From: Lachnospiraceae bacterium 28-4 | GTDB taxonomy: Bacteria > Bacillota > Clostridia > Lachnospirales > Lachnospiraceae | NCBI GenBank assembly: GCA_000403275.2 | Contig: KE159599.1 | Span: 583,391-647,390 of the forward strand | Direction of reading: 5' to 3' | Length of the DNA: 64,000 nt | Shown here: piece by piece, positions 1 to 64,000 of the stretch | Numbering within the stretch: position 1 is the first letter of the stretch | How the letters are laid out: each line of letters starts with the position of its first letter | Notes under the pieces: generated by a model | What the model saw: the letters and a program-made list of their open reading frames with translations, nothing else | What the model was told of the DNA's origin: nothing | Database searches by the model: none | Program-made: the position numbers and the translations under genes

Positions 1-147
1 TTTCATCTGTTTTCCTTTGCCATAAGCCCCAACATACTTTTTACCCGCCCAATTCCATCAGGATTTCCCGCATCCTTACCCGCATGAAAAATATGGCCGT
101 CTTGTTTTTTTCTATTATACAACATTTATCCGGCACACAAAACAGTC

Positions 148-1404
148 TTATGACAAATTCCCATCATTCATTTCAACTGGCAATCCGCCGCAGAACAGTG
201 CAATCGCCAGCACCACTACTCCTGCCGCCGCCAGTATGAGATAAACGGCATGGCCCAACCTGTCAAAAAGGATACCGTAAACAGCATGACCCAGCGGCTG
301 GGCGCACATGGAAATTGCCACCGCATAGGACATCACCTTGCCGATCAGATGATTCGGCGTTTTTTGCTGGATATAAGACAGGGCGAAAACAGAAAAAACG
401 GACGCAGAAATCTGAATGCCGCAAAACCCGGTCAGATTCACCGCATATCTTGCCATGTTTCCAAATGGGAGCAGAAATGCCGCCCCGGACAGAAGAAAAC
501 ACAAGCCAACCGGAGCAATCCCCCCGCCGAACCTGTTTCCCCCTTGTTTTCCTGCCAATACGCCGGCCATGATACCGCCGAGGATCGCCGCCAACCCCAT
601 AAAGCTTTCCGCAATGCCGTACATGCCAGCACTCATTCCAAGAATATTGCGGACAATAAAGGGCAGTCCCACGATAATCGCTCCTGAAACAAGAAAGTTC
701 ATCGCCGTTGCCAGAAGAAGCATTTTTAGAATATCCGGCTGCTCCTTACCGATAAACCGCATGCTCTCTTTAAAATCCTCCCGCACGATCGTTCCTATCT
801 TTTCTTTTTTCTCCGGTCCGTGATACTCCAGCCTGATAAAACATTCCAATCCAGCCGTCAGGAAAAAGCAAATCGTCGTCAAAAACATGACCGGCCCGAT
901 CCCGACCGCCGTATACAAAACGCTTCCGAGAACAGGCGCGGTCAAAGATGCAACAGCGGCCACCTGGTTTACCGCGGCATTCCCCTTTACAATATTATCC
1001 CCCGTCTGCATCTGCGGAACACATGCCTGTACCGTGGGCGACTCAAATGCTCCCAGAACCGACAGAACCACAAGCAATATCCCGACGGCCGCAACATCCA
1101 TATGATATACGGCGGCGCTGCGGAACAGCAAAGCGGCAGCCAGAACGGAGATCCCGGACAGCAAATCCAACGCTACCATGATATTCCTCCGATTGGCTCT
1201 GTCCGCGAGAATGCCTCCCAGTGGAGCCAGCACAATAGCCGGAACGGTCGCCAGCGCCAAAATGCCCGCAAAAACTGCGGCGGAACCCGTTACCTCCAGC
1301 ACATACATGGAAAGGGCGAATTTCAGTATAAAATTCCCGAACAAAGAACTGACCTGCCCCAAAATAAGCATCATAAAATTTCTGGAAAACAATTTTTCTT
1401 TCAT
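148..1404 (-). CDS. MFS transporter, drug-exporter type
   Basis: A 418-residue integral membrane protein with about twelve hydrophobic segments and the glycine- and alanine-rich helices of the major facilitator superfamily. The loop after helix 2 reads GGILADRANRR, matching the MFS loop 2-3 motif. It probably exports a drug or toxic compound by proton antiport. The start is supported by AAGGAG seven bases upstream. The gene lies downstream of the tetR gene on the same strand, separated by a terminator and an operator-like palindrome that also occurs upstream of tetR. It is therefore very likely the regulator's target. The substrate cannot be read from the sequence. Confidence 0.88.
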   Translation of the reverse strand: MKEKLFSRNFMMLILGQVSSLFGNFILKFALSMYVLEVTGSAAVFAGILALATVPAIVLAPLGGILADRANRRNIMVALDLLSGISVLAAALLFRSAAVYHMDVAAVGILLVVLSVLGAFESPTVQACVPQMQTGDNIVKGNAAVNQVAAVASLTAPVLGSVLYTAVGIGPVMFLTTICFFLTAGLECFIRLEYHGPEKKEKIGTIVREDFKESMRFIGKEQPDILKMLLLATAMNFLVSGAIIVGLPFIVRNILGMSAGMYGIAESFMGLAAILGGIMAGVLAGKQGGNRFGGGIAPVGLCFLLSGAAFLLPFGNMARYAVNLTGFCGIQISASVFSVFALSYIQQKTPNHLIGKVMSYAVAISMCAQPLGHAVYGILFDRLGHAVYLILAAAGVVVLAIALFCGGLPVEMNDGNLS

Positions 1405-1420
1405 TTACTCTCTCCTTTTC

Positions 1421-1441
1421 ATACATTCCGAACGAATGTAT
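1421..1441. promoter_or_regulatory. Putative TetR operator upstream of MFS gene
   Basis: Inverted repeat ATACATTC-N5-GAATGTAT lies 17 bases upstream of the MFS start codon. The same sequence in the other orientation (CATTCGTTCGG, then ATGTAT) occurs just upstream of the tetR start. Two matching palindromes at the two promoters of one regulator-exporter pair are the expected picture for TetR repression. Binding itself is inferred. Confidence 0.7.
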
Positions 1442-1446
1442 ATTCT

Positions 1447-1483
1447 TAAAAAATAACCACCGGATCCATCGTATTTCCGGTGG
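1447..1483 (-). terminator. Rho-independent terminator of tetR gene
   Basis: Stem CCACCGG/CCGGTGG (1457-1463 with 1477-1483). On the minus strand it is followed by TTATTTTTT, placing it directly after the tetR stop codon and separating tetR transcription from the exporter. Confidence 0.7.
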
Positions 1484-1492
1484 CTTTAGTTC

Positions 1493-2146
1493 TTACTCCG
1501 TTTTTTCTGCCAAATAGCCTTCTTTCACCATATTGACAATTTTATCTATGACTTCCTCGTCAAATAATGGCAATCCTGCGGCATGATACATCTCGCTTAC
1601 GAGTTCGAGTTTGCGCTTTATTTCTCCGCCGTTCGCCGGATAAATGGAAGGCATGATCCATATGTCCAGCAGAGGAAGCAGCTCCGCTAATTCCTTCGCA
1701 TATTGGGTTGTGATGGAACCGTCCCTGTTCCCCTCCTCGATCAATTCCTGAAAAATAGGGCTGAGGACGCGGCGGTTCGTCTCTATCGTTCCTGCCAGGA
1801 TACGGGGATTTTTCATAATAGGAATCGCCTGTCTCGTTATCTCTACCCGTTCCCGATCAGACAAGTTCAGCAGCATAGCCGTCCTCATTTTCTGAAGTCC
1901 GTTCAAATCTTTGCGGTTTCTGATCTCTTCGAAAGGATTATGGTCAAAAAACATCTTATCCCCCAAAGCGTCCATAATATCCTCTTTGGACTTAAAATGA
2001 TGGTAAACCGCTCCTTTGGTCAGTCCGTTCAGCTCATCCACAATATCCTGGATGGTTGTATTATCATACCCTTTCTCCAAAAACAACTTTTGAGCCGCCC
2101 GCAGTATCTTTTCTACCGTTATCTCGGGATACTTATTCCGCGCCAT
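1493..2146 (-). CDS. TetR/AcrR family transcriptional regulator
   Basis: About 217 residues from the chosen start (MARNKYPEI), which has GAAGGA eight bases upstream. A longer in-frame start would run through the operator. The N-terminal TetR helix-turn-helix is clear: EKILRAAQKLFLEKGYDNTTIQDI followed by the recognition-helix segment GAVYHHFKSKEDIMDAL near residues 40-57. The C-terminal ligand-binding domain is generic. It probably represses itself and the adjacent MFS exporter, because the same palindrome sits in front of both genes. The inducer is unknown. Confidence 0.88.
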   Translation of the reverse strand: MARNKYPEITVEKILRAAQKLFLEKGYDNTTIQDIVDELNGLTKGAVYHHFKSKEDIMDALGDKMFFDHNPFEEIRNRKDLNGLQKMRTAMLLNLSDRERVEITRQAIPIMKNPRILAGTIETNRRVLSPIFQELIEEGNRDGSITTQYAKELAELLPLLDIWIMPSIYPANGGEIKRKLELVSEMYHAAGLPLFDEEVIDKIVNMVKEGYLAEKTE

Positions 2147-2172
2147 ATTCGATCCTTCTTCCTTTTTCTTTT

Positions 2173-2190
2173 CATTCGTTCGGTATGTAT
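2173..2190. promoter_or_regulatory. Putative TetR operator upstream of tetR
   Basis: CATTCGTTCGGTATGTAT matches the reverse complement of the exporter operator at 1421-1441 with one mismatch. It lies 27 bases upstream of the tetR start, consistent with autoregulation. Confidence 0.65.
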
Positions 2191-2336
2191 CATATGATAT
2201 CACCGAAATTGGGATATGTCAATCTCCTCTTTTCATTACCGTAGTGTCTTTATGTGAACACTATTACTATAATAATTTTCCATTGATAATTGAGGTAAAG
2301 ATTCTTAAGTTTGTGTGTTCAGAAATGGAAGAAAAA

Positions 2337-2549
2337 ATGATCCGATACGACCGATTATGGGAAACCATGAAAGAAAAAGACATTACTCAATACGATTTGT
2401 ATACGTATCACAATATCAATCGCTCCCAAATTAACCGGCTTAGACATAACAAAAATGTAGAAGTGAATACGATTGACCGGCTTTGTAATATTCTCCACTG
2501 CCGGGTAGAGGATATCATGGTACACTTCGACGATGATAACCTCTTTTGA
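2337..2549 (+). CDS. Small Cro/C1-type HTH protein
   Basis: A 70-residue protein that is almost entirely one XRE-type helix-turn-helix: MKEKDITQYDLYTY, then NINRSQINRLRHN, then the typical tail TIDRLCNILHCRVEDIMVH. This is the YozG-like or 'helix-turn-helix domain' small regulator layout common in Firmicutes. The start at 2337 has GGAAG four bases upstream. An in-frame ATG at 2325 is the alternative. It stands alone, ends at a strong terminator and points away from tetR. Its target is unknown. Confidence 0.75.
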   Translation: MIRYDRLWETMKEKDITQYDLYTYHNINRSQINRLRHNKNVEVNTIDRLCNILHCRVEDIMVHFDDDNLF

Positions 2550-2570
2550 CAGATTTCCGCTGGCAGTGAC

Positions 2571-2611
2571 GGGAAGCCGCACATATCTTATCGTGCGGCT
2601 TCCCTTTTTTT
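2571..2611 (+). terminator. Rho-independent terminator
   Basis: A perfect 12-bp stem GGGAAGCCGCAC/GTGCGGCTTCCC with a 10-base loop, followed by seven T. It ends the small HTH gene. Confidence 0.92.
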
Positions 2612-2660
2612 ATCCGGTTCACAACAATAATATGTAAGTTGTGTTTATACTATAACACAT

Positions 2661-3221
2661 TCAGCGGCGTATGGCAAGAGTAATTTTTTCCGCTGCCTGT
2701 AAAAGATTCTCCGCTGTCCATAGAGGACGTACCATCCCCTGGCCCGCCCGGTTCGTATCATCTCCGCCAAGCCATATCCCCTGTACGCCGTATTCATAAC
2801 ATATCGACAAGTCTCTCAGCCTGTCGCCGACCGCAAAGCTTTGTTCCATATCCAGATCCCATTCTTTCTGCGCCTTCCGGAACATGCCCGTCCCCGGCTT
2901 TCTGCACTCGCATTCCACCGCATACCGCTCTATTCTCCCCTGGGGGTAATGGGGACAAAAATAAGTCTTCGCCACTCGTACTCCTTTTTGGGCGAGATCC
3001 CGGAGCATCCATCTGTTCAACTTTTCAAAGTCCTCTTCACTATAATATCCTCTGGCGATTCCCGACTGGTTCGTCACAATAATAAGAAGATAACCAAGCT
3101 CTTCCAATATCCGCAACGCTTCCACCGCCCCTTCCGTATAGATAAAATCTTCCCTGCGGTAAAGATATCCGTGATCCACATTGATAGTACCGTCTCTGTC
3201 AAGAAAAACTGCCTTTTTCAT
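2661..3221 (-). CDS. HAD-IIIA phosphatase, GmhB-like
   Basis: A 186-residue HAD-superfamily phosphatase. The nucleophile motif DRDGTIN is at residues 8-14 (DxD), followed by ITNQSGIARGYY, a CxHxPQG...C-x-CRKP zinc-binding segment (CPHYPQ ... CECRKPG), and the motif-IV region FAVGDRLRDL. This combination matches D-glycero-D-manno-heptose-1,7-bisphosphate phosphatases and histidinol-phosphate phosphatases. In an organism with no other heptose genes in view, the true substrate is uncertain. It overlaps the 3' end of the upstream HExxH hydrolase gene by 23 bases, so the two are probably co-transcribed. Confidence 0.82.
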   Translation of the reverse strand: MKKAVFLDRDGTINVDHGYLYRREDFIYTEGAVEALRILEELGYLLIIVTNQSGIARGYYSEEDFEKLNRWMLRDLAQKGVRVAKTYFCPHYPQGRIERYAVECECRKPGTGMFRKAQKEWDLDMEQSFAVGDRLRDLSICYEYGVQGIWLGGDDTNRAGQGMVRPLWTAENLLQAAEKITLAIRR

Positions 3222-3909
3222 TCAGCCTTTTTTTCACCTCCCGCCATTCCGGCATATGCTGATCCATAATTGCCGTAAATTCCTTTCCATGATTCCCTAT
3301 TTTCGTATGGGCCAATTCATGCAAAACCACATATTCCAAGCATTCCAACGGCTTTTCTGCCAGCTGCACATTGAACCAGAGCCGCTTCTTCACCGTATTG
3401 CACGTTCCCCAGCGGGTTTTCATATATTTCGTATGCCAGGAATTGCAATGCAGTCCCGTTCTGGCTTCCCATACCGGGACAAGCCGCGCCGCCTCCGCCT
3501 TAAGCATAGCCCGGTACTGTTCTCTGATATACGCTTCCCTCTGTTCCTGCGTGCTTCCTCTCCGCATATACAACAATACATTGTCTCCGCAGAGAACAAA
3601 AGCATTTTTCCTTTCTTCCTCATGCAGAACAAGCGTATACTTTTTCCCCCAGATATAGAGGTTCTCTCCTGACCGGTAATGCTTCTCTTCAACCGGCGGC
3701 CGCTGTTCCATCCGCTTTTTCTGCCTGACGATCCACTCCATTTTTTCTCTTACGAACACCTCCATCATCTGGTCGGACACTCCATAAGGCGCCGAAATTA
3801 CTACTCTTCCATCCGGCGGCTTAACAGACAGATATAAATTTTTAATTTTCTTTTTCCGGACTTCTATGCGAATTCCCGAAACATAAATTTCTTTTCTTAC
3901 TCCCGGCAT
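3199..3909 (-). CDS. YgjP-like metal-dependent hydrolase (DUF45)
   Basis: About 236 residues from the internal ATG (MPGVRKEIYV), chosen because GAGG lies seven bases upstream. The start at 3939 lacks a site. The C-terminal part carries VVLHELAHTKIGNHGKEF, the HExxH zinc motif of the SprT/M48-like DUF45 family. Upstream are the family's conserved KTRWGTC and NVQLAEKP segments. The N-terminal half is the usual beta-rich part. These are probably zinc peptidase-like enzymes. In several genomes they sit with type I restriction genes, but here the neighbour is a HAD phosphatase. Confidence 0.85.
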   Translation of the reverse strand: MPGVRKEIYVSGIRIEVRKKKIKNLYLSVKPPDGRVVISAPYGVSDQMMEVFVREKMEWIVRQKKRMEQRPPVEEKHYRSGENLYIWGKKYTLVLHEEERKNAFVLCGDNVLLYMRRGSTQEQREAYIREQYRAMLKAEAARLVPVWEARTGLHCNSWHTKYMKTRWGTCNTVKKRLWFNVQLAEKPLECLEYVVLHELAHTKIGNHGKEFTAIMDQHMPEWREVKKRLNEKGSFS

Positions 3910-3949
3910 CCGTTTCCCTCTTTCTGATATTTGTTCCATGCTAGAGTGA

Positions 3950-4215
3950 CAATTGATTCTAAAGGGAAAAAGCTTCTATCAAAAGATCACAGGCATTTAC
4001 TCCCAGTGCAGTGCTGACTATGATGCAAACAGCCCCATTACGAAAGAGTTTTTTGCAACAGTACAAAATAAACTCCATCACGCTGTCACCCACCACACAG
4101 CGGCTGAAATTGTTTATGGACGAGCGGTGTATCTGGACTATGCCGAGAGACAGGCACGACGGGGAAACATTATGTATATGCAGGACTGATCGTCTGGATG
4201 CATTTCTCAAATAGC
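3950..4215 (+). pseudogene. Remnant of a RhuM-family protein
   Basis: The plus strand encodes a degraded C-terminal piece of the RhuM family: KSFYQKITGIY, then DYDANSPITKEFFATVQNKL, then HTAAEIVYGRA. These are the family's hallmark segments. The reading then jumps directly to VYLDYAERQARRG, omitting the residues that normally lie between, and shifts frame at about 4188 so that DRLDAFLK is read in another frame. No start codon or ribosome site precedes it. It is thus a 5'-truncated, internally deleted and frameshifted relic wedged between two minus-strand housekeeping units. Confidence 0.75.
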
Positions 4216-4290
4216 TCTTCTCCCACAAAGATCCTCCACCCCAGGCCAATTTATGGCAATTACTTCTTCTGTAATCCCCCTGTTCTTTCT

Positions 4291-5505
4291 CTACAATTTT
4301 TTGATCCGATCTACCGCCGCTACCGTATTTTCATAGCTTCCGAACGCGGTCAGCCGGAAATAAGTTTCTCCGCTTGGCCCAAACCCTGATCCCGGCGTCC
4401 CCACTACATTTGCATTTTCCAGCAGATAATCAAAAAATTCCCAGCTCGTCATTCCATTCGGCGCTTTCAGCCAGATATACGGGGCATTTATGCCGCCGGA
4501 AACCGTATATCCCGCTTCCTTCAATCCTTCCAGAATATACTTCGCATTGTTCATATAATAAGCCACCTGTTCCCTGATCTGTGTCTGCCCTGCCCTGGAA
4601 TATACCGCCTCGCCGGCGCGCTGCACGATATAAGGCGCTCCATTATATTTGGTTCCATGCCTTCTCGCCCAAAGGGAATGGAGCGAGACATCCCCGCACT
4701 TCAGTTCTTTCGGAATCACCGTAAACCCAAGGCGCACCCCCGTAAAACCGGCATTCTTGGAAAAAGAACGGAGTTCGATCGCGCACGTTCTCGCCCCCTC
4801 GCATTCATAAATCGTATGGGGCACACCTTCCTGGGAAATATAAGCCTCATAAGCAGCGTCATAGATGATCGCAGCCCCCGTCCGATTGGCATAATCCACC
4901 CACTCCTGCAGCCGTTCCTTCGTCACGGCAGCCCCGGTAGGATTATTCGGGAAACAAAGATAAATAATATCCGGCGTTTCCTCTGGCAGTTCGGGAACAA
5001 AATCATTTTCCTCCAGGCACGGCATATAAATCACGTTGCTCCACGTCCCTTTCCGCGCATCATAGGTTCCGGCCCTTCCCGCCATTACATTCGTATCCAC
5101 ATATACCGGATACACCGGATCACAGACCGCAATCCGGTTGTCCACACTGAAAATCTCCTGAATATTCCCGGAATCGCATTTTGCTCCGTCGGAAATAAAA
5201 ATCTCGTCCGCTTCTATATCGCATCCACGAGCCTTATAATCGTTCTCCGCAATCGCGTTCCTCAAAAATTCATAACCAAGATCGGGTGCATATCCCCGAA
5301 AAGTTTCCGCTTTTCCCATCTCGTCTACCGCCCCGTGAAAGGCATCTATAATCGCCGGCGCGATCGGCAGGGTCACGTCTCCGATTCCAAGGCGGATCAC
5401 CTTCTTATCGGGATTCGCTTTGGAATAAGCGTTTACCTTTTTAGCGATTGTAGAAAATAAGTAACTTCCGGGCAGCTTTAAGTAATTGTCGTTCACCTGA
5501 AACAT
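4291..5505 (-). CDS. dapL: LL-diaminopimelate aminotransferase
   Basis: A 404-residue PLP enzyme starting at [17 protein letters not shown], with GGAGGAGG directly upstream. It converts tetrahydrodipicolinate to LL-2,6-diaminopimelate in one step using glutamate, bypassing the succinylase or acetylase route. Family features are clear: [11 protein letters not shown] at the start, [26 protein letters not shown], and the PLP-lysine segment [17 protein letters not shown]. It lies 26 bases downstream of dapF on the same strand, forming a two-gene lysine/meso-DAP unit. Confidence 0.95.
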
Positions 5506-5531
5506 AACTTTTCCTCCTCCCATTCCTCACA

Positions 5532-6485
5532 TTACAGTTCCAGTTCTACCGTTCCTTCAAAAACAGTGACCGCCGGCCCTGTCATATAAACCGTATTTTC
5601 TTCCCTATCCCAGCGGATGCGAAGTTCCCCGCCTAATAATTTCACAGTCACTTCTTCCTCCGTCAAACCGTTTAATACGCAGGCCACCGCCGTTGCACAG
5701 GCTCCTGTCCCGCAAGCCAGCGTTTCTCCCGATCCTCTTTCCCACACTCTCATCTGAACCGTATGCCTGTCGATCACTTTTACAAATTCCGTATTCGTCC
5801 TTTTCGGGAACCGTATATGGTTTTCAAAATAAGGGCCGGTCTTTTCTATGGCAAAACCGTCCAAGTCTTCCCCTTCCTGCATAAAAATAACCGCATGAGG
5901 ATTGCCCATCGATACGCAGGTCATCTCATACTCTTTCCCGTCCACTTCGATTTTCTCCGCAATCGCTTCCTCCTGTGCGGAAATGACAGGAACTTCCTCC
6001 GCTCTCAGAACAGGCGCTCCCATATTGACCTTAATGCTTACGGCCTTTCCGTCTTCCACCGTAAGATCGAGATGCTTCACCTGTCCGCAGCTTACGATAC
6101 GGATCGATTTCTCTTCCGTAAGTCCTTTATCATACACGTATTTTGCCACGCTCCGAATCCCGTTCCCGCACATCTCCGCCCTGGAGCCGTCCGCATTGTA
6201 CATCTCCATTTCGAAATCTGCCGTTCCGTCCTCATCGCTGCGCATCCATTCGCCCGGTTTCACTCCCATACCTTCATCCGTTCCCGAAGTTGTATGTAGC
6301 CCCTCTTTTCCAAGGGGATGAATAAAAATAACACCATCCCCCCCAATCCCAAAATGCCTGTCGCTCAACTTCCGTACCAGTTCCGGCTTCTCGCCCTGCG
6401 CTATCGGCACATCGGCACCGTTTATATAAACATAATCATTCCCGCATCCCTGCATTTTTGTAAATTCTATCTTCATATTATCCAT
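5532..6485 (-). CDS. dapF: Diaminopimelate epimerase with inserted segment
   Basis: It isomerises LL-DAP to meso-DAP for lysine and peptidoglycan. Both catalytic cysteines are present: EMCGNGIR (C106) and ACGTGACA (C258). At 317 residues it is longer than the usual about 275, because residues 60-88, between GGDGVIFIHP and DFEMEMYNADG, carry an extra stretch rich in Gly, Thr and acidic residues where most family members have only a few. The start at 6485 lies 20 bases from a consensus promoter. An in-frame ATG at 6476 is an alternative. It is first in an operon with dapL. Confidence 0.93.
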   Translation of the reverse strand: MDNMKIEFTKMQGCGNDYVYINGADVPIAQGEKPELVRKLSDRHFGIGGDGVIFIHPLGKEGLHTTSGTDEGMGVKPGEWMRSDEDGTADFEMEMYNADGSRAEMCGNGIRSVAKYVYDKGLTEEKSIRIVSCGQVKHLDLTVEDGKAVSIKVNMGAPVLRAEEVPVISAQEEAIAEKIEVDGKEYEMTCVSMGNPHAVIFMQEGEDLDGFAIEKTGPYFENHIRFPKRTNTEFVKVIDRHTVQMRVWERGSGETLACGTGACATAVACVLNGLTEEEVTVKLLGGELRIRWDREENTVYMTGPAVTVFEGTVELEL

Positions 6486-6504
6486 CTATCCTTTCTTTTC
6501 CCCC

Positions 6505-6533
6505 ATTATAATTTACTCATATTTCCTTGTCAA
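6505..6533 (-). promoter_or_regulatory. Sigma-A promoter of dapF-dapL
   Basis: On the minus strand a perfect TTGACA (6528-6533), a 17-base spacer and a perfect TATAAT (6505-6510) lie directly upstream of dapF, giving a 5' leader of only about 13-22 bases. There is no room for a lysine riboswitch. Confidence 0.88.
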
Positions 6534-6632
6534 TTCACCTTATCAGTTCTTCCCACCCTCACGTATCCCCCAATAATTCAATAACCGTATCTCATTCCAA
6601 ATGAAAAATCAATTCCTGCCCGGCCAGCAGCA

Positions 6633-7026
6633 GCGGAAATCAATATTGTCCGATTGGGCAGCGGGCGGGAAGGGATGGGAAAAAGGGAAAAAAGGGACAG
6701 GAGGCCGCCGGGCGGGAAGGCTGGGCTGGCATATTTTCGCAGCTGCTTTGCGCAGGGAAATGAGATTTTCTTAATATTCCGTTCAAAAAGCAGCAATTTG
6801 GTGACACGGATGTCACCAAAAGCCCGCAATGAGCCCGGATGGCGAATCGCGAGCGATTGCGTCCGGCCGATACCATTTTGCCGGAATATTTAGAAAATCC
6901 ATTTCCCGCAGCCAGCACAAGAAAATATGCCAGCCCAGCCTTCCCGCCCGGCGGCCTCCTGCCCCTTTTTTCCCTTTCTCCCATCCCTTCCCGCCCGCTG
7001 CCCAATCGGACAATATTGATTTCCGC
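6633..7026. repeat. Long palindromic element, family 1 copy A
   Basis: A 394-bp element. The left arm, from 6633, starts GCGGAAATCAATATTGTCC. It is repeated in inverted orientation ending at 7026, with near-perfect complementarity over roughly 140 bp. The arms are purine-rich on the left and pyrimidine-rich on the right. The interior, about 6758-6906, contains GGTGACACGGATGTCACC (a perfect hairpin) and a second stem around AATCGC/GCGATT. The same interior occurs in the copy at 36538-36908, but that copy's arms have a different sequence. ORFs seen on both strands here are products of the palindrome, not genes. It lies between the dapF promoter and the 3' end of a histidine kinase gene. Confidence 0.9.
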
Positions 7027-7049
7027 GCCCCCCCAACCAACCAACCCAA

Positions 7050-7096
7050 TAAAATAAAAACACCCCCGGAATGAAATACCACTCTCATTCCGGAGG
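7050..7096 (-). terminator. Terminator of the histidine kinase gene
   Basis: On the minus strand the stem CCTCCGGAATGA/TCATTCCGGGGG (7063-7096) is followed by a T-rich tract (A-rich on plus, 7048-7060), seven bases beyond the histidine kinase stop codon. Confidence 0.85.
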
Positions 7097-7102
7097 CCCC
7101 TG

Positions 7103-9430
7103 CTACTTCTCCCAGCTCAATACGATCTTAAACAAATCGCCGTCCACTACAATCTCCATTTTTCCTCCCTGGATCTCCGTAAAGCTTTTCGCAATCGCCA
7201 GACCCAGGCCGCTTCCTTCCGTATTTCTCGAACTATCCCCGCGGACAAACCGTTCTGTCAGTTCTTCCGGATGTACACACAGCTCCACTGCTGACATATT
7301 CCTCAATCCGATCACGACTTTCTTATCCTGATCATCCAGATCCACATAAACCCGGCTCCCTGGCATCGCATATTTGATAATATTGGAATACAGGTTTTCG
7401 AATATACGGTATGTCTTTTCGCTGTCCAGCCTAAGCACCACTTTTTCCTCCGGCATGCGGAAACGGAATATCAGATTAGCATCCTCAATCTTATCCTCAT
7501 ATTCCAAATATACCTGCCGCATCAGATTGCAGATATCCACCTCCATCAGATTCACCGTTACATTCCGGCTGCTCGCCTTGCTGACTTCAAACAGATCCTC
7601 AATCAGCCGTTTCAGCCGCAAAGATTTTTTCTCCAGCACGGCCAGATATTCCTTCCTTTGTTCCTCCGTCACCCCTTCCTCTTTCAGCAGATCGACGTAC
7701 GTCGTGATCGCCGTCAAAGGTGTCTTCAAATCGTGGGACACGTTGGTGATCAACTCCGCCTTCATTCTCTGGCTCTTGACTTCCTCATCCACCGCTTTCC
7801 GAAAACCTTCCTGTATCTTATAAAGTTCATCTTTATAGGATTCAAAGACTCCGAAGTCTTCATCGAACGTCGTGTTCAAATTGCCCTCCGCAATCGAACC
7901 TGTCGCGTCCAGGAGCTGTTGGTACTGATCCTGTATTTTTCTAATATATTTTTTACTGAAAAAGTAAAGGACTATCGAATAAATAATGAGGGCAAACCAT
8001 CCGAAACACCATATACTGCACATAAGCCCAACCAATATAAAATTAATCAGTATCGCCTTATGGAGAGTGATTTTCACATCTCCGTCCAGATTCACATGCA
8101 GCAATTCATCCTTAAATCCCCGCCACAGTTTCCGAAGCCACTTTCCAAACTTTGTGACTGCCCGTACACACAGGCTTCTTTCCTTCAAAAATCCCCGGAT
8201 TCCCAGTGCCGGAACCTCTCCCAACGTATTTACAGCATAGAGCCAGCCGCTGAAAAGAAGGAATAAAGTGCCGAAGTTCAATGCCCCTGTCAATATAGGG
8301 TAGCTTTCCGCCGGAAGAAAAAACAAATATTCGCTCCATATACTGTTATAATATCCCCGGTTGCTATCGCTCACCAGAGTAACCACCACATTTGGAAATG
8401 CCCCGGCAATCATAGCACCCAAAAATATCGTAGCTTCCAAAGGAATCCTTACCGCCTTCGTCCGATGCAGACAATATTTTTTATTCAGCATCAGCAGCAG
8501 CGCAGCAATGGTCAGCATTCCCAGCAGCACCAGGTAGACATCGTATGCCCCTGCCTGAAAATAAGCGTACCATTCATTCCACTCGGTATAAAGCATGCTG
8601 CTCTTTACGATTGCATTCCTTTGTTCCTGGGTCATGGCGTAAATAAAAATCGCATTTTTAGGAGCCTGGAGGGAACAGCTTACTTTTTTCGCCCTCCCCT
8701 CCAAGTCACTGTAGCCGTAGAATTCTTTCCGCCTGACAAAATAACCATTTTCATACATGTAACTGAATTTAGCGGAAAGATCCCGGCTTTTCATTACCGC
8801 CTGAACACTTTTTAACAATTCATCGGAGTTTTTTCCCTTGACCGCCACATGATCCGGATTCCCGGCATTGTCATAAGTCACCATGACATAATAAACATAT
8901 GGAAGTTCTTGCTTTTCGCTGTCGTCTCCTTCCGCCAGCGCTTCAATATTCTTTCCCGTATTTTTTATCAATTCCCCTGTTTCCCTGTCGATCGCACAAT
9001 AATCCATTTGCTGGGCTACCTGGGTTGTCACCTCGTTTTCCCATTCGTCAAAAATCTGGAACAGACGGTTTCGCATTTCATCCGGAAGGCCGTCAATATC
9101 GTTGACCATTTCCCCGTACACGTCCATCCCTTCCTCCATCATATGGATATCCCTGCTCGCTACATATTCCTCCTCGATATCCAGATACAGGTCGTCATAT
9201 CCGTACATCGTTTCATTGGTCTTTTCAGCCAGTTCTTTATATAATACATAATTGCTTATATATAAATATTCAAGAAACGAACCGCTTGACAGGCCGTCTT
9301 TATAATATTTATCCGCCTTGCTTTCAAAAACGGGATACAGCGCCATAAAACCGCCGGCAAACAACGCCGTTATCATACACGCGATCAGCAGACATATCTT
9401 TTTACTGCTTTTCAATTTTATATCCAACAC
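7103..9430 (-). CDS. Sensor histidine kinase, multi-pass membrane
   Basis: A 775-residue sensor kinase. An N-terminal membrane segment (about residues 12-32) is followed by a large extracytoplasmic domain to about residue 300. A cluster of further hydrophobic segments comes next, then a HAMP-like linker (LLDATGSIAEGNLNTTF). The HisKA domain has NVSHDLKTPLTAI (H566), and the HATPase domain includes GSGLGLAIAKSF. It overlaps the 3' end of its response regulator gene by 28 bases, giving an RR-HK operon read leftward. The signal is unknown. The wide, multi-segment membrane part resembles envelope-stress sensors of Lachnospiraceae more than simple two-TM kinases. Confidence 0.92.
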   Translation of the reverse strand: MLDIKLKSSKKICLLIACMITALFAGGFMALYPVFESKADKYYKDGLSSGSFLEYLYISNYVLYKELAEKTNETMYGYDDLYLDIEEEYVASRDIHMMEEGMDVYGEMVNDIDGLPDEMRNRLFQIFDEWENEVTTQVAQQMDYCAIDRETGELIKNTGKNIEALAEGDDSEKQELPYVYYVMVTYDNAGNPDHVAVKGKNSDELLKSVQAVMKSRDLSAKFSYMYENGYFVRRKEFYGYSDLEGRAKKVSCSLQAPKNAIFIYAMTQEQRNAIVKSSMLYTEWNEWYAYFQAGAYDVYLVLLGMLTIAALLLMLNKKYCLHRTKAVRIPLEATIFLGAMIAGAFPNVVVTLVSDSNRGYYNSIWSEYLFFLPAESYPILTGALNFGTLFLLFSGWLYAVNTLGEVPALGIRGFLKERSLCVRAVTKFGKWLRKLWRGFKDELLHVNLDGDVKITLHKAILINFILVGLMCSIWCFGWFALIIYSIVLYFFSKKYIRKIQDQYQQLLDATGSIAEGNLNTTFDEDFGVFESYKDELYKIQEGFRKAVDEEVKSQRMKAELITNVSHDLKTPLTAITTYVDLLKEEGVTEEQRKEYLAVLEKKSLRLKRLIEDLFEVSKASSRNVTVNLMEVDICNLMRQVYLEYEDKIEDANLIFRFRMPEEKVVLRLDSEKTYRIFENLYSNIIKYAMPGSRVYVDLDDQDKKVVIGLRNMSAVELCVHPEELTERFVRGDSSRNTEGSGLGLAIAKSFTEIQGGKMEIVVDGDLFKIVLSWEK

Positions 9431-10145
9431 CCCACACCACCTTTAAATATTTTGGTTCTTTCGGATTGATTTCTATTTTCTCCCTTATTTTGCGGATATG
9501 GACCATAATGGTATCCGTATTCACCGCCTGTTCGTTCCATACTCTTTCATATATTTCGTCGGCGCTGAACACTCTGCCAGGGTTTTTCATCAGAAGCAGC
9601 AGTATTTTGAATTCCAACGGGGTCATCTTCACCGGTTTTCCGTCCACATTGACCTCCACCGTCTCCTCATTCAGTTCCAGGCCGCCGATTACATGTACTT
9701 TATCGTTTTCTTTCCGGCCGCCTACCGCCTGCAGATATTTCCCATACCGTCTCAAATGGGAATTCACCCTTGCCAGCAGTTCCATCGTCGTAAAAGGCTT
9801 CGTCACATAGTCATCTGCGCCCATATTCAGTCCCATGATCTTATCTACTTCCTCAGACTTGGCAGACAACATGATGACCGGAAAATCATATCCTTTTTCC
9901 CTCATTTTCATCAGCATGGTGACGCCGTCCATCCTGGGCATCATAATATCCACAATGGCCAGATGGATTTCCTCCTTTTCGATCACGTTTAAGCCTTCTA
10001 TTCCATCAGCCGCCTGGAATACGACATATCCCTGGTTCCGCAGATAGATTTCGATTCCTTCCCTGATGTCCTTATCGTCCTCAACAATTAATATATGTTT
10101 TTGCCAAAGTGTGTTCTCTTGACCAAAAGTATGATATCCTTCCAT
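9402..10145 (-). CDS. OmpR/PhoB-type response regulator
   Basis: Receiver domain with IVEDD and phosphoacceptor Asp in VDIMMPRMDG (D66 from the chosen start), then a C-terminal winged helix (LTPLEFKILLLLM ... VWNEQAVNTDTIMVHIRKIREKIE). The start at 10145 is preceded by AAAGGAG. The longer open frame to 10241 has no site. The gene is followed by and overlaps the sensor kinase, so the two form a cognate pair. Target genes are not evident in the window. Confidence 0.92.
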   Translation of the reverse strand: MEGYHTFGQENTLWQKHILIVEDDKDIREGIEIYLRNQGYVVFQAADGIEGLNVIEKEEIHLAIVDIMMPRMDGVTMLMKMREKGYDFPVIMLSAKSEEVDKIMGLNMGADDYVTKPFTTMELLARVNSHLRRYGKYLQAVGGRKENDKVHVIGGLELNEETVEVNVDGKPVKMTPLEFKILLLLMKNPGRVFSADEIYERVWNEQAVNTDTIMVHIRKIREKIEINPKEPKYLKVVWGVGYKIEKQ

Positions 10146-10349
10146 TTTCGTATCCGCTCCTTTCCATATTCGGCCTCTTTCGGCGGAGTGTTGATTCCCG
10201 CTGTTGAAAGTATACCACATTTGGAGAAAGTAACCTATCAATTCCGATGTTGTTCCTGACTACAAAATATATCCTAAATGGGAAACCTAAACAGGATGCG
10301 CTGTGAAAGATAAAGAAATTCTTAAGAAACCCGGAGGAATTATGAAAAT

Positions 10350-10375
10350 CGGACAGGAAAGACTTTCCCTGTCCG
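10350..10375 (-). terminator. Possible terminator of the deacetylase-like gene
   Basis: Stem CGGACAGG/CCTGTCCG with a short interior. On the minus strand it is followed by ATTTTC, so the T-tract is weak. It lies 36 bases after the stop of the deacetylase-like gene. Confidence 0.4.
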
Positions 10376-10410
10376 CTCTGTACTCTATATACCGACTCTG
10401 CATCCCCTTC

Positions 10411-11262
10411 CTAGTCCTTGACCTGTCTCCCCTCTCCGTTTAAATGATATCTTTCCCTGTAAATCAGCCGCGATACCGGCACGATCTCATAGCCCTGTTC
10501 CTCCAGCCCGGTAATTAATCTTTCTAACGCCTGGGCCGTATATTTTGCCCCGTTATGACAGCGGATGATCGATCCGTTTTTTAAATCCCCGCTCTTTAAC
10601 ACATTATTTAAAATCGCATCCACGCCATAATCCTTCCAGTCCAGCGAATCCACATCCCAGCATACGGAATAATACCCGCATTTTGCCGCAGAACTTATGA
10701 CACGGTTGTCATAATCCCCATAAGGAGGGCGGAACAGAAACATTTCATAACCCGTCAGCTCCTGCACTTTTGTATGCGCCTGTTCTATCTCCTCCAGGCA
10801 TTCCTCCGCCGTAAGCTGGGGCATATGTTTATGGCTCTCCCCTATGCTCCCGAGATCATGCCCTGCACTAAGAATCGTTTTCACGTCATCCGGATAGTTT
10901 TCCACCCATCCTCCGGACAGAAAAAATGTCGCCTGAATATTATGTTTTTTTAACGTCTTCAATATGCTGGTTATGTCCCCGTTCCCGTACACGGCCTCAA
11001 AGGACAGCGCCACCTCCTTTTTATCTGTTTCCACACTGCTGATAGGAAGGAGCTTTCCGTTCACGCTGCTCGTAACCGTCACGGATCCGGGCAGCACTGC
11101 CGCCGCCCCCCTCACCAAAGCCAGCGCTGCCAGTACGAATGCCAAAATCCCCGCGCCTTTTGCCACAAGCAGATTCCGGTAATCCTCTTTCGATTGCCCT
11201 TCTTCTCTTTTCGGTATTATTTTTCCTATTCCTTTCTTTATCCCTTCCACATGCCGATTCAT
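10411..11262 (-). CDS. Polysaccharide deacetylase-like, degenerate site
   Basis: A 283-residue CE4-fold protein with an N-terminal membrane anchor (about residues 33-58), so it acts outside the membrane. FRPPYGDYDNRV, WDVDSLDWKD and the C-terminal IVPVSRLI segment are typical. The usual metal/catalytic motif TFDAAWG is SFEAVYG here (Asp to Glu at residue 89). The NHSxxH metal motif reads SIGESH, so the first metal histidine is Ile140 and only H144 remains. It may be an inactive paralogue or bind metal differently. It is followed by a weak hairpin and stands as a single gene. Confidence 0.82.
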   Translation of the reverse strand: MNRHVEGIKKGIGKIIPKREEGQSKEDYRNLLVAKGAGILAFVLAALALVRGAAAVLPGSVTVTSSVNGKLLPISSVETDKKEVALSFEAVYGNGDITSILKTLKKHNIQATFFLSGGWVENYPDDVKTILSAGHDLGSIGESHKHMPQLTAEECLEEIEQAHTKVQELTGYEMFLFRPPYGDYDNRVISSAAKCGYYSVCWDVDSLDWKDYGVDAILNNVLKSGDLKNGSIIRCHNGAKYTAQALERLITGLEEQGYEIVPVSRLIYRERYHLNGEGRQVKD

Positions 11263-11376
11263 ATATACAACACCTGCCGCTTTTGTTTTTACAATATATG
11301 ATACCCCCGATCCGAATAGACTTTACTCCCGGCAAACCGTCCGCTATCATACAAACATCGGCAACATCGTATTCAC

Positions 11377-11421
11377 AAAAGCGCAAAGCCCTTGCTGCTC
11401 CGCGGGCTTTGCGCTTTTTTT
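11377..11421. terminator. Strong terminator, bidirectional
   Basis: Stem GCGCAAAGCCC/GGGCTTTGCGC with AAAA on one side and seven T on the other. It lies at the pepT stop codon (minus strand) and can terminate either way. Confidence 0.85.
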
Positions 11422-12649
11422 ATTTCGCATATTTTTCCGCTATTCTGATCAAAACCTCCACAATTTTTTCCATATCGTCCGCACAGGCGTACTCAAACCT
11501 TCCGTGGAAATTCTGTCCGCCCGTGCATAGGTTCGGACAGGGAAGCCCCATGAACGACAGCCTCGCGCCGTCGGTTCCTCCCCGGATCGGCACCACTGCC
11601 GGCTCCACGCCCAGTTCTTCCATGGCCTCCTTTGCATTTTCCACCAAATGCATATGCTTCTCTATCATTTCCTTCATATTATAATAAGAATCTTCCAAAT
11701 CAATCTCAAAGGTTCCCTCTCCGTACTTCTCATTCAGATAATTTCCGATCTGCCAAAAGGTTTCCTTCCTCTTTTCGAATTTTTCCTTGTCATGATCCCT
11801 GATAATATATTCCGCTTCCGCTTTTTCCACCGTACCCTTCAAGGAATCCAGATGGTAAAAACCTTCATAACCGCATGTATGAGCCGGAATCTCTGCCGGC
11901 GGAAGCATGGACTGGAATTCCTGGATCATCAGGATCGCATTGCGCATCTTCCCTTTCGCCTCTCCGGGATGCACGCTCCGTCCGTATACCGTTACCTTCG
12001 CTCCGGCCCCATTAAAATTCTCATACTCCAGCTCGCCCAGCCTTCCGCCGTCCACGGTATAAGCGTAATCCGCCCCGAAAAGCTTCACATCGAAATAATC
12101 GGCCCCGTTCCCCACTTCTTCATCGGGAGTAAAACCGACCCTTATCTTTCCGTGAACGACCTCCTGATGCTGCAATAAATATTCCGCCATAGCCATGATT
12201 TCCGCCACTCCGGCCTTATCGTCCGCTCCAAGAAGGGTAGTCCCGTCCGTCACGATCAGCCGCTTTCCTGTATAAGAAGCCAGTTCCGGGAAATCTGCCA
12301 CATGCATCACAATCTGTTTTTCTTCGTTCAGCACGATATCATTTCCATCATAATCTTTTACAATACGTGGCTTTACTCCCGCTCCCGCCGCAGCAGGAGA
12401 AGTATCCATATGGGCGATAAATCCGAGTACCGGCGCGCCGGTACAGCCTTCGGAAGCCGGAATGGAAGCATACACATAGCACCGTTCCCTGTCGTAAACG
12501 ACCTCCTCCGCGCCCATTGCTTCCAACTGGCCTGCCAAGACTTTCGCCAGATCGTGCTGCTTTTGCGTGGAAGGCGTCGATACGCTCCCCTCCGCAGACT
12601 CCGTATCAATCTTTACATATTGTAAAAAATTCTCAATTACTTTTTCCAT
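11420..12649 (-). CDS. pepT: Peptidase T (tripeptidase)
   Basis: A 409-residue M20B zinc aminopeptidase that removes the N-terminal residue from tripeptides in the cytoplasm. Metal and catalytic motifs are present: [38 protein letters not shown] and [13 protein letters not shown]. Length is normal for the family. The start is supported by GAGG eight bases upstream. It lies 27 bases downstream of a chemoreceptor gene on the same strand and ends at a strong terminator. Confidence 0.95.
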
Positions 12650-12676
12650 CTTCTCGTCCTCGTCCTTCTTCTTTTC

Positions 12677-14140
12677 CTACATCGCCGCGTAAGATTTCAG
12701 TTCCTGCGATAATGCCCGGATATTATCCAGCACCTTTCCGCATTCCTCCATCTGGCGCGCCGCCTCCGAAGCCGTCTTTACCCCGGCCTCCGAATATGCC
12801 GCCACTTCCTCGCTGGAAGCCGACAAATTGGTGATTCTTTCCGCAATGATGCCCGTCGCCTGAAGGATTTCCCCGATGGTCATTTCCATATTATGGATGC
12901 TGTCCGTCAGGCCTCCGACCTCTCCATCGATCTCCTCAAATTTCTTCTTCGCCACTTCGATCATCTCCGTCTGCCGGTTAATCGACTCCACCGAGTTCTC
13001 CAGGCTGTCCGAAGCGCTTCTCGCATCTTCTATCAGATCTTTAATAATATGCGTGATCCTCCCCGTGGCATCCTTTGTCTGCTCCGAAAGCTGCCGGATT
13101 TCATCCGCCACCACGGCAAAACCTTTCCCCGCATCTCCGGCGCGGGCAGCTTCTATGGAAGCATTCAGCGCCAGCAGATTTGTCTGGGACGATATGTTCA
13201 AAATATCCCCTACAATGCTTTTCACCTCATCCACCCGGGCAGTCAGCCTCGCAGTCGCCTCTACGGTTTCCTTGCTTGCTGACTCCACGCCTTCCGCCTG
13301 TCCTTTCAGCTCGCGAACCAGCCTGGTTCCCTCCTCCACGTTTTGCGAAGCGGCCCTGGATATTTCCCCTACCCTTGTGCTTTCCTTTCCCGCCAGATCG
13401 GAACTTTCCTGTATCGTATTACACATATCGGCCTGTTCCTGGATTGCCTGAGCCGTATTTTCCGTACTCGCAGCAATATTATTCATTGAAAAACTGTTTG
13501 TATCGATGCTTTCCTTCAAGTCGCCCAGCATCTTATTGGCATTTTCAAAATTCCTGTTAATCTCTTCCGCCGCGGCCACCATTTTTTTCGTTATTGTTTC
13601 CTGCCTCGCCGCCGCTCCTCTTATATTGCCCATATTTTCTTCGTTAAATTTCTGCGTAATATCCATTACGCTGTAAGTCGCTAGGCATATCAGAATGGTA
13701 ATCGTCCATCTTATCATGGCAAACCCTACATCCATCGTCCCTTCGGATGCATCTCTTACCGTCCTGACAATATTCGCCACCACAATTACTGATGTCCCGT
13801 ACCAGGCATACCGCTTATTCAAATACGTAATGGCCGCTGTCATAATCGGAAACGCATATACATAAGTAAGTTCCTCCGCTCCCATACACATCATGACGAG
13901 AAAAGACAAAGCTCCCATGCCGGTCATCACGATCCCGCACAGTTTCCGTCCCCTGAACATCAAATACCCAGCCGCACTGACGCACAATGCCAGCACAAAT
14001 ATAACCATCTGTATATAAGTGCCGGTACTCGCCGTCTTCTGCACGATTGCATACAGCATCGACAAAACCATGTAAAACAAAGTCGCTCCAATCAATATAA
14101 ATACCCTTTTGTCCGCCCTTACAAATTGCTCCCTCGTCAT
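12677..14140 (-). CDS. Methyl-accepting chemotaxis protein, membrane type
   Basis: A 487-residue chemoreceptor-like protein. About six hydrophobic segments fill residues 10-175, with no long periplasmic loop, so it may sense within or at the membrane. The cytoplasmic part is a coiled-coil signalling domain with the highly conserved hairpin tip [40 protein letters not shown] split here as [20 protein letters not shown] and [22 protein letters not shown] precedes the start. It is divergent from the cytoplasmic receptor gene at 14418. Confidence 0.92.
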   Translation of the reverse strand: MTREQFVRADKRVFILIGATLFYMVLSMLYAIVQKTASTGTYIQMVIFVLALCVSAAGYLMFRGRKLCGIVMTGMGALSFLVMMCMGAEELTYVYAFPIMTAAITYLNKRYAWYGTSVIVVANIVRTVRDASEGTMDVGFAMIRWTITILICLATYSVMDITQKFNEENMGNIRGAAARQETITKKMVAAAEEINRNFENANKMLGDLKESIDTNSFSMNNIAASTENTAQAIQEQADMCNTIQESSDLAGKESTRVGEISRAASQNVEEGTRLVRELKGQAEGVESASKETVEATARLTARVDEVKSIVGDILNISSQTNLLALNASIEAARAGDAGKGFAVVADEIRQLSEQTKDATGRITHIIKDLIEDARSASDSLENSVESINRQTEMIEVAKKKFEEIDGEVGGLTDSIHNMEMTIGEILQATGIIAERITNLSASSEEVAAYSEAGVKTASEAARQMEECGKVLDNIRALSQELKSYAAM

Positions 14141-14417
14141 CCCTCTTCCTCCGTAACTTCTTACTGCTCCATATACCGGATACAGGACTTTTCCCTTTCC
14201 GGCTCCCGTCTGTTTACTTCTATTATTAATATATCATTTTGCCATTCATTTTTAAAGTGATAAACAGACAAAATTCATACTTTTGCCACTATCCGAAAGG
14301 GAATAAAAATATTTTTTTATGTTTTCATATCCTATTTGCACAAAATGTGATAAAATAAATGCAAGTAATTTTTCGAAAGCGACAGTATCATGCAGAAATA
14401 TCATGGAGGTAGGCAAA

Positions 14418-15869
14418 ATGTTTCACAACAAAAAAAATGGCTTAAAGGAACTGGCAATTCTGGCACCTCTTACGGAGCAACCTTCCAACAGGGAAGCCTA
14501 TGCCATTTATAAACGTCTGGAAAAGGGCAGAAAGCAGTTCAACACTCTGTCTTCCGACGGATTAAGCGCCGCCATGGACATCAGCACAGTATCACTTACC
14601 CTCAATGAGAAAGCCGAACTGCTCAAACAGACATGCGGTTATCTGGAACGATCCATATCCGCTATCGATGCTTCCTCTAAAACCACTTCCCGGATCACGG
14701 GAGAAGTCACAAACGCGCAGGAGCATCAATCCATGTCCATCATCGAGATATCCGTAAATGCGGCGGATATCCTTACACATACCCAGCAGAGCGAAGAAAG
14801 CATCGGTTCTATCATTGATATTTCCCAATCCGCTTCTTCATTTTCCAGTGAGATGAAAAGCGATATGGAATCCCTCTTGGAAGTCATCCAGCAAATGCAG
14901 GAGGTGATTTCTTCCATCAATAATATTTCGTCACAGACCAACCTTCTTGCCCTGAATGCGTCCATCGAAGCCGCCAGGGCCGGGGAAGCCGGCAAAGGTT
15001 TTGCCGTGGTTGCCGACGAGATCCGTACGCTGGCGGAACAAACGAATGCCCTTACTTCCAATATGGGAAAATTCGTAGGAAAAGTAGAAAACGCCTCCCA
15101 GAGAAGCAAAAAGAGCATCGCTTCCACGGCGGACGCTTTGGCGCAGATGACGGAAAAGCTGACCGAAGTCGATGCCCTGAACAAAGAAAACCGCCAGAAA
15201 GTCATTGACATCAATAACGAAATAAATAATATTGCCGGAAGCAGCGCGGAAATCAGCCATGCCCTGGAACAACTCGATGAGCAATCCACAGAGCTTTACG
15301 GGCAGATCTCTTACCTGACGGAAGATGTTTCCCGTATTTCGGAAGTCAGCAAAAGCATGAAAGATATTATGCGCCCCCTGGATTCCGCGGAAAACCACCT
15401 TTCCGGCCTGAACCATATGATAGGCCAAATGTCCTCCGATCATTTTTATATGCCGGACAACAAACAATTCCTCCGGCAAATCCGCGCGGCTATTGACGCC
15501 CATACATTATGGCTTAAAAACCTGGGAAAAATGGTCGAAACAGGAAAACCGGCAGCTTTGCAGACCAACAATAAAAAATGCGCCTTCGGACATTTCTACT
15601 ACAGCAGAACGCCGGGCAATCTCCGCATTTTGCCAATATGGAAGAAAATCGAGCCGGTACATAAAGAACTTCACCAGACCGGAAAAGACGTGATTCTTGC
15701 CCTGCAATCGGAAAATCCGGAACAGGCAGAAAAATTGTTCAAACATGTGCAGGAGCTTTCTTCCTCCTTATTGCATGATTTTGAAACCATCACTTCCGAA
15801 ATAGAACGTTTGGATCAAAACCATATCAATGTTTTTGAAACTCTTTCGGAAGATAACGAACAGACATGA
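14418..15869 (+). CDS. Cytoplasmic chemoreceptor with CZB domain
   Basis: About 483 residues from MFHNKKNG, which has GGAGG eight bases upstream. The open frame extends further 5' but lacks a site. No membrane segment is evident. The signalling hairpin [20 protein letters not shown] and [17 protein letters not shown] is central. The C-terminus (from about residue 375) is a CZB domain: [23 protein letters not shown] and [11 protein letters not shown] supply the zinc His/Cys ligands. In other bacteria CZB receptors respond to oxidants or hypochlorous acid and to zinc. It is transcribed away from the membrane receptor at 12677. Confidence 0.9.
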
Positions 15870-15904
15870 ATCAATAGAAATCAATAAACAATGCTATTGC
15901 AGGA

Positions 15905-16597
15905 CTATAACAGTCCGGCAAACAGAGGGGCGGCAGCTACCGTCAGTATCCCTGACACAACGATGGAAAGGCTGCTCATCGCCCCTTCTATTTCTCCCAA
16001 TTCCATAGCCTTAGCCGTACCGATGGCATGAGCGGAAGTCCCAAGAGCCAGTCCTTTTGCGATGGGATTTTGAATCCGAAAAAGCTTAAAAACGCCCTCG
16101 GCGATTACATTTCCCAAAATTCCCGTAATAATGATCACAACAACCGTCACTGTCACGATTCCCTCCAGTTTTTCGGAGACTCCCATTCCGATTGCCGTCG
16201 TGATGGATTTTGGCAGCAGAGTAACATATTGTTCATGCGTAAAGCCAAACAGTTTCGACATAATGAAAACCGTAGCCAAACTGGAAAATACCCCGGAAGC
16301 AATGGCCGTAATCACAGCCGCCCAGTTTTTTTTCAGCAGTTCCATCTGCTGATAAAGGGGAACTGCCAGACACACCGTAGCCGGCGTCAAAAGATAACTC
16401 AAATATTTTCCCCCCTCGTAATAATCGTCATAATCTACCCGGAATATGCCCAACATAACCATTACAAATGCAATGGAAATAAAAAGAGGATTGCACAACG
16501 GACTTTTTACCCTCTTTTTTATCCATAATCCCGCCTCATATCCGACTACGCTGACCGCCACCCCAAAAAATAACGACTTCCCTATCAGTTCTTCCAT
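15905..16597 (-). CDS. lrgB: LrgB family membrane protein
   Basis: A 230-residue, multi-pass membrane protein with LrgB signatures: LLPKSITTAIGMGVSEKLEG, GNVIAEGVFKLF and KGLALGTSAHAIGTAKAMELGE. LrgB works with LrgA in holin/antiholin-like control of murein hydrolases or in pyruvate/organic-acid transport. The start at 16597 overlaps the end of lrgA, with an AAGGG-type site inside the lrgA 3' end, so the pair is translationally linked. Confidence 0.92.
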   Translation of the reverse strand: MEELIGKSLFFGVAVSVVGYEAGLWIKKRVKSPLCNPLFISIAFVMVMLGIFRVDYDDYYEGGKYLSYLLTPATVCLAVPLYQQMELLKKNWAAVITAIASGVFSSLATVFIMSKLFGFTHEQYVTLLPKSITTAIGMGVSEKLEGIVTVTVVVIIITGILGNVIAEGVFKLFRIQNPIAKGLALGTSAHAIGTAKAMELGEIEGAMSSLSIVVSGILTVAAAPLFAGLL

Positions 16598-16599
16598 AA

Positions 16600-16977
16600 T
16601 CATCCCTTCTTCTGTGTCATATCCGTATCTTTTTTTCCTTTTCTTATCATACTCTGCGCACATTTCCCGGTCACCGCCATAACGACTACCGTTGTCACGG
16701 CCACCACCGCCGCCAGCGGAAGGAAAATCCCTTCCAGCTCATGATAAGAGTCCAACAGCCCCACCGCTGCAGGGATAAACATAAGCGGCATGATCTCAAT
16801 GAGAAAATCCGCGCTTTCTTTTACCGCTTCCACCTTCAAAAGTCCGCTCATCAGCAGAGCCAGCATAATCCCAAGGCCATATATGCTCCCCGGAACCGGC
16901 AGAGGCAGTAATTTTTCCAGAAATTCCCCAGCCAGGGCAATGAGGATAATAATTCCAAATTGTTTCATATATTTCAT
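16600..16977 (-). CDS. lrgA: LrgA/CidA family holin-like protein
   Basis: A 125-residue protein with four hydrophobic segments and the family segment LPLPVPGSIYGLGIMLALLM, plus FLIEIMPLMFIPAAVGL. It is the small partner of LrgB, located just upstream and overlapping it. GGAAG precedes the start. A perfect palindrome lies in its promoter region, and no LytTR or LysR regulator gene is adjacent. Confidence 0.92.
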   Translation of the reverse strand: MKYMKQFGIIILIALAGEFLEKLLPLPVPGSIYGLGIMLALLMSGLLKVEAVKESADFLIEIMPLMFIPAAVGLLDSYHELEGIFLPLAAVVAVTTVVVMAVTGKCAQSMIRKGKKDTDMTQKKG

Positions 16978-16990
16978 AAATTCTTCCTTT

Positions 16991-17007
16991 TATACATATG
17001 ATGTATA
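16991..17007. promoter_or_regulatory. Palindrome upstream of lrgAB
   Basis: A perfect inverted repeat TATACAT-ATG-ATGTATA lies 13 bases upstream of the lrgA start codon, where a -10 region or operator would be expected. Whether it binds a regulator is not known. Confidence 0.45.
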
Positions 17008-17090
17008 TGTAGTCTATTTATTGGTTGATGGAATTTTTACATTTTAACATGTTGGCGGAGGGATGGCAAGGGGGGAGAATGTGCGGGCGA

Positions 17091-17280
17091 GGGAATCCAT
17101 TTTTATAAGCGCCATGGCGGAGGGATCCCAATGGGCCGGGACAGCCGGGAAAGGGGCGGTCGGGACTTCGGTTTTCTGCCGTTGCGTACAATCAGTCATT
17201 TCACTTATGAAATGGTTGATAACCGGAGAGAAACCGCCAGGGAGGGCAGTTTCAGGAAGCAGAGGCACGGATGCCCCTCA
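17091..17280. repeat. Half palindromic element, family 2, right arm lost
   Basis: It starts with GGGAATCCATTTTTATAAGCGCC and runs through an arm, then the conserved GGTTTTCTGCCGTTGCGTAC and TTTCACTTATGAAATGG segments, to the core hairpin GGCACGGATGCC. These align with the left halves of the full copies at 30116-30463 and 41754-42102. The right arm is absent: the match stops near 17280. It lies between the divergent lrgA and 17347 starts. Confidence 0.8.
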
Positions 17281-17346
17281 ATATGCAGGATTATGCATTG
17301 TTATATCAACGACTCTTCTCTTTTATATGTTTATGGAGGATTACAG

Positions 17347-17511
17347 ATGTCGGAAGATTCTATGTTAAAGAGATTTTCTATGTCCGAGATTGTGACAGAA
17401 GATGATAATTGGACCAAATATTCGGCTCTGCATGATTCCTTTCTGGAAGAGCTTTCTTATAGTAAACGAAAATGCCACAAGACGGATATATGGTTATTGG
17501 ATGATATGTAG
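17347..17511 (+). CDS. Small hypothetical protein, 54 residues
   Basis: A 54-codon ORF, MSEDSMLKRFSMSEIVTEDD onward, with a strong GGAGG seven bases upstream of its ATG. It is acidic and hydrophilic, with no membrane segment and no family I recognise. It sits just after the broken end of a palindromic element and before a separate consensus promoter, so it would need its own promoter, perhaps within or near the element. It may be a real small gene or a fortuitous ORF. Confidence 0.45.
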   Translation: MSEDSMLKRFSMSEIVTEDDNWTKYSALHDSFLEELSYSKRKCHKTDIWLLDDM

Positions 17512-17557
17512 GGGGCAATGCCTGTACTTTGCCCTGCCGTCGCCTTCCACCCGGTAT

Positions 17558-17586
17558 TTGACACTATGCCTTTTTACACCTATAAT
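17558..17586 (+). promoter_or_regulatory. Sigma-A promoter
   Basis: Perfect TTGACA (17558-17563), a 17-base spacer and TATAAT (17581-17586), about 36 bases upstream of the membrane-protein start. It probably drives the membrane protein and the downstream GH2 gene. Confidence 0.88.
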
Positions 17587-17622
17587 AAATATTATGTAAA
17601 TACTAATGAATACAGGAGGGAC

Positions 17623-18330
17623 ATGAACTTGGGTTATATTATTTTCACCATTTATTTTCTTGCGATTCTTGCAGTTCTTTATTTCATACCGAAACGGAGG
17701 CAAATGAAACAAGCCAAAAAAAACGGAAGCCTGACAGGGGCAATGGGAGGACAGGCGGCCTATACAAAAGAACAACAGTTTCTTGCCAAGGAACAATTTG
17801 CCGCTTACCGGAAAACAGTTTATGCAGACCATCCGCAAGTGGAACGGTTCGAATCCGTCAAGAAAAAAGTGATCCTTTTTCTGGTTCTTTCCAACTTCCT
17901 GCTCATATTTGCTAAAATCTGTTTTGCTGGAAAAACTGCGGGGATCTCCATAACAGCATTCATCCCGGCGTTTATCTCGGCTTTCCTCACCACCTTTGGA
18001 CTCAATGCTATTTTTCTGTTCTGTGCTATGGGGCCGAAATGGACAATGGCATTTCTCTTATATATTCTTGTGCTGAAAGATATCCTGTCAGCCGCAAACG
18101 TGCTGTTTACCCAGCTTGGCATAGATTCCTTTGAAAAATTTGTGCGGGCATACATAGACGGCTTCCGGCAGTATCCCCTTGCTATCACCCTGGATTTCCT
18201 TTCCTGGATCTATATGCTGCTTGTTCTTGCCGCCGCTATATGGCTGACCCTTATTCCAAAGAACAGGGAATTGGCAAAACAGTCTGAGACTCTCCAGATG
18301 CAGTTAAAAAATTTCACCCCCACTCTCTGA
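17623..18330 (+). CDS. Hypothetical membrane protein
   Basis: A 235-residue protein starting at MNLGYIIFTIYF, with GGAGGG three bases upstream and a consensus promoter before that. About five hydrophobic segments are visible: residues 3-22 and about 85-105, 110-140, 145-165 and 195-215. A basic, Gln-rich cytoplasmic stretch lies at about 23-80. I do not recognise the family. It lies 32 bases before the GH2 gene and is probably co-transcribed with it, but nothing in the sequence shows a shared function. Confidence 0.75.
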   Translation: MNLGYIIFTIYFLAILAVLYFIPKRRQMKQAKKNGSLTGAMGGQAAYTKEQQFLAKEQFAAYRKTVYADHPQVERFESVKKKVILFLVLSNFLLIFAKICFAGKTAGISITAFIPAFISAFLTTFGLNAIFLFCAMGPKWTMAFLLYILVLKDILSAANVLFTQLGIDSFEKFVRAYIDGFRQYPLAITLDFLSWIYMLLVLAAAIWLTLIPKNRELAKQSETLQMQLKNFTPTL

Positions 18331-18362
18331 AAATAAATTCCACAAAGAAACGGAGTTAAACT

Positions 18363-20201
18363 ATGGATCTTTTCGATTGCGCGCGCAACATTAATAAATC
18401 TCACGAAAATGACGTACTCGCCAGGCTCACTACGGTCTGGGGGGAAGAACTGGATCCCGAACATGTGCTGGAGGAATATCCCCGGCCGCAGTTAAAAAGG
18501 GATAACTTCACCATTCTGAATGGATATTGGCGGTACGCCATCACCCGATCCGGCGATATGCCGACGGCTTATGACGGAACCATTCTTGTTCCATTCTCCC
18601 CGGAAAGCATCCTTTCGGGCGTAGAAAGGCAGTTACAGCCGGATGAATACTTATGGTATGAGCGAGGTATTTTTATTACCGCCCAAGATTATGCCTCTCT
18701 TTCTTCCAAAAAACTGATCCTCCATTTCGGCGCAGTCGATCAGACCGCCCTGGTCTGCCTGAACGGACGGAAGGTTTGCACCCACACAGGCGGCTATCTT
18801 CCTTTTGAAGCGGATCTTACGCCCTTTCTCAGAGAAGGCTGCAATTCCCTGTCTCTACGCGTCCGGGATGCCAGCGATGCTTCTTACCATTCCAGAGGCA
18901 AACAGACGCTGAAGCGGGGCGGCATGTTTTACACTGCCCAGAGCGGCATATGGCAGACAGTATGGATGGAGTGGGTTCCAAAAAATTATATCCGAAAGTT
19001 CTATCTGACCCCCGACTACGATAAAGGCGAACTCCATATCCGAATGCTGACCCATGGAACCGCCCCCGTCCGAATACAGGTTTTTGAAGAAAGCAACTGC
19101 ATCTGCGACGACTCTTATAAAGAGCCTGTCCCGCCAAAAAAGAAGGAATCTTCGGCCTCTGCTTTATCTGCTGCCAAAAGAAACCCGGAAGGATACAGCC
19201 TTTCCGCCATCATACGCATTCCGAAAGCGCGCCCCTGGACGACGGAAGACCCGTTCCTTTACACGTTGAAAATACAATTCGGGGACGACCATGTCGAAAG
19301 CTATTTTGCCATGCGCTCCTTTACAGTGGAACCGGATGAAAAAGGCATCCCGCGCTTCTGCCTGAACCACTCCCCCCTTTTCCTCCACGGTGTGCTGGAC
19401 CAAGGCTACTGGCCGGACGGCCTTTATACTGCCCCTTCCGACCAAGCGTTTGTTTACGATATCCGTACCATGAAGGAATTGGGCTTCAATATGATACGGA
19501 AGCACATTAAGATAGAGGCGGCGCGCTGGTATTACCATTGCGACCGTCTGGGCATCATCGTATGGCAGGACATGGTAAGCGGAGGCTCGAGCTATTCCCT
19601 TCCCCTCGTCTGCTACCTTCCTACCCTCATACCCGATATTTCCGGTCATCTAAAAGACAATAACTACAAGCTCTTCGGCCGCTCTTCCAAAAAGGGGCGG
19701 AACGAATGGATCAAAGAATGTCTGGATACGATTGATTATTTATATAATGTCCCCTCCATCGCCGTTTGGGTTCCCTTCAACGAAGGCTGGGGACAGTTCG
19801 ATGCCGGCCGCATTACAAAGCTTATCCGCAAAAAGGACAAAACCCGCCCCATTGACCAGGCAAGCGGCTGGTTCGACCAGGGCGGCGGAGATTTTAAAAG
19901 CGTTCATAACTATTTCCGCAAACTGGATGTGGTCAAAGACCACCGGGCCTTTGTCCTCTCCGAATACGGCGGCTATGCCTGCCGCATCGAAGGCCATTCC
20001 AGCGTGGAACGTATCTATGGCTATAAAAAATTCTCCACCAAAGAAGATTTCTCCAGGGCTTACCGCCTGCTTCTTGACACAGAATTAAAGCCTTTGATTG
20101 AAAAAGGACTTTGCGGCGCCGTTTATACCCAGCTCTCCGATGTGGAAGAGGAGGTGAACGGTCTGCTCACCTATGACAGAAAAGTCTGCAAACCTCAATA
20201 A
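18363..20201 (+). CDS. Glycoside hydrolase family 2 protein
   Basis: A 612-residue GH2-type enzyme with no signal peptide, so cytoplasmic. The N-terminal jelly-roll sugar-binding domain (about residues 40-210) has YLWYERG, LHFGAVDQTALVCLNG and GYLPFEADLT. An immunoglobulin-like segment with a charged PPKKKE insertion follows near residues 255-265, then the TIM barrel with NMIRKHIKIE. The acid/base is in PFNEGWGQFD (E474) and the nucleophile in VLSEYGGYA (E534). It is shorter than LacZ-type enzymes and lacks their C-terminal domains. The substrate is probably a beta-galactoside, glucuronide or mannoside, but this cannot be told from motifs. Confidence 0.88.
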   Translation: MDLFDCARNINKSHENDVLARLTTVWGEELDPEHVLEEYPRPQLKRDNFTILNGYWRYAITRSGDMPTAYDGTILVPFSPESILSGVERQLQPDEYLWYERGIFITAQDYASLSSKKLILHFGAVDQTALVCLNGRKVCTHTGGYLPFEADLTPFLREGCNSLSLRVRDASDASYHSRGKQTLKRGGMFYTAQSGIWQTVWMEWVPKNYIRKFYLTPDYDKGELHIRMLTHGTAPVRIQVFEESNCICDDSYKEPVPPKKKESSASALSAAKRNPEGYSLSAIIRIPKARPWTTEDPFLYTLKIQFGDDHVESYFAMRSFTVEPDEKGIPRFCLNHSPLFLHGVLDQGYWPDGLYTAPSDQAFVYDIRTMKELGFNMIRKHIKIEAARWYYHCDRLGIIVWQDMVSGGSSYSLPLVCYLPTLIPDISGHLKDNNYKLFGRSSKKGRNEWIKECLDTIDYLYNVPSIAVWVPFNEGWGQFDAGRITKLIRKKDKTRPIDQASGWFDQGGGDFKSVHNYFRKLDVVKDHRAFVLSEYGGYACRIEGHSSVERIYGYKKFSTKEDFSRAYRLLLDTELKPLIEKGLCGAVYTQLSDVEEEVNGLLTYDRKVCKPQ

Positions 20202-20223
20202 AAAATGCCGCCTCCCGGCGGCA
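20200..20223 (-). terminator. Terminator of the MATE gene
   Basis: TGCCGCC/GGCGGCA stem with a four-base loop (20206-20223). On the minus strand it is followed by TTTTTT. It overlaps the last bases of the plus-strand GH2 gene, so it lies between convergent genes. Confidence 0.75.
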
Positions 20224-20236
20224 CCAATCGTCCACG

Positions 20237-20329
20237 AGAAGAATGCCCGTATTTTGAGCATTCTCTGGCGTGAGACTTAGAACTTCTTCGCGAAGCAGCC
20301 TTTGCTGCTAGCGTAAACTGCCGTAGGCA
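20237..20329. other. Chain of short hairpins between convergent genes
   Basis: Non-coding interval containing AGAATGC/GCATTCT (about 20239-20264), the self-complementary CTTCGCGAAG, GCAGC/GCTGC and TGCC/GGCA in close succession, after the terminator stem at 20206. The density of small stems suggests a structured or repetitive intergenic sequence. I cannot assign it to a known RNA family. Confidence 0.45.
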
Positions 20330-20336
20330 ATTAGAA

Positions 20337-21698
20337 CTACTCCGCCTTCATATCATATATCCTATCCAGCTTCCTGCGTACATGGAAATAGGCCGGGATC
20401 AGAAACGCGTCTGCGAAAATCCAGGCTAACGGGCTGGCAAAGCAGACGCCGATGAACCCGAAAGCCGGCACCAGCAGCATGCCCGCCAGGCTCCTCGCTA
20501 CCATTTCGCACACGCCGGCCGTAATGGCAAGGACGCCAAAGCCCATCCCCTGAATCAGAAAACGCACCACGTTTACCACTGCCAGCGGGATAAAAAAGAT
20601 ACTATTGATGATCAAAAGCATTCTGGCATCAGCCAAAAGCTGCGCATCGGCCCCATCCACAAACAGGGAAGACAATTCCGCACCGAATAAATATGCAATG
20701 AGCAGCGCGAAAACCGAATAAACGGAAGCAATGATCATGCTCGCTTTTATCCCCTGTCCGAGCCGTTCCGGCTTTTTTGCCCCCACATTCTGCCCGCCAT
20801 AGGTCGCCATCGTAGATCCCAGGGCATCGTACGGGCAGCAAAAAAACATCCCCACTTTTCCTGCTGCCGTCACGGAAGCTACTGCGGCCGCGCCCAGTGT
20901 ATTGACTGCCGCCTGCAGGATCACGCTGCCGATCGCCGTAATGGAATACTGCAATCCCATCGGAATGCCCATCCCGCACAGCGTCTTCATGTATTGTATA
21001 TTTATCTTCCATTCCTCTTTTTCCATCCGTAAAAGAGGAAATTTTTTTATCATATAGATCAGACAAAATACGCCGGAAACGGCCTGTGAAACAACCGTCG
21101 CCACCGCTGCGCCCGCCACGCCCATATGCAGACTGATAATGCATACCAGATCCAGGGCGATATTTAAAAATGACGATAATGTCAAAAATACAAGCGGCGT
21201 CTTGCTGTCCCCCATGGCCCTGATAATCCCGGAAAGCATATTGTAAAGATAAGTAGCGGGAATACCCAGGAAAATAATAAAAATATAACTATAAGCATAG
21301 GAAAAAATATCATCCGGCGTTTTCATCGCCATCAGCATTTCTCGGCAAAAGACCGCCGTCGCTATGGTCATCACCGCCGAAAAGAGAATGGACAGCCACA
21401 TGCCGTTGGCTATAAATCGCCGCATGCCGGAATAATCCTTCGCGCCAAACTTATGCGCCAAAGGAATTGCAAATCCGTTGCATACGCCCATGCAGAATCC
21501 AATAATCAAAAAATTCAATGACCCTGTGCTTCCTACCCCCGCCAATGCATTCACACCCAATACGCGCCCTACAATGATCGTATCCATCACATTATAAAAC
21601 TGCTGAAACAAAAAACCGAACAGCAGCGGAATGGAAAAGCCGAGAATAAGCTTCATCGGCGATCCCTGTGTCATATCCTTTGTCGTATCTCCTGCCAT
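20337..21698 (-). CDS. MATE family efflux transporter
   Basis: A 453-residue, twelve-segment membrane protein with MATE hallmarks: PLLFGFLFQQFYNVMDTIIVGR near the N-terminus (split here), NGFAIPLAHKFGAKD, the internal repeat, and GGQNVGAKKPERL in the second half. It exports organic cations or drugs using Na+ or H+. GAGGAAG lies seven bases upstream of the start. It is a single gene, with terminators on both sides and no adjacent regulator. Confidence 0.92.
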   Translation of the reverse strand: MAGDTTKDMTQGSPMKLILGFSIPLLFGFLFQQFYNVMDTIIVGRVLGVNALAGVGSTGSLNFLIIGFCMGVCNGFAIPLAHKFGAKDYSGMRRFIANGMWLSILFSAVMTIATAVFCREMLMAMKTPDDIFSYAYSYIFIIFLGIPATYLYNMLSGIIRAMGDSKTPLVFLTLSSFLNIALDLVCIISLHMGVAGAAVATVVSQAVSGVFCLIYMIKKFPLLRMEKEEWKINIQYMKTLCGMGIPMGLQYSITAIGSVILQAAVNTLGAAAVASVTAAGKVGMFFCCPYDALGSTMATYGGQNVGAKKPERLGQGIKASMIIASVYSVFALLIAYLFGAELSSLFVDGADAQLLADARMLLIINSIFFIPLAVVNVVRFLIQGMGFGVLAITAGVCEMVARSLAGMLLVPAFGFIGVCFASPLAWIFADAFLIPAYFHVRRKLDRIYDMKAE

Positions 21699-21760
21699 AA
21701 TGCTTCCTCTCCTTGCCCTTTACTATTATCACATAAAAACATGCGCCGCCAGGCGCACAC

Positions 21761-21795
21761 CAAAAATGCTATCAGCGCCGTTGCCGGCACTGATA
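21761..21795 (-). terminator. Terminator of ptsI
   Basis: On the minus strand TATCAG-T-GCCG, a GCAA tetraloop, CGGC-G-CTGATA, then GCATTTTT. It lies 30 bases beyond the ptsI stop. Confidence 0.88.
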
Positions 21796-21824
21796 ACATA
21801 ATTTCAAACTCTTTGTCTTTCTGT

Positions 21825-23438
21825 TTATTCCATTTCCCGTACGATCTTCCTTACCGGAAGAACAAAAGTCGGTGTCACAGACAGTTCGTCCACGCCCATT
21901 TTTACAAATTCTTCTGTCAACGTAGTATCCGCTCCCAATTCCCCGCAAATACCTGCCCAGATACCTTCCTTATGTGCATTGTCCACAACCATCTTGATCA
22001 TCCGCAGGATCGCCTCGTGATGGGAATCATAAATAGGATCCAGCTTTGCATTCTGCCTGTCTATTGCCAGCGTATACTGTGTCAGATCGTTGGTTCCTAT
22101 ACTGAAAAAGTCCACTTCTTTTGCCAGCAGGTCGCTGATCATCGCTGCCGCAGGAGTCTCTATCATAATGCCCTGCTCTACGTCTGCAAAAGGAATTTCC
22201 TCTTCTCTCAGCTCTTTCTTTACTTCCTCCACAATCTCCTTGATCTGTCTTACTTCCTTTACCGAAATGATCATCGGATACATAATGGAGATCGTTCCAA
22301 ATATACTCGCCCTGAACAGCGCCCTCAACTGGGTCTTGAAAATATCCGGCTGGCTCAGGCAAATACGGATCGCCCGGTATCCCATCGCCGGGTTTTCCTC
22401 ATGATCCAGCCCGAAATAATCCGCCTGTTTATCCGCCCCGATATCGAGCGTACGGATAATCACCTTCTTGCCCGCCATCGTCTCGGCCACCTGCTTATAT
22501 GCCTGATACTGCTCTTCTTCCGTAGGGAAGGTATCCTTCTCCAGATAGAGGAACTCGCTTCTGAACAGGCCGATACCGCCGGCGTCGTTCTGTAATACAT
22601 TCGCCACATCGGAAACCTTTCCAATGTTTGCGTAAATATTAATTTTCTTCCCGCTCTTCGTTACATTCTCTTTGCCTTTCAGCTCCTGGAGCAGTTTCCG
22701 TTTTTCCACTTCCTGCTCATACCTGTTCCGGTAAGCTTCCAGCATCTCTTCTTCCGGGTCGACGATCAGCTTTCCTTCAAACCCGTCTACCACCGCCATC
22801 TTGCCATCTATCTCTAAGCTATAATCCACGCTGATCAGCGCAGGAATATTCATCGTCCTCGCCAGGATCGCCGTATGGGAATTGGAAGAACCGTATCGGG
22901 TGACAAAAGCAAGCACTTTACTCTTGTCCATCTGCACGGTCTCGCTGGGAGCTAGGTCATCCGCAACCACGATAGTCGCCTCTTCCGTCTCCAGCTCTTC
23001 CCCGTCTCCGCCCTGTAAAACACGGATCAGCCGTTCCGAAATATCCTTTACGTCTGCCGCTCTCGCCTTCATATAATCGTCGTCCATTTCCGCAAACATT
23101 TTCGCAAAATTATCGCCTGTTACAGCTACCGCATATTCCGCGTTAATATTCTGCGTCTCAATCATGTTTGTGATAGAATCCAGATAATCCTGATCCTCCA
23201 GCATCATCTGGTGGACGTCAAAGATCATTGCCCCTGATTCCCCGACTTCCTTCACCGCTTTTTCATACAAAGCCTTAAGTTGTCCAAGAGCCTTTTCCTT
23301 CGCCTCCGTTACCCGCGCCAACTCCCCGGCCGTATCCTCTACATGAGTTCTCTTTACACTTTGATCGTCTTTTTTTAATATTGCAATCTTGCCAATCGCA
23401 ATCCCGGAAAACACCGGTTTTCCTCTAAACTCTGTCAT
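21825..23438 (-). CDS. ptsI: PTS enzyme I
   Basis: A 537-residue phosphoenolpyruvate-protein phosphotransferase, the first enzyme of the sugar PTS. It autophosphorylates from PEP and passes phosphate to HPr. The phospho-histidine is in GSSNSHTAILART (H188). The PEP-binding barrel shows GIGLFRSEFLYL, LDIGADKQ and the C-terminal IGTNDLTQYTLAIDRQN. Length is slightly below the usual about 570. GGAGGG precedes the start. No ptsH is adjacent, which is unusual but not rare in Clostridia. Confidence 0.95.
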   Translation of the reverse strand: MTEFRGKPVFSGIAIGKIAILKKDDQSVKRTHVEDTAGELARVTEAKEKALGQLKALYEKAVKEVGESGAMIFDVHQMMLEDQDYLDSITNMIETQNINAEYAVAVTGDNFAKMFAEMDDDYMKARAADVKDISERLIRVLQGGDGEELETEEATIVVADDLAPSETVQMDKSKVLAFVTRYGSSNSHTAILARTMNIPALISVDYSLEIDGKMAVVDGFEGKLIVDPEEEMLEAYRNRYEQEVEKRKLLQELKGKENVTKSGKKINIYANIGKVSDVANVLQNDAGGIGLFRSEFLYLEKDTFPTEEEQYQAYKQVAETMAGKKVIIRTLDIGADKQADYFGLDHEENPAMGYRAIRICLSQPDIFKTQLRALFRASIFGTISIMYPMIISVKEVRQIKEIVEEVKKELREEEIPFADVEQGIMIETPAAAMISDLLAKEVDFFSIGTNDLTQYTLAIDRQNAKLDPIYDSHHEAILRMIKMVVDNAHKEGIWAGICGELGADTTLTEEFVKMGVDELSVTPTFVLPVRKIVREME

Positions 23439-23564
23439 GTAAACCCTCCTTACCGCGATATTATTCTACCTTTTAGTTTAATGCATAACGGATAAGAAGT
23501 AAACCAAAAAATTGTTTTTTCTTCCATAAACTGCTTATAAAACTCATATGGCGCAGAACCGTTC

Positions 23565-24005
23565 TCAGATCGAATAATTCATGATTCCTTCCCTCTCCGT
23601 CTGCCGCCTTGCCAGCTCTCCGATCGTAACGCCGTCCACCACCCGGTTAATTGCCTCGCTCAGTTCCCTCCAAACGGCCAGCGTTTCACAAGTGTCACAG
23701 CGCTTGCACTGGTTTTCCTCATCCTCCAGGCACGCCACCGGACAAAGATTCCCTTCCGTCAGGCGCAGTATCATGCCGACCGTATAATCTTCGGGATCTC
23801 CGGCAATACGATAACCCCCCTGGGCCCCCCTCGTGCTTTTCACATATCCCGCTTTGTTCAGAACCGAAATAATCTGCTCCAGATATTTCTCCGATATCTC
23901 CTGCCGTTCCGCTATCTTCTTTACTTTGATATATTCTCCCGTATTATGCACCGCCAGATCCAGCATCACCCGGACCGCATACCGCCCCTTTGTGGAAATC
24001 TTCAT
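23565..24005 (-). CDS. Rrf2 family transcriptional regulator
   Basis: A 146-residue Rrf2 winged-helix protein: MKISTKGRYAVRVMLDLA, IAERQEISEKYLEQIISVL, GYVKSTRGAQGGY. It has a cysteine cluster at C88, C92, C100, C103 and C106 (LCPVAC...CKRCDTC) where IscR-type members bind an Fe-S cluster, so a redox- or Fe-S-sensing role is likely. Related Rrf2 proteins (CymR, IscR) control cysteine metabolism. cysK and metNIQ lie 3-6 kb away with a long inverted repeat at the cysK promoter, but no link is shown. Confidence 0.9.
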   Translation of the reverse strand: MKISTKGRYAVRVMLDLAVHNTGEYIKVKKIAERQEISEKYLEQIISVLNKAGYVKSTRGAQGGYRIAGDPEDYTVGMILRLTEGNLCPVACLEDEENQCKRCDTCETLAVWRELSEAINRVVDGVTIGELARRQTEREGIMNYSI

Positions 24006-24054
24006 CTAACACCCATGCCTTTCATGCCCTTCTCCCAGCCTTCAGACTCCGGAC

Positions 24055-25419
24055 TCAGAACTTATCGATAATGCCTTTCGCAAAAATAAATAATATCAGC
24101 GCCGGAAGAACAACCTTTAAATAAATTTTCAATGCCTTCGATACTTTCCATCCGTTCCCCGTATTCGCTTCTTTCAGATAGTTATCAAATCCCCATCCCT
24201 TTTTTGTCACGCAGAACAGCAGATAAACAAAAGATCCCAGCGGCAGCAGCAGATTGCTGACAATAAAATCTTCCAGATCCAGTATATTGCTTCCTTCCCC
24301 AAAAGGCATAAACCCTGACCAAAGATTAAACCCAAGCACACAGGGCAGGGAAAGCACGGCAAGCAGGATCCCATTGATCAGGCAGGACTTTTTACGGCTC
24401 AGCCCCCACATATCCATACCGCAGGAAATAATATTTTCAAATACGGCAAGCACCGTGGAAAAAGCCGCAAAGGACATGAATACGAAGAACAGGGTTCCCC
24501 ATATCCTCCCTCCCGCCATATTGTTAAATACATTCGGAAGCGTCACAAAAATAAGGGATGGGCCGCTGTCAGGATTGATCCCGAAAGAAAAGCACGCGGG
24601 AAAAATGATCAGTCCCGCCACAATAGCGACAAAAGTATCCAATACCGCAATATTGACCGACTCTTTTAAAAGAGTGTGTTCTTTTCCAATGTAGCTCCCG
24701 AAAATCGCCATGGATCCGATGCCAAGGCTCAGGGTAAAAAACGCCTGGTTCATAGCGCCCACCATCGTTTCGCCGATGCCCACTTCCATCATTCTGCCAA
24801 AATCCGGTTTCAGGTAAAATGCAAGCCCTTCCGCTCCGCCTTCCATCGTCAGGCTGTGTATGGCAAGCAATACCATGATCCCTAAAAGAGCCGCCATCAT
24901 TCCTTTGGTGATACGTTCCACGCCGCTTTGAAGCCCGGCAGAGCAAATGCCGAAGCCGACCACGACAACGAAAAGCATCAATCCTGCCATGACTCCGGGC
25001 TTCGCCAGCATACTGCCGAACATCTGCCCTACCTCCCCGGCATCCGCTCCCGTAAAGCGTCCTGTCAGCATGAGGTAAAAATAATATAACATCCATCCTG
25101 CCACGGTCGTATAGAACATCATCAAGCAATAATTGCCCGCCAGCCCTACATATCCATGCCAATGCCATTTCGTTCCCTTCGGTTCCAGCTCATGGAAACT
25201 CCTTATAACGCTCTTCTTGCTGGCACGCCCCACCGCAAACTCCATCGTCATTACGGGCAGCCCCATAATAGCCAGAAAGAACAGATAAAAAAGTACGAAA
25301 GCCCCGCCGCCATACCTTCCTGCCACATAAGGAAACCTCCATACATTTCCTATTCCGATCGCACACCCCGCCGAAAGCAATATAAATCCCAGGCGGGAAC
25401 TCAGCTTTTCTCTCTCCAT
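24055..25419 (-). CDS. Sodium-dependent transporter, NSS/SNF family
   Basis: About 454 residues from MEREKLSSRLGF, with AGAGG seven bases upstream. Eleven to twelve membrane segments are visible. Family marks are the first helix SAGCAIGIGNVWRFPYVAGRYGGGAF (split; the unwound GNVWRFP is the substrate/Na+ site) and the later FFTLSLGIGSMAIFGSYIG. Bacterial members co-transport an amino acid such as tryptophan, tyrosine or leucine with Na+. The gene follows a HAD hydrolase gene on the same strand with a short gap. Confidence 0.92.
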   Translation of the reverse strand: MEREKLSSRLGFILLSAGCAIGIGNVWRFPYVAGRYGGGAFVLFYLFFLAIMGLPVMTMEFAVGRASKKSVIRSFHELEPKGTKWHWHGYVGLAGNYCLMMFYTTVAGWMLYYFYLMLTGRFTGADAGEVGQMFGSMLAKPGVMAGLMLFVVVVGFGICSAGLQSGVERITKGMMAALLGIMVLLAIHSLTMEGGAEGLAFYLKPDFGRMMEVGIGETMVGAMNQAFFTLSLGIGSMAIFGSYIGKEHTLLKESVNIAVLDTFVAIVAGLIIFPACFSFGINPDSGPSLIFVTLPNVFNNMAGGRIWGTLFFVFMSFAAFSTVLAVFENIISCGMDMWGLSRKKSCLINGILLAVLSLPCVLGFNLWSGFMPFGEGSNILDLEDFIVSNLLLPLGSFVYLLFCVTKKGWGFDNYLKEANTGNGWKVSKALKIYLKVVLPALILFIFAKGIIDKF

Positions 25420-25444
25420 TCCGATACCTCTTGTCCTTTCCTGT

Positions 25445-26260
25445 CTATCCAAGTAATTGATAATGCGCCAGCGCCTGGTAAACGCCGTCCTCATCGATAT
25501 TAGCCGTCACATAATCCGCATAGGATTTCAACCGCTCGTTTCCGTTCCCCATCACGATCCCTGTGCCGCATTCCTGAATCATTTCCAGATCGTTCATGCT
25601 GTCGCCGACGGCAACCGCATCATCCATGCCGCCGCCATAATATTCCAGCACTTTCCGAATGCCGCCCGCCTTATTATTTTTTACGGAAATCACTTCTATG
25701 GAATGCATCCGCCCTCTTTCCGGCATACTGCTGACAAACTGGTATTTATCCTTAAAGTTCCTCTCCACTTCCTGCAAAGCTTCCGCTTCCAGGCTGTAAA
25801 GGCAAAATTTGTAAATCACTTCCCGTTCCGGGTCGTATGCCTCCATCCCGTGTACCGCCTTCTGCTGGAAGAATTCATGTCCGGAAGTTTCTTTTCCCTC
25901 CCCTTCAAAGTAATAGTCCCTGATCTCCGAATGCATATAGATCCCTTCTTTTCCTTCCAGAATATAAGAGACCCCTTTGCTTCTTCCGAATTCCAAAACC
26001 AGCTTCAGCTCGTCCTCCGGTATGTTGTCTTCGTAGATGATCTTTCCCTCTGTTTCCGCATAGGCTCCGGCCGCAGCAATGATCCCGTCAACGGCAATTT
26101 CCTCCACATGGTCCAGCAGACAGCATGAACGCCCCGTGCAGATAAACACCTTATGCCCGGCACGGCGCGCCAGTTCCACCGCACGGCGTGCGCTTTCGGG
26201 GACGGCATACTTTTTATGGTCAAACAGCGTCCCATCGATATCCAAAAAAATATATTTCAT
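25445..26260 (-). CDS. Cof-type HAD hydrolase
   Basis: A 271-residue HAD-IIB phosphatase: nucleophile FLDIDGTLFDHKK (D7 and D9), FICTGRSCCLLD, C2-type cap, then VISVKNNKAGGIRKVLEYYG and the motif-IV GDSMNDLEMIQECGTGIVMGN. Such enzymes dephosphorylate sugar phosphates, flavin or pyridoxal phosphates. Specificity is not readable. AAGGAG precedes the start. It shares a short intergenic gap with the downstream NSS transporter. Confidence 0.9.
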   Translation of the reverse strand: MKYIFLDIDGTLFDHKKYAVPESARRAVELARRAGHKVFICTGRSCCLLDHVEEIAVDGIIAAAGAYAETEGKIIYEDNIPEDELKLVLEFGRSKGVSYILEGKEGIYMHSEIRDYYFEGEGKETSGHEFFQQKAVHGMEAYDPEREVIYKFCLYSLEAEALQEVERNFKDKYQFVSSMPERGRMHSIEVISVKNNKAGGIRKVLEYYGGGMDDAVAVGDSMNDLEMIQECGTGIVMGNGNERLKSYADYVTANIDEDGVYQALAHYQLLG

Positions 26261-26360
26261 TCACAGCTCCTTACTCAAATGAGGGTGCTACAAAAACATG
26301 CCAAGCGGCACTGCCTTTTACACACCCTCAAATTCTCTGTTGCTTTCCAAAAACTCCCGT

Positions 26361-27176
26361 TTATTTAAACGGCACTACGGAACCCTGATACTTATCATTG
26401 ATGAACTTGCTGATCTCATCCGATTTTAATACCTCTACCAAGGCTTTTACCCCTTCGTTTTCTTCATTGCCTTCCTTCACTACAATTACATTTACATAGG
26501 TCTTAGCCGCTTCGGAATCCGAAGTCTCATACGCCAGGGCGTCCGTCTGCGCGTTCAGGCCGGCCTGTAATGCATAATTACCGTTCAGCACGACAAAGGA
26601 AGTTTCATCAATTACCCTCGCCACCTGTGCCGCTTCCAATTCTATGATCTCCACATTGTGGGGATTTTCAGCGATATCGTTTTTCGTTGCTTCCATTCCT
26701 GCGCCTTCTTTCAAGGTAATGACGCCATTGTCCTGCAACAGAAGAAGCGCCCTCGCTTCGTTGGTCGTGTCGTTGGGAACAGCGATCGTCGCTCCGTCCG
26801 AAATATTCGCAAGATCCGATTCTGTACCGCCGTAGATGCCAAGCGGTTCATAATGTATCTCGCCCACGTTCACGAGATGCGTGCCCTTTTCCGCATTGAA
26901 GCTGTCGAGATAAGGGGTATGCTGAAAATAATTGCAGTCAAAATCGCCCGCTTCCACCACTTCGTTCGGCTGTACGTAATCGTTAAATACCGTTACCTGC
27001 AAATCCCAGCCTTTCTCAGCCAGAATCGGTTTTGCAGCCTCCAATATTTCCGAATGCGGCACTTCCGTAGCGGCAACCGTAATCGTCCCCCCGTCTCCGC
27101 CCTTGGAACCGCAGCCAGCCAATACTCCTGCTGCAAGAACCGCTGCAACTGCTACCGAAACAATCCTTTTTTTCAT
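26361..27176 (-). CDS. metQ: MetQ/NlpA methionine-binding lipoprotein
   Basis: A 271-residue lipoprotein. The signal peptide ends in LAAGVLAGCGSK, giving lipidation at the Cys. The body has the family segments ATEVPHSEILE, DYVQPNEVVEAGDFDCNYFQH, IYGG and IAVPNDTTNEARALLLLQ. It delivers D/L-methionine to the MetNI transporter. It lies 57 bases after metI, last in the metN-metI-metQ order. GAGGAGG precedes the start. Confidence 0.95.
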   Translation of the reverse strand: MKKRIVSVAVAAVLAAGVLAGCGSKGGDGGTITVAATEVPHSEILEAAKPILAEKGWDLQVTVFNDYVQPNEVVEAGDFDCNYFQHTPYLDSFNAEKGTHLVNVGEIHYEPLGIYGGTESDLANISDGATIAVPNDTTNEARALLLLQDNGVITLKEGAGMEATKNDIAENPHNVEIIELEAAQVARVIDETSFVVLNGNYALQAGLNAQTDALAYETSDSEAAKTYVNVIVVKEGNEENEGVKALVEVLKSDEISKFINDKYQGSVVPFK

Positions 27177-27233
27177 AATTTTTTCCTCCTCTTATTTATA
27201 TAATCAAAAGGAACATGCCCTTTTCGATTCCTA

Positions 27234-27899
27234 TCAATTCGTAATCCGCTTATCCAGCTTTTTCGAAAGCCTGGTTCCGACCAGCTGCAGGATCTGTACG
27301 AGTATCACAAGCAGAACCACGGTAACGATCATAATATCTGCCTGGTAACGGTAATATCCGTAACGGATCGCCACATCACCCAGTCCTCCGCCGCCCACTG
27401 CTCCGGCCATGGCGGAATATCCCAATATCGTTCCGAGAGCGATCGTCGCCCCTACGATCAGGGAAGTCCTGGCTTCCGCCAGAAGTACTTTCCAGACGAT
27501 GGTTCCCGTTCCCGCTCCCATGCTCTGCGCTGCCTCAACCACGCCCCTGTCCACCTCCAAAAGAGAGGACTCCACCAGCCGCGCGATAAACGGCGCTGCC
27601 GCTATGGTAAGAGGTACGATTGTCGCCGTAGCCCCATAACTCTTTCCTACCACAAACCGGGTAAACGGAATCAACAGCATCAGTAATATCAGAAACGGTA
27701 TCGATCTCGTCACATTGACAACCACATCCAGTATTTTATAGACTACCGCATTCGGCCTCAGCCCGTCCCTTGCCGTAATCACCAGAAGGATTCCCAGCGG
27801 AAGCCCGATCACATATGCAAAAAGAGTTGACGTCAGCGTCATATATAAAGTTGTCCCGGTTTCCTTCGCCAGCATCATAATCGTTGCGCTATCCCACAT
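27234..27899 (-). CDS. metI: Methionine ABC transporter permease
   Basis: A 221-residue permease with five or so membrane segments and the binding-protein-dependent transport signature EAARSMGAGTGTIVWKVLLAEA-like segment (EAAQSMGAGTGTIVWKV), which docks on MetN. NVTRSIPFLILLMLLIPFTR is typical of MetI. It overlaps the 3' end of metN by 11 bases, indicating coupled translation. Confidence 0.95.
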   Translation of the reverse strand: MWDSATIMMLAKETGTTLYMTLTSTLFAYVIGLPLGILLVITARDGLRPNAVVYKILDVVVNVTRSIPFLILLMLLIPFTRFVVGKSYGATATIVPLTIAAAPFIARLVESSLLEVDRGVVEAAQSMGAGTGTIVWKVLLAEARTSLIVGATIALGTILGYSAMAGAVGGGGLGDVAIRYGYYRYQADIMIVTVVLLVILVQILQLVGTRLSKKLDKRITN

Positions 27900-28899
27900 A
27901 ATTATCCAGCTCCTCCACTTCCAACTTTCTCTCTTTCAAATAACTTATCATTTTCCCCGCTACGACCTCGTCTTCCGGGAGCTGCAAAATCATCTGTCCA
28001 TGTGCCACTCCTCCGATATCTTTCGTATCCGCAAGCAGGATATTAGCCGGCGTTTTACATTCCAGCACCATATTGGCAATCACGGGTTCAAAAGAAGAAT
28101 TTTCCTTAAACACGATGCGGATGCAGCGCTTTCCTTTCATTTCCTGATAATTGCCGCCATTCTGGAACACAAGCCTCTTGGCCGCCGCCGTTTTCGGCCT
28201 TGCAAATACTTCCTCCACCGTGCCGGTCTCAGCCAGAGCCCCGCCGTCGATAATCGCCACGTGGGTGCATATTTCCTGTACTACCGCCATTTCATGGGTA
28301 ATAATAACAATCGTGATCCCATATCTTTCGTTGATTTCTTTTAAAAGCGCCAGAATGGACTTTGTCGTCGTAGGATCTAATGCGCTGGTCGCTTCGTCGC
28401 AAAGCAATATTTTCGGATTGGTCGCAAGCGCTCTTGCGATCGCTACCCTCTGCTTCTGCCCGCCGGAAAGCTGCGCCGGATAAGCCTTTGCCTTTTCCGA
28501 CAGCCCCACGATTTTCAGCAGTTCTTCCGCTCTTCCTCTGGCCTCTTTTTTCTTCTGTCCTACAATCTCCAGCGGAAAACAAATATTATCCAATACCGTG
28601 CGCTGCATCAACAGATTAAAATGCTGGAAGATCATCGCGATCTGTGTACGCATCTGGCGCAGTTCCTTTTCTTTCAGCGCCGCCAGATCTTTCCCTTCCA
28701 CCAGCACAGTCCCCCTGGTAGGCTTTTCCAGAAAATTCAGACAACGCACAAGCGTACTTTTTCCTGCCCCGCTCATACCGATGATTCCATAAATTTCTCC
28801 CTTATGGATATCTAGATCGATCCCTCTTAACGCTTCTACCGTATTTTCTTTACCAACAAATGTCTTGCTGACATCCTTAATCTGTATGATCCTTTCCAT
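27889..28899 (-). CDS. metN: Methionine ABC transporter ATPase
   Basis: About 336 residues from MERIIQIKDVSKTF. Walker A GMSGAGKST, Q-loop IFQHFNLL, signature LSGGQKQRVAIARAL, Walker B ILLCDEATSALD and the H-loop ITHEM are all intact. The C-terminal about 90 residues form the NIL regulatory domain (IRIVFKENSSFEPVIANM), which binds methionine and inhibits transport. The longer open frame to 28977 lacks a site. No SAM (S-box) or T-box leader was recognised upstream. Confidence 0.95.
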   Translation of the reverse strand: MERIIQIKDVSKTFVGKENTVEALRGIDLDIHKGEIYGIIGMSGAGKSTLVRCLNFLEKPTRGTVLVEGKDLAALKEKELRQMRTQIAMIFQHFNLLMQRTVLDNICFPLEIVGQKKKEARGRAEELLKIVGLSEKAKAYPAQLSGGQKQRVAIARALATNPKILLCDEATSALDPTTTKSILALLKEINERYGITIVIITHEMAVVQEICTHVAIIDGGALAETGTVEEVFARPKTAAAKRLVFQNGGNYQEMKGKRCIRIVFKENSSFEPVIANMVLECKTPANILLADTKDIGGVAHGQMILQLPEDEVVAGKMISYLKERKLEVEELDNYVG

Positions 28900-29069
28900 A
28901 ACCGCATCCCCATTCTTCCGCCCTTTAGAAATTCTCTTCGCGCTACGTATCATATCACAGACTGACAATTTCTGCAAGGCAATGTTTCCCGTTCCGGGCT
29001 TTGCCGGTTACGTTATATTGCTATCATCTGTACGGAATCAGATATTTTTCTGCAAGACCGGCACTCATT

Positions 29070-30014
29070 TTACTGCTCGCGGGAATGGAACATTTCCGTA
29101 GAAAGATACCGGTCGCCGGAATCCGGCAACAGGGCTACGATTGTCTTCCCTGCATTTTCTTCTCTTTTCGCCAACTGTACTGCCGCCGCCAGCGCCGCTC
29201 CTGAGGAAATACCGACAAGAATTCCTTCCCTCACCGCCAGCTTTCTTCCCGCCGCAAAAGCATCCTCATTTTTTATGCGGATCACTTCGTCATAAACGGC
29301 GGTATTTAATACGGAAGGAACAAATCCCGCGCCGATCCCCTGGATCTTATGCCCTCCGGCCTTTCCCCCGGAAAGCACCGGAGATGCATCCGGTTCTACC
29401 GCCACTATCTTTATCCTTGGATTTTTTAATTTCAGGAACTTTCCAACTCCGGTAATCGTTCCTCCGGTTCCTACCCCTGCCACAAAAATATCTATTTTTC
29501 CGTCCGTGTCCTCCCATATTTCCGGCCCGGTGTATGCCTCATGAGCCTTCGGATTGGCCGGATTATCAAACTGCCCCAGAATCACCGCGCCAGGGATATC
29601 TTCTTTTAATTCCTCCGCTTTCTCAATGGCCCCTGTCATTCCCTTCGCTCCTTCGGTCAGTACAAGTTCCGCCCCATAAGCTTTCAGAAGGTTTCTCCTC
29701 TCCACGCTCATCGTATCCGGCAGAGTCAGTATCGTCCGGTATCCTCTGGCGGCCGCCACGGAAGCGAGCCCGATCCCCGTATTCCCGGAAGTGGGTTCGA
29801 TAATAGTAGCTCCTTTTTTCAGGATGCCCTTTTGTTCCGCATCTTCGATCATGGCAAGCGCTACTCTGTCTTTCACGCTCCCCGCCGGATTCAAATATTC
29901 CAGTTTCGCCAAAATCCGCGCCTGATTCACCCCTTCCGATTCGGAAAAATTACCGACCTCCATCAGAGGCGTCCCGCCGATCAGTTCCGTTGCATTTTTC
30001 TTAATATTCGCCAT
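29070..30014 (-). CDS. cysK: Cysteine synthase A
   Basis: A 314-residue O-acetylserine sulfhydrylase. The PLP lysine is in [11 protein letters not shown] (K48), with the PLP phosphate loop in [23 protein letters not shown], and [11 protein letters not shown] as the active-site closing region. The start at 30014 is chosen because GAGGAG lies seven bases upstream; the ATG six bases earlier is too close. It makes cysteine from O-acetylserine and sulfide. It is upstream of metNIQ on the same strand, with 170 bases between. Confidence 0.95.
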
Positions 30015-30029
30015 TTTCATTCTCCTCTT

Positions 30030-30067
30030 TTAATTCATAGTATTTCTCTAGGAATTTTATGAATTAA
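30030..30067. promoter_or_regulatory. Long inverted repeat at the cysK promoter
   Basis: TTAATTCATA (30030-30039) and TATGAATTAA (30058-30067) form a perfect 10-bp inverted repeat with an 18-base spacer. A minus-strand TACTAT that could serve as -10 (30037-30042) lies inside it. The position and AT-rich form suit an operator for a cysteine-metabolism regulator such as a CymR/IscR-type Rrf2 protein. The regulator is inferred. Confidence 0.5.
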
Positions 30068-30115
30068 ATATTAGCACTATGGGGGGGATATGTCAATACT
30101 TATCTTATGCGGTCA

Positions 30116-30463
30116 CGGAAGTCAATTTTTATCATCGCCATGGCGGCAGAAGGCCTAAGGGGAGTGCGGCGGCTGGGAAAGGGCTGCGGGGGAGCCGGTT
30201 TTCTGCTGTTGCGTACGATCAGTTATTTCACTTATGAAATGGCCAATAACCAGAGTGAAATCGCCAGGGAGGGCGGTTTCTGGGAGCGTAGGACAGGATG
30301 TCCGTTGCTCCCGGCTCGTTCGGCTGGATGGCATATATCCATTTCATTAGTGAAATCTGATCGGAAGCTCCAGCGGAAAATCGGCTCCCCCGCAGCCCTT
30401 TCCCAGCCGCCGCACTCCCCTTAGGCCTTCTGCCGCCATGGCGATGATAAAAATTGATTTCCG
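30116..30463. repeat. Long palindromic element, family 2 copy B
   Basis: A 348-bp element. The arms 30116-30243 and about 30340-30463 are inverted copies, nearly identical over the outer 90 bp. The outer end reads GGAAATCAATTTTTAT on the right and GGAAGTCAATTTTTAT on the left. Inner arm segments TTTCACTTATGAAATGG and CCATTTCATTAGTGAAA pair with each other. The core (30244-30338) holds a hairpin GGGAGC...GCTCCC enclosing GGACAGGATGTCC. It lies between the divergent starts of cysK and arcC. Confidence 0.9.
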
Positions 30464-30577
30464 CTGGATAATTGCAAAACCGGTAGAAAAATCCACGCCT
30501 GTATGCTAGAATGGATGTCAAAGGAATCGGGGAATGTTTCCTCCCTTACTAAAATTGAAAATACAACAGGTGATGCT

Positions 30578-31537
30578 ATGTATCAAAATATATATACACA
30601 AATTATGAAAAAAAGAGTCGTCGTCTCCCTCGGCCACCAAGCCTTAGGCTATACTACATTGGAGCAGAGGGATGCCGTACAAATCACTGCCAGAGCCCTC
30701 GCCGATCTGGTGGAGGCCGGTTACCAGCTTACCATCACCCATAGCAACGGACCTCAGGTAAGCATGATCCATAAGGCCATGACCGAACTGCGCCGTGTCT
30801 ATATCGACTATACCCCGGCCCCCATGTGCGTCTGTTCTGCCATGAGCCAGGGATATGTGGGCTATGATATTCAGAATTCCCTGCGGTCAGAACTTTTAAG
30901 CCGCGGGATTTCACGGACGGTCAGCACCGTCCTGACCCAAGTAACGGTAGACCCCTACGATGAAGCGTTTTACGAGCCTACCAAGATTATCGGGCGCTAT
31001 ATGTCCAGGGATGATGCGGAAACAGAAATCAAAAAAGGAAATTACGTCATAGAAGAGCCGGGCAAAGGCTTCCGTCGCGCGGTCGCCGCTCCGAAGCCCA
31101 TAGATATCGTGGAAATCGAAGCGATCCGCCTCCTCGCCGACGCCGGACAGGTCGTCATCGCATGCGGCGGCGGCGGTATTCCCGTGATCGAACAAAAACA
31201 TGCATTACAAGGCGCTTCCGCCGTCATCGAAAAAGATTCTATTGCCGGAAAGCTGGCCGGAGACTTGAAAGCGGATCAGCTGATCATCCTCACCAGCGTT
31301 CCTTGCGTATACAAAAATTTTGGTTCCGACCAGCAGGAAGAACTTCGTTCTCTGACGGTCTCCGAAGCCATGGCTTACCGGGAAGAAAAGCAATTCGGCG
31401 AAGGCAACATGCTCCCTAAAATAGATGCCGCCATCGCTTATTTGAATGTCTGCCCGCAAGGCAGCGTATTGATCACTTCCCTGGACTGCGTCAAAGAAGC
31501 CCTGAAAGGCAGCGTAGGAACACTTATCCGTTCATAA
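30578..31537 (+). CDS. arcC: Carbamate kinase
   Basis: About 319 residues from MYQNIYTQIMKKRVVV, with AGGTGA upstream. It makes ATP and carbamate from carbamoyl phosphate, typically the last step of arginine or agmatine/purine fermentation. Family segments are VVSLGHQALG, TITHSNGPQVSMI, MSQGYVGYDIQNSL, GKGFRRAVAAPKPIDI, VIACGGGGIPVI and KDSIAGKLAGDLKADQLIILT. The initial VVSLGHQALG replaces the more common ALGGNAL but is seen in variants. No arcA or arcB lies beside it. Confidence 0.9.
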   Translation: MYQNIYTQIMKKRVVVSLGHQALGYTTLEQRDAVQITARALADLVEAGYQLTITHSNGPQVSMIHKAMTELRRVYIDYTPAPMCVCSAMSQGYVGYDIQNSLRSELLSRGISRTVSTVLTQVTVDPYDEAFYEPTKIIGRYMSRDDAETEIKKGNYVIEEPGKGFRRAVAAPKPIDIVEIEAIRLLADAGQVVIACGGGGIPVIEQKHALQGASAVIEKDSIAGKLAGDLKADQLIILTSVPCVYKNFGSDQQEELRSLTVSEAMAYREEKQFGEGNMLPKIDAAIAYLNVCPQGSVLITSLDCVKEALKGSVGTLIRS

Positions 31538-31624
31538 GCTCCTTTGCCATATGGACGTCGGACTCTGCTATATAAAAACTATATAAAAATGAGAAAAGAT
31601 TGAAAATTAAAAATGGAGAAGACA

Positions 31625-32062
31625 ATGAACAACCATGCATCCATGCGCCAGGAAATATTAGACTATGCTTTTGCCGAATATGGCACAGAGCCGGAATATC
31701 TGTGGAAAGATTCGCCGAACTGCGCCGTCCTTCGCCATTCCGGCAATAACAAATGGTACGGCATTATCATGGACGTGCCGAAAAGCAGACTCGGCCTTAC
31801 GGAAAATAACGACACCAGCAGCAGCGCCAATCATACTGTCGATGCAGCAGTTGATGTTGATGTCGTTGATATCCTGAACGTCAAATGCGATCCCGATATG
31901 AACGGCGCGCTACGCACACAAAACGGTTTTCTTCCCGCCTACCATATGCACAAAGGGCATTGGATCTCGATCCTTCTGGACGGAACCGTAGAGAAGGATC
32001 GTATTTTTCCCCTTCTCGACATGAGCTTTGCGCTCACCGATCTTCGGAAGAAAAAGCAATAA
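31625..32062 (+). CDS. MmcQ/YjbR family protein
   Basis: About 145 residues from MNNHASMRQEIL, with GGAG six bases upstream. The family pattern is present: RQEILDYAFAEYGTEPEYLW near the start, VLRHSGNNKWYGIIMDV, ILNVKCDP and YHMHKGHWISILLDGTV. The middle has a polar insert (TENNDTSSSANHT) not seen in short members. YjbR-like proteins have a CyaY/double-wing fold and are often called DNA-binding, but their function is not established. It follows arcC by 87 bases and converges with lspA. Confidence 0.82.
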   Translation: MNNHASMRQEILDYAFAEYGTEPEYLWKDSPNCAVLRHSGNNKWYGIIMDVPKSRLGLTENNDTSSSANHTVDAAVDVDVVDILNVKCDPDMNGALRTQNGFLPAYHMHKGHWISILLDGTVEKDRIFPLLDMSFALTDLRKKKQ

Positions 32063-32065
32063 TAT

Positions 32066-32515
32066 TTATGGCCTGGTTCCTGCCAGCGCCGCCATCATCG
32101 CCCCTATGATAATCCCGAAATCCGACAGGTTAAACACGATCCGCGAGAACCGTTTCCCACCGAATCCAAAGCTGAAATAATCTACCACATATTTTCTTCT
32201 GAGCCTGTCATACGTATTGCTGAATCCCCCTCCCAGCAACAGGGAAAGACCCGTTTTCAACATCCTGTTCCCCTGTCCCAAAGACAGGATAAAGGCCGCT
32301 GCCACTATGACCGTCAAAAATACCGACAGCGCCGCCACCATGGGCCTTCTTTTCTGCCCCGCGTTTAAAACTGCCCCCTCGTTATGGTGAAGGCGGAAGC
32401 GGAGCAGACCTTTGCACCGTTTTCTTTCTTTTCCGTCCGCCAGGGAACGTTCCATGTGGTTTTTTATGAAGAGATCGCCAACGAAAACAGCCGCTGCCAT
32501 ACATAGGTAAATCAT
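32066..32515 (-). CDS. Signal peptidase II-like membrane protein
   Basis: A 149-residue, four-segment membrane protein beginning MIYLCMAAAVFVGDLF with GGGAGG upstream. It has the two aspartates expected of LspA: GGGFSNTYDRL in place of GNLIDR, and RIVFNLSDFGIIIGA in place of FNVADS. HHNEGAVLNAG matches the LspA segment NxGxAF loosely. It starts 22 bases after the stop of the HD-Hsp90 gene and was probably transcribed with it. It may be a divergent lipoprotein signal peptidase dedicated to something local rather than the housekeeping enzyme. Confidence 0.75.
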   Translation of the reverse strand: MIYLCMAAAVFVGDLFIKNHMERSLADGKERKRCKGLLRFRLHHNEGAVLNAGQKRRPMVAALSVFLTVIVAAAFILSLGQGNRMLKTGLSLLLGGGFSNTYDRLRRKYVVDYFSFGFGGKRFSRIVFNLSDFGIIIGAMMAALAGTRP

Positions 32516-32537
32516 GCTTCCACCTCCCTGTTTTTCT

Positions 32538-35500
32538 TTACACATCCCATTCTTCCCCTTCTTCCTCCCAGAAATCCTCCCAGAAATCCTCCCAACCGAT
32601 CACCGGCATAGATTTCACATCCAGGCCATGACAGTTTGACAGGGCGCATAACTGTTCGCGAATCACATGGTACTCCTGGATAATATCATCCGCATCTTTC
32701 AAACAAAGACATTCCACCATTTGCCGGAACTGCCGCTGGAAATACCGATTCAGCAAGGCCGAATTTTCCAACAGCCAGGCTGTCATGGGATGATCCTCTG
32801 TAATTCCCCTTCGGAAGAACCGGAAAGCATGGCACATATATTTCCTGCTTTGGTCACTGGCTGCCCTGCAAAACATCATAGGAGGAAAAATATCATACTT
32901 TCCCTTGTCTTCTTCCTCTTTCTTTTTATGAAACATAATGATCTGTCCCTTTTCATAATTTATTGTCATATCATAATGATCTTGTAAATATACCATTGCA
33001 TATTTGTACATCATTTGATGCATACCACTCATATACACCAATAATGCCATCTTATATTTGTCTTCTTTCCTTCCTGCATATTCCTGGTATTCTCTTATAA
33101 TTCCTTTCGCGCAGTCTTTCTGATTCTGCATCATCCATTGCCCTACCGTAGAATTTTGCACCTCCCGCCACCCGGATAAAGTTATAAGGTTCCAATCTGC
33201 CAATTCAAATAAGAATTCTGCGTTATCCGGCATCACATATTTATCCAAAATCCCCCTAATTCCCACAAGAAGATCCAACGGCAGCTTTACTATCTTAGAA
33301 CGGCTGGCCTTCACTGTCGGTTTCCACTTTCCTTCGAGTAAAAACAATTTACAATTCCCGATATCAAGATGATCATATAGTGTTCTGTCCATTACAATAC
33401 CCTGATAGATAACACCCCCGACAATATAATGATTGCCAAAAATAGTATCCCAAATCCCCTCCAAATTCTCATATTTCAACTCACCTAATTCAACCCAAAA
33501 GCTTCTTGTTTTTATATCGTCTCGTCCAACTCTTACATAGCTATCCATATTCTCTGCCTTGCTAATTTCCTCTTGCCTTAGCCAGCATTGGAATATGCAC
33601 TTCGATTTTTCCCCCGGACAGTAAATCTCACCCCCCACTGTATAATTCTTCCCTCCCTCTTCCCAATATAATTTCCTTTCAAAACACACCTCATGCTTCG
33701 CCAGCACGCCCGAAAAACCAGGCAGGACTTGTAGTTCTTCCGTATCCAGCGGTATTACCGTCTGCACCAGCTTGGGATAATTCCCCCTGACAGCAGGAAA
33801 ACAATCATCAAATTTCTTCTTCGTTCTCTGATCCAGCTCATAAACCCTCTCTCCCGCAAGGTCATGGGCGATTTTCATCGCTTCCCTGTAAGTCCTGCCC
33901 ACCCTTTTCTTATTATAATATACGGGCATCCTGGCTCCGCAAAGATATTTACTCACCGTTTCGCGCAAGTTCAAAGCCCCCAGCTTTCCCGGATCCAGCC
34001 GGATCGCGATAGATGTACCCGGTTTTCCCCTGTATCCGCGCCACTCCGAACAGTCTTGTCCTTCTTCTCCAAAAAAATCCGGCCTTGGAAGGTTTCCTCC
34101 TGTCCCATGATTTTCTGCCTGGCTCCTGATCGTATAATATCCTTTTAACCCCGTCACCTGCAGCCGTATGCCATAGTCCGTCCCCCGCGCATGCCCTTCC
34201 GGCATTTCCTCGCGGCGGTTTTTTTCCGGGTCGAAATACAACGTGGAAACTTCCACAAAATCCCCGCACAAAAAACAGGATAAAAAACCGATCCCAAAGC
34301 AGCTGATTCCGTAAAACTCCTCCATCCGCCCGTGATCCCGCAAATCCCTTTTTAACTCCTGCGAAGTGTAGTAGGAATTGCCCACCTTTAAAAAATAACG
34401 CTGCAACATTCCAAGAGTCATCCCGGTTCCATAATCATCGATACGAAACCAAAGCTTTCCCTCCTTATCGCTCCACTCCCAGCAATCGATATGCGACTCC
34501 TCCGGCACAAAGGAAGCATCCATCTCCCCCCGCAGCAGCGTGGCATCAATCGCATTCTGCAGCAGTTCCCTCACGAAAACATCCCGGTCATCATACAGGT
34601 TTTCTCCCATCAGGAGATGCAATATCTGTTCCTGATCCATCGTAAGGCTAAAATCGCCGCCCAGATACCCGTCCGACTCGATCTCCCCGCGGCATACTGC
34701 CCGCGGAAATGGAAATTCCTGCCGCCATCCCGCCCTGCAATACCTCTGCAGCCCGGCACACTGATAGAGTTCCTCATCCACCCAATCCAGAAAATGTCTG
34801 ACCGCATGTTCTATCTCCGGGTTTTTGCAGCGGGCCTTATAAGGCAGCTCTTCTCCGGCAGGAACCGGCGGATAAGAAAAACCTGCCGAAGACTGATGTT
34901 TTTTCCATTCTTCACGGCTCTTTTCATTATATGCGGCATAACTGTAAAGCACTCTCGGCGCACGGGTATCGTCGAAGTCCAGCAGATCGGCCAGACGCAG
35001 CAGCAACGCGCAGAATAACGGATCAGCATCGCTGGCCGCCAGATATTCCAGTTCCCTGTTTATACGAAGCTCCTTCGGCCCCTCTCCATGAGCCTGACAG
35101 ACCGCCAGCACGCACCTTTTCGGAACCGCCCGTACCGGCCAGCTGTCCATTAATTCCATCCATCCTTCATTTTGCAAAACCTCCGATATGCGAAAGGGAT
35201 GCAGCGTGCGGAGATACCACTGCCTCTTATCCTCCGGCCATTCTTCCGACGCGCATCCTAATAGTTCCGGGGCATATTCCCGCAGAAATTCCTGACGGGC
35301 TCTTTCCCTGGAAAAAGCAGACTCCCGCTCCTCATCCGTATACACCATCCCAAGGTCATGCAGACAAGCGGCCAGAATGAGCAGTTCTATTTCCCCTGCC
35401 GACAGCTTTCCGATCCAGTCCCCGAGCAGACCGCCCATAGCATCCAGAACATTTCTTACATGGATTCCGTCATGCAGCGTATAGTTTTTAAAGTCCTGCC

Positions 35501-35636
35501 GCACATCGCCTAAATACGCCACGGCCTCCTCATACACTTTTTTCACCCATGCCATTCTTTCTTCATCCGAAGACATTTTTTCCCGATATGCCCGCCATAG
35601 CGCGGTGCTTTCCAACCCCTGAGAACGTTCTGCCAT
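32538..35636 (-). CDS. HD domain fused to Hsp90-like (GHKL) ATPase
   Basis: A 1032-residue cytoplasmic protein. The N-terminal 230 residues form an HD-type phosphohydrolase-like domain: H55 and H59 in LHDGIHVRNV, HD at 93-94 in CLHDLGMVY, then H146, H183 and D217 (RLADLLDFDD). Residues about 340-620 form an Hsp90/GHKL ATP-binding domain: RELLQNAIDA (E357, N361, D364), IDDYGTGM and GISCFGIGF. The C-terminal 400 residues are unassigned, ending in an acidic, Trp-rich tail with a WEDF repeat. HD plus Hsp90-like fusions are rarely characterised. Similar N-terminal combinations occur in putative stress or anti-phage genes. GGGGAT precedes the start. Confidence 0.8.
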   Translation of the reverse strand: MAERSQGLESTALWRAYREKMSSDEERMAWVKKVYEEAVAYLGDVRQDFKNYTLHDGIHVRNVLDAMGGLLGDWIGKLSAGEIELLILAACLHDLGMVYTDEERESAFSRERARQEFLREYAPELLGCASEEWPEDKRQWYLRTLHPFRISEVLQNEGWMELMDSWPVRAVPKRCVLAVCQAHGEGPKELRINRELEYLAASDADPLFCALLLRLADLLDFDDTRAPRVLYSYAAYNEKSREEWKKHQSSAGFSYPPVPAGEELPYKARCKNPEIEHAVRHFLDWVDEELYQCAGLQRYCRAGWRQEFPFPRAVCRGEIESDGYLGGDFSLTMDQEQILHLLMGENLYDDRDVFVRELLQNAIDATLLRGEMDASFVPEESHIDCWEWSDKEGKLWFRIDDYGTGMTLGMLQRYFLKVGNSYYTSQELKRDLRDHGRMEEFYGISCFGIGFLSCFLCGDFVEVSTLYFDPEKNRREEMPEGHARGTDYGIRLQVTGLKGYYTIRSQAENHGTGGNLPRPDFFGEEGQDCSEWRGYRGKPGTSIAIRLDPGKLGALNLRETVSKYLCGARMPVYYNKKRVGRTYREAMKIAHDLAGERVYELDQRTKKKFDDCFPAVRGNYPKLVQTVIPLDTEELQVLPGFSGVLAKHEVCFERKLYWEEGGKNYTVGGEIYCPGEKSKCIFQCWLRQEEISKAENMDSYVRVGRDDIKTRSFWVELGELKYENLEGIWDTIFGNHYIVGGVIYQGIVMDRTLYDHLDIGNCKLFLLEGKWKPTVKASRSKIVKLPLDLLVGIRGILDKYVMPDNAEFLFELADWNLITLSGWREVQNSTVGQWMMQNQKDCAKGIIREYQEYAGRKEDKYKMALLVYMSGMHQMMYKYAMVYLQDHYDMTINYEKGQIIMFHKKKEEEDKGKYDIFPPMMFCRAASDQSRKYMCHAFRFFRRGITEDHPMTAWLLENSALLNRYFQRQFRQMVECLCLKDADDIIQEYHVIREQLCALSNCHGLDVKSMPVIGWEDFWEDFWEEEGEEWDV

Positions 35637-35990
35637 AATCCCCTGTCCCCTTTATCTTTGTTATTTTCTTTGATTTATGTATACAGCTTTTTTCTTATTA
35701 TAATCCATCACCGGCCAGCCATTCAACCGCTTTCGCCGTAATATATTTTCCTGTTAGGGGATCTAATACGATATGACTTAAAAAAACTTGTCATATCTCC
35801 CCTTCGTTGCAGACATAAAAATCCTCCTGGAACTTTACGTCCGTAGAAAAGTCAGCCAACCAGCCCTCATTCTCAGCACGTTTTACGCAGGTTGAACCTT
35901 AAGGCATTCGTGTGATACCCAGTGGATTGAACGGGCAACGAGTAAATCTGGTATTGACCATTGCTAATACATCTTAAAGGAGTATCTGCT
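35637..35990. other. Intergenic region with gene debris and IS110 left end
   Basis: No intact gene. The minus strand at 35698-35790 can be read as a 30-codon tail ending DPLTGKYITAKAVEWLAG, which looks like the C-terminus of a lost protein I cannot name. From about 35860 to the ATG at 35991 the sequence is the non-coding left end of an IS110-type element, where that family encodes its bridge RNA. I could not fold that RNA by eye. Confidence 0.45.
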
Positions 35991-36193
35991 ATGAACGCTG
36001 TTGGTATTGATGTTTCCAAGGGCAAGAGCACTGTCACCATCCGCAGAGCCGGTGATGTTGTCATCATGCCTCCCCGCGACATCACTCACACACAGTCCGC
36101 TATCAATGACCTGATCGATCTGATACGGGGGCTTGACAGGGAAACGAAAGCCTGTATGGAACACACCGGGAGATACTATAAACCAGTCGCCAT
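35991..36193 (+). pseudogene. IS110-family transposase, 5' fragment
   Basis: Begins MNAVGIDVSKGKSTVTI, the N-terminal catalytic Asp motif (GIDVSK) of DEDD transposases of IS110, then CMEHTGRYYKPVA. GGAG lies upstream of the ATG. After about 68 codons the match stops abruptly and another reading frame with unrelated sequence begins, so most of the DEDD domain and the whole C-terminal serine domain are missing. It is non-functional by itself. Confidence 0.8.
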
Positions 36194-36358
36194 GATGTCC
36201 GTTTTGCCCTCCCGGTCTATGACGAAAATGTGCTTGTCAGATACAATATCTTTCATGCCCGTCTTTTGATTAACCATGCTGAAAATGGCAGGAAATATCT
36301 GTATGATATTCTGGCAGTAAAAAAAGAAACGAGCAAGCCGCAGCAAGATATACGGTGA
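36194..36358 (+). pseudogene. Unrelated C-terminal gene fragment fused after IS110
   Basis: Directly at the IS110 break, in another frame, 54 codons read DVRFALPVYDENVLVRYNIF, then HARLLINHAENGRKYLYDIL, then AVKKETSKPQ before a stop. The composition is that of a real protein C-terminus. It resembles tails of large mobile-element or phage polyvalent proteins in gut Clostridia, but I cannot name it with confidence. It marks a deletion that joined two mobile-element genes. Confidence 0.5.
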
Positions 36359-36537
36359 AAACCCACTTCTTCTGTTCTGTCAATCCCTGATTTTGAATTT
36401 TTCAAAATCACACACTGGCATTTTGATATTTTCATACTTATTTTTCAACCTGTATAAAATTTTCAAGAGTTCTCTAATTTCCGCTTGACTTTCTATTTGC
36501 AGACTACAACTTCTCTGAAATCATGGCGGGGAAGAAG

Positions 36538-36908
36538 GAGGGGGAGGAACCGGGAGGGCGGAATCGGCAGCAGGAGGAGAAGGGTGGCAGGAGGAAGGAG
36601 ACGGTCAGGGGCGAACGGTTCGGGATAGTTTCGCGCTGCTTTGCGGAGGAAAATGAAATTTTCTTAATATTCCGTCCAAAAAACAGCAATTTGGTGACAC
36701 GGATGTCACCAAAAGCCCGCAATGAGCCCGGATGGCGAATCGCGGGCGGTTGCGTCCGGCCGCCACCACTTCGCCGGAATATTTAGAAAATTCATTTCCC
36801 GAAGCCGGCACGCGAAACTATCCCGAACCGTTCGCCCCTGACCGTCTCCTTCCTCCTGCCGCCCTTCTCCTCCTGCTGCCGATTCCGCCCTCCCGGTTCC
36901 TCCCCCTC
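36538..36908. repeat. Long palindromic element, family 1 copy B
   Basis: A 371-bp element. The left arm from GAGGGGGAGGAACCGGGAGG is repeated inverted, ending at 36908, with only a few mismatches over about 110 bp. The interior (about 36650-36800) is nearly the same as in the element at 6633-7026: ATTTTCTTAATATTCCG, GGTGACACGGATGTCACC, AATGAGCCCGGATGGCGAAT, TTTAGAAAAT. The arms, however, do not align with the other copy's arms. It lies between the IS110 debris and the start of the solute-binding protein gene. Confidence 0.9.
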
Positions 36909-37012
36909 AAACAGCCATATGAATTTCTACCTCCCCCCTCTCATCCATATTGCAAATTTTTTCCTAAAATGCTATGATAATTCCAGAAATATTACGATCA
37001 ATGGAGAACGTC

Positions 37013-38278
37013 ATGAAAAGAAAAATCAGCATATTGTTTCCGGCCCTTTTATTGGCCGTATTATTGTCCGGATGCCAAAGCAAAGACTCTGATCCTGTAT
37101 TTTCAACCACAGACAACGAGCAGGAAGCGGAGCGTAACCCTGATTCTGATACGGTCAATCTGACTGTCTGGGGCGCGGAGGAAGATGAAGAACTGCTCCG
37201 CCAGATTATCGACGGATTCCAGGAAGAATACCAAAACCAGGCGAACTTTGCCATAACTTACATGCCGCAGAGCGAAAGCCATTGCACCGACGCCCTGATG
37301 GCGGATCTGGAAAACGGCGCGGATGTATTCGCCTTCGCCGATGATCAGCTGTATACGCTTGTGGCCGCCGGCGCTCTGGAGCCGATAGATAACGCGGAAA
37401 CGATCCGCGCATCGAATCTGCCGGAAGCTGTCCTTGCAGCATCCGTGGACGATACCCTGTACGCCCTGCCTCTCACCGCAGACAACGGGTATTTTCTTTA
37501 TTATAATAAACAATATTTTTCCGAAAAAGATATTACATCCCTGGACCGGATGCTTGATATCGCAGCGGAACAAGAGAAAAAAGTTTCGATGGAATGGTCC
37601 TCCGGATGGTATGTATACTCCCTCTTCGGCAATACCGGGCTCACTGTCGGCCTGAACGACGACGGGATCACCAACTACTGTACCTGGAACAGTACCGAAG
37701 GGGATATTAAGGGAACTGACGTGGCGCGGGCCATGCTGGCTATGGCGGAACATCCCGGCTTTATCAGCACGGACGACGCCGGTTTTCTGGAAGGCGTGAA
37801 AAACGGCACGATCATCGCAGGAGTCAACGGCGTATGGAATGCTGTCGCCGTGGAAGAAGCATGGGGCAGCGGTTTCGGAGCGGCAAAACTTCCCTCTTAC
37901 ACATGTGCCGGACAGCAAGTCCAGATGGCTTCTTTTTCCGGCTATAAATTGATCGGAGTAAACGCCTATTCCAGCCATCCGCAGTGGGCCGCAAAACTTG
38001 CGGAGTGGATCGCAAGCGAAGAAAACCAGGCACTCCGTTTCCAGCTCCGCGGCCAAGGGCCTTCCAATATCCAAGCCGCCGCTTCTGCAGAAGTACAAAG
38101 TTCCCCCGCCATCGCCGCATTGTTGGAACAGTCTGAATTTTCCTGCCTCCAACGCATCGGCGGCAATTTCTGGGAACCTGTCACCACGTTTACCGCCGAT
38201 ATCCTGGCCGGAAATATGAAAGGAAAAAATCTCCAGGAACAGCTTGACATTATGGTAGATGGGATTATCGCGCCATAA
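37013..38278 (+). CDS. Extracellular solute-binding lipoprotein, family 1
   Basis: About 421 residues from MKRKISILFPALLLAVLLSG, with lipobox LLSGC and GGAG six bases upstream of the start. It is a maltose-type (cluster D) binding protein: NLTVWGAEEDEELLRQIIDG, ADVFAFADDQLYTLVAAGAL, ALPLTADNGYFLYYNKQYF, and a C-terminal EWIASEENQALRFQLRGQGP. It probably binds a sugar or oligosaccharide. No permease or ATPase genes follow. Instead a chemoreceptor gene starts 42 bases downstream, which suggests the protein may act as a ligand carrier for taxis or share a distant transporter. Confidence 0.9.
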   Translation: MKRKISILFPALLLAVLLSGCQSKDSDPVFSTTDNEQEAERNPDSDTVNLTVWGAEEDEELLRQIIDGFQEEYQNQANFAITYMPQSESHCTDALMADLENGADVFAFADDQLYTLVAAGALEPIDNAETIRASNLPEAVLAASVDDTLYALPLTADNGYFLYYNKQYFSEKDITSLDRMLDIAAEQEKKVSMEWSSGWYVYSLFGNTGLTVGLNDDGITNYCTWNSTEGDIKGTDVARAMLAMAEHPGFISTDDAGFLEGVKNGTIIAGVNGVWNAVAVEEAWGSGFGAAKLPSYTCAGQQVQMASFSGYKLIGVNAYSSHPQWAAKLAEWIASEENQALRFQLRGQGPSNIQAAASAEVQSSPAIAALLEQSEFSCLQRIGGNFWEPVTTFTADILAGNMKGKNLQEQLDIMVDGIIAP

Positions 38279-38320
38279 TGCCCCCCAATATCAATACCAG
38301 ACATCAAAGGAGTACTCGTT

Positions 38321-39907
38321 ATGATGAAAAATATCAGTTTAAAACATCGTCTGATTATACCGATTGCCCTTCTCGGCATTGTAGCCCTTTTGTCAAACAT
38401 TCTTTCCATCATCAGTATACATAACGTGAACGCAAATGCCTCCAATATCGCCGATAATTATATGGACGGCAAAAGCCGGCTGGCGGAAATCTGCCAGTCC
38501 TCCATGGACATACATAAAATGGCCTTAAGCCACATCGTCGCCACAGATTACGAAACTATGATCTCCCTCGTCCAGCAGATCAAGGAAAAGGAAGCCCTTC
38601 TGGACGATATGCTGGCGGAATACCAAACCCATGTGGTTTCCGAAGATCAGGCAAAATACGATGCCCTCCTGGCAGACTATGCCTCTTTCAAGCACGCGCT
38701 TGTCCACCTGGTCTGCGCCAGCGCCAGCCACAAGACGCAGGACGCCTATGCCCTCGCTAACGGCGACGTGGCCTTATATGCCGACGCCATGGAAAACGAT
38801 ATTGATTCCCTGACCTCTTCTATCAGCGACCAGACTTCCGAAGCCAGAAACCGGCTCTCCACCGTATATCTCATATCCCTGGCTGCCGGCATTACGGCGG
38901 TTATCATCTGTACTTTGCTGGTATTTACGGATTTGAAGCTGATTACGAATTATGTTGTGACTCCCATCAAGAATATCCTGAACACCATCCAGGAAAGTTC
39001 CGGGCGCATCCACCATATGACAAAGGAAGTATTAAAAAGAACGCAAGCATCCAAAGGAAGCGCTGCCGGCCTCTCCTCCCTCGCCGAACAGCTGTCGGCA
39101 TCCATTCAGGAAGTGGCGGGCAATGCGGCCCTGATCAACGATAATACGGGAAGCGTCCGTCTGGATGTCAAGAATATTACAGAAGAATGCGGCGCTATCA
39201 CGGAGTACACCGTCCACATGAACGCCCGCGCAGACGCCATGCAGCAGTCCGCCCAAACCAACGCGGAAGTCACCAGCGCCAAGGCTGCGGAAATCCTCCG
39301 CTCCCTTAACGACGCTATCGAAAAAAGCAAAAGCGTCAACCAGATCAAAACGCTCACCGGAGAGATTCTCGCCATCTCCCAGCAAACCAGGCTGATCGCT
39401 CTTAACGCTTCCGTAGAAGCCGCTAACGCCGGGGAAGCGGGCAGGGGCTTCGCCGTAGTCGCCAGCGAAGTTCGCGATCTTGCGCATTCCAGCCAGGAGA
39501 CCGCCAACCGCATCCAGGAGATTAACGATGTGGTCATTGCCGCCGTATCCAATCTCTCTGAAAATGCCCAATACCTGATCGACTATATGAACCGGTCCGT
39601 CCTCACGGAATTCCAGTCATTCGTACAGTCCGGCAGCCAGTACAAGGAAGACGCCGCTTACATACGCCAGACTATGGATGAATTCCACGAGCAAACCAAA
39701 CGCTTGGAAAATTCCATGTCCGGAATCGCGGACTCCATCTGCGCCATCACAAAAGCTATCGATGAAAGCGCTATCGGCATTACCGGCGTCGCTGACAATA
39801 CCAGAAACCTTGCGGGCGATATGGAGGATATCGCACAACGCATGGGCGTCAACCAGGAAGTCGTGGAAGGGCTGGAGAAGGAAACGATCGTATTCAATAA
39901 TCTATAA
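38321..39907 (+). CDS. Methyl-accepting chemotaxis protein
   Basis: A 528-residue receptor. A transmembrane helix at about residues 10-32 is followed by a four-helix-bundle type extracellular domain to about 180, a second helix at about 181-208, and a HAMP-like linker. The signalling domain has [20 protein letters not shown] and [19 protein letters not shown]. The tip differs from the two other receptors in this window ([16 protein letters not shown], not [16 protein letters not shown]). AAAGGAG is eight bases upstream of the start. It is co-directional with and 42 bases after the solute-binding lipoprotein gene, a probable receptor-ligand pair. Confidence 0.92.
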
Positions 39908-39957
39908 GCAAAAATGTCTGCTGCCAGCCATGGAGCCGCTTCTCACCGATATTTTTT

Positions 39958-41670
39958 TCATCCCTCCGCCAGCACCCGGAAAGTACCCGCAAGATCCAGC
40001 CTCCCGAACCCCCAGGAGCGGTTCGGATATACAATATCCTCGCTGCGCGCCGCTCCCCGCACAAAGTATGCCTTCACTTCCATGCTCTGAGCCAGCACAT
40101 CATTTTCTTCGATCACCGCCCACTGCATAAACTGTGCCGCTCCTCCCGCCGTAATAGCGGCGGCCATACAGGAACCGGTACGCGCTCCCAGCGCCGTCGA
40201 AACATTGACCCCCGGTGCGGCAATATCCGGTTTCAGCCCCCCGCCTCTGGCAAATCCCCTGCCGGAATCGATATAAAAACTATTATTGCCCGCATCATAG
40301 GCGGATACCGTGATCACATTATCTGCCAGGGACGGCTCCGTCAATGTCACATACGGCGTAGAACTCAGGAAATAGACGTCGGTTTTTAAAAACTGGGTAA
40401 TCGGCAGCCACATATTGATATAGCCATAGCCAATACTTCCCCGCATTTCTATTTGAAAAGTCCATACCCCTGCAGTCGGCTGTACGACCCTAAATACCAC
40501 CAGTTCATCGCCGCCGCCCTGTTCTACTAAAATATGATCTACGGCAATCCTCGTTTTTTCATAAATAAAACTGAAATTCCTCGTTTCCCTGCTCCTGAAG
40601 TCAATGTATGGTATGACTTCCCCTCCCGGAGAATGAATCGACACGCTCATCGTATTCGGAACGGTCCCCCATAGTTCCATGACAAAACCCGGCTCTTCAT
40701 CCCCCACGCGAATTTCCGCCGTCTGCATCACCGCAGCGCCTTCCATTGGAAAAAGCCTTTGGAAATGGTGTCCCGCATTGCCCTCGTTTCCGCCGCCCGC
40801 CACGACTACACGGTTCCTCTTTCTGGCGATCCTGTCCAAATATCTTGCCAGCACGGAATTGCCGGCATGGTCTCCCCAGTTTGTCCCCATACCGATACAT
40901 ATGACCACCGGCCTTTCGCTCACTTCCGTAAAGCGATCCAGGTATTTCAATGCCATTCCGATATTCGCATCGCAATAAGCCGGCACGCCGTCCGGTATCA
41001 AATAGTAATCCCTCAAATATTGCTTCGCTTCCTTGCATTTCACCACCACGATATCCGCATCCGGCGCAGCGCCTAAAAAATTCACACCAAACCCCGTATT
41101 GCTCCCCGCCGCCACGCTGGCCATGGCCGTTCCATGGCCGTCCGTATCCGTAGACGGAACCACCGACAACGGATCAGCGCTTCTGATCGCCTCGTTGATC
41201 TGTTCATTGGTATACTCCGTTCCAAAAGAAAATCCATCCGGCGGAGTCCCTTCCTGTATCGTCTGATCCCAGATAGATAATATTCTCGATGTGCCGTCTT
41301 CCCTCTTAAAAACATCTAAATTATAACGAATTCCAGTGCATATAAATCCTATAACCACGCCTTTTCCAGTCAAAGAAAGGGGCGGCCTTTGCACTTCAGC
41401 AATTCCCGATCTTATCAGATTCACCGGATCGTATTCGCCCGCCGGGCCCACGGCCTCCTGCATCAGACCATATAACTTCGGAATCGAATTATAAGTATAT
41501 TTGCTCACGCTGACCGGCATCTGGACGGAACGCCTGAAATACAGTACCGCAAACTCCTCATCAATCATTTCCACGCAGTAATCCATGCCGTCCAGTTCAT
41601 CCCCAACCAGCATAAAGTCAATCAATGCTTCTCCAAAATCTTCGGACAATATCTGCTCTCTGCACGCCAT
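39958..41670 (-). CDS. S8 (Csp-like) pseudoprotease, Asp and Ser to Cys
   Basis: A 570-residue subtilase of the Clostridia CspB/C-like group, with no signal peptide. The fold is clear: GKGVVIGFICTGIRYNL, SRILSIWDQT, DTDGHGTAMASVAAG, VAGGGNEGNAG, LKPDIAAPGVNVSTALG. The catalytic Asp position (normally DTGI) is Cys111 (ICTGI), and the catalytic Ser position (normally GTSMAAA) is Cys501 (GSCMAAA). Only His179 of the triad remains. Both codons (TGC, TGT) are unambiguous. Related CspA and CspC of Clostridioides are pseudoproteases in spore-germination signalling. Here a regulatory rather than proteolytic role is likely. Confidence 0.85.
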   Translation of the reverse strand: MACREQILSEDFGEALIDFMLVGDELDGMDYCVEMIDEEFAVLYFRRSVQMPVSVSKYTYNSIPKLYGLMQEAVGPAGEYDPVNLIRSGIAEVQRPPLSLTGKGVVIGFICTGIRYNLDVFKREDGTSRILSIWDQTIQEGTPPDGFSFGTEYTNEQINEAIRSADPLSVVPSTDTDGHGTAMASVAAGSNTGFGVNFLGAAPDADIVVVKCKEAKQYLRDYYLIPDGVPAYCDANIGMALKYLDRFTEVSERPVVICIGMGTNWGDHAGNSVLARYLDRIARKRNRVVVAGGGNEGNAGHHFQRLFPMEGAAVMQTAEIRVGDEEPGFVMELWGTVPNTMSVSIHSPGGEVIPYIDFRSRETRNFSFIYEKTRIAVDHILVEQGGGDELVVFRVVQPTAGVWTFQIEMRGSIGYGYINMWLPITQFLKTDVYFLSSTPYVTLTEPSLADNVITVSAYDAGNNSFYIDSGRGFARGGGLKPDIAAPGVNVSTALGARTGSCMAAAITAGGAAQFMQWAVIEENDVLAQSMEVKAYFVRGAARSEDIVYPNRSWGFGRLDLAGTFRVLAEG

Positions 41671-41753
41671 ATTTCCACTCTTTACACTTTTCTTCTATTG
41701 TATGACCCCTTCTTCCATAACGTTAAGAAAAACGAAGCAGTTTGTCTTTGCAT

Positions 41754-42102
41754 GGAAAGATCAATTTTCATAAACGCCGTGACGGAGGGAAGCTAAAGGA
41801 AGCAAAAGCAGCCGGGAAAGGGGCGGACGGAGAGCCGGTTTTCTGCTGTTGCATACAATCAGTAATTTCACTTATGAAATGGTCGATAATCAGAGTGAAA
41901 TCGCCAGGACGGCGGTTTCAGGAAGCATAAGGCATGGATGCCGTTGCTTCCGACTCGTTCGGTTTTATCATGTTACCCATTTCATTAGTGAAATCTGATT
42001 GGAAGCTCCAGCTGAAAACCGGCCCTCCGTCCGCCCCTTTCCCGGCTGCTTTTGCTTCCTTTAGCTTCCCTCCGCCACGGCGTTTATAAAAATTGATTTC
42101 CC
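41754..42102. repeat. Long palindromic element, family 2 copy C
   Basis: A 349-bp element with arms at 41754-41882 and about 41978-42102. The ends read AGATCAATTTTCATAAACGCC and, on the other side in reverse, GAAATCAATTTTTATAAACG. The arms are near-perfect inverted copies (GGAGGGAAGCTAAAGGAAGC on the left matches the right arm), yet differ at many positions from copy B. The core hairpin GGAAGC...GCTTCC encloses GGCATGGATGCC, where copy B has GGGAGC...GCTCCC and GGACAGGATGTCC. It lies between the divergent starts of the S8 gene and the response regulator. Confidence 0.9.
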
Positions 42103-42174
42103 TGGTCTTTACAGCAATTTTAATGTTTTTTTCATCTAATCCGTGTATACTTATAAAAGGGAGGTTTGTATGAT

Positions 42175-42852
42175 ATGCGTATATTAATTGCAGAAGACGA
42201 AAAATCATTAAACAATGTGATTACCAAAACATTGACCAAAAACGGATACAGCGTGGACTCCTGCTTTGACGGAGAAGAAGCTTTGGACTATCTGGCGGGA
42301 GCGGAATACGATGCTGTGATTCTGGATATTATGATGCCAAAGCTGGACGGTATCAGCGTTTTAAAAAAATTCCGGGCTTCCGGCAGTTCAACTCCCGTCC
42401 TTTTCCTGACTGCAAAAGACGCTGTCTCCGACAGAGTGCAGGGACTGGATGCAGGTGCGGACGACTATCTCGTAAAACCCTTCTCTTTTGACGAACTTCT
42501 GGCCCGCATCCGCGTTCTGCTGCGCCGAAATACCGGCAACGCGGAGAATGTTCTCCGGGCAGCCAACCTGACAGTGGATTTGAACGCCCGCACGGTTTTC
42601 AGAGACAGCACTGCCATCGCCCTTTCTTCCAAAGAATTCTCTATTCTGGAATACATGGTAAGGAATCAGGGCATCGTTCTCACAAGGGAAAAAATCGAAC
42701 AACATATCTGGAACTATGATTATGAAGGAGGTTCCAACGTGATCGATGTATATATCCGCTATCTGCGCAAAAAAATTGATGATTCCTACACCCCCAAACT
42801 CATTCATACCGTCAGAGGAACCGGATATGTACTCAAGGAGATAAACCCATGA
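42175..42852 (+). CDS. OmpR-family response regulator
   Basis: 225 residues from MRILIAEDEKSLNN. The frame opens at a TTG nine bases earlier, but GGGAGG spacing favours this ATG. The phosphoacceptor is D51 in VILDIMMPKLDG, with FLTAKDAV and the PF of LVKPFSFDEL. The C-terminal winged helix runs from LSSKEFSILEYM to VRGTGYVLKE. It overlaps the kinase gene by four bases. The pair with the PepSY lipoprotein downstream resembles antimicrobial-peptide or metal-sensing TCS units of Firmicutes. Confidence 0.93.
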   Translation: MRILIAEDEKSLNNVITKTLTKNGYSVDSCFDGEEALDYLAGAEYDAVILDIMMPKLDGISVLKKFRASGSSTPVLFLTAKDAVSDRVQGLDAGADDYLVKPFSFDELLARIRVLLRRNTGNAENVLRAANLTVDLNARTVFRDSTAIALSSKEFSILEYMVRNQGIVLTREKIEQHIWNYDYEGGSNVIDVYIRYLRKKIDDSYTPKLIHTVRGTGYVLKEINP

Positions 42853-44231
42853 AACACCTGTCCATAAAAGCAAAAATTACACTCTGGTATACAGTGCTTA
42901 TGGCCCTTCTCGTCATAGTCATGCTCTGGATCCTGTTTTCTGTCAGCAATACACGGATCCTGTCCGGTGCGAATACAAGATTGAAAAATACGGTAGTCCG
43001 AAGCTTTCGGGAAATCGATTTTGAGGACGGAATGTTGGAATTCGACGACGATTTCCTGAGGCTCGGCACGGAAAACGGCATATACCTGTCGGTATACGAC
43101 CGTTACGGCAACTATCTGTATGGCCAGCTCCCGGCTTACTACTCGGGAACGCCTACTCTGGTCATGGACGAATTGCAGCAGGATTATGATTTCTACACCC
43201 AATGGTATATCTATGACTACAAAATGCCTGTGGAGGGCTATGGAACACTCTGGGTAAGGGGCATCACCTCACAGCTTCGAACCGACAGAGCCCTTATAAC
43301 CATGATTCGACTGGCACTAATTTTCTTTCCATTTTTCGTATTATGTATCGCCGTGAGCGGCTATTTTCTCATACGAAAGGCTCTGGCTCCTCTCCGGTCC
43401 GTTACCGAAGCGGCCGAAGAAATCAGCCTTGGCAAAAATCTCTCCAGGCGCATTCATCTGGAAGGCGGCCAGGATGAAGCGCACCGGCTGGCCCACACCT
43501 TTGACCATATGATGGATAAACTGGAGACTTCCTTTGAAAACGAAAAACAGTTTACTTCCGACGTCTCCCATGAACTGCGCACTCCCACATCCGTCATCCT
43601 CGCCCAGTGCGAATATGCGCTTTCCGGTCAGGAATCTCCTGAAGAATTAAAAAGCTGTCTGCATACGATTATGAATCAGGCACGCAAAATGACCGCCCTG
43701 ATTTCCCAGCTCCTTACCTTGTCCAGAGCGGACAGCGGAAACCAAAACCTTCATCTGGAAACGATTAACCTGAGCGAACTCCTCGAAATCATTGCCCAGG
43801 AACAGCAGATCATCGCGGATCAAAAAAACATTACCATTCAGACCGATATTTCCCCCCATGTCCTCATGCGGGCCGACGAGACGATGATGATGCGTTTTTT
43901 TATCAATCTTATTTCCAACAGTATCCGTTATGGCAAGGAAAACGGCCATGTGCATCTCACGCTGGCTTCCGAAGGGAATACTATCACCGGATCGGTAGCT
44001 GACGATGGGATCGGCATCTCAGCCGAACAGCTTCCCCTCATCTGGAAGCGGTTTTATCAGGCAGATCCCGCAAGAACCTCCGATGCAAGCGGCAGCTCCG
44101 GCCTTGGCCTCCCTATGGTACAATGGATCGCCAAAGCCCATGGCGGAACCATATCCGCAGAAAGCACCCAGGGACAGGGAAGTAAATTTTCTTTTACTTT
44201 TTCATCTTCCCTTAATCTTGGCACTATATGA
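42849..44231 (+). CDS. Sensor histidine kinase
   Basis: A 460-residue kinase. A membrane helix at about residues 13-33 is followed by a short extracellular domain to about 150, a second helix at about 150-178 and a HAMP domain (RKALAPLRSVTEAAEEIS). The HisKA box is DVSHELRTPTSVILAQCEYA (H241), and the HATPase includes FFINLISNSIRYG, DDGIGIS and SSGLGLPMVQWIAKAHGG. The start overlaps its response regulator by four bases. It is followed by a PepSY lipoprotein that may modulate it. Confidence 0.93.
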   Translation: MKHLSIKAKITLWYTVLMALLVIVMLWILFSVSNTRILSGANTRLKNTVVRSFREIDFEDGMLEFDDDFLRLGTENGIYLSVYDRYGNYLYGQLPAYYSGTPTLVMDELQQDYDFYTQWYIYDYKMPVEGYGTLWVRGITSQLRTDRALITMIRLALIFFPFFVLCIAVSGYFLIRKALAPLRSVTEAAEEISLGKNLSRRIHLEGGQDEAHRLAHTFDHMMDKLETSFENEKQFTSDVSHELRTPTSVILAQCEYALSGQESPEELKSCLHTIMNQARKMTALISQLLTLSRADSGNQNLHLETINLSELLEIIAQEQQIIADQKNITIQTDISPHVLMRADETMMMRFFINLISNSIRYGKENGHVHLTLASEGNTITGSVADDGIGISAEQLPLIWKRFYQADPARTSDASGSSGLGLPMVQWIAKAHGGTISAESTQGQGSKFSFTFSSSLNLGTI

Positions 44232-44287
44232 TAAGTTTATCGAAACAAACAAAAAGGGTTTTTCAATGATCAGGAGGAGAGTTTACA

Positions 44288-45184
44288 ATGAAAAATAAGA
44301 AAATGAAAAGAACTTATATACTTACGGCAATATTAGGTCTGGCCTTTACATTTACGGCCTGCGGTTCCGCAGCAGAAGCCAAATCTGCCCAACCGGAAGC
44401 GGCACAGGAAGCGGCCTCTGCCCAGGATAGCACACAGGTACAGGCAACGCCTCCCATACAGACAATGGGAACGCTTCCCGATGGCACACAGGTACCCGTC
44501 ACCATTCTTCCCGACGGCACGATCCAGATCTCACAGCCATCTACGGACGCAGCCGCGCAAGACCAGCCTGCAGGCGCTAACGCCCCGGCGGCTCAGGCAG
44601 CCCAGGAACCACAAGTTCAGCTGACAGATAATAGTGCCTCCGCAGCTTCCGCAACTTCCGCAGCTTCTGCAGCTCCTACAGTTCAGGAACCGCAAATTCA
44701 GCCGGCAGGTAATAGTTCGCAAGCATCCCTTATCGGAGAAGAAAAAGCATTGCAGATCGCTTTAGAACATGCGGGAGTAGCATTAGAAAATGTTGCCTAT
44801 TCCCAGGTAAAACTGGAAAACGATGACGGCAGATGGGAATATGATACCGAATTTTACTCCGGCAGCAAAGAATATGACTACGAAATCGACGCTTCCACCG
44901 GTGAGATCCTCGGCTATGACCACGATATCGAAAGCGTCTACCTGCCCTCTGCGGATAATGCACAGTCTTCCGCCGCTTCCGTCAGCCTGGAAACTGCCAA
45001 ATCTTCTGCTTTGGCCAAAGTTCCGGGAGCCGGCGAATCCAACATCAGGATCAACCAGGACTATGATGACGGCAGACTGATATACGAAGGCAAAATCATC
45101 TACAATACTACCGAATATGAGTTTGAAATCGATGCAACCACCGGCACATTTCTCGAGTGGAGCGCGGAATCTATTTATGATTAA
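44288..45184 (+). CDS. PepSY-domain lipoprotein
   Basis: A 298-residue lipoprotein. The signal peptide ends at FTFTACGS, so the lipidated Cys is near residue 25. A low-complexity Ala/Gln/Ser linker follows, with two near-repeats (QEPQVQLTDNS and QEPQIQPAGNS). Then come two PepSY units at about 150-220 and 228-298, each ending with the YDYEIDASTGEILGYD / YEFEIDATTGTFLEW signature. PepSY proteins inhibit proteases or contact sensor kinases. GGAGGAG precedes the start. It is third in the TCS operon. An IS1182 element is inserted just after its stop. Confidence 0.88.
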   Translation: MKNKKMKRTYILTAILGLAFTFTACGSAAEAKSAQPEAAQEAASAQDSTQVQATPPIQTMGTLPDGTQVPVTILPDGTIQISQPSTDAAAQDQPAGANAPAAQAAQEPQVQLTDNSASAASATSAASAAPTVQEPQIQPAGNSSQASLIGEEKALQIALEHAGVALENVAYSQVKLENDDGRWEYDTEFYSGSKEYDYEIDASTGEILGYDHDIESVYLPSADNAQSSAASVSLETAKSSALAKVPGAGESNIRINQDYDDGRLIYEGKIIYNTTEYEFEIDATTGTFLEWSAESIYD

Positions 45185-45194
45185 TATTGCCATG

Positions 45195-47280
45195 AAAAAG
45201 GGGGCTGTCGGGAAATAGATAGCCCTAAGCAAAACAGGGGCAGGTGCGACTTGTGAAAGTTACACCTGTCCCTGAATCTTAAAAACAGAAAAAAAGATGG
45301 CTAACGACAACCATCTTTCTCTCCGTTACATGTTATAATGTAACTATGTTTAAGCAAGATTATTATAACGATTTTTTTGAATTCGGGCAACAGAAAATTA
45401 ACTTCAGCTTTTTCGAATTGTGTTTACCTGACGATGATCCCGTCTATACCCTTAAAAAAGTGATGGAGGAATTGGACTTCTCAGGCCTGCTGGCCTGTTA
45501 TTCGGATAAGGGCAGAACAGGGTACAACCCGATTATGATGTATGCTGTTGTTACCTATGCAAACATGCGTGGGGTGAGGGCTGTTGACCGTATCGTGGAG
45601 TTATGTGAAAGGGATCTGGCTTTCATCTGGCTGACCAGGGGACAGAAACCAAAGAGGGATGCTTTTTATGATTTTAAAGGGAAAAAACTGACTGCACAAG
45701 TGCTGGATGGACTCAACTACCAGTTCCTGCGCCGTCTGGAAAAAGAAGGTCTGGTCACGCTCAAAGAGCTTTTTATAGATGGAACAAAAATAGAAGCCAA
45801 TGCCAACCGGTATACCTTTGTCTGGCGTGGAAGCATCAATTATCATCTGGCCGGCCTGCTGGATACCATAGATGCTCTTTATACAAAGTATAATACGTTT
45901 TTACAGGAAAACGGATATGGACCGAAATACGATCTTGGGGATGCCCGGATGTTTGTCATAGAGGGCATGGAAAAAGTCAGACGTGTGATCGCAGAAAACC
46001 GGAAACGGAAACTGACAAAACACAAGAAACTGTCTAATAATACAGTCATAGAGATCGATCATTGTTCCCCGCTGGAAATTTTAAAGCTCCAGAAAGATCT
46101 TATCCGGATCGCTGAGAGAGAAAATATCGGGTTTGTTTATGGAAAAGGACAAAGGAAACCACAGATCCAGCAGCTTTATGAAGAACTGGAAGAATGCGGG
46201 AAACGCTTGATGGGATATAAGGAATGCTTTGAGATCATGGGGAAAGAGCGCAACAGCTATTCCAAAACGGACCTGGAAGCGACCTTTATGCGGATGAAAG
46301 AAGACCATATGCTCAATGGCCAGCTAAAACCGGCATATAATGTCCAGATCGCAGTAGAGAACTATTTCATTATCCACGGCTATGTAAGCAATGACCGCAC
46401 CGATTACAATACACTGATCCCGGTAATGGAGAAGCATCGGATGGCTTTTGGTGAAGTGCTGGAAGAAGTGACTGCTGACAGCGGTTATTGCAGCGAAAAG
46501 AACCTGCTATACCTGAAAGAGCATCAGATTGCCAGCTATATCAAACTTCAGGATCATGAAAAAAGAAAGACACGTGCTTATACGGAGGACATCGGCAAGT
46601 ATTATAACATGACATACCGGATCTTTGAGGATGAGCATTACTATGTCTGTCATGATGGGAGGCAGCTGCGCCATATCCGGACAGAAACCAAAGAGCAGGA
46701 AGGATATACCCAGACATTCGAAGTATATGGGTGTGCAGACTGTAGCGGGTGTGAACATAAGTCCCGCTGCCTGTATAAATACAATGCAGAAAAGAATGCA
46801 GACCGGAACAAAATCATGAAGATCAATGAGCGTTGGGAAGAACTGAAGGAGGAATCCCAGGCAAACATCCAGAGTGAGAAAGGAATCCTGAAGCGCCAGA
46901 TCAGATCCATCCAGACAGAAGGGCACTTTGGAGACATCAAGGAAAACGAAGGGTTCCGGCGTTTTAATTATCGTAGCTGCGAAAAAGTATATAAAGAGTT
47001 TATGCTGTACGCGATCGGTCGGAATATCAATAAATATCACCGGTTCCTTCATCAGGAAATAGAAAAATACGAGGGAAAAACAGAGCAGAAAACAGCTTAG
47101 GGAAAAGGATACCTGAAAAAAATAAGGTCAAGGGGGTATTGCGCCCTAAAATAAGTTCAGCGAAAAGAAAAGAAGGAATCCCACGGAATGTCAGGATTTG
47201 GAAAAGCCTGAATTTCATGGGATTCTCTTTTTCTTAGGAATCAGGGGCCAAAATCGGCATTAACCGACAGCCCCTTTTTT
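45195..47280 (+). mobile_element. IS1182-family insertion sequence
   Basis: A 2086-bp element bounded by inverted repeats AAAAAGGGGGCTGTCGG (45195-45211) and CCGACAGCCCCTTTTTT (47264-47280), 16 of 17 matching. The 5' leader contains two hairpins (AGGGGCAGGTG with CACCTG-TCCCT, and AAAGATGG with CCATCTTT at 45293-45318), which may shield the transposase gene from outside transcription. The 3' end has a hairpin CAGG...CCTG. The transposase is intact, so it is probably recent. No target duplication was recognised. It separates pepSY and the clpX 3' end without breaking a gene. Confidence 0.85.
45346..47100 (+). CDS. IS1182-type transposase
   Basis: A 584-residue transposase with an uninterrupted frame. 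The N-terminus MFKQDYYNDFFEF and the DDE-type catalytic residues fit the family: the first Asp in FIDGTKIEANANRYTF, a second in VTADSGYCSEKNLLYL, and a Glu in the C-terminal region around QTEGHFGDIKENEGFRR. A zinc-like CADCSGCEHKSRCLY segment lies near residues 465-480. Codon use and the independent promoter mark it as mobile. It appears functional. Confidence 0.93.
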   Translation: MFKQDYYNDFFEFGQQKINFSFFELCLPDDDPVYTLKKVMEELDFSGLLACYSDKGRTGYNPIMMYAVVTYANMRGVRAVDRIVELCERDLAFIWLTRGQKPKRDAFYDFKGKKLTAQVLDGLNYQFLRRLEKEGLVTLKELFIDGTKIEANANRYTFVWRGSINYHLAGLLDTIDALYTKYNTFLQENGYGPKYDLGDARMFVIEGMEKVRRVIAENRKRKLTKHKKLSNNTVIEIDHCSPLEILKLQKDLIRIAERENIGFVYGKGQRKPQIQQLYEELEECGKRLMGYKECFEIMGKERNSYSKTDLEATFMRMKEDHMLNGQLKPAYNVQIAVENYFIIHGYVSNDRTDYNTLIPVMEKHRMAFGEVLEEVTADSGYCSEKNLLYLKEHQIASYIKLQDHEKRKTRAYTEDIGKYYNMTYRIFEDEHYYVCHDGRQLRHIRTETKEQEGYTQTFEVYGCADCSGCEHKSRCLYKYNAEKNADRNKIMKINERWEELKEESQANIQSEKGILKRQIRSIQTEGHFGDIKENEGFRRFNYRSCEKVYKEFMLYAIGRNINKYHRFLHQEIEKYEGKTEQKTA

Positions 47281-47387
47281 AGTATCCACTATTTATCGAA
47301 TCAACGCTCTCTTTCCAAGAATACCGGACACTGCCAGGCTGCACATCAGCTTACCGCACCAAAAGCTTCCTGCTGCTGCGCGCCGGT

Positions 47388-48962
47388 CTATTGAAGATGA
47401 TCCGGCAATTCCATGCGGTTGCCGCGGATATCGACCACCGGGCCTCCTGTTTTTTCGATATATTCTCTCGTAATCGTCACCTGCCCGATATTATCGTCCT
47501 TCGGTATTTCATACATAATATCCAGCATAAACTCTTCGATAATAGCACGCAGAGCCCTCGCTCCCGTATCTTTCTCCATCGCTTTTTCTGCGATCGCTTC
47601 CAGGGCTCCCTCATCGAACAAAAGCTTTACCTCATCCAGCTCCAATAATTTCTGGTATTGCTTTAAAATCGCATTTTTGGGTTCTTTCAAAATCTTTACC
47701 AGCATTTCTTTTGTCAAACCTTCCAGCGTACAGATAATCGGCATACGCCCTAAAAACTCAGGAATCATACCGAATTTGCGGATATCCTCTACCGCCACCC
47801 TGTTTAGAATATTCTTTTCTTTATCGTATTTATCCTTCAACTGGGCTCCGTATCCGATGGAGGTTCCTTTGTTCAAGCGCTGTTTGATAATTTCCTCCAG
47901 ATCAGGAAATGCTCCCCCACAGATAAACAAAATATTCTTTGTATTGATCGTCGTCAGCGGAACCATGGCATTTTTACTGTTCGCCCCTACCGGAACTTCT
48001 ATTTCCGCTCCTTCCAGCAGCTTCAGCATGCCCTGCTGTACGGATTCCCCGCTCACATCCCGGGAATTGGTATTCCGTTTCTTGGCAATCTTATCGATTT
48101 CATCGATAAAAACAATGCCCCTTTCCGCCCGATCCACATCGTTTTCCGCCGCCGCAAGAAGTTTGGATAACACGCTCTCGATATCGTCGCCAATATACCC
48201 GGCTTCCGTCAGCGAAGTAGCATCCGCAATGGCCAGAGGCACATCCAGAAGCTTTGCCAACGTCCTTACCAGATAGGTCTTACCGCTTCCCGTAGGGCCA
48301 ATCATCAATATATTGGACTTTTCGATCTCAATTTCATCCATCGTTCCCGTTGCTACCCGCTTATAATGATTGTAGACAGCCACGGAAATGATCTTTTTCG
48401 CCTTCTCCTGACCCACCACGTATTCGTCCAGCTGTGCCTTTATTTTATGAGGCGCAGGAATGTCTTTAATATTCAGAACCGGCTCTTCTTTCTTTTTTGC
48501 CTTTTTCTTTTTCAACCGCTGTTTGTTAGGTATTCCTCCGTCTCCCTGCAAATCCGCCAGATTTACAAAACTGATATTGGGAAAACCTTTCCCTTTGCTC
48601 CATTTTTCTATCTCATCATTCCAGTTAGTATTGCCAAGCATTCCCTGATAATCGAACTGGCTCACCGTATCCATTGTCTTATGCATGCAATCGTTGCAGA
48701 CCGATATATTATTGGGAAGCTTAAACATCTTTCCCGCCTTGCTCTCCGGCCGGCGGCAGATAAAGCAGACATCCTCATATTCGCTTTCTTTTCCGTCCGC
48801 AGCATTTTTCTTCTTATCTTCCGGGGATTTTTTCTCCAGCTCCGCTTTTTCCCCGCCTTCCTCATCGTCTTCGTAATCGTCCTCGTTGATTTCCGTATCC
48901 TTCATATCCAGTTCTTCATCCCGGATTTCAAATTCGTCGTCTTTATTGTCAAAATGGTTCAT
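47388..48962 (-). CDS. clpX: ClpX-like AAA+ unfoldase, divergent
   Basis: A 524-residue ClpX, about 100 longer than usual. Residues 1-62 are an extra acidic tail. The zinc-binding domain follows (CFIC...CNDC, C66, C69, C89, C92). A basic run KKKKAKKK at 151-158 lies in an extended linker. The AAA+ core has Walker A GPTGSGKT (222-229), pore loop TEAGYIGDD and Walker B VFIDEID. The ClpP-binding loop reads IGYGA (369-373) where canonical ClpX has IGFGA. No clpP is adjacent. It may be a paralogue with altered ClpP coupling. A canonical copy could exist elsewhere. Confidence 0.88.
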   Translation of the reverse strand: MNHFDNKDDEFEIRDEELDMKDTEINEDDYEDDEEGGEKAELEKKSPEDKKKNAADGKESEYEDVCFICRRPESKAGKMFKLPNNISVCNDCMHKTMDTVSQFDYQGMLGNTNWNDEIEKWSKGKGFPNISFVNLADLQGDGGIPNKQRLKKKKAKKKEEPVLNIKDIPAPHKIKAQLDEYVVGQEKAKKIISVAVYNHYKRVATGTMDEIEIEKSNILMIGPTGSGKTYLVRTLAKLLDVPLAIADATSLTEAGYIGDDIESVLSKLLAAAENDVDRAERGIVFIDEIDKIAKKRNTNSRDVSGESVQQGMLKLLEGAEIEVPVGANSKNAMVPLTTINTKNILFICGGAFPDLEEIIKQRLNKGTSIGYGAQLKDKYDKEKNILNRVAVEDIRKFGMIPEFLGRMPIICTLEGLTKEMLVKILKEPKNAILKQYQKLLELDEVKLLFDEGALEAIAEKAMEKDTGARALRAIIEEFMLDIMYEIPKDDNIGQVTITREYIEKTGGPVVDIRGNRMELPDHLQ

Positions 48963-49262
48963 TCTAACAGCCCTTGCCTTTCCTCATCCCATGTCTTTTT
49001 TCTTAATATCCATCGATTTTCTGTCCTGATATCCATTATAAAGCATGATATATTGATACACAAGTGAACATTTTCTAAATAATTATGAGCATAACTTTAC
49101 TTATGCTGTTTTACAGCCTCCCTTACAGTTCGTACCAAAATCAATAATTAGCGCGGAAAAACATCATTATACCAACGTTCTTCCGCGCCCACTTTGTTTA
49201 TCAAGCCTTAGTTTCTATTTATTCTATTATTGAAATACAATGTCCGGCTGTCTCAAATGCCG
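48963..49262. other. Intergenic region upstream of clpX
   Basis: A 300-base gap. It contains the clpX promoter and a stem GCGCGGAA/TTCCGCGC (49151-49188) whose interior includes, on the minus strand, TTGGTATAATG, a possible extended -10. The stem could also end htrA transcription, which arrives from the right. No ORF in it is convincing. Confidence 0.5.
49035..49063 (-). promoter_or_regulatory. Promoter of the clpX-like gene
   Basis: On the minus strand, TTGTGT (49058-49063), a 17-base spacer and a perfect TATAAT (49035-49040), about 72 bases upstream of the start codon. No CtsR-type or CIRCE heat-shock operator was seen. Confidence 0.6.
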
Positions 49263-50867
49263 TCACTCAAATTTCTCCCCAAGCGTCACCGTCACTGCCT
49301 TGCTTTCCCATCCGTCAGGGCTTCCCTGCATCAGCGTCACTTCTACGGTCTCTCCTACCTTATAATATTCCATAACCCGCAGCAGGTCTTCGGCACTGCT
49401 TATTTTATTGCCGTCAAATTCCGTAATTACGTTTCCTTTCTTAATGCCCGCAGCCTCGGCTCCTGTCCCTTCGTATACCTGGGCCACATATACGCCTTTC
49501 GGCATTCCATAAATTTCCGCCATCTCTTCCGCCACGGTGCGGGGGGATATTCCGAGATAGCCTTTATTTTCCTCAGATACTTTCGCCCTTGTTTCCTTCA
49601 GCATCAGATTTTCGATAATCGGTTTTGCCGCCGATATGGGAATGGCATATCCCATGCCTTCCACGGCATCGCCTCCGATCTTATTGGAATTAATGCCTAT
49701 TACTTCCCCTTTGATATTCAAAAGCGCACCGCCGGAATTCCCCGGATTGATCGCGGCATCTGTCTGAATGAAGGTCGCGCCGTCCTCGCTCTCCTGCCTA
49801 TATCCCAATGGCGTTGACAAATCAATCACTCTATCCAAAGCGCTGATAACCCCCAGCGTTACCGACTGTCCATATCCCAGGGCATTGCCAATAGCGATCG
49901 CCGGTTCGCCCACTGTCAGGCTGTCCGAATCTCCCAGGGCGGCTACCGTGATCGCTTCCCGCGTCACCGCGCCCACATCCTTCATGGATACGGCTACCAC
50001 CGCCAGATCCATGTCAGGATCCGAACCCTTCATCTGGGCTTCCGCCTCTGTCCCGTCCACAAACTGTACAATCAATTTATCCGCATTTTCTATCACATGA
50101 TAATTGGAAACGATAAGCAGCTCTTCATCGTTTTCCCCGACAATGATCCCGGAGCCCGCCGCCGTGGATTCGCTTTGAAGCGTCTGTCCGAAGTAGGACA
50201 TTGTCTGGGTATAAGTATTGTTGATCGAAACGATAGCCGGCATAACTTCCGCAGCTACATCGCTGACATCCATCACGATCGCTTTGCCTTCCGCATCGGC
50301 CGTTTTCACCGTAAGCTCACCGATATCCGCCGTTGCGTTTTCCGTTCCCTTTTCTTCCGGTATTGCTTCCCCTGATGCATCCGACACAACATCTTCTTTC
50401 CGGCTGCCGTCCCCGTTCATTCCCATCGCAGTTCCTACGGCATAAAATCCAAAAGCCGCAAAAACTCCGAACAACACCCCAAAACTTACCGCTGCCAAAG
50501 CCTTCCGCAAATAGCTCCCTTTCGCTCCCTTTGCTTTTTTCTCGTTCTCCGGCGGCTTCCGCTTCATCAAATAACCATTGTTATATGAATTCCCGGAGTT
50601 TCCATACATGTTCCTTTCGTTTTCATAAGTACTGCTGCCGCTTCCATAAGTATTCTGCCCGATTTTATAACTGCCATAGTTTTCGTTTCCTCCGCTTCCC
50701 TGGTTTGCGGAAGCGTCCTGGCCGCCCGAAGAATAAGAGGAATATTCCGGGGAACCCTGCCCGCTGAAATTGCCCGCTGCCGCTTCTCTTGCCGTGCCGT
50801 CCACTATATTTTTATTATCATACTTCTGCCCAAAAGTATCATCATTCGGATAATGGTTTCCATACAT
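49263..50867 (-). CDS. HtrA/DegP-like serine protease
   Basis: A 534-residue membrane-anchored protease. The first 120 residues are a cytoplasmic, Gly/Ser/Asn/Tyr-rich low-complexity tail, followed by a single membrane helix at about 122-148. The trypsin-like domain has the triad H257 (VSNYHVIENADK), D287 (DPDMDLAVVAV) and S378 (NPGNSGGALLN), then one PDZ domain at about 440-525. It degrades misfolded envelope proteins. AGAGG precedes the start. It is near the glycan assembly genes and reads in the same direction. Confidence 0.93.
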   Translation of the reverse strand: MYGNHYPNDDTFGQKYDNKNIVDGTAREAAAGNFSGQGSPEYSSYSSGGQDASANQGSGGNENYGSYKIGQNTYGSGSSTYENERNMYGNSGNSYNNGYLMKRKPPENEKKAKGAKGSYLRKALAAVSFGVLFGVFAAFGFYAVGTAMGMNGDGSRKEDVVSDASGEAIPEEKGTENATADIGELTVKTADAEGKAIVMDVSDVAAEVMPAIVSINNTYTQTMSYFGQTLQSESTAAGSGIIVGENDEELLIVSNYHVIENADKLIVQFVDGTEAEAQMKGSDPDMDLAVVAVSMKDVGAVTREAITVAALGDSDSLTVGEPAIAIGNALGYGQSVTLGVISALDRVIDLSTPLGYRQESEDGATFIQTDAAINPGNSGGALLNIKGEVIGINSNKIGGDAVEGMGYAIPISAAKPIIENLMLKETRAKVSEENKGYLGISPRTVAEEMAEIYGMPKGVYVAQVYEGTGAEAAGIKKGNVITEFDGNKISSAEDLLRVMEYYKVGETVEVTLMQGSPDGWESKAVTVTLGEKFE

Positions 50868-50992
50868 AACAACTACCTCTTTCCTTTCCTGAATTTAAAT
50901 ATAGTATATTTTCGAAATGTGTCCTTTTTGTGATAGAAATATGCGTTTTTTGTGATTTCCTTTTTTCCGTTCCCGCGTCACTTTTTTCCTTC

Positions 50993-51925
50993 CTATTTCT
51001 GCTTCCAATATTCTTCACTCATCGTACATTTCAGCACCAGACATTTTGGCAGCCCTTTGTAATGTTTTCCAAGCAGATATCCCGCGTATTTAAAGCAGCT
51101 GCTTATGTATAGTCCCGGAATCAGCCTTTTTTTCCCGCTTTTCCACAGGTGTACCGTCGTCTTTCTGATCAGGGCCGCCCCCTCCCCCTCGGAGGAAACC
51201 GCCGCGAAGACTTCCGGATGATCCGCTTGGGAAACTCCTAAGTCAAAATTACGGCGAAACTGCTGCCGATAAGTATAATTATGGCAATGCACCACTTTGG
51301 CATCCGCCGCATAAACGATCTTATATCCCGCCTTTATGGCTCCGGCAGCATAAATCATATCCTCATTAAAAATCGTGCGGCTGACAAACCCTCCCAGCCT
51401 GTCATAAATATCCCGTCGGTATGCGGCGCATACATTAGAGCAGAAAAAAGCTTTTATTCCCAGTTTTTCCACATCCTTTGCCGATTTTTCACACCCCTTT
51501 CCGGGATAATTAAATTTTCTCGTATAACGTTCGATTTCCCCGCTGTTCTTTCCCGCCATCTGTCTGCCGTAAGAAACCGCCACATCCTCCCTTTCCAAAG
51601 GAGCCGTCAGCTTTTCCACCAGATCTTCATCCACAGGCATAGCGTCCATCGTCATCATAACGAATACCTGCGCATCGGATTGTTCCACTCCCTGTCTCCT
51701 CGTCAATCCATGGTCGAAGTCTTCCTTCTTCAGATTTATCACACAGACATTCCGGTATTTTTCAAAAAAAGAAGTTCCTTTCACCAGCCTGTCAAAATAC
51801 TGTCTTTCCGTATTCATAATAATGATCTTATTGACCGCCACCGTCTGGTGTTCCAGTTTATCGACCAACGCCAGGAACTTTTGATCCGGTTTGTAAACCG
51901 GTATAATAATATCTATCTTTCTCAT
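50993..51925 (-). CDS. GT2 glycosyltransferase, rhamnosyltransferase-like
   Basis: About 310 residues from MRKIDIIIPVYKP. The open frame begins one codon earlier at a GTG, but GAGG spacing favours the ATG. It is a GT-A fold with IIIPVYKPDQ, the DHG and TMDAMP (DxD-like) region, and an RRDIYDRLGGFVSRTIFNEDMI segment that binds the acceptor. It probably adds rhamnose or another deoxy-sugar to a surface polysaccharide. It is the last gene of the LCP/glycan block. Confidence 0.88.
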   Translation of the reverse strand: MRKIDIIIPVYKPDQKFLALVDKLEHQTVAVNKIIIMNTERQYFDRLVKGTSFFEKYRNVCVINLKKEDFDHGLTRRQGVEQSDAQVFVMMTMDAMPVDEDLVEKLTAPLEREDVAVSYGRQMAGKNSGEIERYTRKFNYPGKGCEKSAKDVEKLGIKAFFCSNVCAAYRRDIYDRLGGFVSRTIFNEDMIYAAGAIKAGYKIVYAADAKVVHCHNYTYRQQFRRNFDLGVSQADHPEVFAAVSSEGEGAALIRKTTVHLWKSGKKRLIPGLYISSCFKYAGYLLGKHYKGLPKCLVLKCTMSEEYWKQK

Positions 51926-52002
51926 CACAACCTCATGAACTCAGCTCAAACATTTCCGCACTCTCCGGGCCAACTTACGGAATCAAATGCTGCCTCGGGA
52001 CG

Positions 52003-52027
52003 AATAAAAGGAACCTGTCAGGTTCCT
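52003..52027 (-). terminator. Terminator after the LCP gene
   Basis: A perfect stem AGGAACCT/AGGTTCCT (52009-52027) with a three-base loop. On the minus strand it is followed by TTTTATT. It lies 49 bases beyond the LCP gene stop. Confidence 0.75.
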
Positions 52028-52075
52028 CTTATTCCTTCCCACGCTATTTGCAAAAGCATACTTTTGAAAAATATA

Positions 52076-53200
52076 CTATTTCAAATAAGGACTCGTATCG
52101 CTCTTAATTTTATCGCTGTATGACTGGACTTCGGAAGAAGCCGTATAGTCCTCATCGAAAAGGAATTTATGCAGCCATTCCACGCTTTCCTTCAGATCCA
52201 CCGGTATTACGCAGCTTCCTTTAGAACCGATCGTCCCTGTCGTCCGGTATTCTTCATAAGGGAATCCCGCCTGATCCACGATCTTATAGTCATTAACGCT
52301 CCCGAGAAGTTCCACAATCTCTGTCAGATCCAGGGAGGTATATATTTCGTTGAACACATCGGTGGCAATCTGGTTTAATGTTGCCGCAGATGCCGTCTTC
52401 GCCTTATCCGCCATCGCCATAAGCACTTCTCTCTGGCGCTCCGTACGCTTGAAATCGTCTCCTGCCGTATAGCGGATACGACAGTATGCCGTCGCCTGCA
52501 GCCCGGTCAGCTGCTGGTATCCCGTACTCGTCACTTCTTTATAAGGGCGCTTGAGATCTTCGGCCATCGTAAACTGATAACTGTTCAAATGGTTGATTTC
52601 CGCCTCATCCACATCGATCATAACACCGCCCAGAGCATCAATCGTGTCCGCAAGCCCTGCAAATCCTACCGTAATGAAATCCGTGATATTCATATCCAGA
52701 TTCATATTCAGCATATTGATCGCCATTTCCGGCCCGCCCTTCATATATGCCGCATTACATTTGTTGTAAGTATCGTTGCTCAGGTTCAAATAAGTGTCAC
52801 GGTATACGGAAACAAGCTTGCATTCACCCGTGTCCAGGTTAATTGACGCGATCATGATCGTATCGCTCCTGGTATTTTTTGCCAGCGCTCCTGTCGTGGA
52901 ATCCACGCCGAACAAAGCAATATTGCGGTACCCCTTCATTTTGGTCGTTTCCGCCCTTTCCTTGACCTCCTCGTTGATCACAAGTTTTTCCTCGTTCAGT
53001 TCCACTTTACCGACCTTTTCCACCTTCAGCACGGCATAAAGCACAGCTGCCATGATCAAAAGGACAAAAATTTCCACAATAAAGAGAATGATTTTTCCTC
53101 TTTTCTTTTTCTCTCTCTCCCTGGCAGACGCTTTTTTGCTCTGACCACTCTTTGAAGACTTTGCGCTTCCCTTTTTCTTCTTTTTTGAATTTTCAGCCAT
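52076..53200 (-). CDS. LytR-CpsA-Psr (LCP) family ligase
   Basis: About 374 residues from MAENSKKKKK, with GGGAG seven bases upstream. A very basic N-terminus (about residues 1-35) precedes one membrane helix at about 37-57. The LCP domain follows: YRNIALFGVDST, ARSDTIMIASINLDT-like NTRSDTIMIASINL, KLVSVYRDTYLNL, YMKGGPEMAINMLN, VGFAGLADTIDALGGV and YCRIRYTAGDDFKRTERQREVL. LCP enzymes move polyprenyl-linked glycans onto peptidoglycan. Its place beside the sugar transferase and GT2 genes supports that role. Confidence 0.92.
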   Translation of the reverse strand: MAENSKKKKKGSAKSSKSGQSKKASAREREKKKRGKIILFIVEIFVLLIMAAVLYAVLKVEKVGKVELNEEKLVINEEVKERAETTKMKGYRNIALFGVDSTTGALAKNTRSDTIMIASINLDTGECKLVSVYRDTYLNLSNDTYNKCNAAYMKGGPEMAINMLNMNLDMNITDFITVGFAGLADTIDALGGVMIDVDEAEINHLNSYQFTMAEDLKRPYKEVTSTGYQQLTGLQATAYCRIRYTAGDDFKRTERQREVLMAMADKAKTASAATLNQIATDVFNEIYTSLDLTEIVELLGSVNDYKIVDQAGFPYEEYRTTGTIGSKGSCVIPVDLKESVEWLHKFLFDEDYTASSEVQSYSDKIKSDTSPYLK

Positions 53201-53243
53201 TTTCAATCTCCCTTATCTTTCTGCCATTATCCTATGGTATCTC

Positions 53244-54653
53244 TTAATATGCGTTTTTGTTGATAAACCCCTTAAAAATCGTCAGGAACATGATCTTAAA
53301 ATCAAGGCTCATCGTCCAGTTTTCTATATAAAATATATCATATTCAATCCGTTTTCGGATAGAGGTATCTCCCCGGTATCCGTTAATCTGCGCCCAGCCC
53401 GTCAGCCCCGGACGCACCTGGTGTTTGATCATATAGCGCGGAACCTCTTCCTTGAACTTTTCCACAAAAAGCGGCCGTTCCGGCCTCGGCCCCACCAGGC
53501 TCATCTCCCCGGCAAGAATATTAAAAAGCTGCGGAAGCTCGTCCAGGCTGGTCTTCCTCAGTATTTTACCCACCTTGGTCACCCGGGGGTCGCCCTTCAC
53601 CGTCCAAGCCTTCTTCTCCTGGGAAGGCTTCTGCATCTCCATCGTGCGGAACTTGTACATATAAAACGGCTTATTATGCAGCCCGACTCTTTCCTGTTTA
53701 AAAATAATCGGTCCCGGGCTGGAAGTCTTCACAAAAACAGCGGCTATCAGCATAACCGGCGACGCAATGATCAGCCCCACAAGCGAACCTACCACATCAA
53801 TCGCCCGCTTCGCAATCCAGTTCAACGTGTTTGTCAGCGGCACATATCGTATATTAATGACCGGCAGTCCCATCAGATCTTCGGTATACGGTCTGCTTGG
53901 CACGATACTGTTATAATCCGGGATAAACTTCGTATGGACGCCGGATTTTTCGCATAGATCCACGATGCGCTCCAAACGGTTATAATCTTCCAGCGCCAGA
54001 GTAACGGCAATCTCATCCAGTTTATTTTCCGGCAGGATGTACAGGAGATTTTCGATCTTGCCCAGCACCTTAATGCCTTTGTACAATGTGCCGCTCGGCA
54101 CCCTGTCATCCAATATCCCTCTTACCACATATCCCCATTGCGGATTAGCATTGATTCTGGTAATATATTCCTCCGCTGCCCTGGAATATCCCACTAACAA
54201 TACATACTTTAAATTATACCCCTTTTTACGAAAATATTGCAGGACATTCCTTATCATTGTCTTTGAAAAAGTAGCCAATACAATATTCATGATATAAAAA
54301 AGCCCGACCAGCAGACGGGAAAAATGTTCGATCTTAAAGGCATACAGTACTACCATGAACAGCATGGTACCCACCGTATTTGCCTTGATAATTCCCGCAA
54401 TTTCATATTTCCTTCTGGTCGCCCGCTTCGGTGTATACATATTGAATACATAGTACAGCAGGACATATCCGGGAACAATAAAATAAAGCGCACTGAAATA
54501 TGTCTCAACGGACAATGCAGTCACGCCCGGTTCCGTATCTGAAAGCGGCGTCGCAAATTTGATCAGCCATGCCAGCAAATAGGAAATCGCGATAACAACC
54601 GCATCGATCAGCAGGTGCAGCCTATTAAAATATTTTTGGTTGTCTTTTATCAT
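53244..54653 (-). CDS. Undecaprenyl-phosphate sugar phosphotransferase
   Basis: A 469-residue membrane enzyme. The N-terminal half has four or five hydrophobic segments and a nucleotide-binding-like central domain (LLVGYSRAAEEYI). The C-terminal bacterial sugar transferase domain has RAIDVVGSLVGLIIASPVM, KTSSPGPIIFKQERVG, YKFRTMEM, RKTSLDELPQLFNILAGEMS, LVGPRPERP and RPGLTGWAQINGYRGDTS. It attaches the first sugar (glucose-1-P or a similar hexose) to undecaprenyl phosphate to begin a repeat unit. It lies between LCP and GT2 genes. Confidence 0.94.
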   Translation of the reverse strand: MIKDNQKYFNRLHLLIDAVVIAISYLLAWLIKFATPLSDTEPGVTALSVETYFSALYFIVPGYVLLYYVFNMYTPKRATRRKYEIAGIIKANTVGTMLFMVVLYAFKIEHFSRLLVGLFYIMNIVLATFSKTMIRNVLQYFRKKGYNLKYVLLVGYSRAAEEYITRINANPQWGYVVRGILDDRVPSGTLYKGIKVLGKIENLLYILPENKLDEIAVTLALEDYNRLERIVDLCEKSGVHTKFIPDYNSIVPSRPYTEDLMGLPVINIRYVPLTNTLNWIAKRAIDVVGSLVGLIIASPVMLIAAVFVKTSSPGPIIFKQERVGLHNKPFYMYKFRTMEMQKPSQEKKAWTVKGDPRVTKVGKILRKTSLDELPQLFNILAGEMSLVGPRPERPLFVEKFKEEVPRYMIKHQVRPGLTGWAQINGYRGDTSIRKRIEYDIFYIENWTMSLDFKIMFLTIFKGFINKNAY

Positions 54654-54736
54654 AATTTCACCAAATTCCCTATATTGATAAATATTTTACAATATTATCC
54701 GGGAAAGTACAACTTAATTTTCCATAAAAATCCTTC

Positions 54737-55708
54737 TTATTTTAGTCTTCTTGCTATATTCATCCACAATTCCATCTGTATTCTTACATAATTTCCCAGG
54801 CATTCCGTCCGAAAACGCACTTTCCGTCTTCTGCCTTCCCGCGAAAAACACAGTCCGATCCCCTCTCCGATTCCCCGAAGATAGGTTCTTCCCAATCCTT
54901 TTTTTACGAAAAACACCAGTTTAATCAAAATGCCTGCCAACAAAAAAAGCGAGTTCAGGCAGATCTGAAGCACCGGCATGTTTTTATAGACCAAATATAT
55001 GCTGTTCTTCGAAGATAATTTTACTTTAAACTCGTTATACCTGGAACCGCTGACCGCGCTTCCCGCATGGTAAACAACGGCATCCGGTTCAAAATAATTA
55101 TGAAAACCCGATATTTTTGCCCGGTAACCGATATCAATATCTTCCAGATAAGCAAAATGGTTTTCATCAAAATAGCCAATAGTATCAAACACGCTTTTCC
55201 TGTATATGGCCGCACCCGCACAAGCGGCAAAAATTTCCGCCGGCCTTGAAAAGTTTTCCCTGTTCTTTCCTTTTCCCCGGGCATACGCCCAGCCAAGGGC
55301 GCAGTAGAGATCCCCGGCATCATCGATAATCTCCGGTTCCTGCATGGAAAGCATCTTAGCCCCTACGGAAAAAGCGTCTTCCCTCCCCCGGACAGCCTTC
55401 CGCAAACGGAAGACAAATTCTTTATCCACGGTCGTGTCGTTATTCAAAAGGATCACATATTCCGTATCCGCGCGGCGTATTCCTTCGTTCACCGCCCGGC
55501 AGAACCCTTTATTTTCCCTAAAGCGCACCACTTTGCACATCGGATATTTTTTTTCCGCCAGATCCGCGCTTCCATCCGAAGAACCATTATCCACTATAAT
55601 CACTTCAGGAACCAGACTGCCTTCATAAAGCGATCCCAGGCAAGCGTCCACATAGTTGATTCCATTATAATTCGGTATGACTACCGTGACATCCGCCGCT
55701 TTTTTCAT
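54737..55708 (-). CDS. GT2 family glycosyltransferase
   Basis: About 323 residues from MKKAADVTVVIPNYNG. GT-A motifs are VVIPNYNGINYVD, IIVDNGSSDGSADLAE, FRENKGFCRAVNEGIR, VILLNNDTTVD (DxD-like) and YLEDIDIGYRAKISG. The C-terminal segment may include a hydrophobic hairpin (LNSLFLLAGILIKLVFF), as in membrane-associated transferases. It overlaps the upstream GT2 gene by four bases, so the two are translationally coupled. Its sugar is not known. Confidence 0.9.
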   Translation of the reverse strand: MKKAADVTVVIPNYNGINYVDACLGSLYEGSLVPEVIIVDNGSSDGSADLAEKKYPMCKVVRFRENKGFCRAVNEGIRRADTEYVILLNNDTTVDKEFVFRLRKAVRGREDAFSVGAKMLSMQEPEIIDDAGDLYCALGWAYARGKGKNRENFSRPAEIFAACAGAAIYRKSVFDTIGYFDENHFAYLEDIDIGYRAKISGFHNYFEPDAVVYHAGSAVSGSRYNEFKVKLSSKNSIYLVYKNMPVLQICLNSLFLLAGILIKLVFFVKKGLGRTYLRGIGEGIGLCFSREGRRRKVRFRTECLGNYVRIQMELWMNIARRLK

Positions 55709-57147
55709 AACACTCTTTCTCTCCCTCTGCGGAGGCAATCATTGCTTTCACTTTCTGCCTGTTTTTCCCGCCATTCCCAATCCGGCGTCCATACTACCGT
55801 ATATCCCGCCTTGCGCACGCGCCGGCCAAATTCCATACATTGATGCACATCCGCCGCCTCTTCGTCTATCAGGTTTTTCCCGCTGTAACAAAACTGTCTG
55901 TACCCGTTCTTATTGGTCTCTTTGTAAGGAATGCCGAACACATCTTCAAAAATCCCCCAAAGCTCTTTCCTCACTCTCATGCACCGCAAATCCACGGCAT
56001 ATGCCTCCTGGCAAAGCGAAGCCCTGTGCATATAACCGCTGAAATTCCGAGGGATCCCCGCATAAGGGCATCTGCCTCCGGCGTTATAGATACCGCCCAT
56101 CACACGTCCTCTTTTGTCCAGCAGCTTTCCGCCGACCACGCCCACATCCTTGCGCTGGGCAAAAATATGGTTCTCATATTCGATTCGGTAAAATCCCAAA
56201 TGGCGGGTATGGAATACGTTTCCTTTCCATCCCCTCTGCCTCATAAAATCTTCCAAAGCCCTTTTTCCGGCCTCATAAGCATATTCCTTGCTTCCAGGAT
56301 TTTCCGCCGTGGAATCCCTGTGACAGCGCCAATGATACAGCACCTTCGGCACATGGACGACCGCTTCCCGCCCCCTTCTTTCCTCATAGACCAGTTCGCC
56401 CACGGCACGCAATACCAAATCATAATCCTGGGCGCCGTCATACCCCTTCCTCAGTTTCAGCCGCTGCATCAACTCCCTTTTCATTACAAGAAAATGGCAG
56501 ATATAATTATTAGAAAAAAGCAGATCCCGGTTCAGCCCCGGTTTCCAATGGGGTTCATAAAATTCCGTCATATCCCCGTTCCCCTTATCTTCATCCGAAT
56601 AAAGCAGCCAGGCAGCCCCTCCCTTTTCACTTCTTTCGCGGATCGCCCCCGCCATCTCAAACAGGGCGTCCTTCGTCAATATATCATCGTGATCCAGCAA
56701 GCCGACATAATCCCCATGCGCCAGGGCAAGCGCCGCATTCGTATTTTCTGCAATCCCCTTATTTTCTGCCAGCGGAACATATCGTATCCTTTTATCCGTA
56801 TATTCCTCCGCCACCTTCCGTACTGCGCCCGTCTCGCTCGCATCTGCCAGAATCAGCTCAAATCCCGGGTAGCTCTGGTTCAGCACCGACTCGATCATTT
56901 CCCGTAAATATTCCGCTTTCGTCTCATAGGCCGGAACAAGGATGCTGAACAAACAGGAGTATTTCCCCGCCTCCTCCCTTTGCCGGGCCAGCGCTTCCTC
57001 CGAAGGCGCTTCGTAGAGGTATTCTTTTCCATTTTGATCCAGTATTCTTTCAGCGGCCGCATAAAAAACGTTTTTCAGACCGTTCTTTTTGAAATAGTAA
57101 TAGGTTTTGCGGAGGTTTCCTATCTTGAATATTCGGAATATTCCCAT
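55705..57147 (-). CDS. GT2 family glycosyltransferase, larger
   Basis: About 480 residues from MGIFRIFKIGNLRK, with AAGGGA upstream. An N-terminal extension of about 60 residues precedes a GT-A domain: FSILVPAYETKAEYLREMIE, LILADASETGAVRKVAEEY, VPLAENKGIAENTNAALALA, DYVGLLDHDDILT (DHD motif) and YSDEDKGNGDMTE. It adds a sugar, possibly as the first or second committed transferase of the surface glycan. It is the first gene of the co-directional glycan genes read leftward. Confidence 0.9.
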   Translation of the reverse strand: MGIFRIFKIGNLRKTYYYFKKNGLKNVFYAAAERILDQNGKEYLYEAPSEEALARQREEAGKYSCLFSILVPAYETKAEYLREMIESVLNQSYPGFELILADASETGAVRKVAEEYTDKRIRYVPLAENKGIAENTNAALALAHGDYVGLLDHDDILTKDALFEMAGAIRERSEKGGAAWLLYSDEDKGNGDMTEFYEPHWKPGLNRDLLFSNNYICHFLVMKRELMQRLKLRKGYDGAQDYDLVLRAVGELVYEERRGREAVVHVPKVLYHWRCHRDSTAENPGSKEYAYEAGKRALEDFMRQRGWKGNVFHTRHLGFYRIEYENHIFAQRKDVGVVGGKLLDKRGRVMGGIYNAGGRCPYAGIPRNFSGYMHRASLCQEAYAVDLRCMRVRKELWGIFEDVFGIPYKETNKNGYRQFCYSGKNLIDEEAADVHQCMEFGRRVRKAGYTVVWTPDWEWREKQAESESNDCLRRGRERVL

Positions 57148-57167
57148 CGTTATCATTCCCTTTTTCG

Positions 57168-57563
57168 TTATTTTTTCATTCTATTTTTCTCTGTAAGGAG
57201 GCAATCTATATAACTTTTGACCCCATTTCGAAAAAACTGTGCATTTTCTATCTGTTCTTCTACTTCTTTTTTCGATATCACATAATAATCATCATAATCA
57301 GATTCGCTTCTAATTTCAAACGCTTCCGTTAAAATTTTAGAATATTCCTTGCCGAATATTCCTGTTTTCACATAATTCCTCTGAAAATATCCCATTACAC
57401 CAGAATGTTTTGAAAAATCCACGCCTTCCAGTGCCAATAAACTTCGAATACAATGGAAGACCGAATAATATGATCGATTTGCTGCGCTATCATAATCCCC
57501 TAATTGCACTAGCATCCTGGCAGATTCCAGGCATCTTCCGGCTTTTCCAGACGATAATAACAT
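57168..57563 (-). CDS. HEPN domain toxin-like protein
   Basis: A 131-residue helical protein of the HEPN family linked to minimal nucleotidyltransferases: AANRSYYSVFHCIRSLLAL, a KHSGVMGYFQRNYVKTGIF segment, and IRSESDYDDYYVISKKEV with the R-x4-Y DY motif at R85. HEPN proteins paired with MNT antitoxins act as RNases controlled by adenylylation of this region. GAAGGA lies before the start, and the gene starts 15 bases after the MNT stop. Confidence 0.85.
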   Translation of the reverse strand: MLLSSGKAGRCLESARMLVQLGDYDSAANRSYYSVFHCIRSLLALEGVDFSKHSGVMGYFQRNYVKTGIFGKEYSKILTEAFEIRSESDYDDYYVISKKEVEEQIENAQFFRNGVKSYIDCLLTEKNRMKK

Positions 57564-57578
57564 AAATCCTTCCTTCGT

Positions 57579-57920
57579 TCATCCATAAACAGTTATCCCC
57601 TCTCTTTCTATATTCTGGTAAAATGGGAGAAAATCAAGACTATCTTCGAAATGTTTTTTATCTCTCAATACAATAGAAAGGAACACTTCTTGCTCAATCG
57701 AAATATTACTTGCCATTTCGGCAGTCAGGCTTCGCATCTTTTTTACATCATCTATATCGCCATCCAGAATAATCATAATGTCTATATCTGATTCCTCCGT
57801 ATTGTCTCCGCGCGCATAGGATCCATAAAGAATAATTTTATTCAGTTTATCCCCATATAATTGCTTTGAAGCATTTTCTACTTCCTGAAGGACTATTTTC
57901 AATTCAGATTTCGTACACAT
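57579..57920 (-). CDS. MNT nucleotidyltransferase antitoxin-like protein
   Basis: A 113-residue minimal nucleotidyltransferase. The catalytic motif is LYGSYARGDNTEESDIDIMI (GS at 33-34, D45 and D47), matching GSxARGxxxxxSDID. In HEPN-MNT modules such proteins adenylylate the HEPN tyrosine and silence the toxin. It is upstream of and co-transcribed with the HEPN gene. AGGGGG lies upstream of the start. Confidence 0.87.
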   Translation of the reverse strand: MCTKSELKIVLQEVENASKQLYGDKLNKIILYGSYARGDNTEESDIDIMIILDGDIDDVKKMRSLTAEMASNISIEQEVFLSIVLRDKKHFEDSLDFLPFYQNIEREGITVYG

Positions 57921-57995
57921 GATGTACCCCCTGTTTTATTTGCCTGTCATTTTTCTCATAGTATACCATATTTTTAAAGCTCTGCACTACGAAAA

Positions 57996-58047
57996 CAAAA
58001 ATGCCTCAAAAATACGGACCATAACATCCATATTTTGAGGCATTTTC
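57996..58047 (-). terminator. Terminator of the phosphoglucomutase gene
   Basis: AAAATGCCTCAAAA pairs with TTTTGAGGCATTTT around a loop of about 20 bases. On the minus strand it is followed by more T. It lies 22 bases past the stop codon. Confidence 0.85.
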
Positions 58048-58068
58048 CTTTCATTTATTTAAAAAACA

Positions 58069-59790
58069 TCAAATATGCGCTTTCAAAGCTTCTGTCAGTT
58101 TTTCCACTTTTTCCTGGGCATCCTCCAGACTGTTTCCTTTTACTCCCATATAGAACTTCAGCTTCGGCTCCGTTCCAGAAGGGCGGGCGCAGCACCAGGA
58201 ATCATCCGTCAAGTCAAAATAGAGTACGTTAGACTGTGGAAGACCGGTCTCCCTCTCTTCGCCGCTTTCCATATTTAAGATCCGGTTTCTGTCATAATCC
58301 CTGAATTCCAGAACCTTCCAATCACCAAACTCCTTCGGCGGATCGTTGCGCAGTTTATCCATAATGGCTGCTATCTGCCTGGAACCTTCGATTCCCTTCA
58401 ATGTAATCGCATATTGGGTTTCCTTAAAGTAACCGTATTTTTCATACAGATCCAGCATCTGATCCCATACGGTCTTCCCATGCTTCTTGCACCATGCGGC
58501 CATTTCGCATAAGCACATAACCGCTACCACGGCATCCTTATCCCTCGCGTGGGTTCCCGCAAGACAGCCGTAGCTCTCTTCCAGACCGAATACATAATGA
58601 TTGGAACCGCTCTGCTCAAACCACTTGATCTGTTCCCCAATATACTTAAAGCCCGTCAATACTTCGATGCATTTTACATGATAATCATCCGAAATTGCCT
58701 TCGCCATATTGGTCGTTACGATCGTCGTCACCAGCGCAGGATTCTCCGGCATAGCGCCTACTGCCGTCCGTTCCCTTAAAATATATTCCGCGATCAGCAT
58801 ACCCGACATATTGCCAGTAAAGGAAACATATTCGCCGCTCTTGGTATCCAGGGCATAAATACCGAGCCTGTCTGCATCCGGGTCAGTAGCCAGAACGATA
58901 TCCGCATTTTTCTCTTTCGCCAATTTCAAAGCCAGCGTAAATGCTTTCGGATCTTCCGGGTTCGGATAATCCAGGGTCGTAAAGTCAGGATCCGGCAGCT
59001 CCTGTTCCGGCACCACATATACGTGTTTAAACCCTAATTCGGACAAAATGCGCCTTACCGGCACATTACCTGTCCCGTGGAACGGAGAATAAACGATCTT
59101 AATATCATCGGCCATTTCTTTAATAATCTCGGGATGAATAATCTGCTTTTTCAGTTCTTCCATGTAAGCGTCGTCTATTTCCGCCCCGATCACCTGATAA
59201 AGTCCGGCTTTTATAGCCTCCTCCTTATCCATCGTCTTCACTTCATGGTAATCGGTAACATTTTTTACTTCCGTAATAATTTCTTTGTCCTTCGGTGCCG
59301 TTACCTGCGCGCCGTCTTCCCAATACGCCTTATAGCCGTTATATTCCGGCGGATTATGGCTGGCCGTAATAACGATACCGGAAATACATCCCAGCTTTCT
59401 CAATGCGAAGGACAGTTCCGGCGTCGGGCGCAGCGCATCGAATACATATGCCTTAATACCGTTTGCCGCCAAGCAAAGAGCTGCTTCATCTGCAAATTCC
59501 GGCGATTTTCTTCTGGAGTCATAAGCGATCGCAACACCTTTTTCCTTGCCGCCCTGCTTTAAAATATAATTGGCAAGCCCCTGTGTCGCTTTACGCACGG
59601 TGTAGATGTTCATACGGTTCGTTCCCGCCCCGATCACGCCCCGCAGGCCACCTGTGCCGAATTCCAATTCTTTATAGAAACGGTCTTCGATTTCTTTCTC
59701 GTCATTTCTAATGGCCAAAAGCTCGTTCTTCGTATCCTCATCAAAATACGCATCATTCAGCCAAAAATTGAACTCTTCCTGATAGCTCAT
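58069..59790 (-). CDS. pgcA: Phosphoglucomutase/phosphomannomutase
   Basis: A 573-residue alpha-D-phosphohexomutase. Domain 1 carries the phosphoserine loop in ITASHNPPEYNGYKAYW (S144). The metal-binding loop is DPDADRLGIYAL, the sugar-binding loop FGLEESYG, and the C-terminal phosphate-binding loop ARPSGTEPKLKFYMGV. It interconverts glucose-1- and glucose-6-phosphate, feeding UDP-glucose for the surface glycan genes next door. GGAGG precedes the start. Confidence 0.95.
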   Translation of the reverse strand: MSYQEEFNFWLNDAYFDEDTKNELLAIRNDEKEIEDRFYKELEFGTGGLRGVIGAGTNRMNIYTVRKATQGLANYILKQGGKEKGVAIAYDSRRKSPEFADEAALCLAANGIKAYVFDALRPTPELSFALRKLGCISGIVITASHNPPEYNGYKAYWEDGAQVTAPKDKEIITEVKNVTDYHEVKTMDKEEAIKAGLYQVIGAEIDDAYMEELKKQIIHPEIIKEMADDIKIVYSPFHGTGNVPVRRILSELGFKHVYVVPEQELPDPDFTTLDYPNPEDPKAFTLALKLAKEKNADIVLATDPDADRLGIYALDTKSGEYVSFTGNMSGMLIAEYILRERTAVGAMPENPALVTTIVTTNMAKAISDDYHVKCIEVLTGFKYIGEQIKWFEQSGSNHYVFGLEESYGCLAGTHARDKDAVVAVMCLCEMAAWCKKHGKTVWDQMLDLYEKYGYFKETQYAITLKGIEGSRQIAAIMDKLRNDPPKEFGDWKVLEFRDYDRNRILNMESGEERETGLPQSNVLYFDLTDDSWCCARPSGTEPKLKFYMGVKGNSLEDAQEKVEKLTEALKAHI

Positions 59791-59895
59791 GATTTTATTC
59801 CTCCTATATTATTTTTTCGGTATTATTCCGACTATATTTTTTCCAGTATATCACATTTTAGGGGACAGGGCTATAGAGGAAATCAGATTTGCACA

Positions 59896-59915
59896 GAAAT
59901 CAATTTTTATAAGCG
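59896..59915 (+). repeat. Orphan end of a family 2 palindromic element
   Basis: GAAATCAATTTTTATAAGCG matches the outer terminus of the family 2 elements at 30116, 41754 and 17091. No core or second arm follows. It looks like a broken-off element end. Confidence 0.5.
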
Positions 59916-59930
59916 TCTGCCTTTGTCACA

Positions 59931-60365
59931 CTATATCCATTGAATAAATGCTGTTTTATCGTCACTGTTGTACCCTGCCTTTCTGTAAAAATCCAATGTG
60001 CTTTTTTTCTTAGAGCCTGTGAGCAGCATTATTTTATAACAGTTTTCTTTTATGGCGATTTCTTTTGCGTAATCTAAGCACTGCGTTGCCAGTCCTCTTT
60101 TTCTGAACTTTTCATCAGTTATCACATTTTCAATAAAAGCATACGGCTGCTGGTTGTGCGTGAGATTGGGAATAATAACACAGACACAGGAAGATATGAT
60201 TTTCCCATTTTCCTCAGCAACAATCACATGATGGTTTTTATCCTGAAAAATGCTATCCCAAATCCGCAATAGTTCAGCGGTCTTTTCCGGCATGGGATTA
60301 TTATGTAACTGCATATACAATCTCAATAAACCATCTAAATCATTTTTCGCTATTTCTCTAACCAT
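59931..60365 (-). CDS. GNAT family N-acetyltransferase
   Basis: About 144 residues from MVREIAKNDLDGLL, with GGGGGAT upstream. GNAT motif A is visible as VITDEKFRKRGLATQCLDYA, then IMLLTGSKKKSTLDFYRKAGY. It transfers an acetyl group from acetyl-CoA to an unknown amine. It lies between two orphan ends of palindromic elements and next to decayed genes, so it may belong to an acquired segment. Confidence 0.85.
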   Translation of the reverse strand: MVREIAKNDLDGLLRLYMQLHNNPMPEKTAELLRIWDSIFQDKNHHVIVAEENGKIISSCVCVIIPNLTHNQQPYAFIENVITDEKFRKRGLATQCLDYAKEIAIKENCYKIMLLTGSKKKSTLDFYRKAGYNSDDKTAFIQWI

Positions 60366-60490
60366 ACAGGATCCCCCTTTCTTATTGTCCGTTCCATTCA
60401 TCAATCTCGCCTTTTGCAATGTTGGTATTCATCATATTTTTATATATCACTCCGAATTTTGTAAACTATCTGCTAAAAATTTACATTGGC

Positions 60491-60625
60491 CGGGTAAAAA
60501 AACAAATTTCTGCAATGGCGGATCTATTGGCTGATGTAAAGAACGAAAATGGAAACCGGCGCATTTTGTCCGCAGAAAGTGAACTCACAACGCCCCTTAC
60601 AACGCTTATAGGGTATTTGGACAAG
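60491..60625 (+). pseudogene. Possible histidine kinase remnant
   Basis: A short run of codons (ISAMADLLADVKNENGNRR then ELTTPLTTLIGYLD) resembles the HAMP-to-HisKA end of a sensor kinase, with LTTPLTTLIGYLD in place of DLKTPLTSLIGYLD. The phosphoacceptor His is missing and no start or downstream ATPase domain remains. It directly precedes a permease tail in another frame. Confidence 0.5.
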
Positions 60626-60629
60626 AACG

Positions 60630-60860
60630 AAAGAATTTATCGCACCGCTGATTGCCATCGCTGCCATTCTCTTAATCAATGTTGTCTTATCAAGTTCCCC
60701 AATCGCAGCATTTTATCCGTGGTCAGCTTCCTATCTGCTCGTAATGGGACGTTTATCCAGGCAGGGCTGTCCCTGGGGAATTTCAGTATCCATTATTCTG
60801 ATGATGAGTTTATCCGGGTTTGCCGCAAGTCTGTTTAGATTTAAAAAAGAAGAAGTATAA
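60630..60860 (+). pseudogene. C-terminal remnant of an ABC-2 type permease
   Basis: 77 codons in one frame, starting KEFIAPLIAIAAILLINVVL, then SSSPIAAFYPWSASYLL, and ending GFAASLFRFKKEEV before a stop. Two hydrophobic segments and the FYPWS motif are typical of the C-terminal end of lantibiotic/bacitracin-type ABC permeases. There is no start. With the kinase remnant just upstream it represents a deleted kinase-transporter module. Confidence 0.65.
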
Positions 60861-60866
60861 TTATTA

Positions 60867-60888
60867 GGAAACCAATTTTTACAAACGC
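60867..60888 (+). repeat. Second orphan family 2 element end
   Basis: GGAAACCAATTTTTACAAACGC is similar to the family 2 termini and has the same orientation as the fragment at 59896. The two fragments bracket the GNAT gene and the decayed kinase-permease genes. Confidence 0.4.
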
Positions 60889-60900
60889 TATCTCGATTTG

Positions 60901-61800
60901 CTAGTTTCCTTTACTCAGCCCCTTTGCATAAGCATATATATGCTTTAAATAGCTATTATCCAATCCTCCGCTACCATCCCCCATCATATCTGAAAATCCC
61001 AAATATGAATGAAACCCAAGCATGTATACAGCAATAGCCATTGCCATGTCTTCACTTTCCCTGCCAGATATATCCGCAATATTTCTTAATTCCTGCAAAA
61101 CAGTGTCATGCGGAATCTGTACCGTCCCATCCTTTTTTACCACCTTTTCAATTACGCCTGGAAGAACCATACACATATGATAAAACGCATCATCTTCCCC
61201 GGTTGTAATTGCATAAAACCGATCCAGGCTTACCCGTCTGATTCTTTTATGCGACACGCGCCTTCCATCTACCGTAGTTTCCCACTTTATATTCTGTGAT
61301 TTCTGAGCGATTGCCTCTACCAAAAAACACGCACAGTCATCATTACTTAAAAGCTGATTTTGCATCTTAATATACGTTTTACCTGCCGAAGCTGAATTCA
61401 TTGTATTATGCTTATTTTTCATTTCCACATACACTGTATGAACCACATCCCCGTCTGGCAATGCAATCCCGTCCTCATTTTGATAAATTACATCCCATCC
61501 TCCCTCTTTTCCGTTCTCCGGTACTCTGCATTTATCTACATATTGAAATATTCTTTGATGAAAATAGCCTATGTCATTATTATTTGACTTATCACGCTGA
61601 CGAAATATTTCGTTACCTACCATTTCTTCCCATGAGGTCTGATATACCGTCTTGTCAAAGATCAGTTTGATAGGGTCAATGATATTCTTGTTAAAACGTT
61701 TCACATCATAAGATTCCAGTTTTTCGCCATATTTTTCTATTGTCGCCCCTACATGCTTTACAAAATCTTCTTCCGATATAAAATCCAACGGCCAACTCAT
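60901..61800 (-). CDS. Type II restriction enzyme, Eco47II/Sau96I-like
   Basis: A 299-residue protein. Segments such as FNKNIIDPIKLIFDKTVYQ, NEIFRQRDKSNNNDIGYFHQ, GGWDVIY, VYVEMKNKHNTMNSAS and CFLVEAIAQKSQNIKWE match the Eco47II-type restriction endonuclease family, which cuts at GGNCC or GGWCC. The likely PD-(D/E)xK residues are D103 (GWD) and E126/K128 (VEMK). It starts five bases after the stop of the cytosine methyltransferase gene, the expected partner. The exact site cannot be read. Confidence 0.85.
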   Translation of the reverse strand: MSWPLDFISEEDFVKHVGATIEKYGEKLESYDVKRFNKNIIDPIKLIFDKTVYQTSWEEMVGNEIFRQRDKSNNNDIGYFHQRIFQYVDKCRVPENGKEGGWDVIYQNEDGIALPDGDVVHTVYVEMKNKHNTMNSASAGKTYIKMQNQLLSNDDCACFLVEAIAQKSQNIKWETTVDGRRVSHKRIRRVSLDRFYAITTGEDDAFYHMCMVLPGVIEKVVKKDGTVQIPHDTVLQELRNIADISGRESEDMAMAIAVYMLGFHSYLGFSDMMGDGSGGLDNSYLKHIYAYAKGLSKGN

Positions 61801-61805
61801 TACGC

Positions 61806-62840
61806 TTACATTGCCTCCCTGACTTTCTCTTCTTTTGCCAGCATCTCAAGCGAGCGATGTACCTCTGCTGCAATATCCCATGCCAGATTAACCGGAACAG
61901 CATTTCCCACCTGTTTATATTGCGATGAAATATTTCCGCAAAATTCCCATTCATCCGGAAATGTCTGGCACCTCGCATTCTCCCTTATCGTAAAGGGTCT
62001 TGCCTCCAATGGGTGGCAGCGCTCTGTCTGCTTTTGGGATGGCGATGTCAATACCGTTAGTGAAGGCTCATCCAAACTCATCCTCCGTAATATCCCGGTA
62101 CGTCCGCCCTCCATTTCCCAACAGCTTTTCATATACTCTTTTGCTACATTTGGGTCAATATCCCGCCAGTACCCGCCTGCAGGAACCAACTCAAATATTT
62201 TTTTCTTTTTTTCCCCATACGGGATATACGGACTATCTGGACAATCCAACAAAACATCTTTCAACACAGGTTTATAATCATGAGGTCTCGGAAAAGTATA
62301 TTCTGTTTTTTCTATTAAATCATTTCTAATTCCAATCGTAATTAAACGTTCCCTTTTTTGAGGGACGCCATAATCCCACGCATTTAATATTTTTTTGTCA
62401 ATTTTATATCCTGCTTTTGCAAAAATATTTAACATCGTTTCATATGTATTTCCATGATCATGGGTAAGCAGTCCTCTGACATTTTCAAATAAAAACATCT
62501 TCGGCTGCAATTTTTGTAAAAATAATGCATAATGATAAAAAAGCGTTCCCCTGGCATCTTCCAAGCCAAGTCTTTTCCCCGCATATGAAAACGCCTGACA
62601 AGGCGCTCCCCCTGAAAGCAAATCCAATTCTCCTTTTTTTATATGAAAATACTTTTCCAAATCCAAACAGGAAATATTGGCAATATCATCATGAATAACG
62701 TTCCAATCAGGTCTGTTTCTTTTCAACGTATCTGCCGCATCTTTATCAAATTCGATCAATCCAAGCGTTTCAAATCCCGCTTTCTCAATTCCTAACGCAA
62801 GTCCGCCTGCGCCGGCAAACAATTCCATTGTGTAAAACAT
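61806..62840 (-). CDS. DNA (cytosine-5) methyltransferase
   Basis: A 344-residue C5 methylase. Motif I ELFAGAGGLALGIEKAG, motif IV GGAPCQAFSYAGKR (catalytic C81), motif VI FLFENVRGLL, motif VIII RERLITIGIR and motif X QVGNAVPVNLA are intact. The target-recognition region lies about residues 180-260. It protects the host from the restriction enzyme gene just downstream. GAGG precedes the start. Confidence 0.93.
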   Translation of the reverse strand: MFYTMELFAGAGGLALGIEKAGFETLGLIEFDKDAADTLKRNRPDWNVIHDDIANISCLDLEKYFHIKKGELDLLSGGAPCQAFSYAGKRLGLEDARGTLFYHYALFLQKLQPKMFLFENVRGLLTHDHGNTYETMLNIFAKAGYKIDKKILNAWDYGVPQKRERLITIGIRNDLIEKTEYTFPRPHDYKPVLKDVLLDCPDSPYIPYGEKKKKIFELVPAGGYWRDIDPNVAKEYMKSCWEMEGGRTGILRRMSLDEPSLTVLTSPSQKQTERCHPLEARPFTIRENARCQTFPDEWEFCGNISSQYKQVGNAVPVNLAWDIAAEVHRSLEMLAKEEKVREAM

Positions 62841-62858
62841 AAGATTACCTCTTCTTTT

Positions 62859-62900
62859 TTTATAATGCTAGCATACTATGTGTCCAATTATCAGGACACA
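62859..62900 (-). promoter_or_regulatory. Methylase promoter with overlapping operator palindrome
   Basis: On the minus strand, TTGGAC (62882-62887), a 17-base spacer and TATAAA (62859-62864). The -35 is embedded in the palindrome TGTGTCC-N8-GGACACA (62879-62900). A palindrome over the -35 of a methylase gene suggests repression, perhaps by the methylase's own product or a C-protein located elsewhere. Confidence 0.55.
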
Positions 62901-62921
62901 TTAAATATTTCCTCATCATCT

Positions 62922-63002
62922 TCAATAAGTTCCATTATATTCCGTATCCCCTTCGCAGAAAACTTTAAAAATCTTTTTTGTTGCCCGCACTTTTCTACTC
63001 AA
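62922..63002 (-). pseudogene. Truncated rloB start
   Basis: Reading from a TTG that overlaps the stop of the ATPase gene, the frame is LSRKVRATKKIFKVFCEGDT, then EYN, and then a stop. This is the N-terminal motif of RloB-like proteins (basic start, then hydrophobic strand, CEGxTE). In RloAB pairs the rloB gene overlaps the 3' end of the AAA15 ATPase gene exactly here. Only about 26 codons remain; another frame then ends in IMELIEDDEEIFN. The remainder was lost when the restriction-modification genes arrived or by deletion. Confidence 0.6.
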
Positions 63003-64000
63003 TAGCCGTCCCCCCTAAAATACCTTTCATATAAAATTCGTATATTTTAGTAGTTTCATATCGTATCTCCGGAAAATCCGCCAATGAGTATAATTCCGAT
63101 TCCAAAGTTTCAATATCTTTGGTGATAAAATAAATTTGTTCTTTCATGTAATTTTTTAAATCAAGATGCAAAACATTGTGTGTCGTGAAGATAAATTGCC
63201 CCAAATGCTTTTTTCCACAAATAAAAGAAATGACTCTGTCCGCTAAAACAGGATTTAACACTCTATCCATTTCATCTGCAAAAACAGTCTTATTTTCATA
63301 TACCACTTTAAAAATCTGAACCGCCCACGCAAAGAATTCGCGGACACCGCTCGAATCTTTTGCAAGTTCCCTGGCAAAAGTACTGCCGTCCCTTTTCTGC
63401 CTGACTATCATTGTTTTTGAAAACGGCTTTTCCTCATCCACTTTAAAATCTATAATACTATAATCAATCATTCTAAAAATATCTAAATATCTTGCATCAC
63501 ATAAAATCTGCAAATCCTCTTCTTCGTTTTTCATGGATTTATAGATATCATAATTTATAATATTAGTCTTCGGACACAAATCATTTTTTATCCAGTCTGT
63601 AAAAGCAATCGCATGTTCATTCCCTAACAATGCATACTTAATTATGGTTAATCCCAGCATTTTTTCTTTGTTGATGGATTCTCCTATTTTGTTCTCGGCT
63701 TCCGGTTTATCTAAAGAATATTCCATTTTCACCCGAGCATGACAGTTATTACTATTTTGGCATTCTTCCTCCCCTTTACATTCTATTGCGCAGCCATCTC
63801 TTTCCATAGCAAATATTTTTTTATATCTGCTTTTCACCCGGTCTTTATAGTAAAAATCCTCCTTTACAATACCCACAAAATCTACTTCTAAACGATACAA
63901 ATACAAAATATTTTCTTTCATGAAAATTTCGATCTCAAAGGATTGGGAAGTTTTATTCTTTTTAATGCAAAAATCTTGATTATTATTCGTATTTATAACA
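62995..64000 (-). CDS. AAA15/RloA-like ATPase, 5' end off window
   Basis: C-terminal 334 codons of an ATPase whose frame stays open to the window edge (upstream of the first in-window Met, FEIEIF continues the family's FEIxxxxxxxxYxYxxEVD segment). The tail has Walker B-like VFADEMDRVLNPVLADR, then FTTHNVLHL (H-loop), and the family ending YETTKIYEFYMKGILGGTAI. Walker A must lie beyond 64000. AAA15 ATPases pair with RloB in abortive-infection-type defence. Here its rloB partner is truncated. A Cys/His stretch (C-x-IECKGEEEC) lies in the insert. Confidence 0.8.
   Translation of the reverse strand, partial: VINTNNNQDFCIKKNKTSQSFEIEIFMKENILYLYRLEVDFVGIVKEDFYYKDRVKSRYKKIFAMERDGCAIECKGEEECQNSNNCHARVKMEYSLDKPEAENKIGESINKEKMLGLTIIKYALLGNEHAIAFTDWIKNDLCPKTNIINYDIYKSMKNEEEDLQILCDARYLDIFRMIDYSIIDFKVDEEKPFSKTMIVRQKRDGSTFARELAKDSSGVREFFAWAVQIFKVVYENKTVFADEMDRVLNPVLADRVISFICGKKHLGQFIFTTHNVLHLDLKNYMKEQIYFITKDIETLESELYSLADFPEIRYETTKIYEFYMKGILGGTAIE

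Follow-up and report, generated by a model that had tools for sequence, protein, structure and literature searches.

How can the two arms of a long palindrome stay almost perfectly complementary to each other while they differ from the arms of another copy of the same element? The question is raised by the locus at 6633–7026 of a 64-kb window (the whole stretch of DNA analysed here, 64,000 nucleotides), which the initial annotation described as a pair of near-perfect inverted arms around an inner core shared with a second copy at 36538–36908. Both descriptions were borne out. In copy 1, which runs from end motif to end motif (6632–7027, plus strand, length 396; end motifs 13/16 and 14/16), the arms 6633–6738 and 6921–7026 show 98% complementarity across 106 nt; the end at 6635, GGAAATCAATATT, agrees with the consensus CACGGAAATCMATTTT. 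In copy 2 (36538–36908, plus strand), the arms 36538–36635 and 36811–36908 are 99% complementary over 98 nt, and the outer end motif looks decayed when judged by eye. The inner cores of copies 1 and 2 match each other, and a scan with all Rfam models identified both as the TwoAYGGAY RNA (RF01731), at 6748–6914 (plus strand, 112.6 bits) and at 36641–36807 (113.8 bits), respectively.

Four copies are present in the window, rather than the two first reported. Copy 3 (e49; 41760–42104, plus strand, from the start of the left arm to the right end motif, CAGGGAAATCAATTTT) contains an RF01731 core at 41849–42008 (81.5 bits) and arms of 89 pairs, 85 of them Watson-Crick. Copy 4 (30114–30465, plus strand, with end motifs) is 93% complementary between arms 30116–30222 and 30357–30463; a scan of the full window at the gathering threshold did not list it, and it was found via its end motif and arms and then confirmed with Rfam (core at 30209–30370, 69.8 bits). 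The four copies thus score 69.8–113.8 bits, compared with a gathering score of 43. Clustering of the cores defined two subfamilies, with copies 1 and 2 in subfamily A and copies 3 and 4 in subfamily B.

In the genome that contains the window (G000; 4.28 Mb, 7 contigs), 62 RF01731 matches were obtained, a count that rests on the 150 of 166 first-look candidates that were scored. Outside this list, BLAST or the end motif revealed no fewer than nine additional full cores, plus truncated ones. The nearest relative among the searched genomes (G004), which we take to be the MAG Lachnospiraceae S10_Bin3, has 53 matches and shares 82–88% nucleotide identity with G000 across long matches. The family was detected in 14 of the 41 genomes searched, belonging to 3 of 26 genera. 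Its core consists of two hairpins with GGA loops, and the GGA is invariant in both loops of 24 sequences. Two-sided changes were seen at 27 of the 30 predicted core pairs, in at least one of the 24 sequences. In the inner hairpins of the core, G-U pairs outnumber A-C mismatches by 31 to 9 in 38 pairs (p = 7e-4); these pairs were hand-picked from the predicted structure in related sequences, and the ratio is 12 vs. 6 when they are counted as column types. Over all core stems the counts were 90 vs. 36 in subfamily A, where 43 of the 90 G-U come from one conserved U-G pair, and 63 vs. 33 in subfamily B. With a G-U excess in its hairpins, covariation and invariant GGA loops, the core behaves as a structured RNA.

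For every match, starting at the core and moving outward, the left flank was aligned to the reverse-complemented right flank. Complementary arms of 31–150 bp surround the core in 61 of the 62 matches of G000, and the remaining one has 11 bp. In G004, the arms of 49 of the 53 matches were analysed (four partial or contig-edge matches were omitted), which brings both genomes together to 111 elements. Arm self-identity has a median of 0.967, ranging from 0.79 to perfect, with 11 of 103 elements perfect. Among all arms, the closest one is the element's own partner in 100 of the 102 elements with strong arms, in agreement with the earlier claim that arms match their partner and not other copies, and the nearest non-partner arm has a median identity of 0.73 in subfamily A and 0.66 in subfamily B (maximum 0.89). 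The outer arms had also been called entirely different between copies. This holds for their middles, which are not conserved, but copies have in common their terminal ~16 bp (CACGGAAATCMATTTT) and a few core-adjacent bases, and the closest pairs of arms are up to 89% alike. The initial annotation was right that simple decay would not produce such a pattern.

One way to account for matched arms is that they form one long functional RNA stem, in which selection maintains the pairing by way of compensatory mutations. In favour of this view are the covariation and hairpin G-U excess (31 vs. 9) of the RNA core and the fold of the whole element 6633–7026, which as RNA reaches −302 kcal/mol vs. a shuffle mean of −138 (sd 6.6, n = 100; z = −25). 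Selection for RNA pairing should, however, favour G-U over A-C, and the arm mismatches comprise 186 G-U, 190 A-C and 103 transversions in 103 of the 111 elements (eight with fewer than 50 arm pairs were omitted). The same balance was observed in each genome (106 vs. 111 in G000 and 81 vs. 81 in G004). In addition, the arms of orthologous copies are more diverged than their flanks, whereas compensatory evolution ought to be slow. These data suggest that (i) pairing as RNA is not what preserves the arms, because G-U is no commoner than A-C among their mismatches; and (ii) a DNA-level process keeps the partners matched. A long functional RNA stem was rejected for the arms on the G-U count, and we regard it as very unlikely. 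The earlier suggestion of a structured RNA extended by a long double-stranded stem thus survives for the core, which is RF01731 with 27/30 pairs covarying, and fails for the arms. Perfect covariation along a long stem need not imply RNA function, and a comparison of G-U with A-C mismatches can separate RNA-held from DNA-copied stems.

The ends of the element point to mobility. An exact 13-mer of the end motif, GGAAATCMATTTT, has 24 + 26 = 50 matches in the genome, compared with none for the reversed control, and CACGGAAATCMATTTT is present at both ends, at 12/16 or better, in 56 of the 111 elements. The length between end motifs is about 310–460 bp. Outside the end motifs, bases are repeated at a lag of 9, with an identity of 0.587 vs. 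0.254 between different elements and 0.23–0.32 at the remaining lags within 4 to 15; this analysis omitted the 55 of 111 elements without two recognisable ends, and the strictest cut retained n = 23. Because the terminal repeats are shared and accompanied by 9-bp target-site duplications, the element looks mobile, a MITE-like palindrome with a structured-RNA core. No ORF of at least 100 aa spans any of the 62 copies of G000. The neighbouring genes, by simple ORF calling at the 62 sites, are divergent at 21, tandem at 34, convergent at 5 and undetermined at 2, and no bias of core orientation was found at the tandem-gene sites (16 vs. 18). Among ten loci queried in G004, a clean empty site was not found: the e17 and e57 sites have contiguous flanks but also end-like scars, and remnants are present at the e40 and e51 sites.

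If the element transposes, its arms could be equalised solely at that moment, through a folded single-stranded or hairpin intermediate, and decay afterwards. Copies of mixed ages would then give a spread of arm identities, and the observed range, from perfect (11/103) to 0.79, is of this kind. The duplications of the same elements provide a comparison. Among the 23 elements whose end motifs reach 14/16 and whose duplication reaches 5/9, differences were counted at 38 of 207 duplication sites and at 82 of 2295 arm sites (p = 2e-14); the comparison presumes that arms are perfect at insertion, so that both pairs start identical. Decay of the duplications is thus about fivefold that of the arms beside them. 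Without the 5/9 filter (30 elements), the counts were 80 of 270 and 114 of 3010, with the duplication more diverged in 27 of the 30, and some of the low duplication scores may reflect misplaced ends. Equalisation at transposition alone predicts that arm identity drops as the duplication decays, but no correlation was found in the 23 elements (Spearman −0.01), and the median arm identity was 0.973 with duplications of 8–9/9 and 0.968 with duplications of 5–6/9.

Insertions shared by the two genomes bear on the same point. Eleven sites are occupied in both G000 and G004, ten of them single/single and one a pair vs. a single element. At e56/h31 and e53/h25, arm similarity exceeds that of 99.6% and 97.9%, respectively, of 967 random pairs taken across the two genomes, and the cores are mutual second-best and best. 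Since these copies separated, their arms have accumulated 26 paired vs. 5 one-armed substitutions at e56/h31 and 19 paired vs. 4 one-armed at e53/h25 (45 vs. 9 together), and indels are mirrored on both arms. Such paired changes postdate the species split and argue against equalisation only at transposition, which we consider improbable. At the remaining 8 of the 10 single/single sites, arm similarity does not exceed that of random pairs, and the two genomes differ even in subfamily at e13/h41; for these reasons re-insertion (at preferred sites) or replacement probably also occurs at shared sites. The core is reversed relative to its flanks at e56/h31 and e15/h23 (2 of the 10 single/single sites), one of which has homologous arms, as expected when inverted arms exchange. 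Element e39, with 15 differences within one arm, does not fit arm homogenisation. Homogenisation may need long arms, because L036 and L048 (two copies with ~33-bp arms, found in relatives) have mismatches in common, as seen by eye.

Alternatively, every insertion might build its arms by snap-back copying of local target sequence. Such an origin would explain why the arms of e18, e38, e40 and e43 run beyond the shared end with locus-specific complementary sequence. It does not explain the outer ends and inner arm bases common to copies, nor a purine-rich inward strand in 101 of 103 arms (G000 and G004 together; in 24 loci of 12 other genomes this richness is not general, at 0.33–0.75). Shared ends and a purine-rich inward strand show that the arms do not consist of random target DNA, and local snap-back copying is the least credible of the origins considered here, close to negligible. 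The initial annotation had raised a mobile element that makes a fresh copy of an arm at each locus. The ends and the 9-bp duplications fit the mobile part of that idea; the fresh copy per locus does not agree with shared ends, or with arms that changed together in place at two orthologous insertions.

We consider it probable that the element is a MITE-like non-autonomous transposable palindrome that carries the TwoAYGGAY RNA as its loop, and that its arms are homogenised in place by arm-to-arm DNA copying. Copies would be moved by a DDE-type transposase supplied in trans, and after insertion their arms would mutate roughly neutrally. One arm would repeatedly be copied onto the other, either by replication template switching or by recombination (gene conversion) between the inverted arms. 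Because this copying repeats, each element would remain self-complementary while the elements drift apart, and the core would sometimes be flipped. Selection acting on the core as an RNA would preserve the asymmetric fold of the core.

No autonomous partner with matching ends was found near single ends or among ISLre2 and IS256 loci. ISLre2 elements generate 9-bp duplications. The ISLre2 and IS256 loci are without the element ends, their best scores being 12–13 of 16 and not paired around the gene. In five single-end-motif loci, whose ORFs were read by eye rather than by a Pfam scan, no recognisable transposase was seen. Only one gene-bearing copy with matching ends turned up (L212, C1:190011–191940 of G000); here a DDE-type insertion sequence with a 440-aa PF01609 transposase interrupts a hairpin of a subfamily B core, and inspection by eye suggests a ~10-bp duplication in the hairpin loop. 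It was rejected as the autonomous partner: with its own inner ends and the ~10-bp duplication, it is an insertion sequence that struck an element. The exact 21-base end pattern had no match in IMG/VR, the subfamily B core none in plasmids and the subfamily A core none in phages.

Homogenisation of inverted-repeat arms is known from Y-chromosome palindromes. The initial annotation's statement that no described class behaves in this way was too strong, since arm homogenisation with spacer inversion is described for short repeats in yeast genes and for RNA genes, where it occurs by template switching (PMC8604942, PMC8794818). In nematomorph mitochondria, long perfect repeats are described as evolving in concert (PMC6649704). 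As in our element, partner arms there remain identical while their sequence changes, and spacers invert; here, in contrast, a single bacterial mobile element is involved, in more than 100 dispersed copies that each carry a clock of their own. Under the template-switch model of PMC8794818, G-C and U-A pairs should be in excess, a composition that the purine-rich inward strand fits only partly, with more G than C but likewise more A than T.

Bacterial MITEs, to judge from the available text of PMC10969869, are likewise short and without an ORF, with many intergenic copies, terminal inverted repeats and a target duplication of fixed length. Unlike them, the element has an inverted repeat that spans nearly its whole length, with arms of ~100 bp and a conserved RNA as loop; its arm middles vary between copies yet match within one, and its parent transposon was not found. 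REP and REPIN sequences (PMC3733652, PMC3116915) are also dispersed intergenic palindromes. Their length is 20–40 bp, and a RAYT transposase serves them. The element is about ten times longer and has a 9-bp duplication, and by its size it would not be classed with them.

The core is the same as that of the TwoAYGGAY RNA, with two GGA-loop hairpins and scores far above the cut-off. The 168-position model stops at the base of the arms, and in the text consulted palindromic arms, terminal repeats and target duplications are not described. TwoAYGGAY is presented in PMC2864571 as probably an RNA and not cis-regulatory, at odds with its Rfam type, Cis-reg, and PMC4333381 proposes that it binds CsrA. 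CsrA is present in 11 of the 14 genomes with the RNA and in 17 of the 27 without it. In the literature searched, subscription papers and bioRxiv aside and some sources being available in part, TwoAYGGAY (RF01731) is not described as a mobile palindrome. Arm-to-arm copying is thus a known process, and the element that carries it was not previously described in the literature found; what is new is a MITE-like element that combines a structured-RNA core with homogenised arms. A candidate regulatory RNA of Rfam would then be, in these genomes, the loop of an apparent mobile element, and its copy number and conservation would need a different reading. Some 100 bacterial palindromes also constitute a natural experiment: in many of them a 9-bp duplication that escapes correction can serve as a clock for the corrected arms next to it, so that one could measure how fast, and by what mechanism, one arm is copied onto the other.

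Arm copying leaves unexplained the purine-rich inward strand and the strict divergence of close pairs. When two RF01731 cores lie less than 500 bp apart, they are divergent (minus then plus) in 14 of 14 pairs from two genera, as counted in the match lists of 14 genomes, with unlisted copies left out; within 1500 bp, there are 16 divergent pairs, one convergent and one same-strand. Five of the divergent pairs are in G000 (C1:1031191/1031554, C1:1195130/1195564, C2:131313/131680, C3:333495/333827 and C3:653045/653430), and the other nine are in G004, G005, G012 and G023. Inverted duplication was rejected as their origin, because 2 of the 11 pairs inspected mix subfamilies A and B. It is conceivable, though doubtful, that the transposable palindrome spreads a regulatory RNA domain whose copies act as decoys for a protein that binds GGA loops, CsrA for example, and that the divergent pairs are functional double units; TwoAYGGAY would then be a mobile genome-wide RNA sponge. 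If so, the arms would be a disposable, self-repairing DNA scaffold, and the divergent double unit would be served from a shared centre.

Copy 1 has as neighbours a diaminopimelate epimerase gene (5532–6485, minus strand; PF01678, E 2e-59) and a sensor histidine kinase gene (7103–9430, minus strand; PF00512 and PF02518). A promoter-like site, TTGACA-17-TATAAT, is found at 6533–6505 on the minus strand ahead of the epimerase gene, and a terminator-like hairpin at 7097–7062 on the minus strand past the kinase gene; copy 1 is situated between the two. On contig C98 of G004 (L144), which is without an RF01731 match, the blocks that flank the copy at 36538 (window 34005–40011) are in exchanged order. 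Subfamilies A and B both keep a T-T mismatch at one and the same position in the inner stem, where CTTA faces TTAG (for example at 6764–6781 and 6882–6899 of the window), and it persists although the arms outside it are homogenised. A shortened copy of ~218 bp (L184, C1:459227–459444 of G000), in which a single arm, together with half the core (subfamily A), is joined directly to the other end motif, looks as if it was made by deletion within the palindrome.
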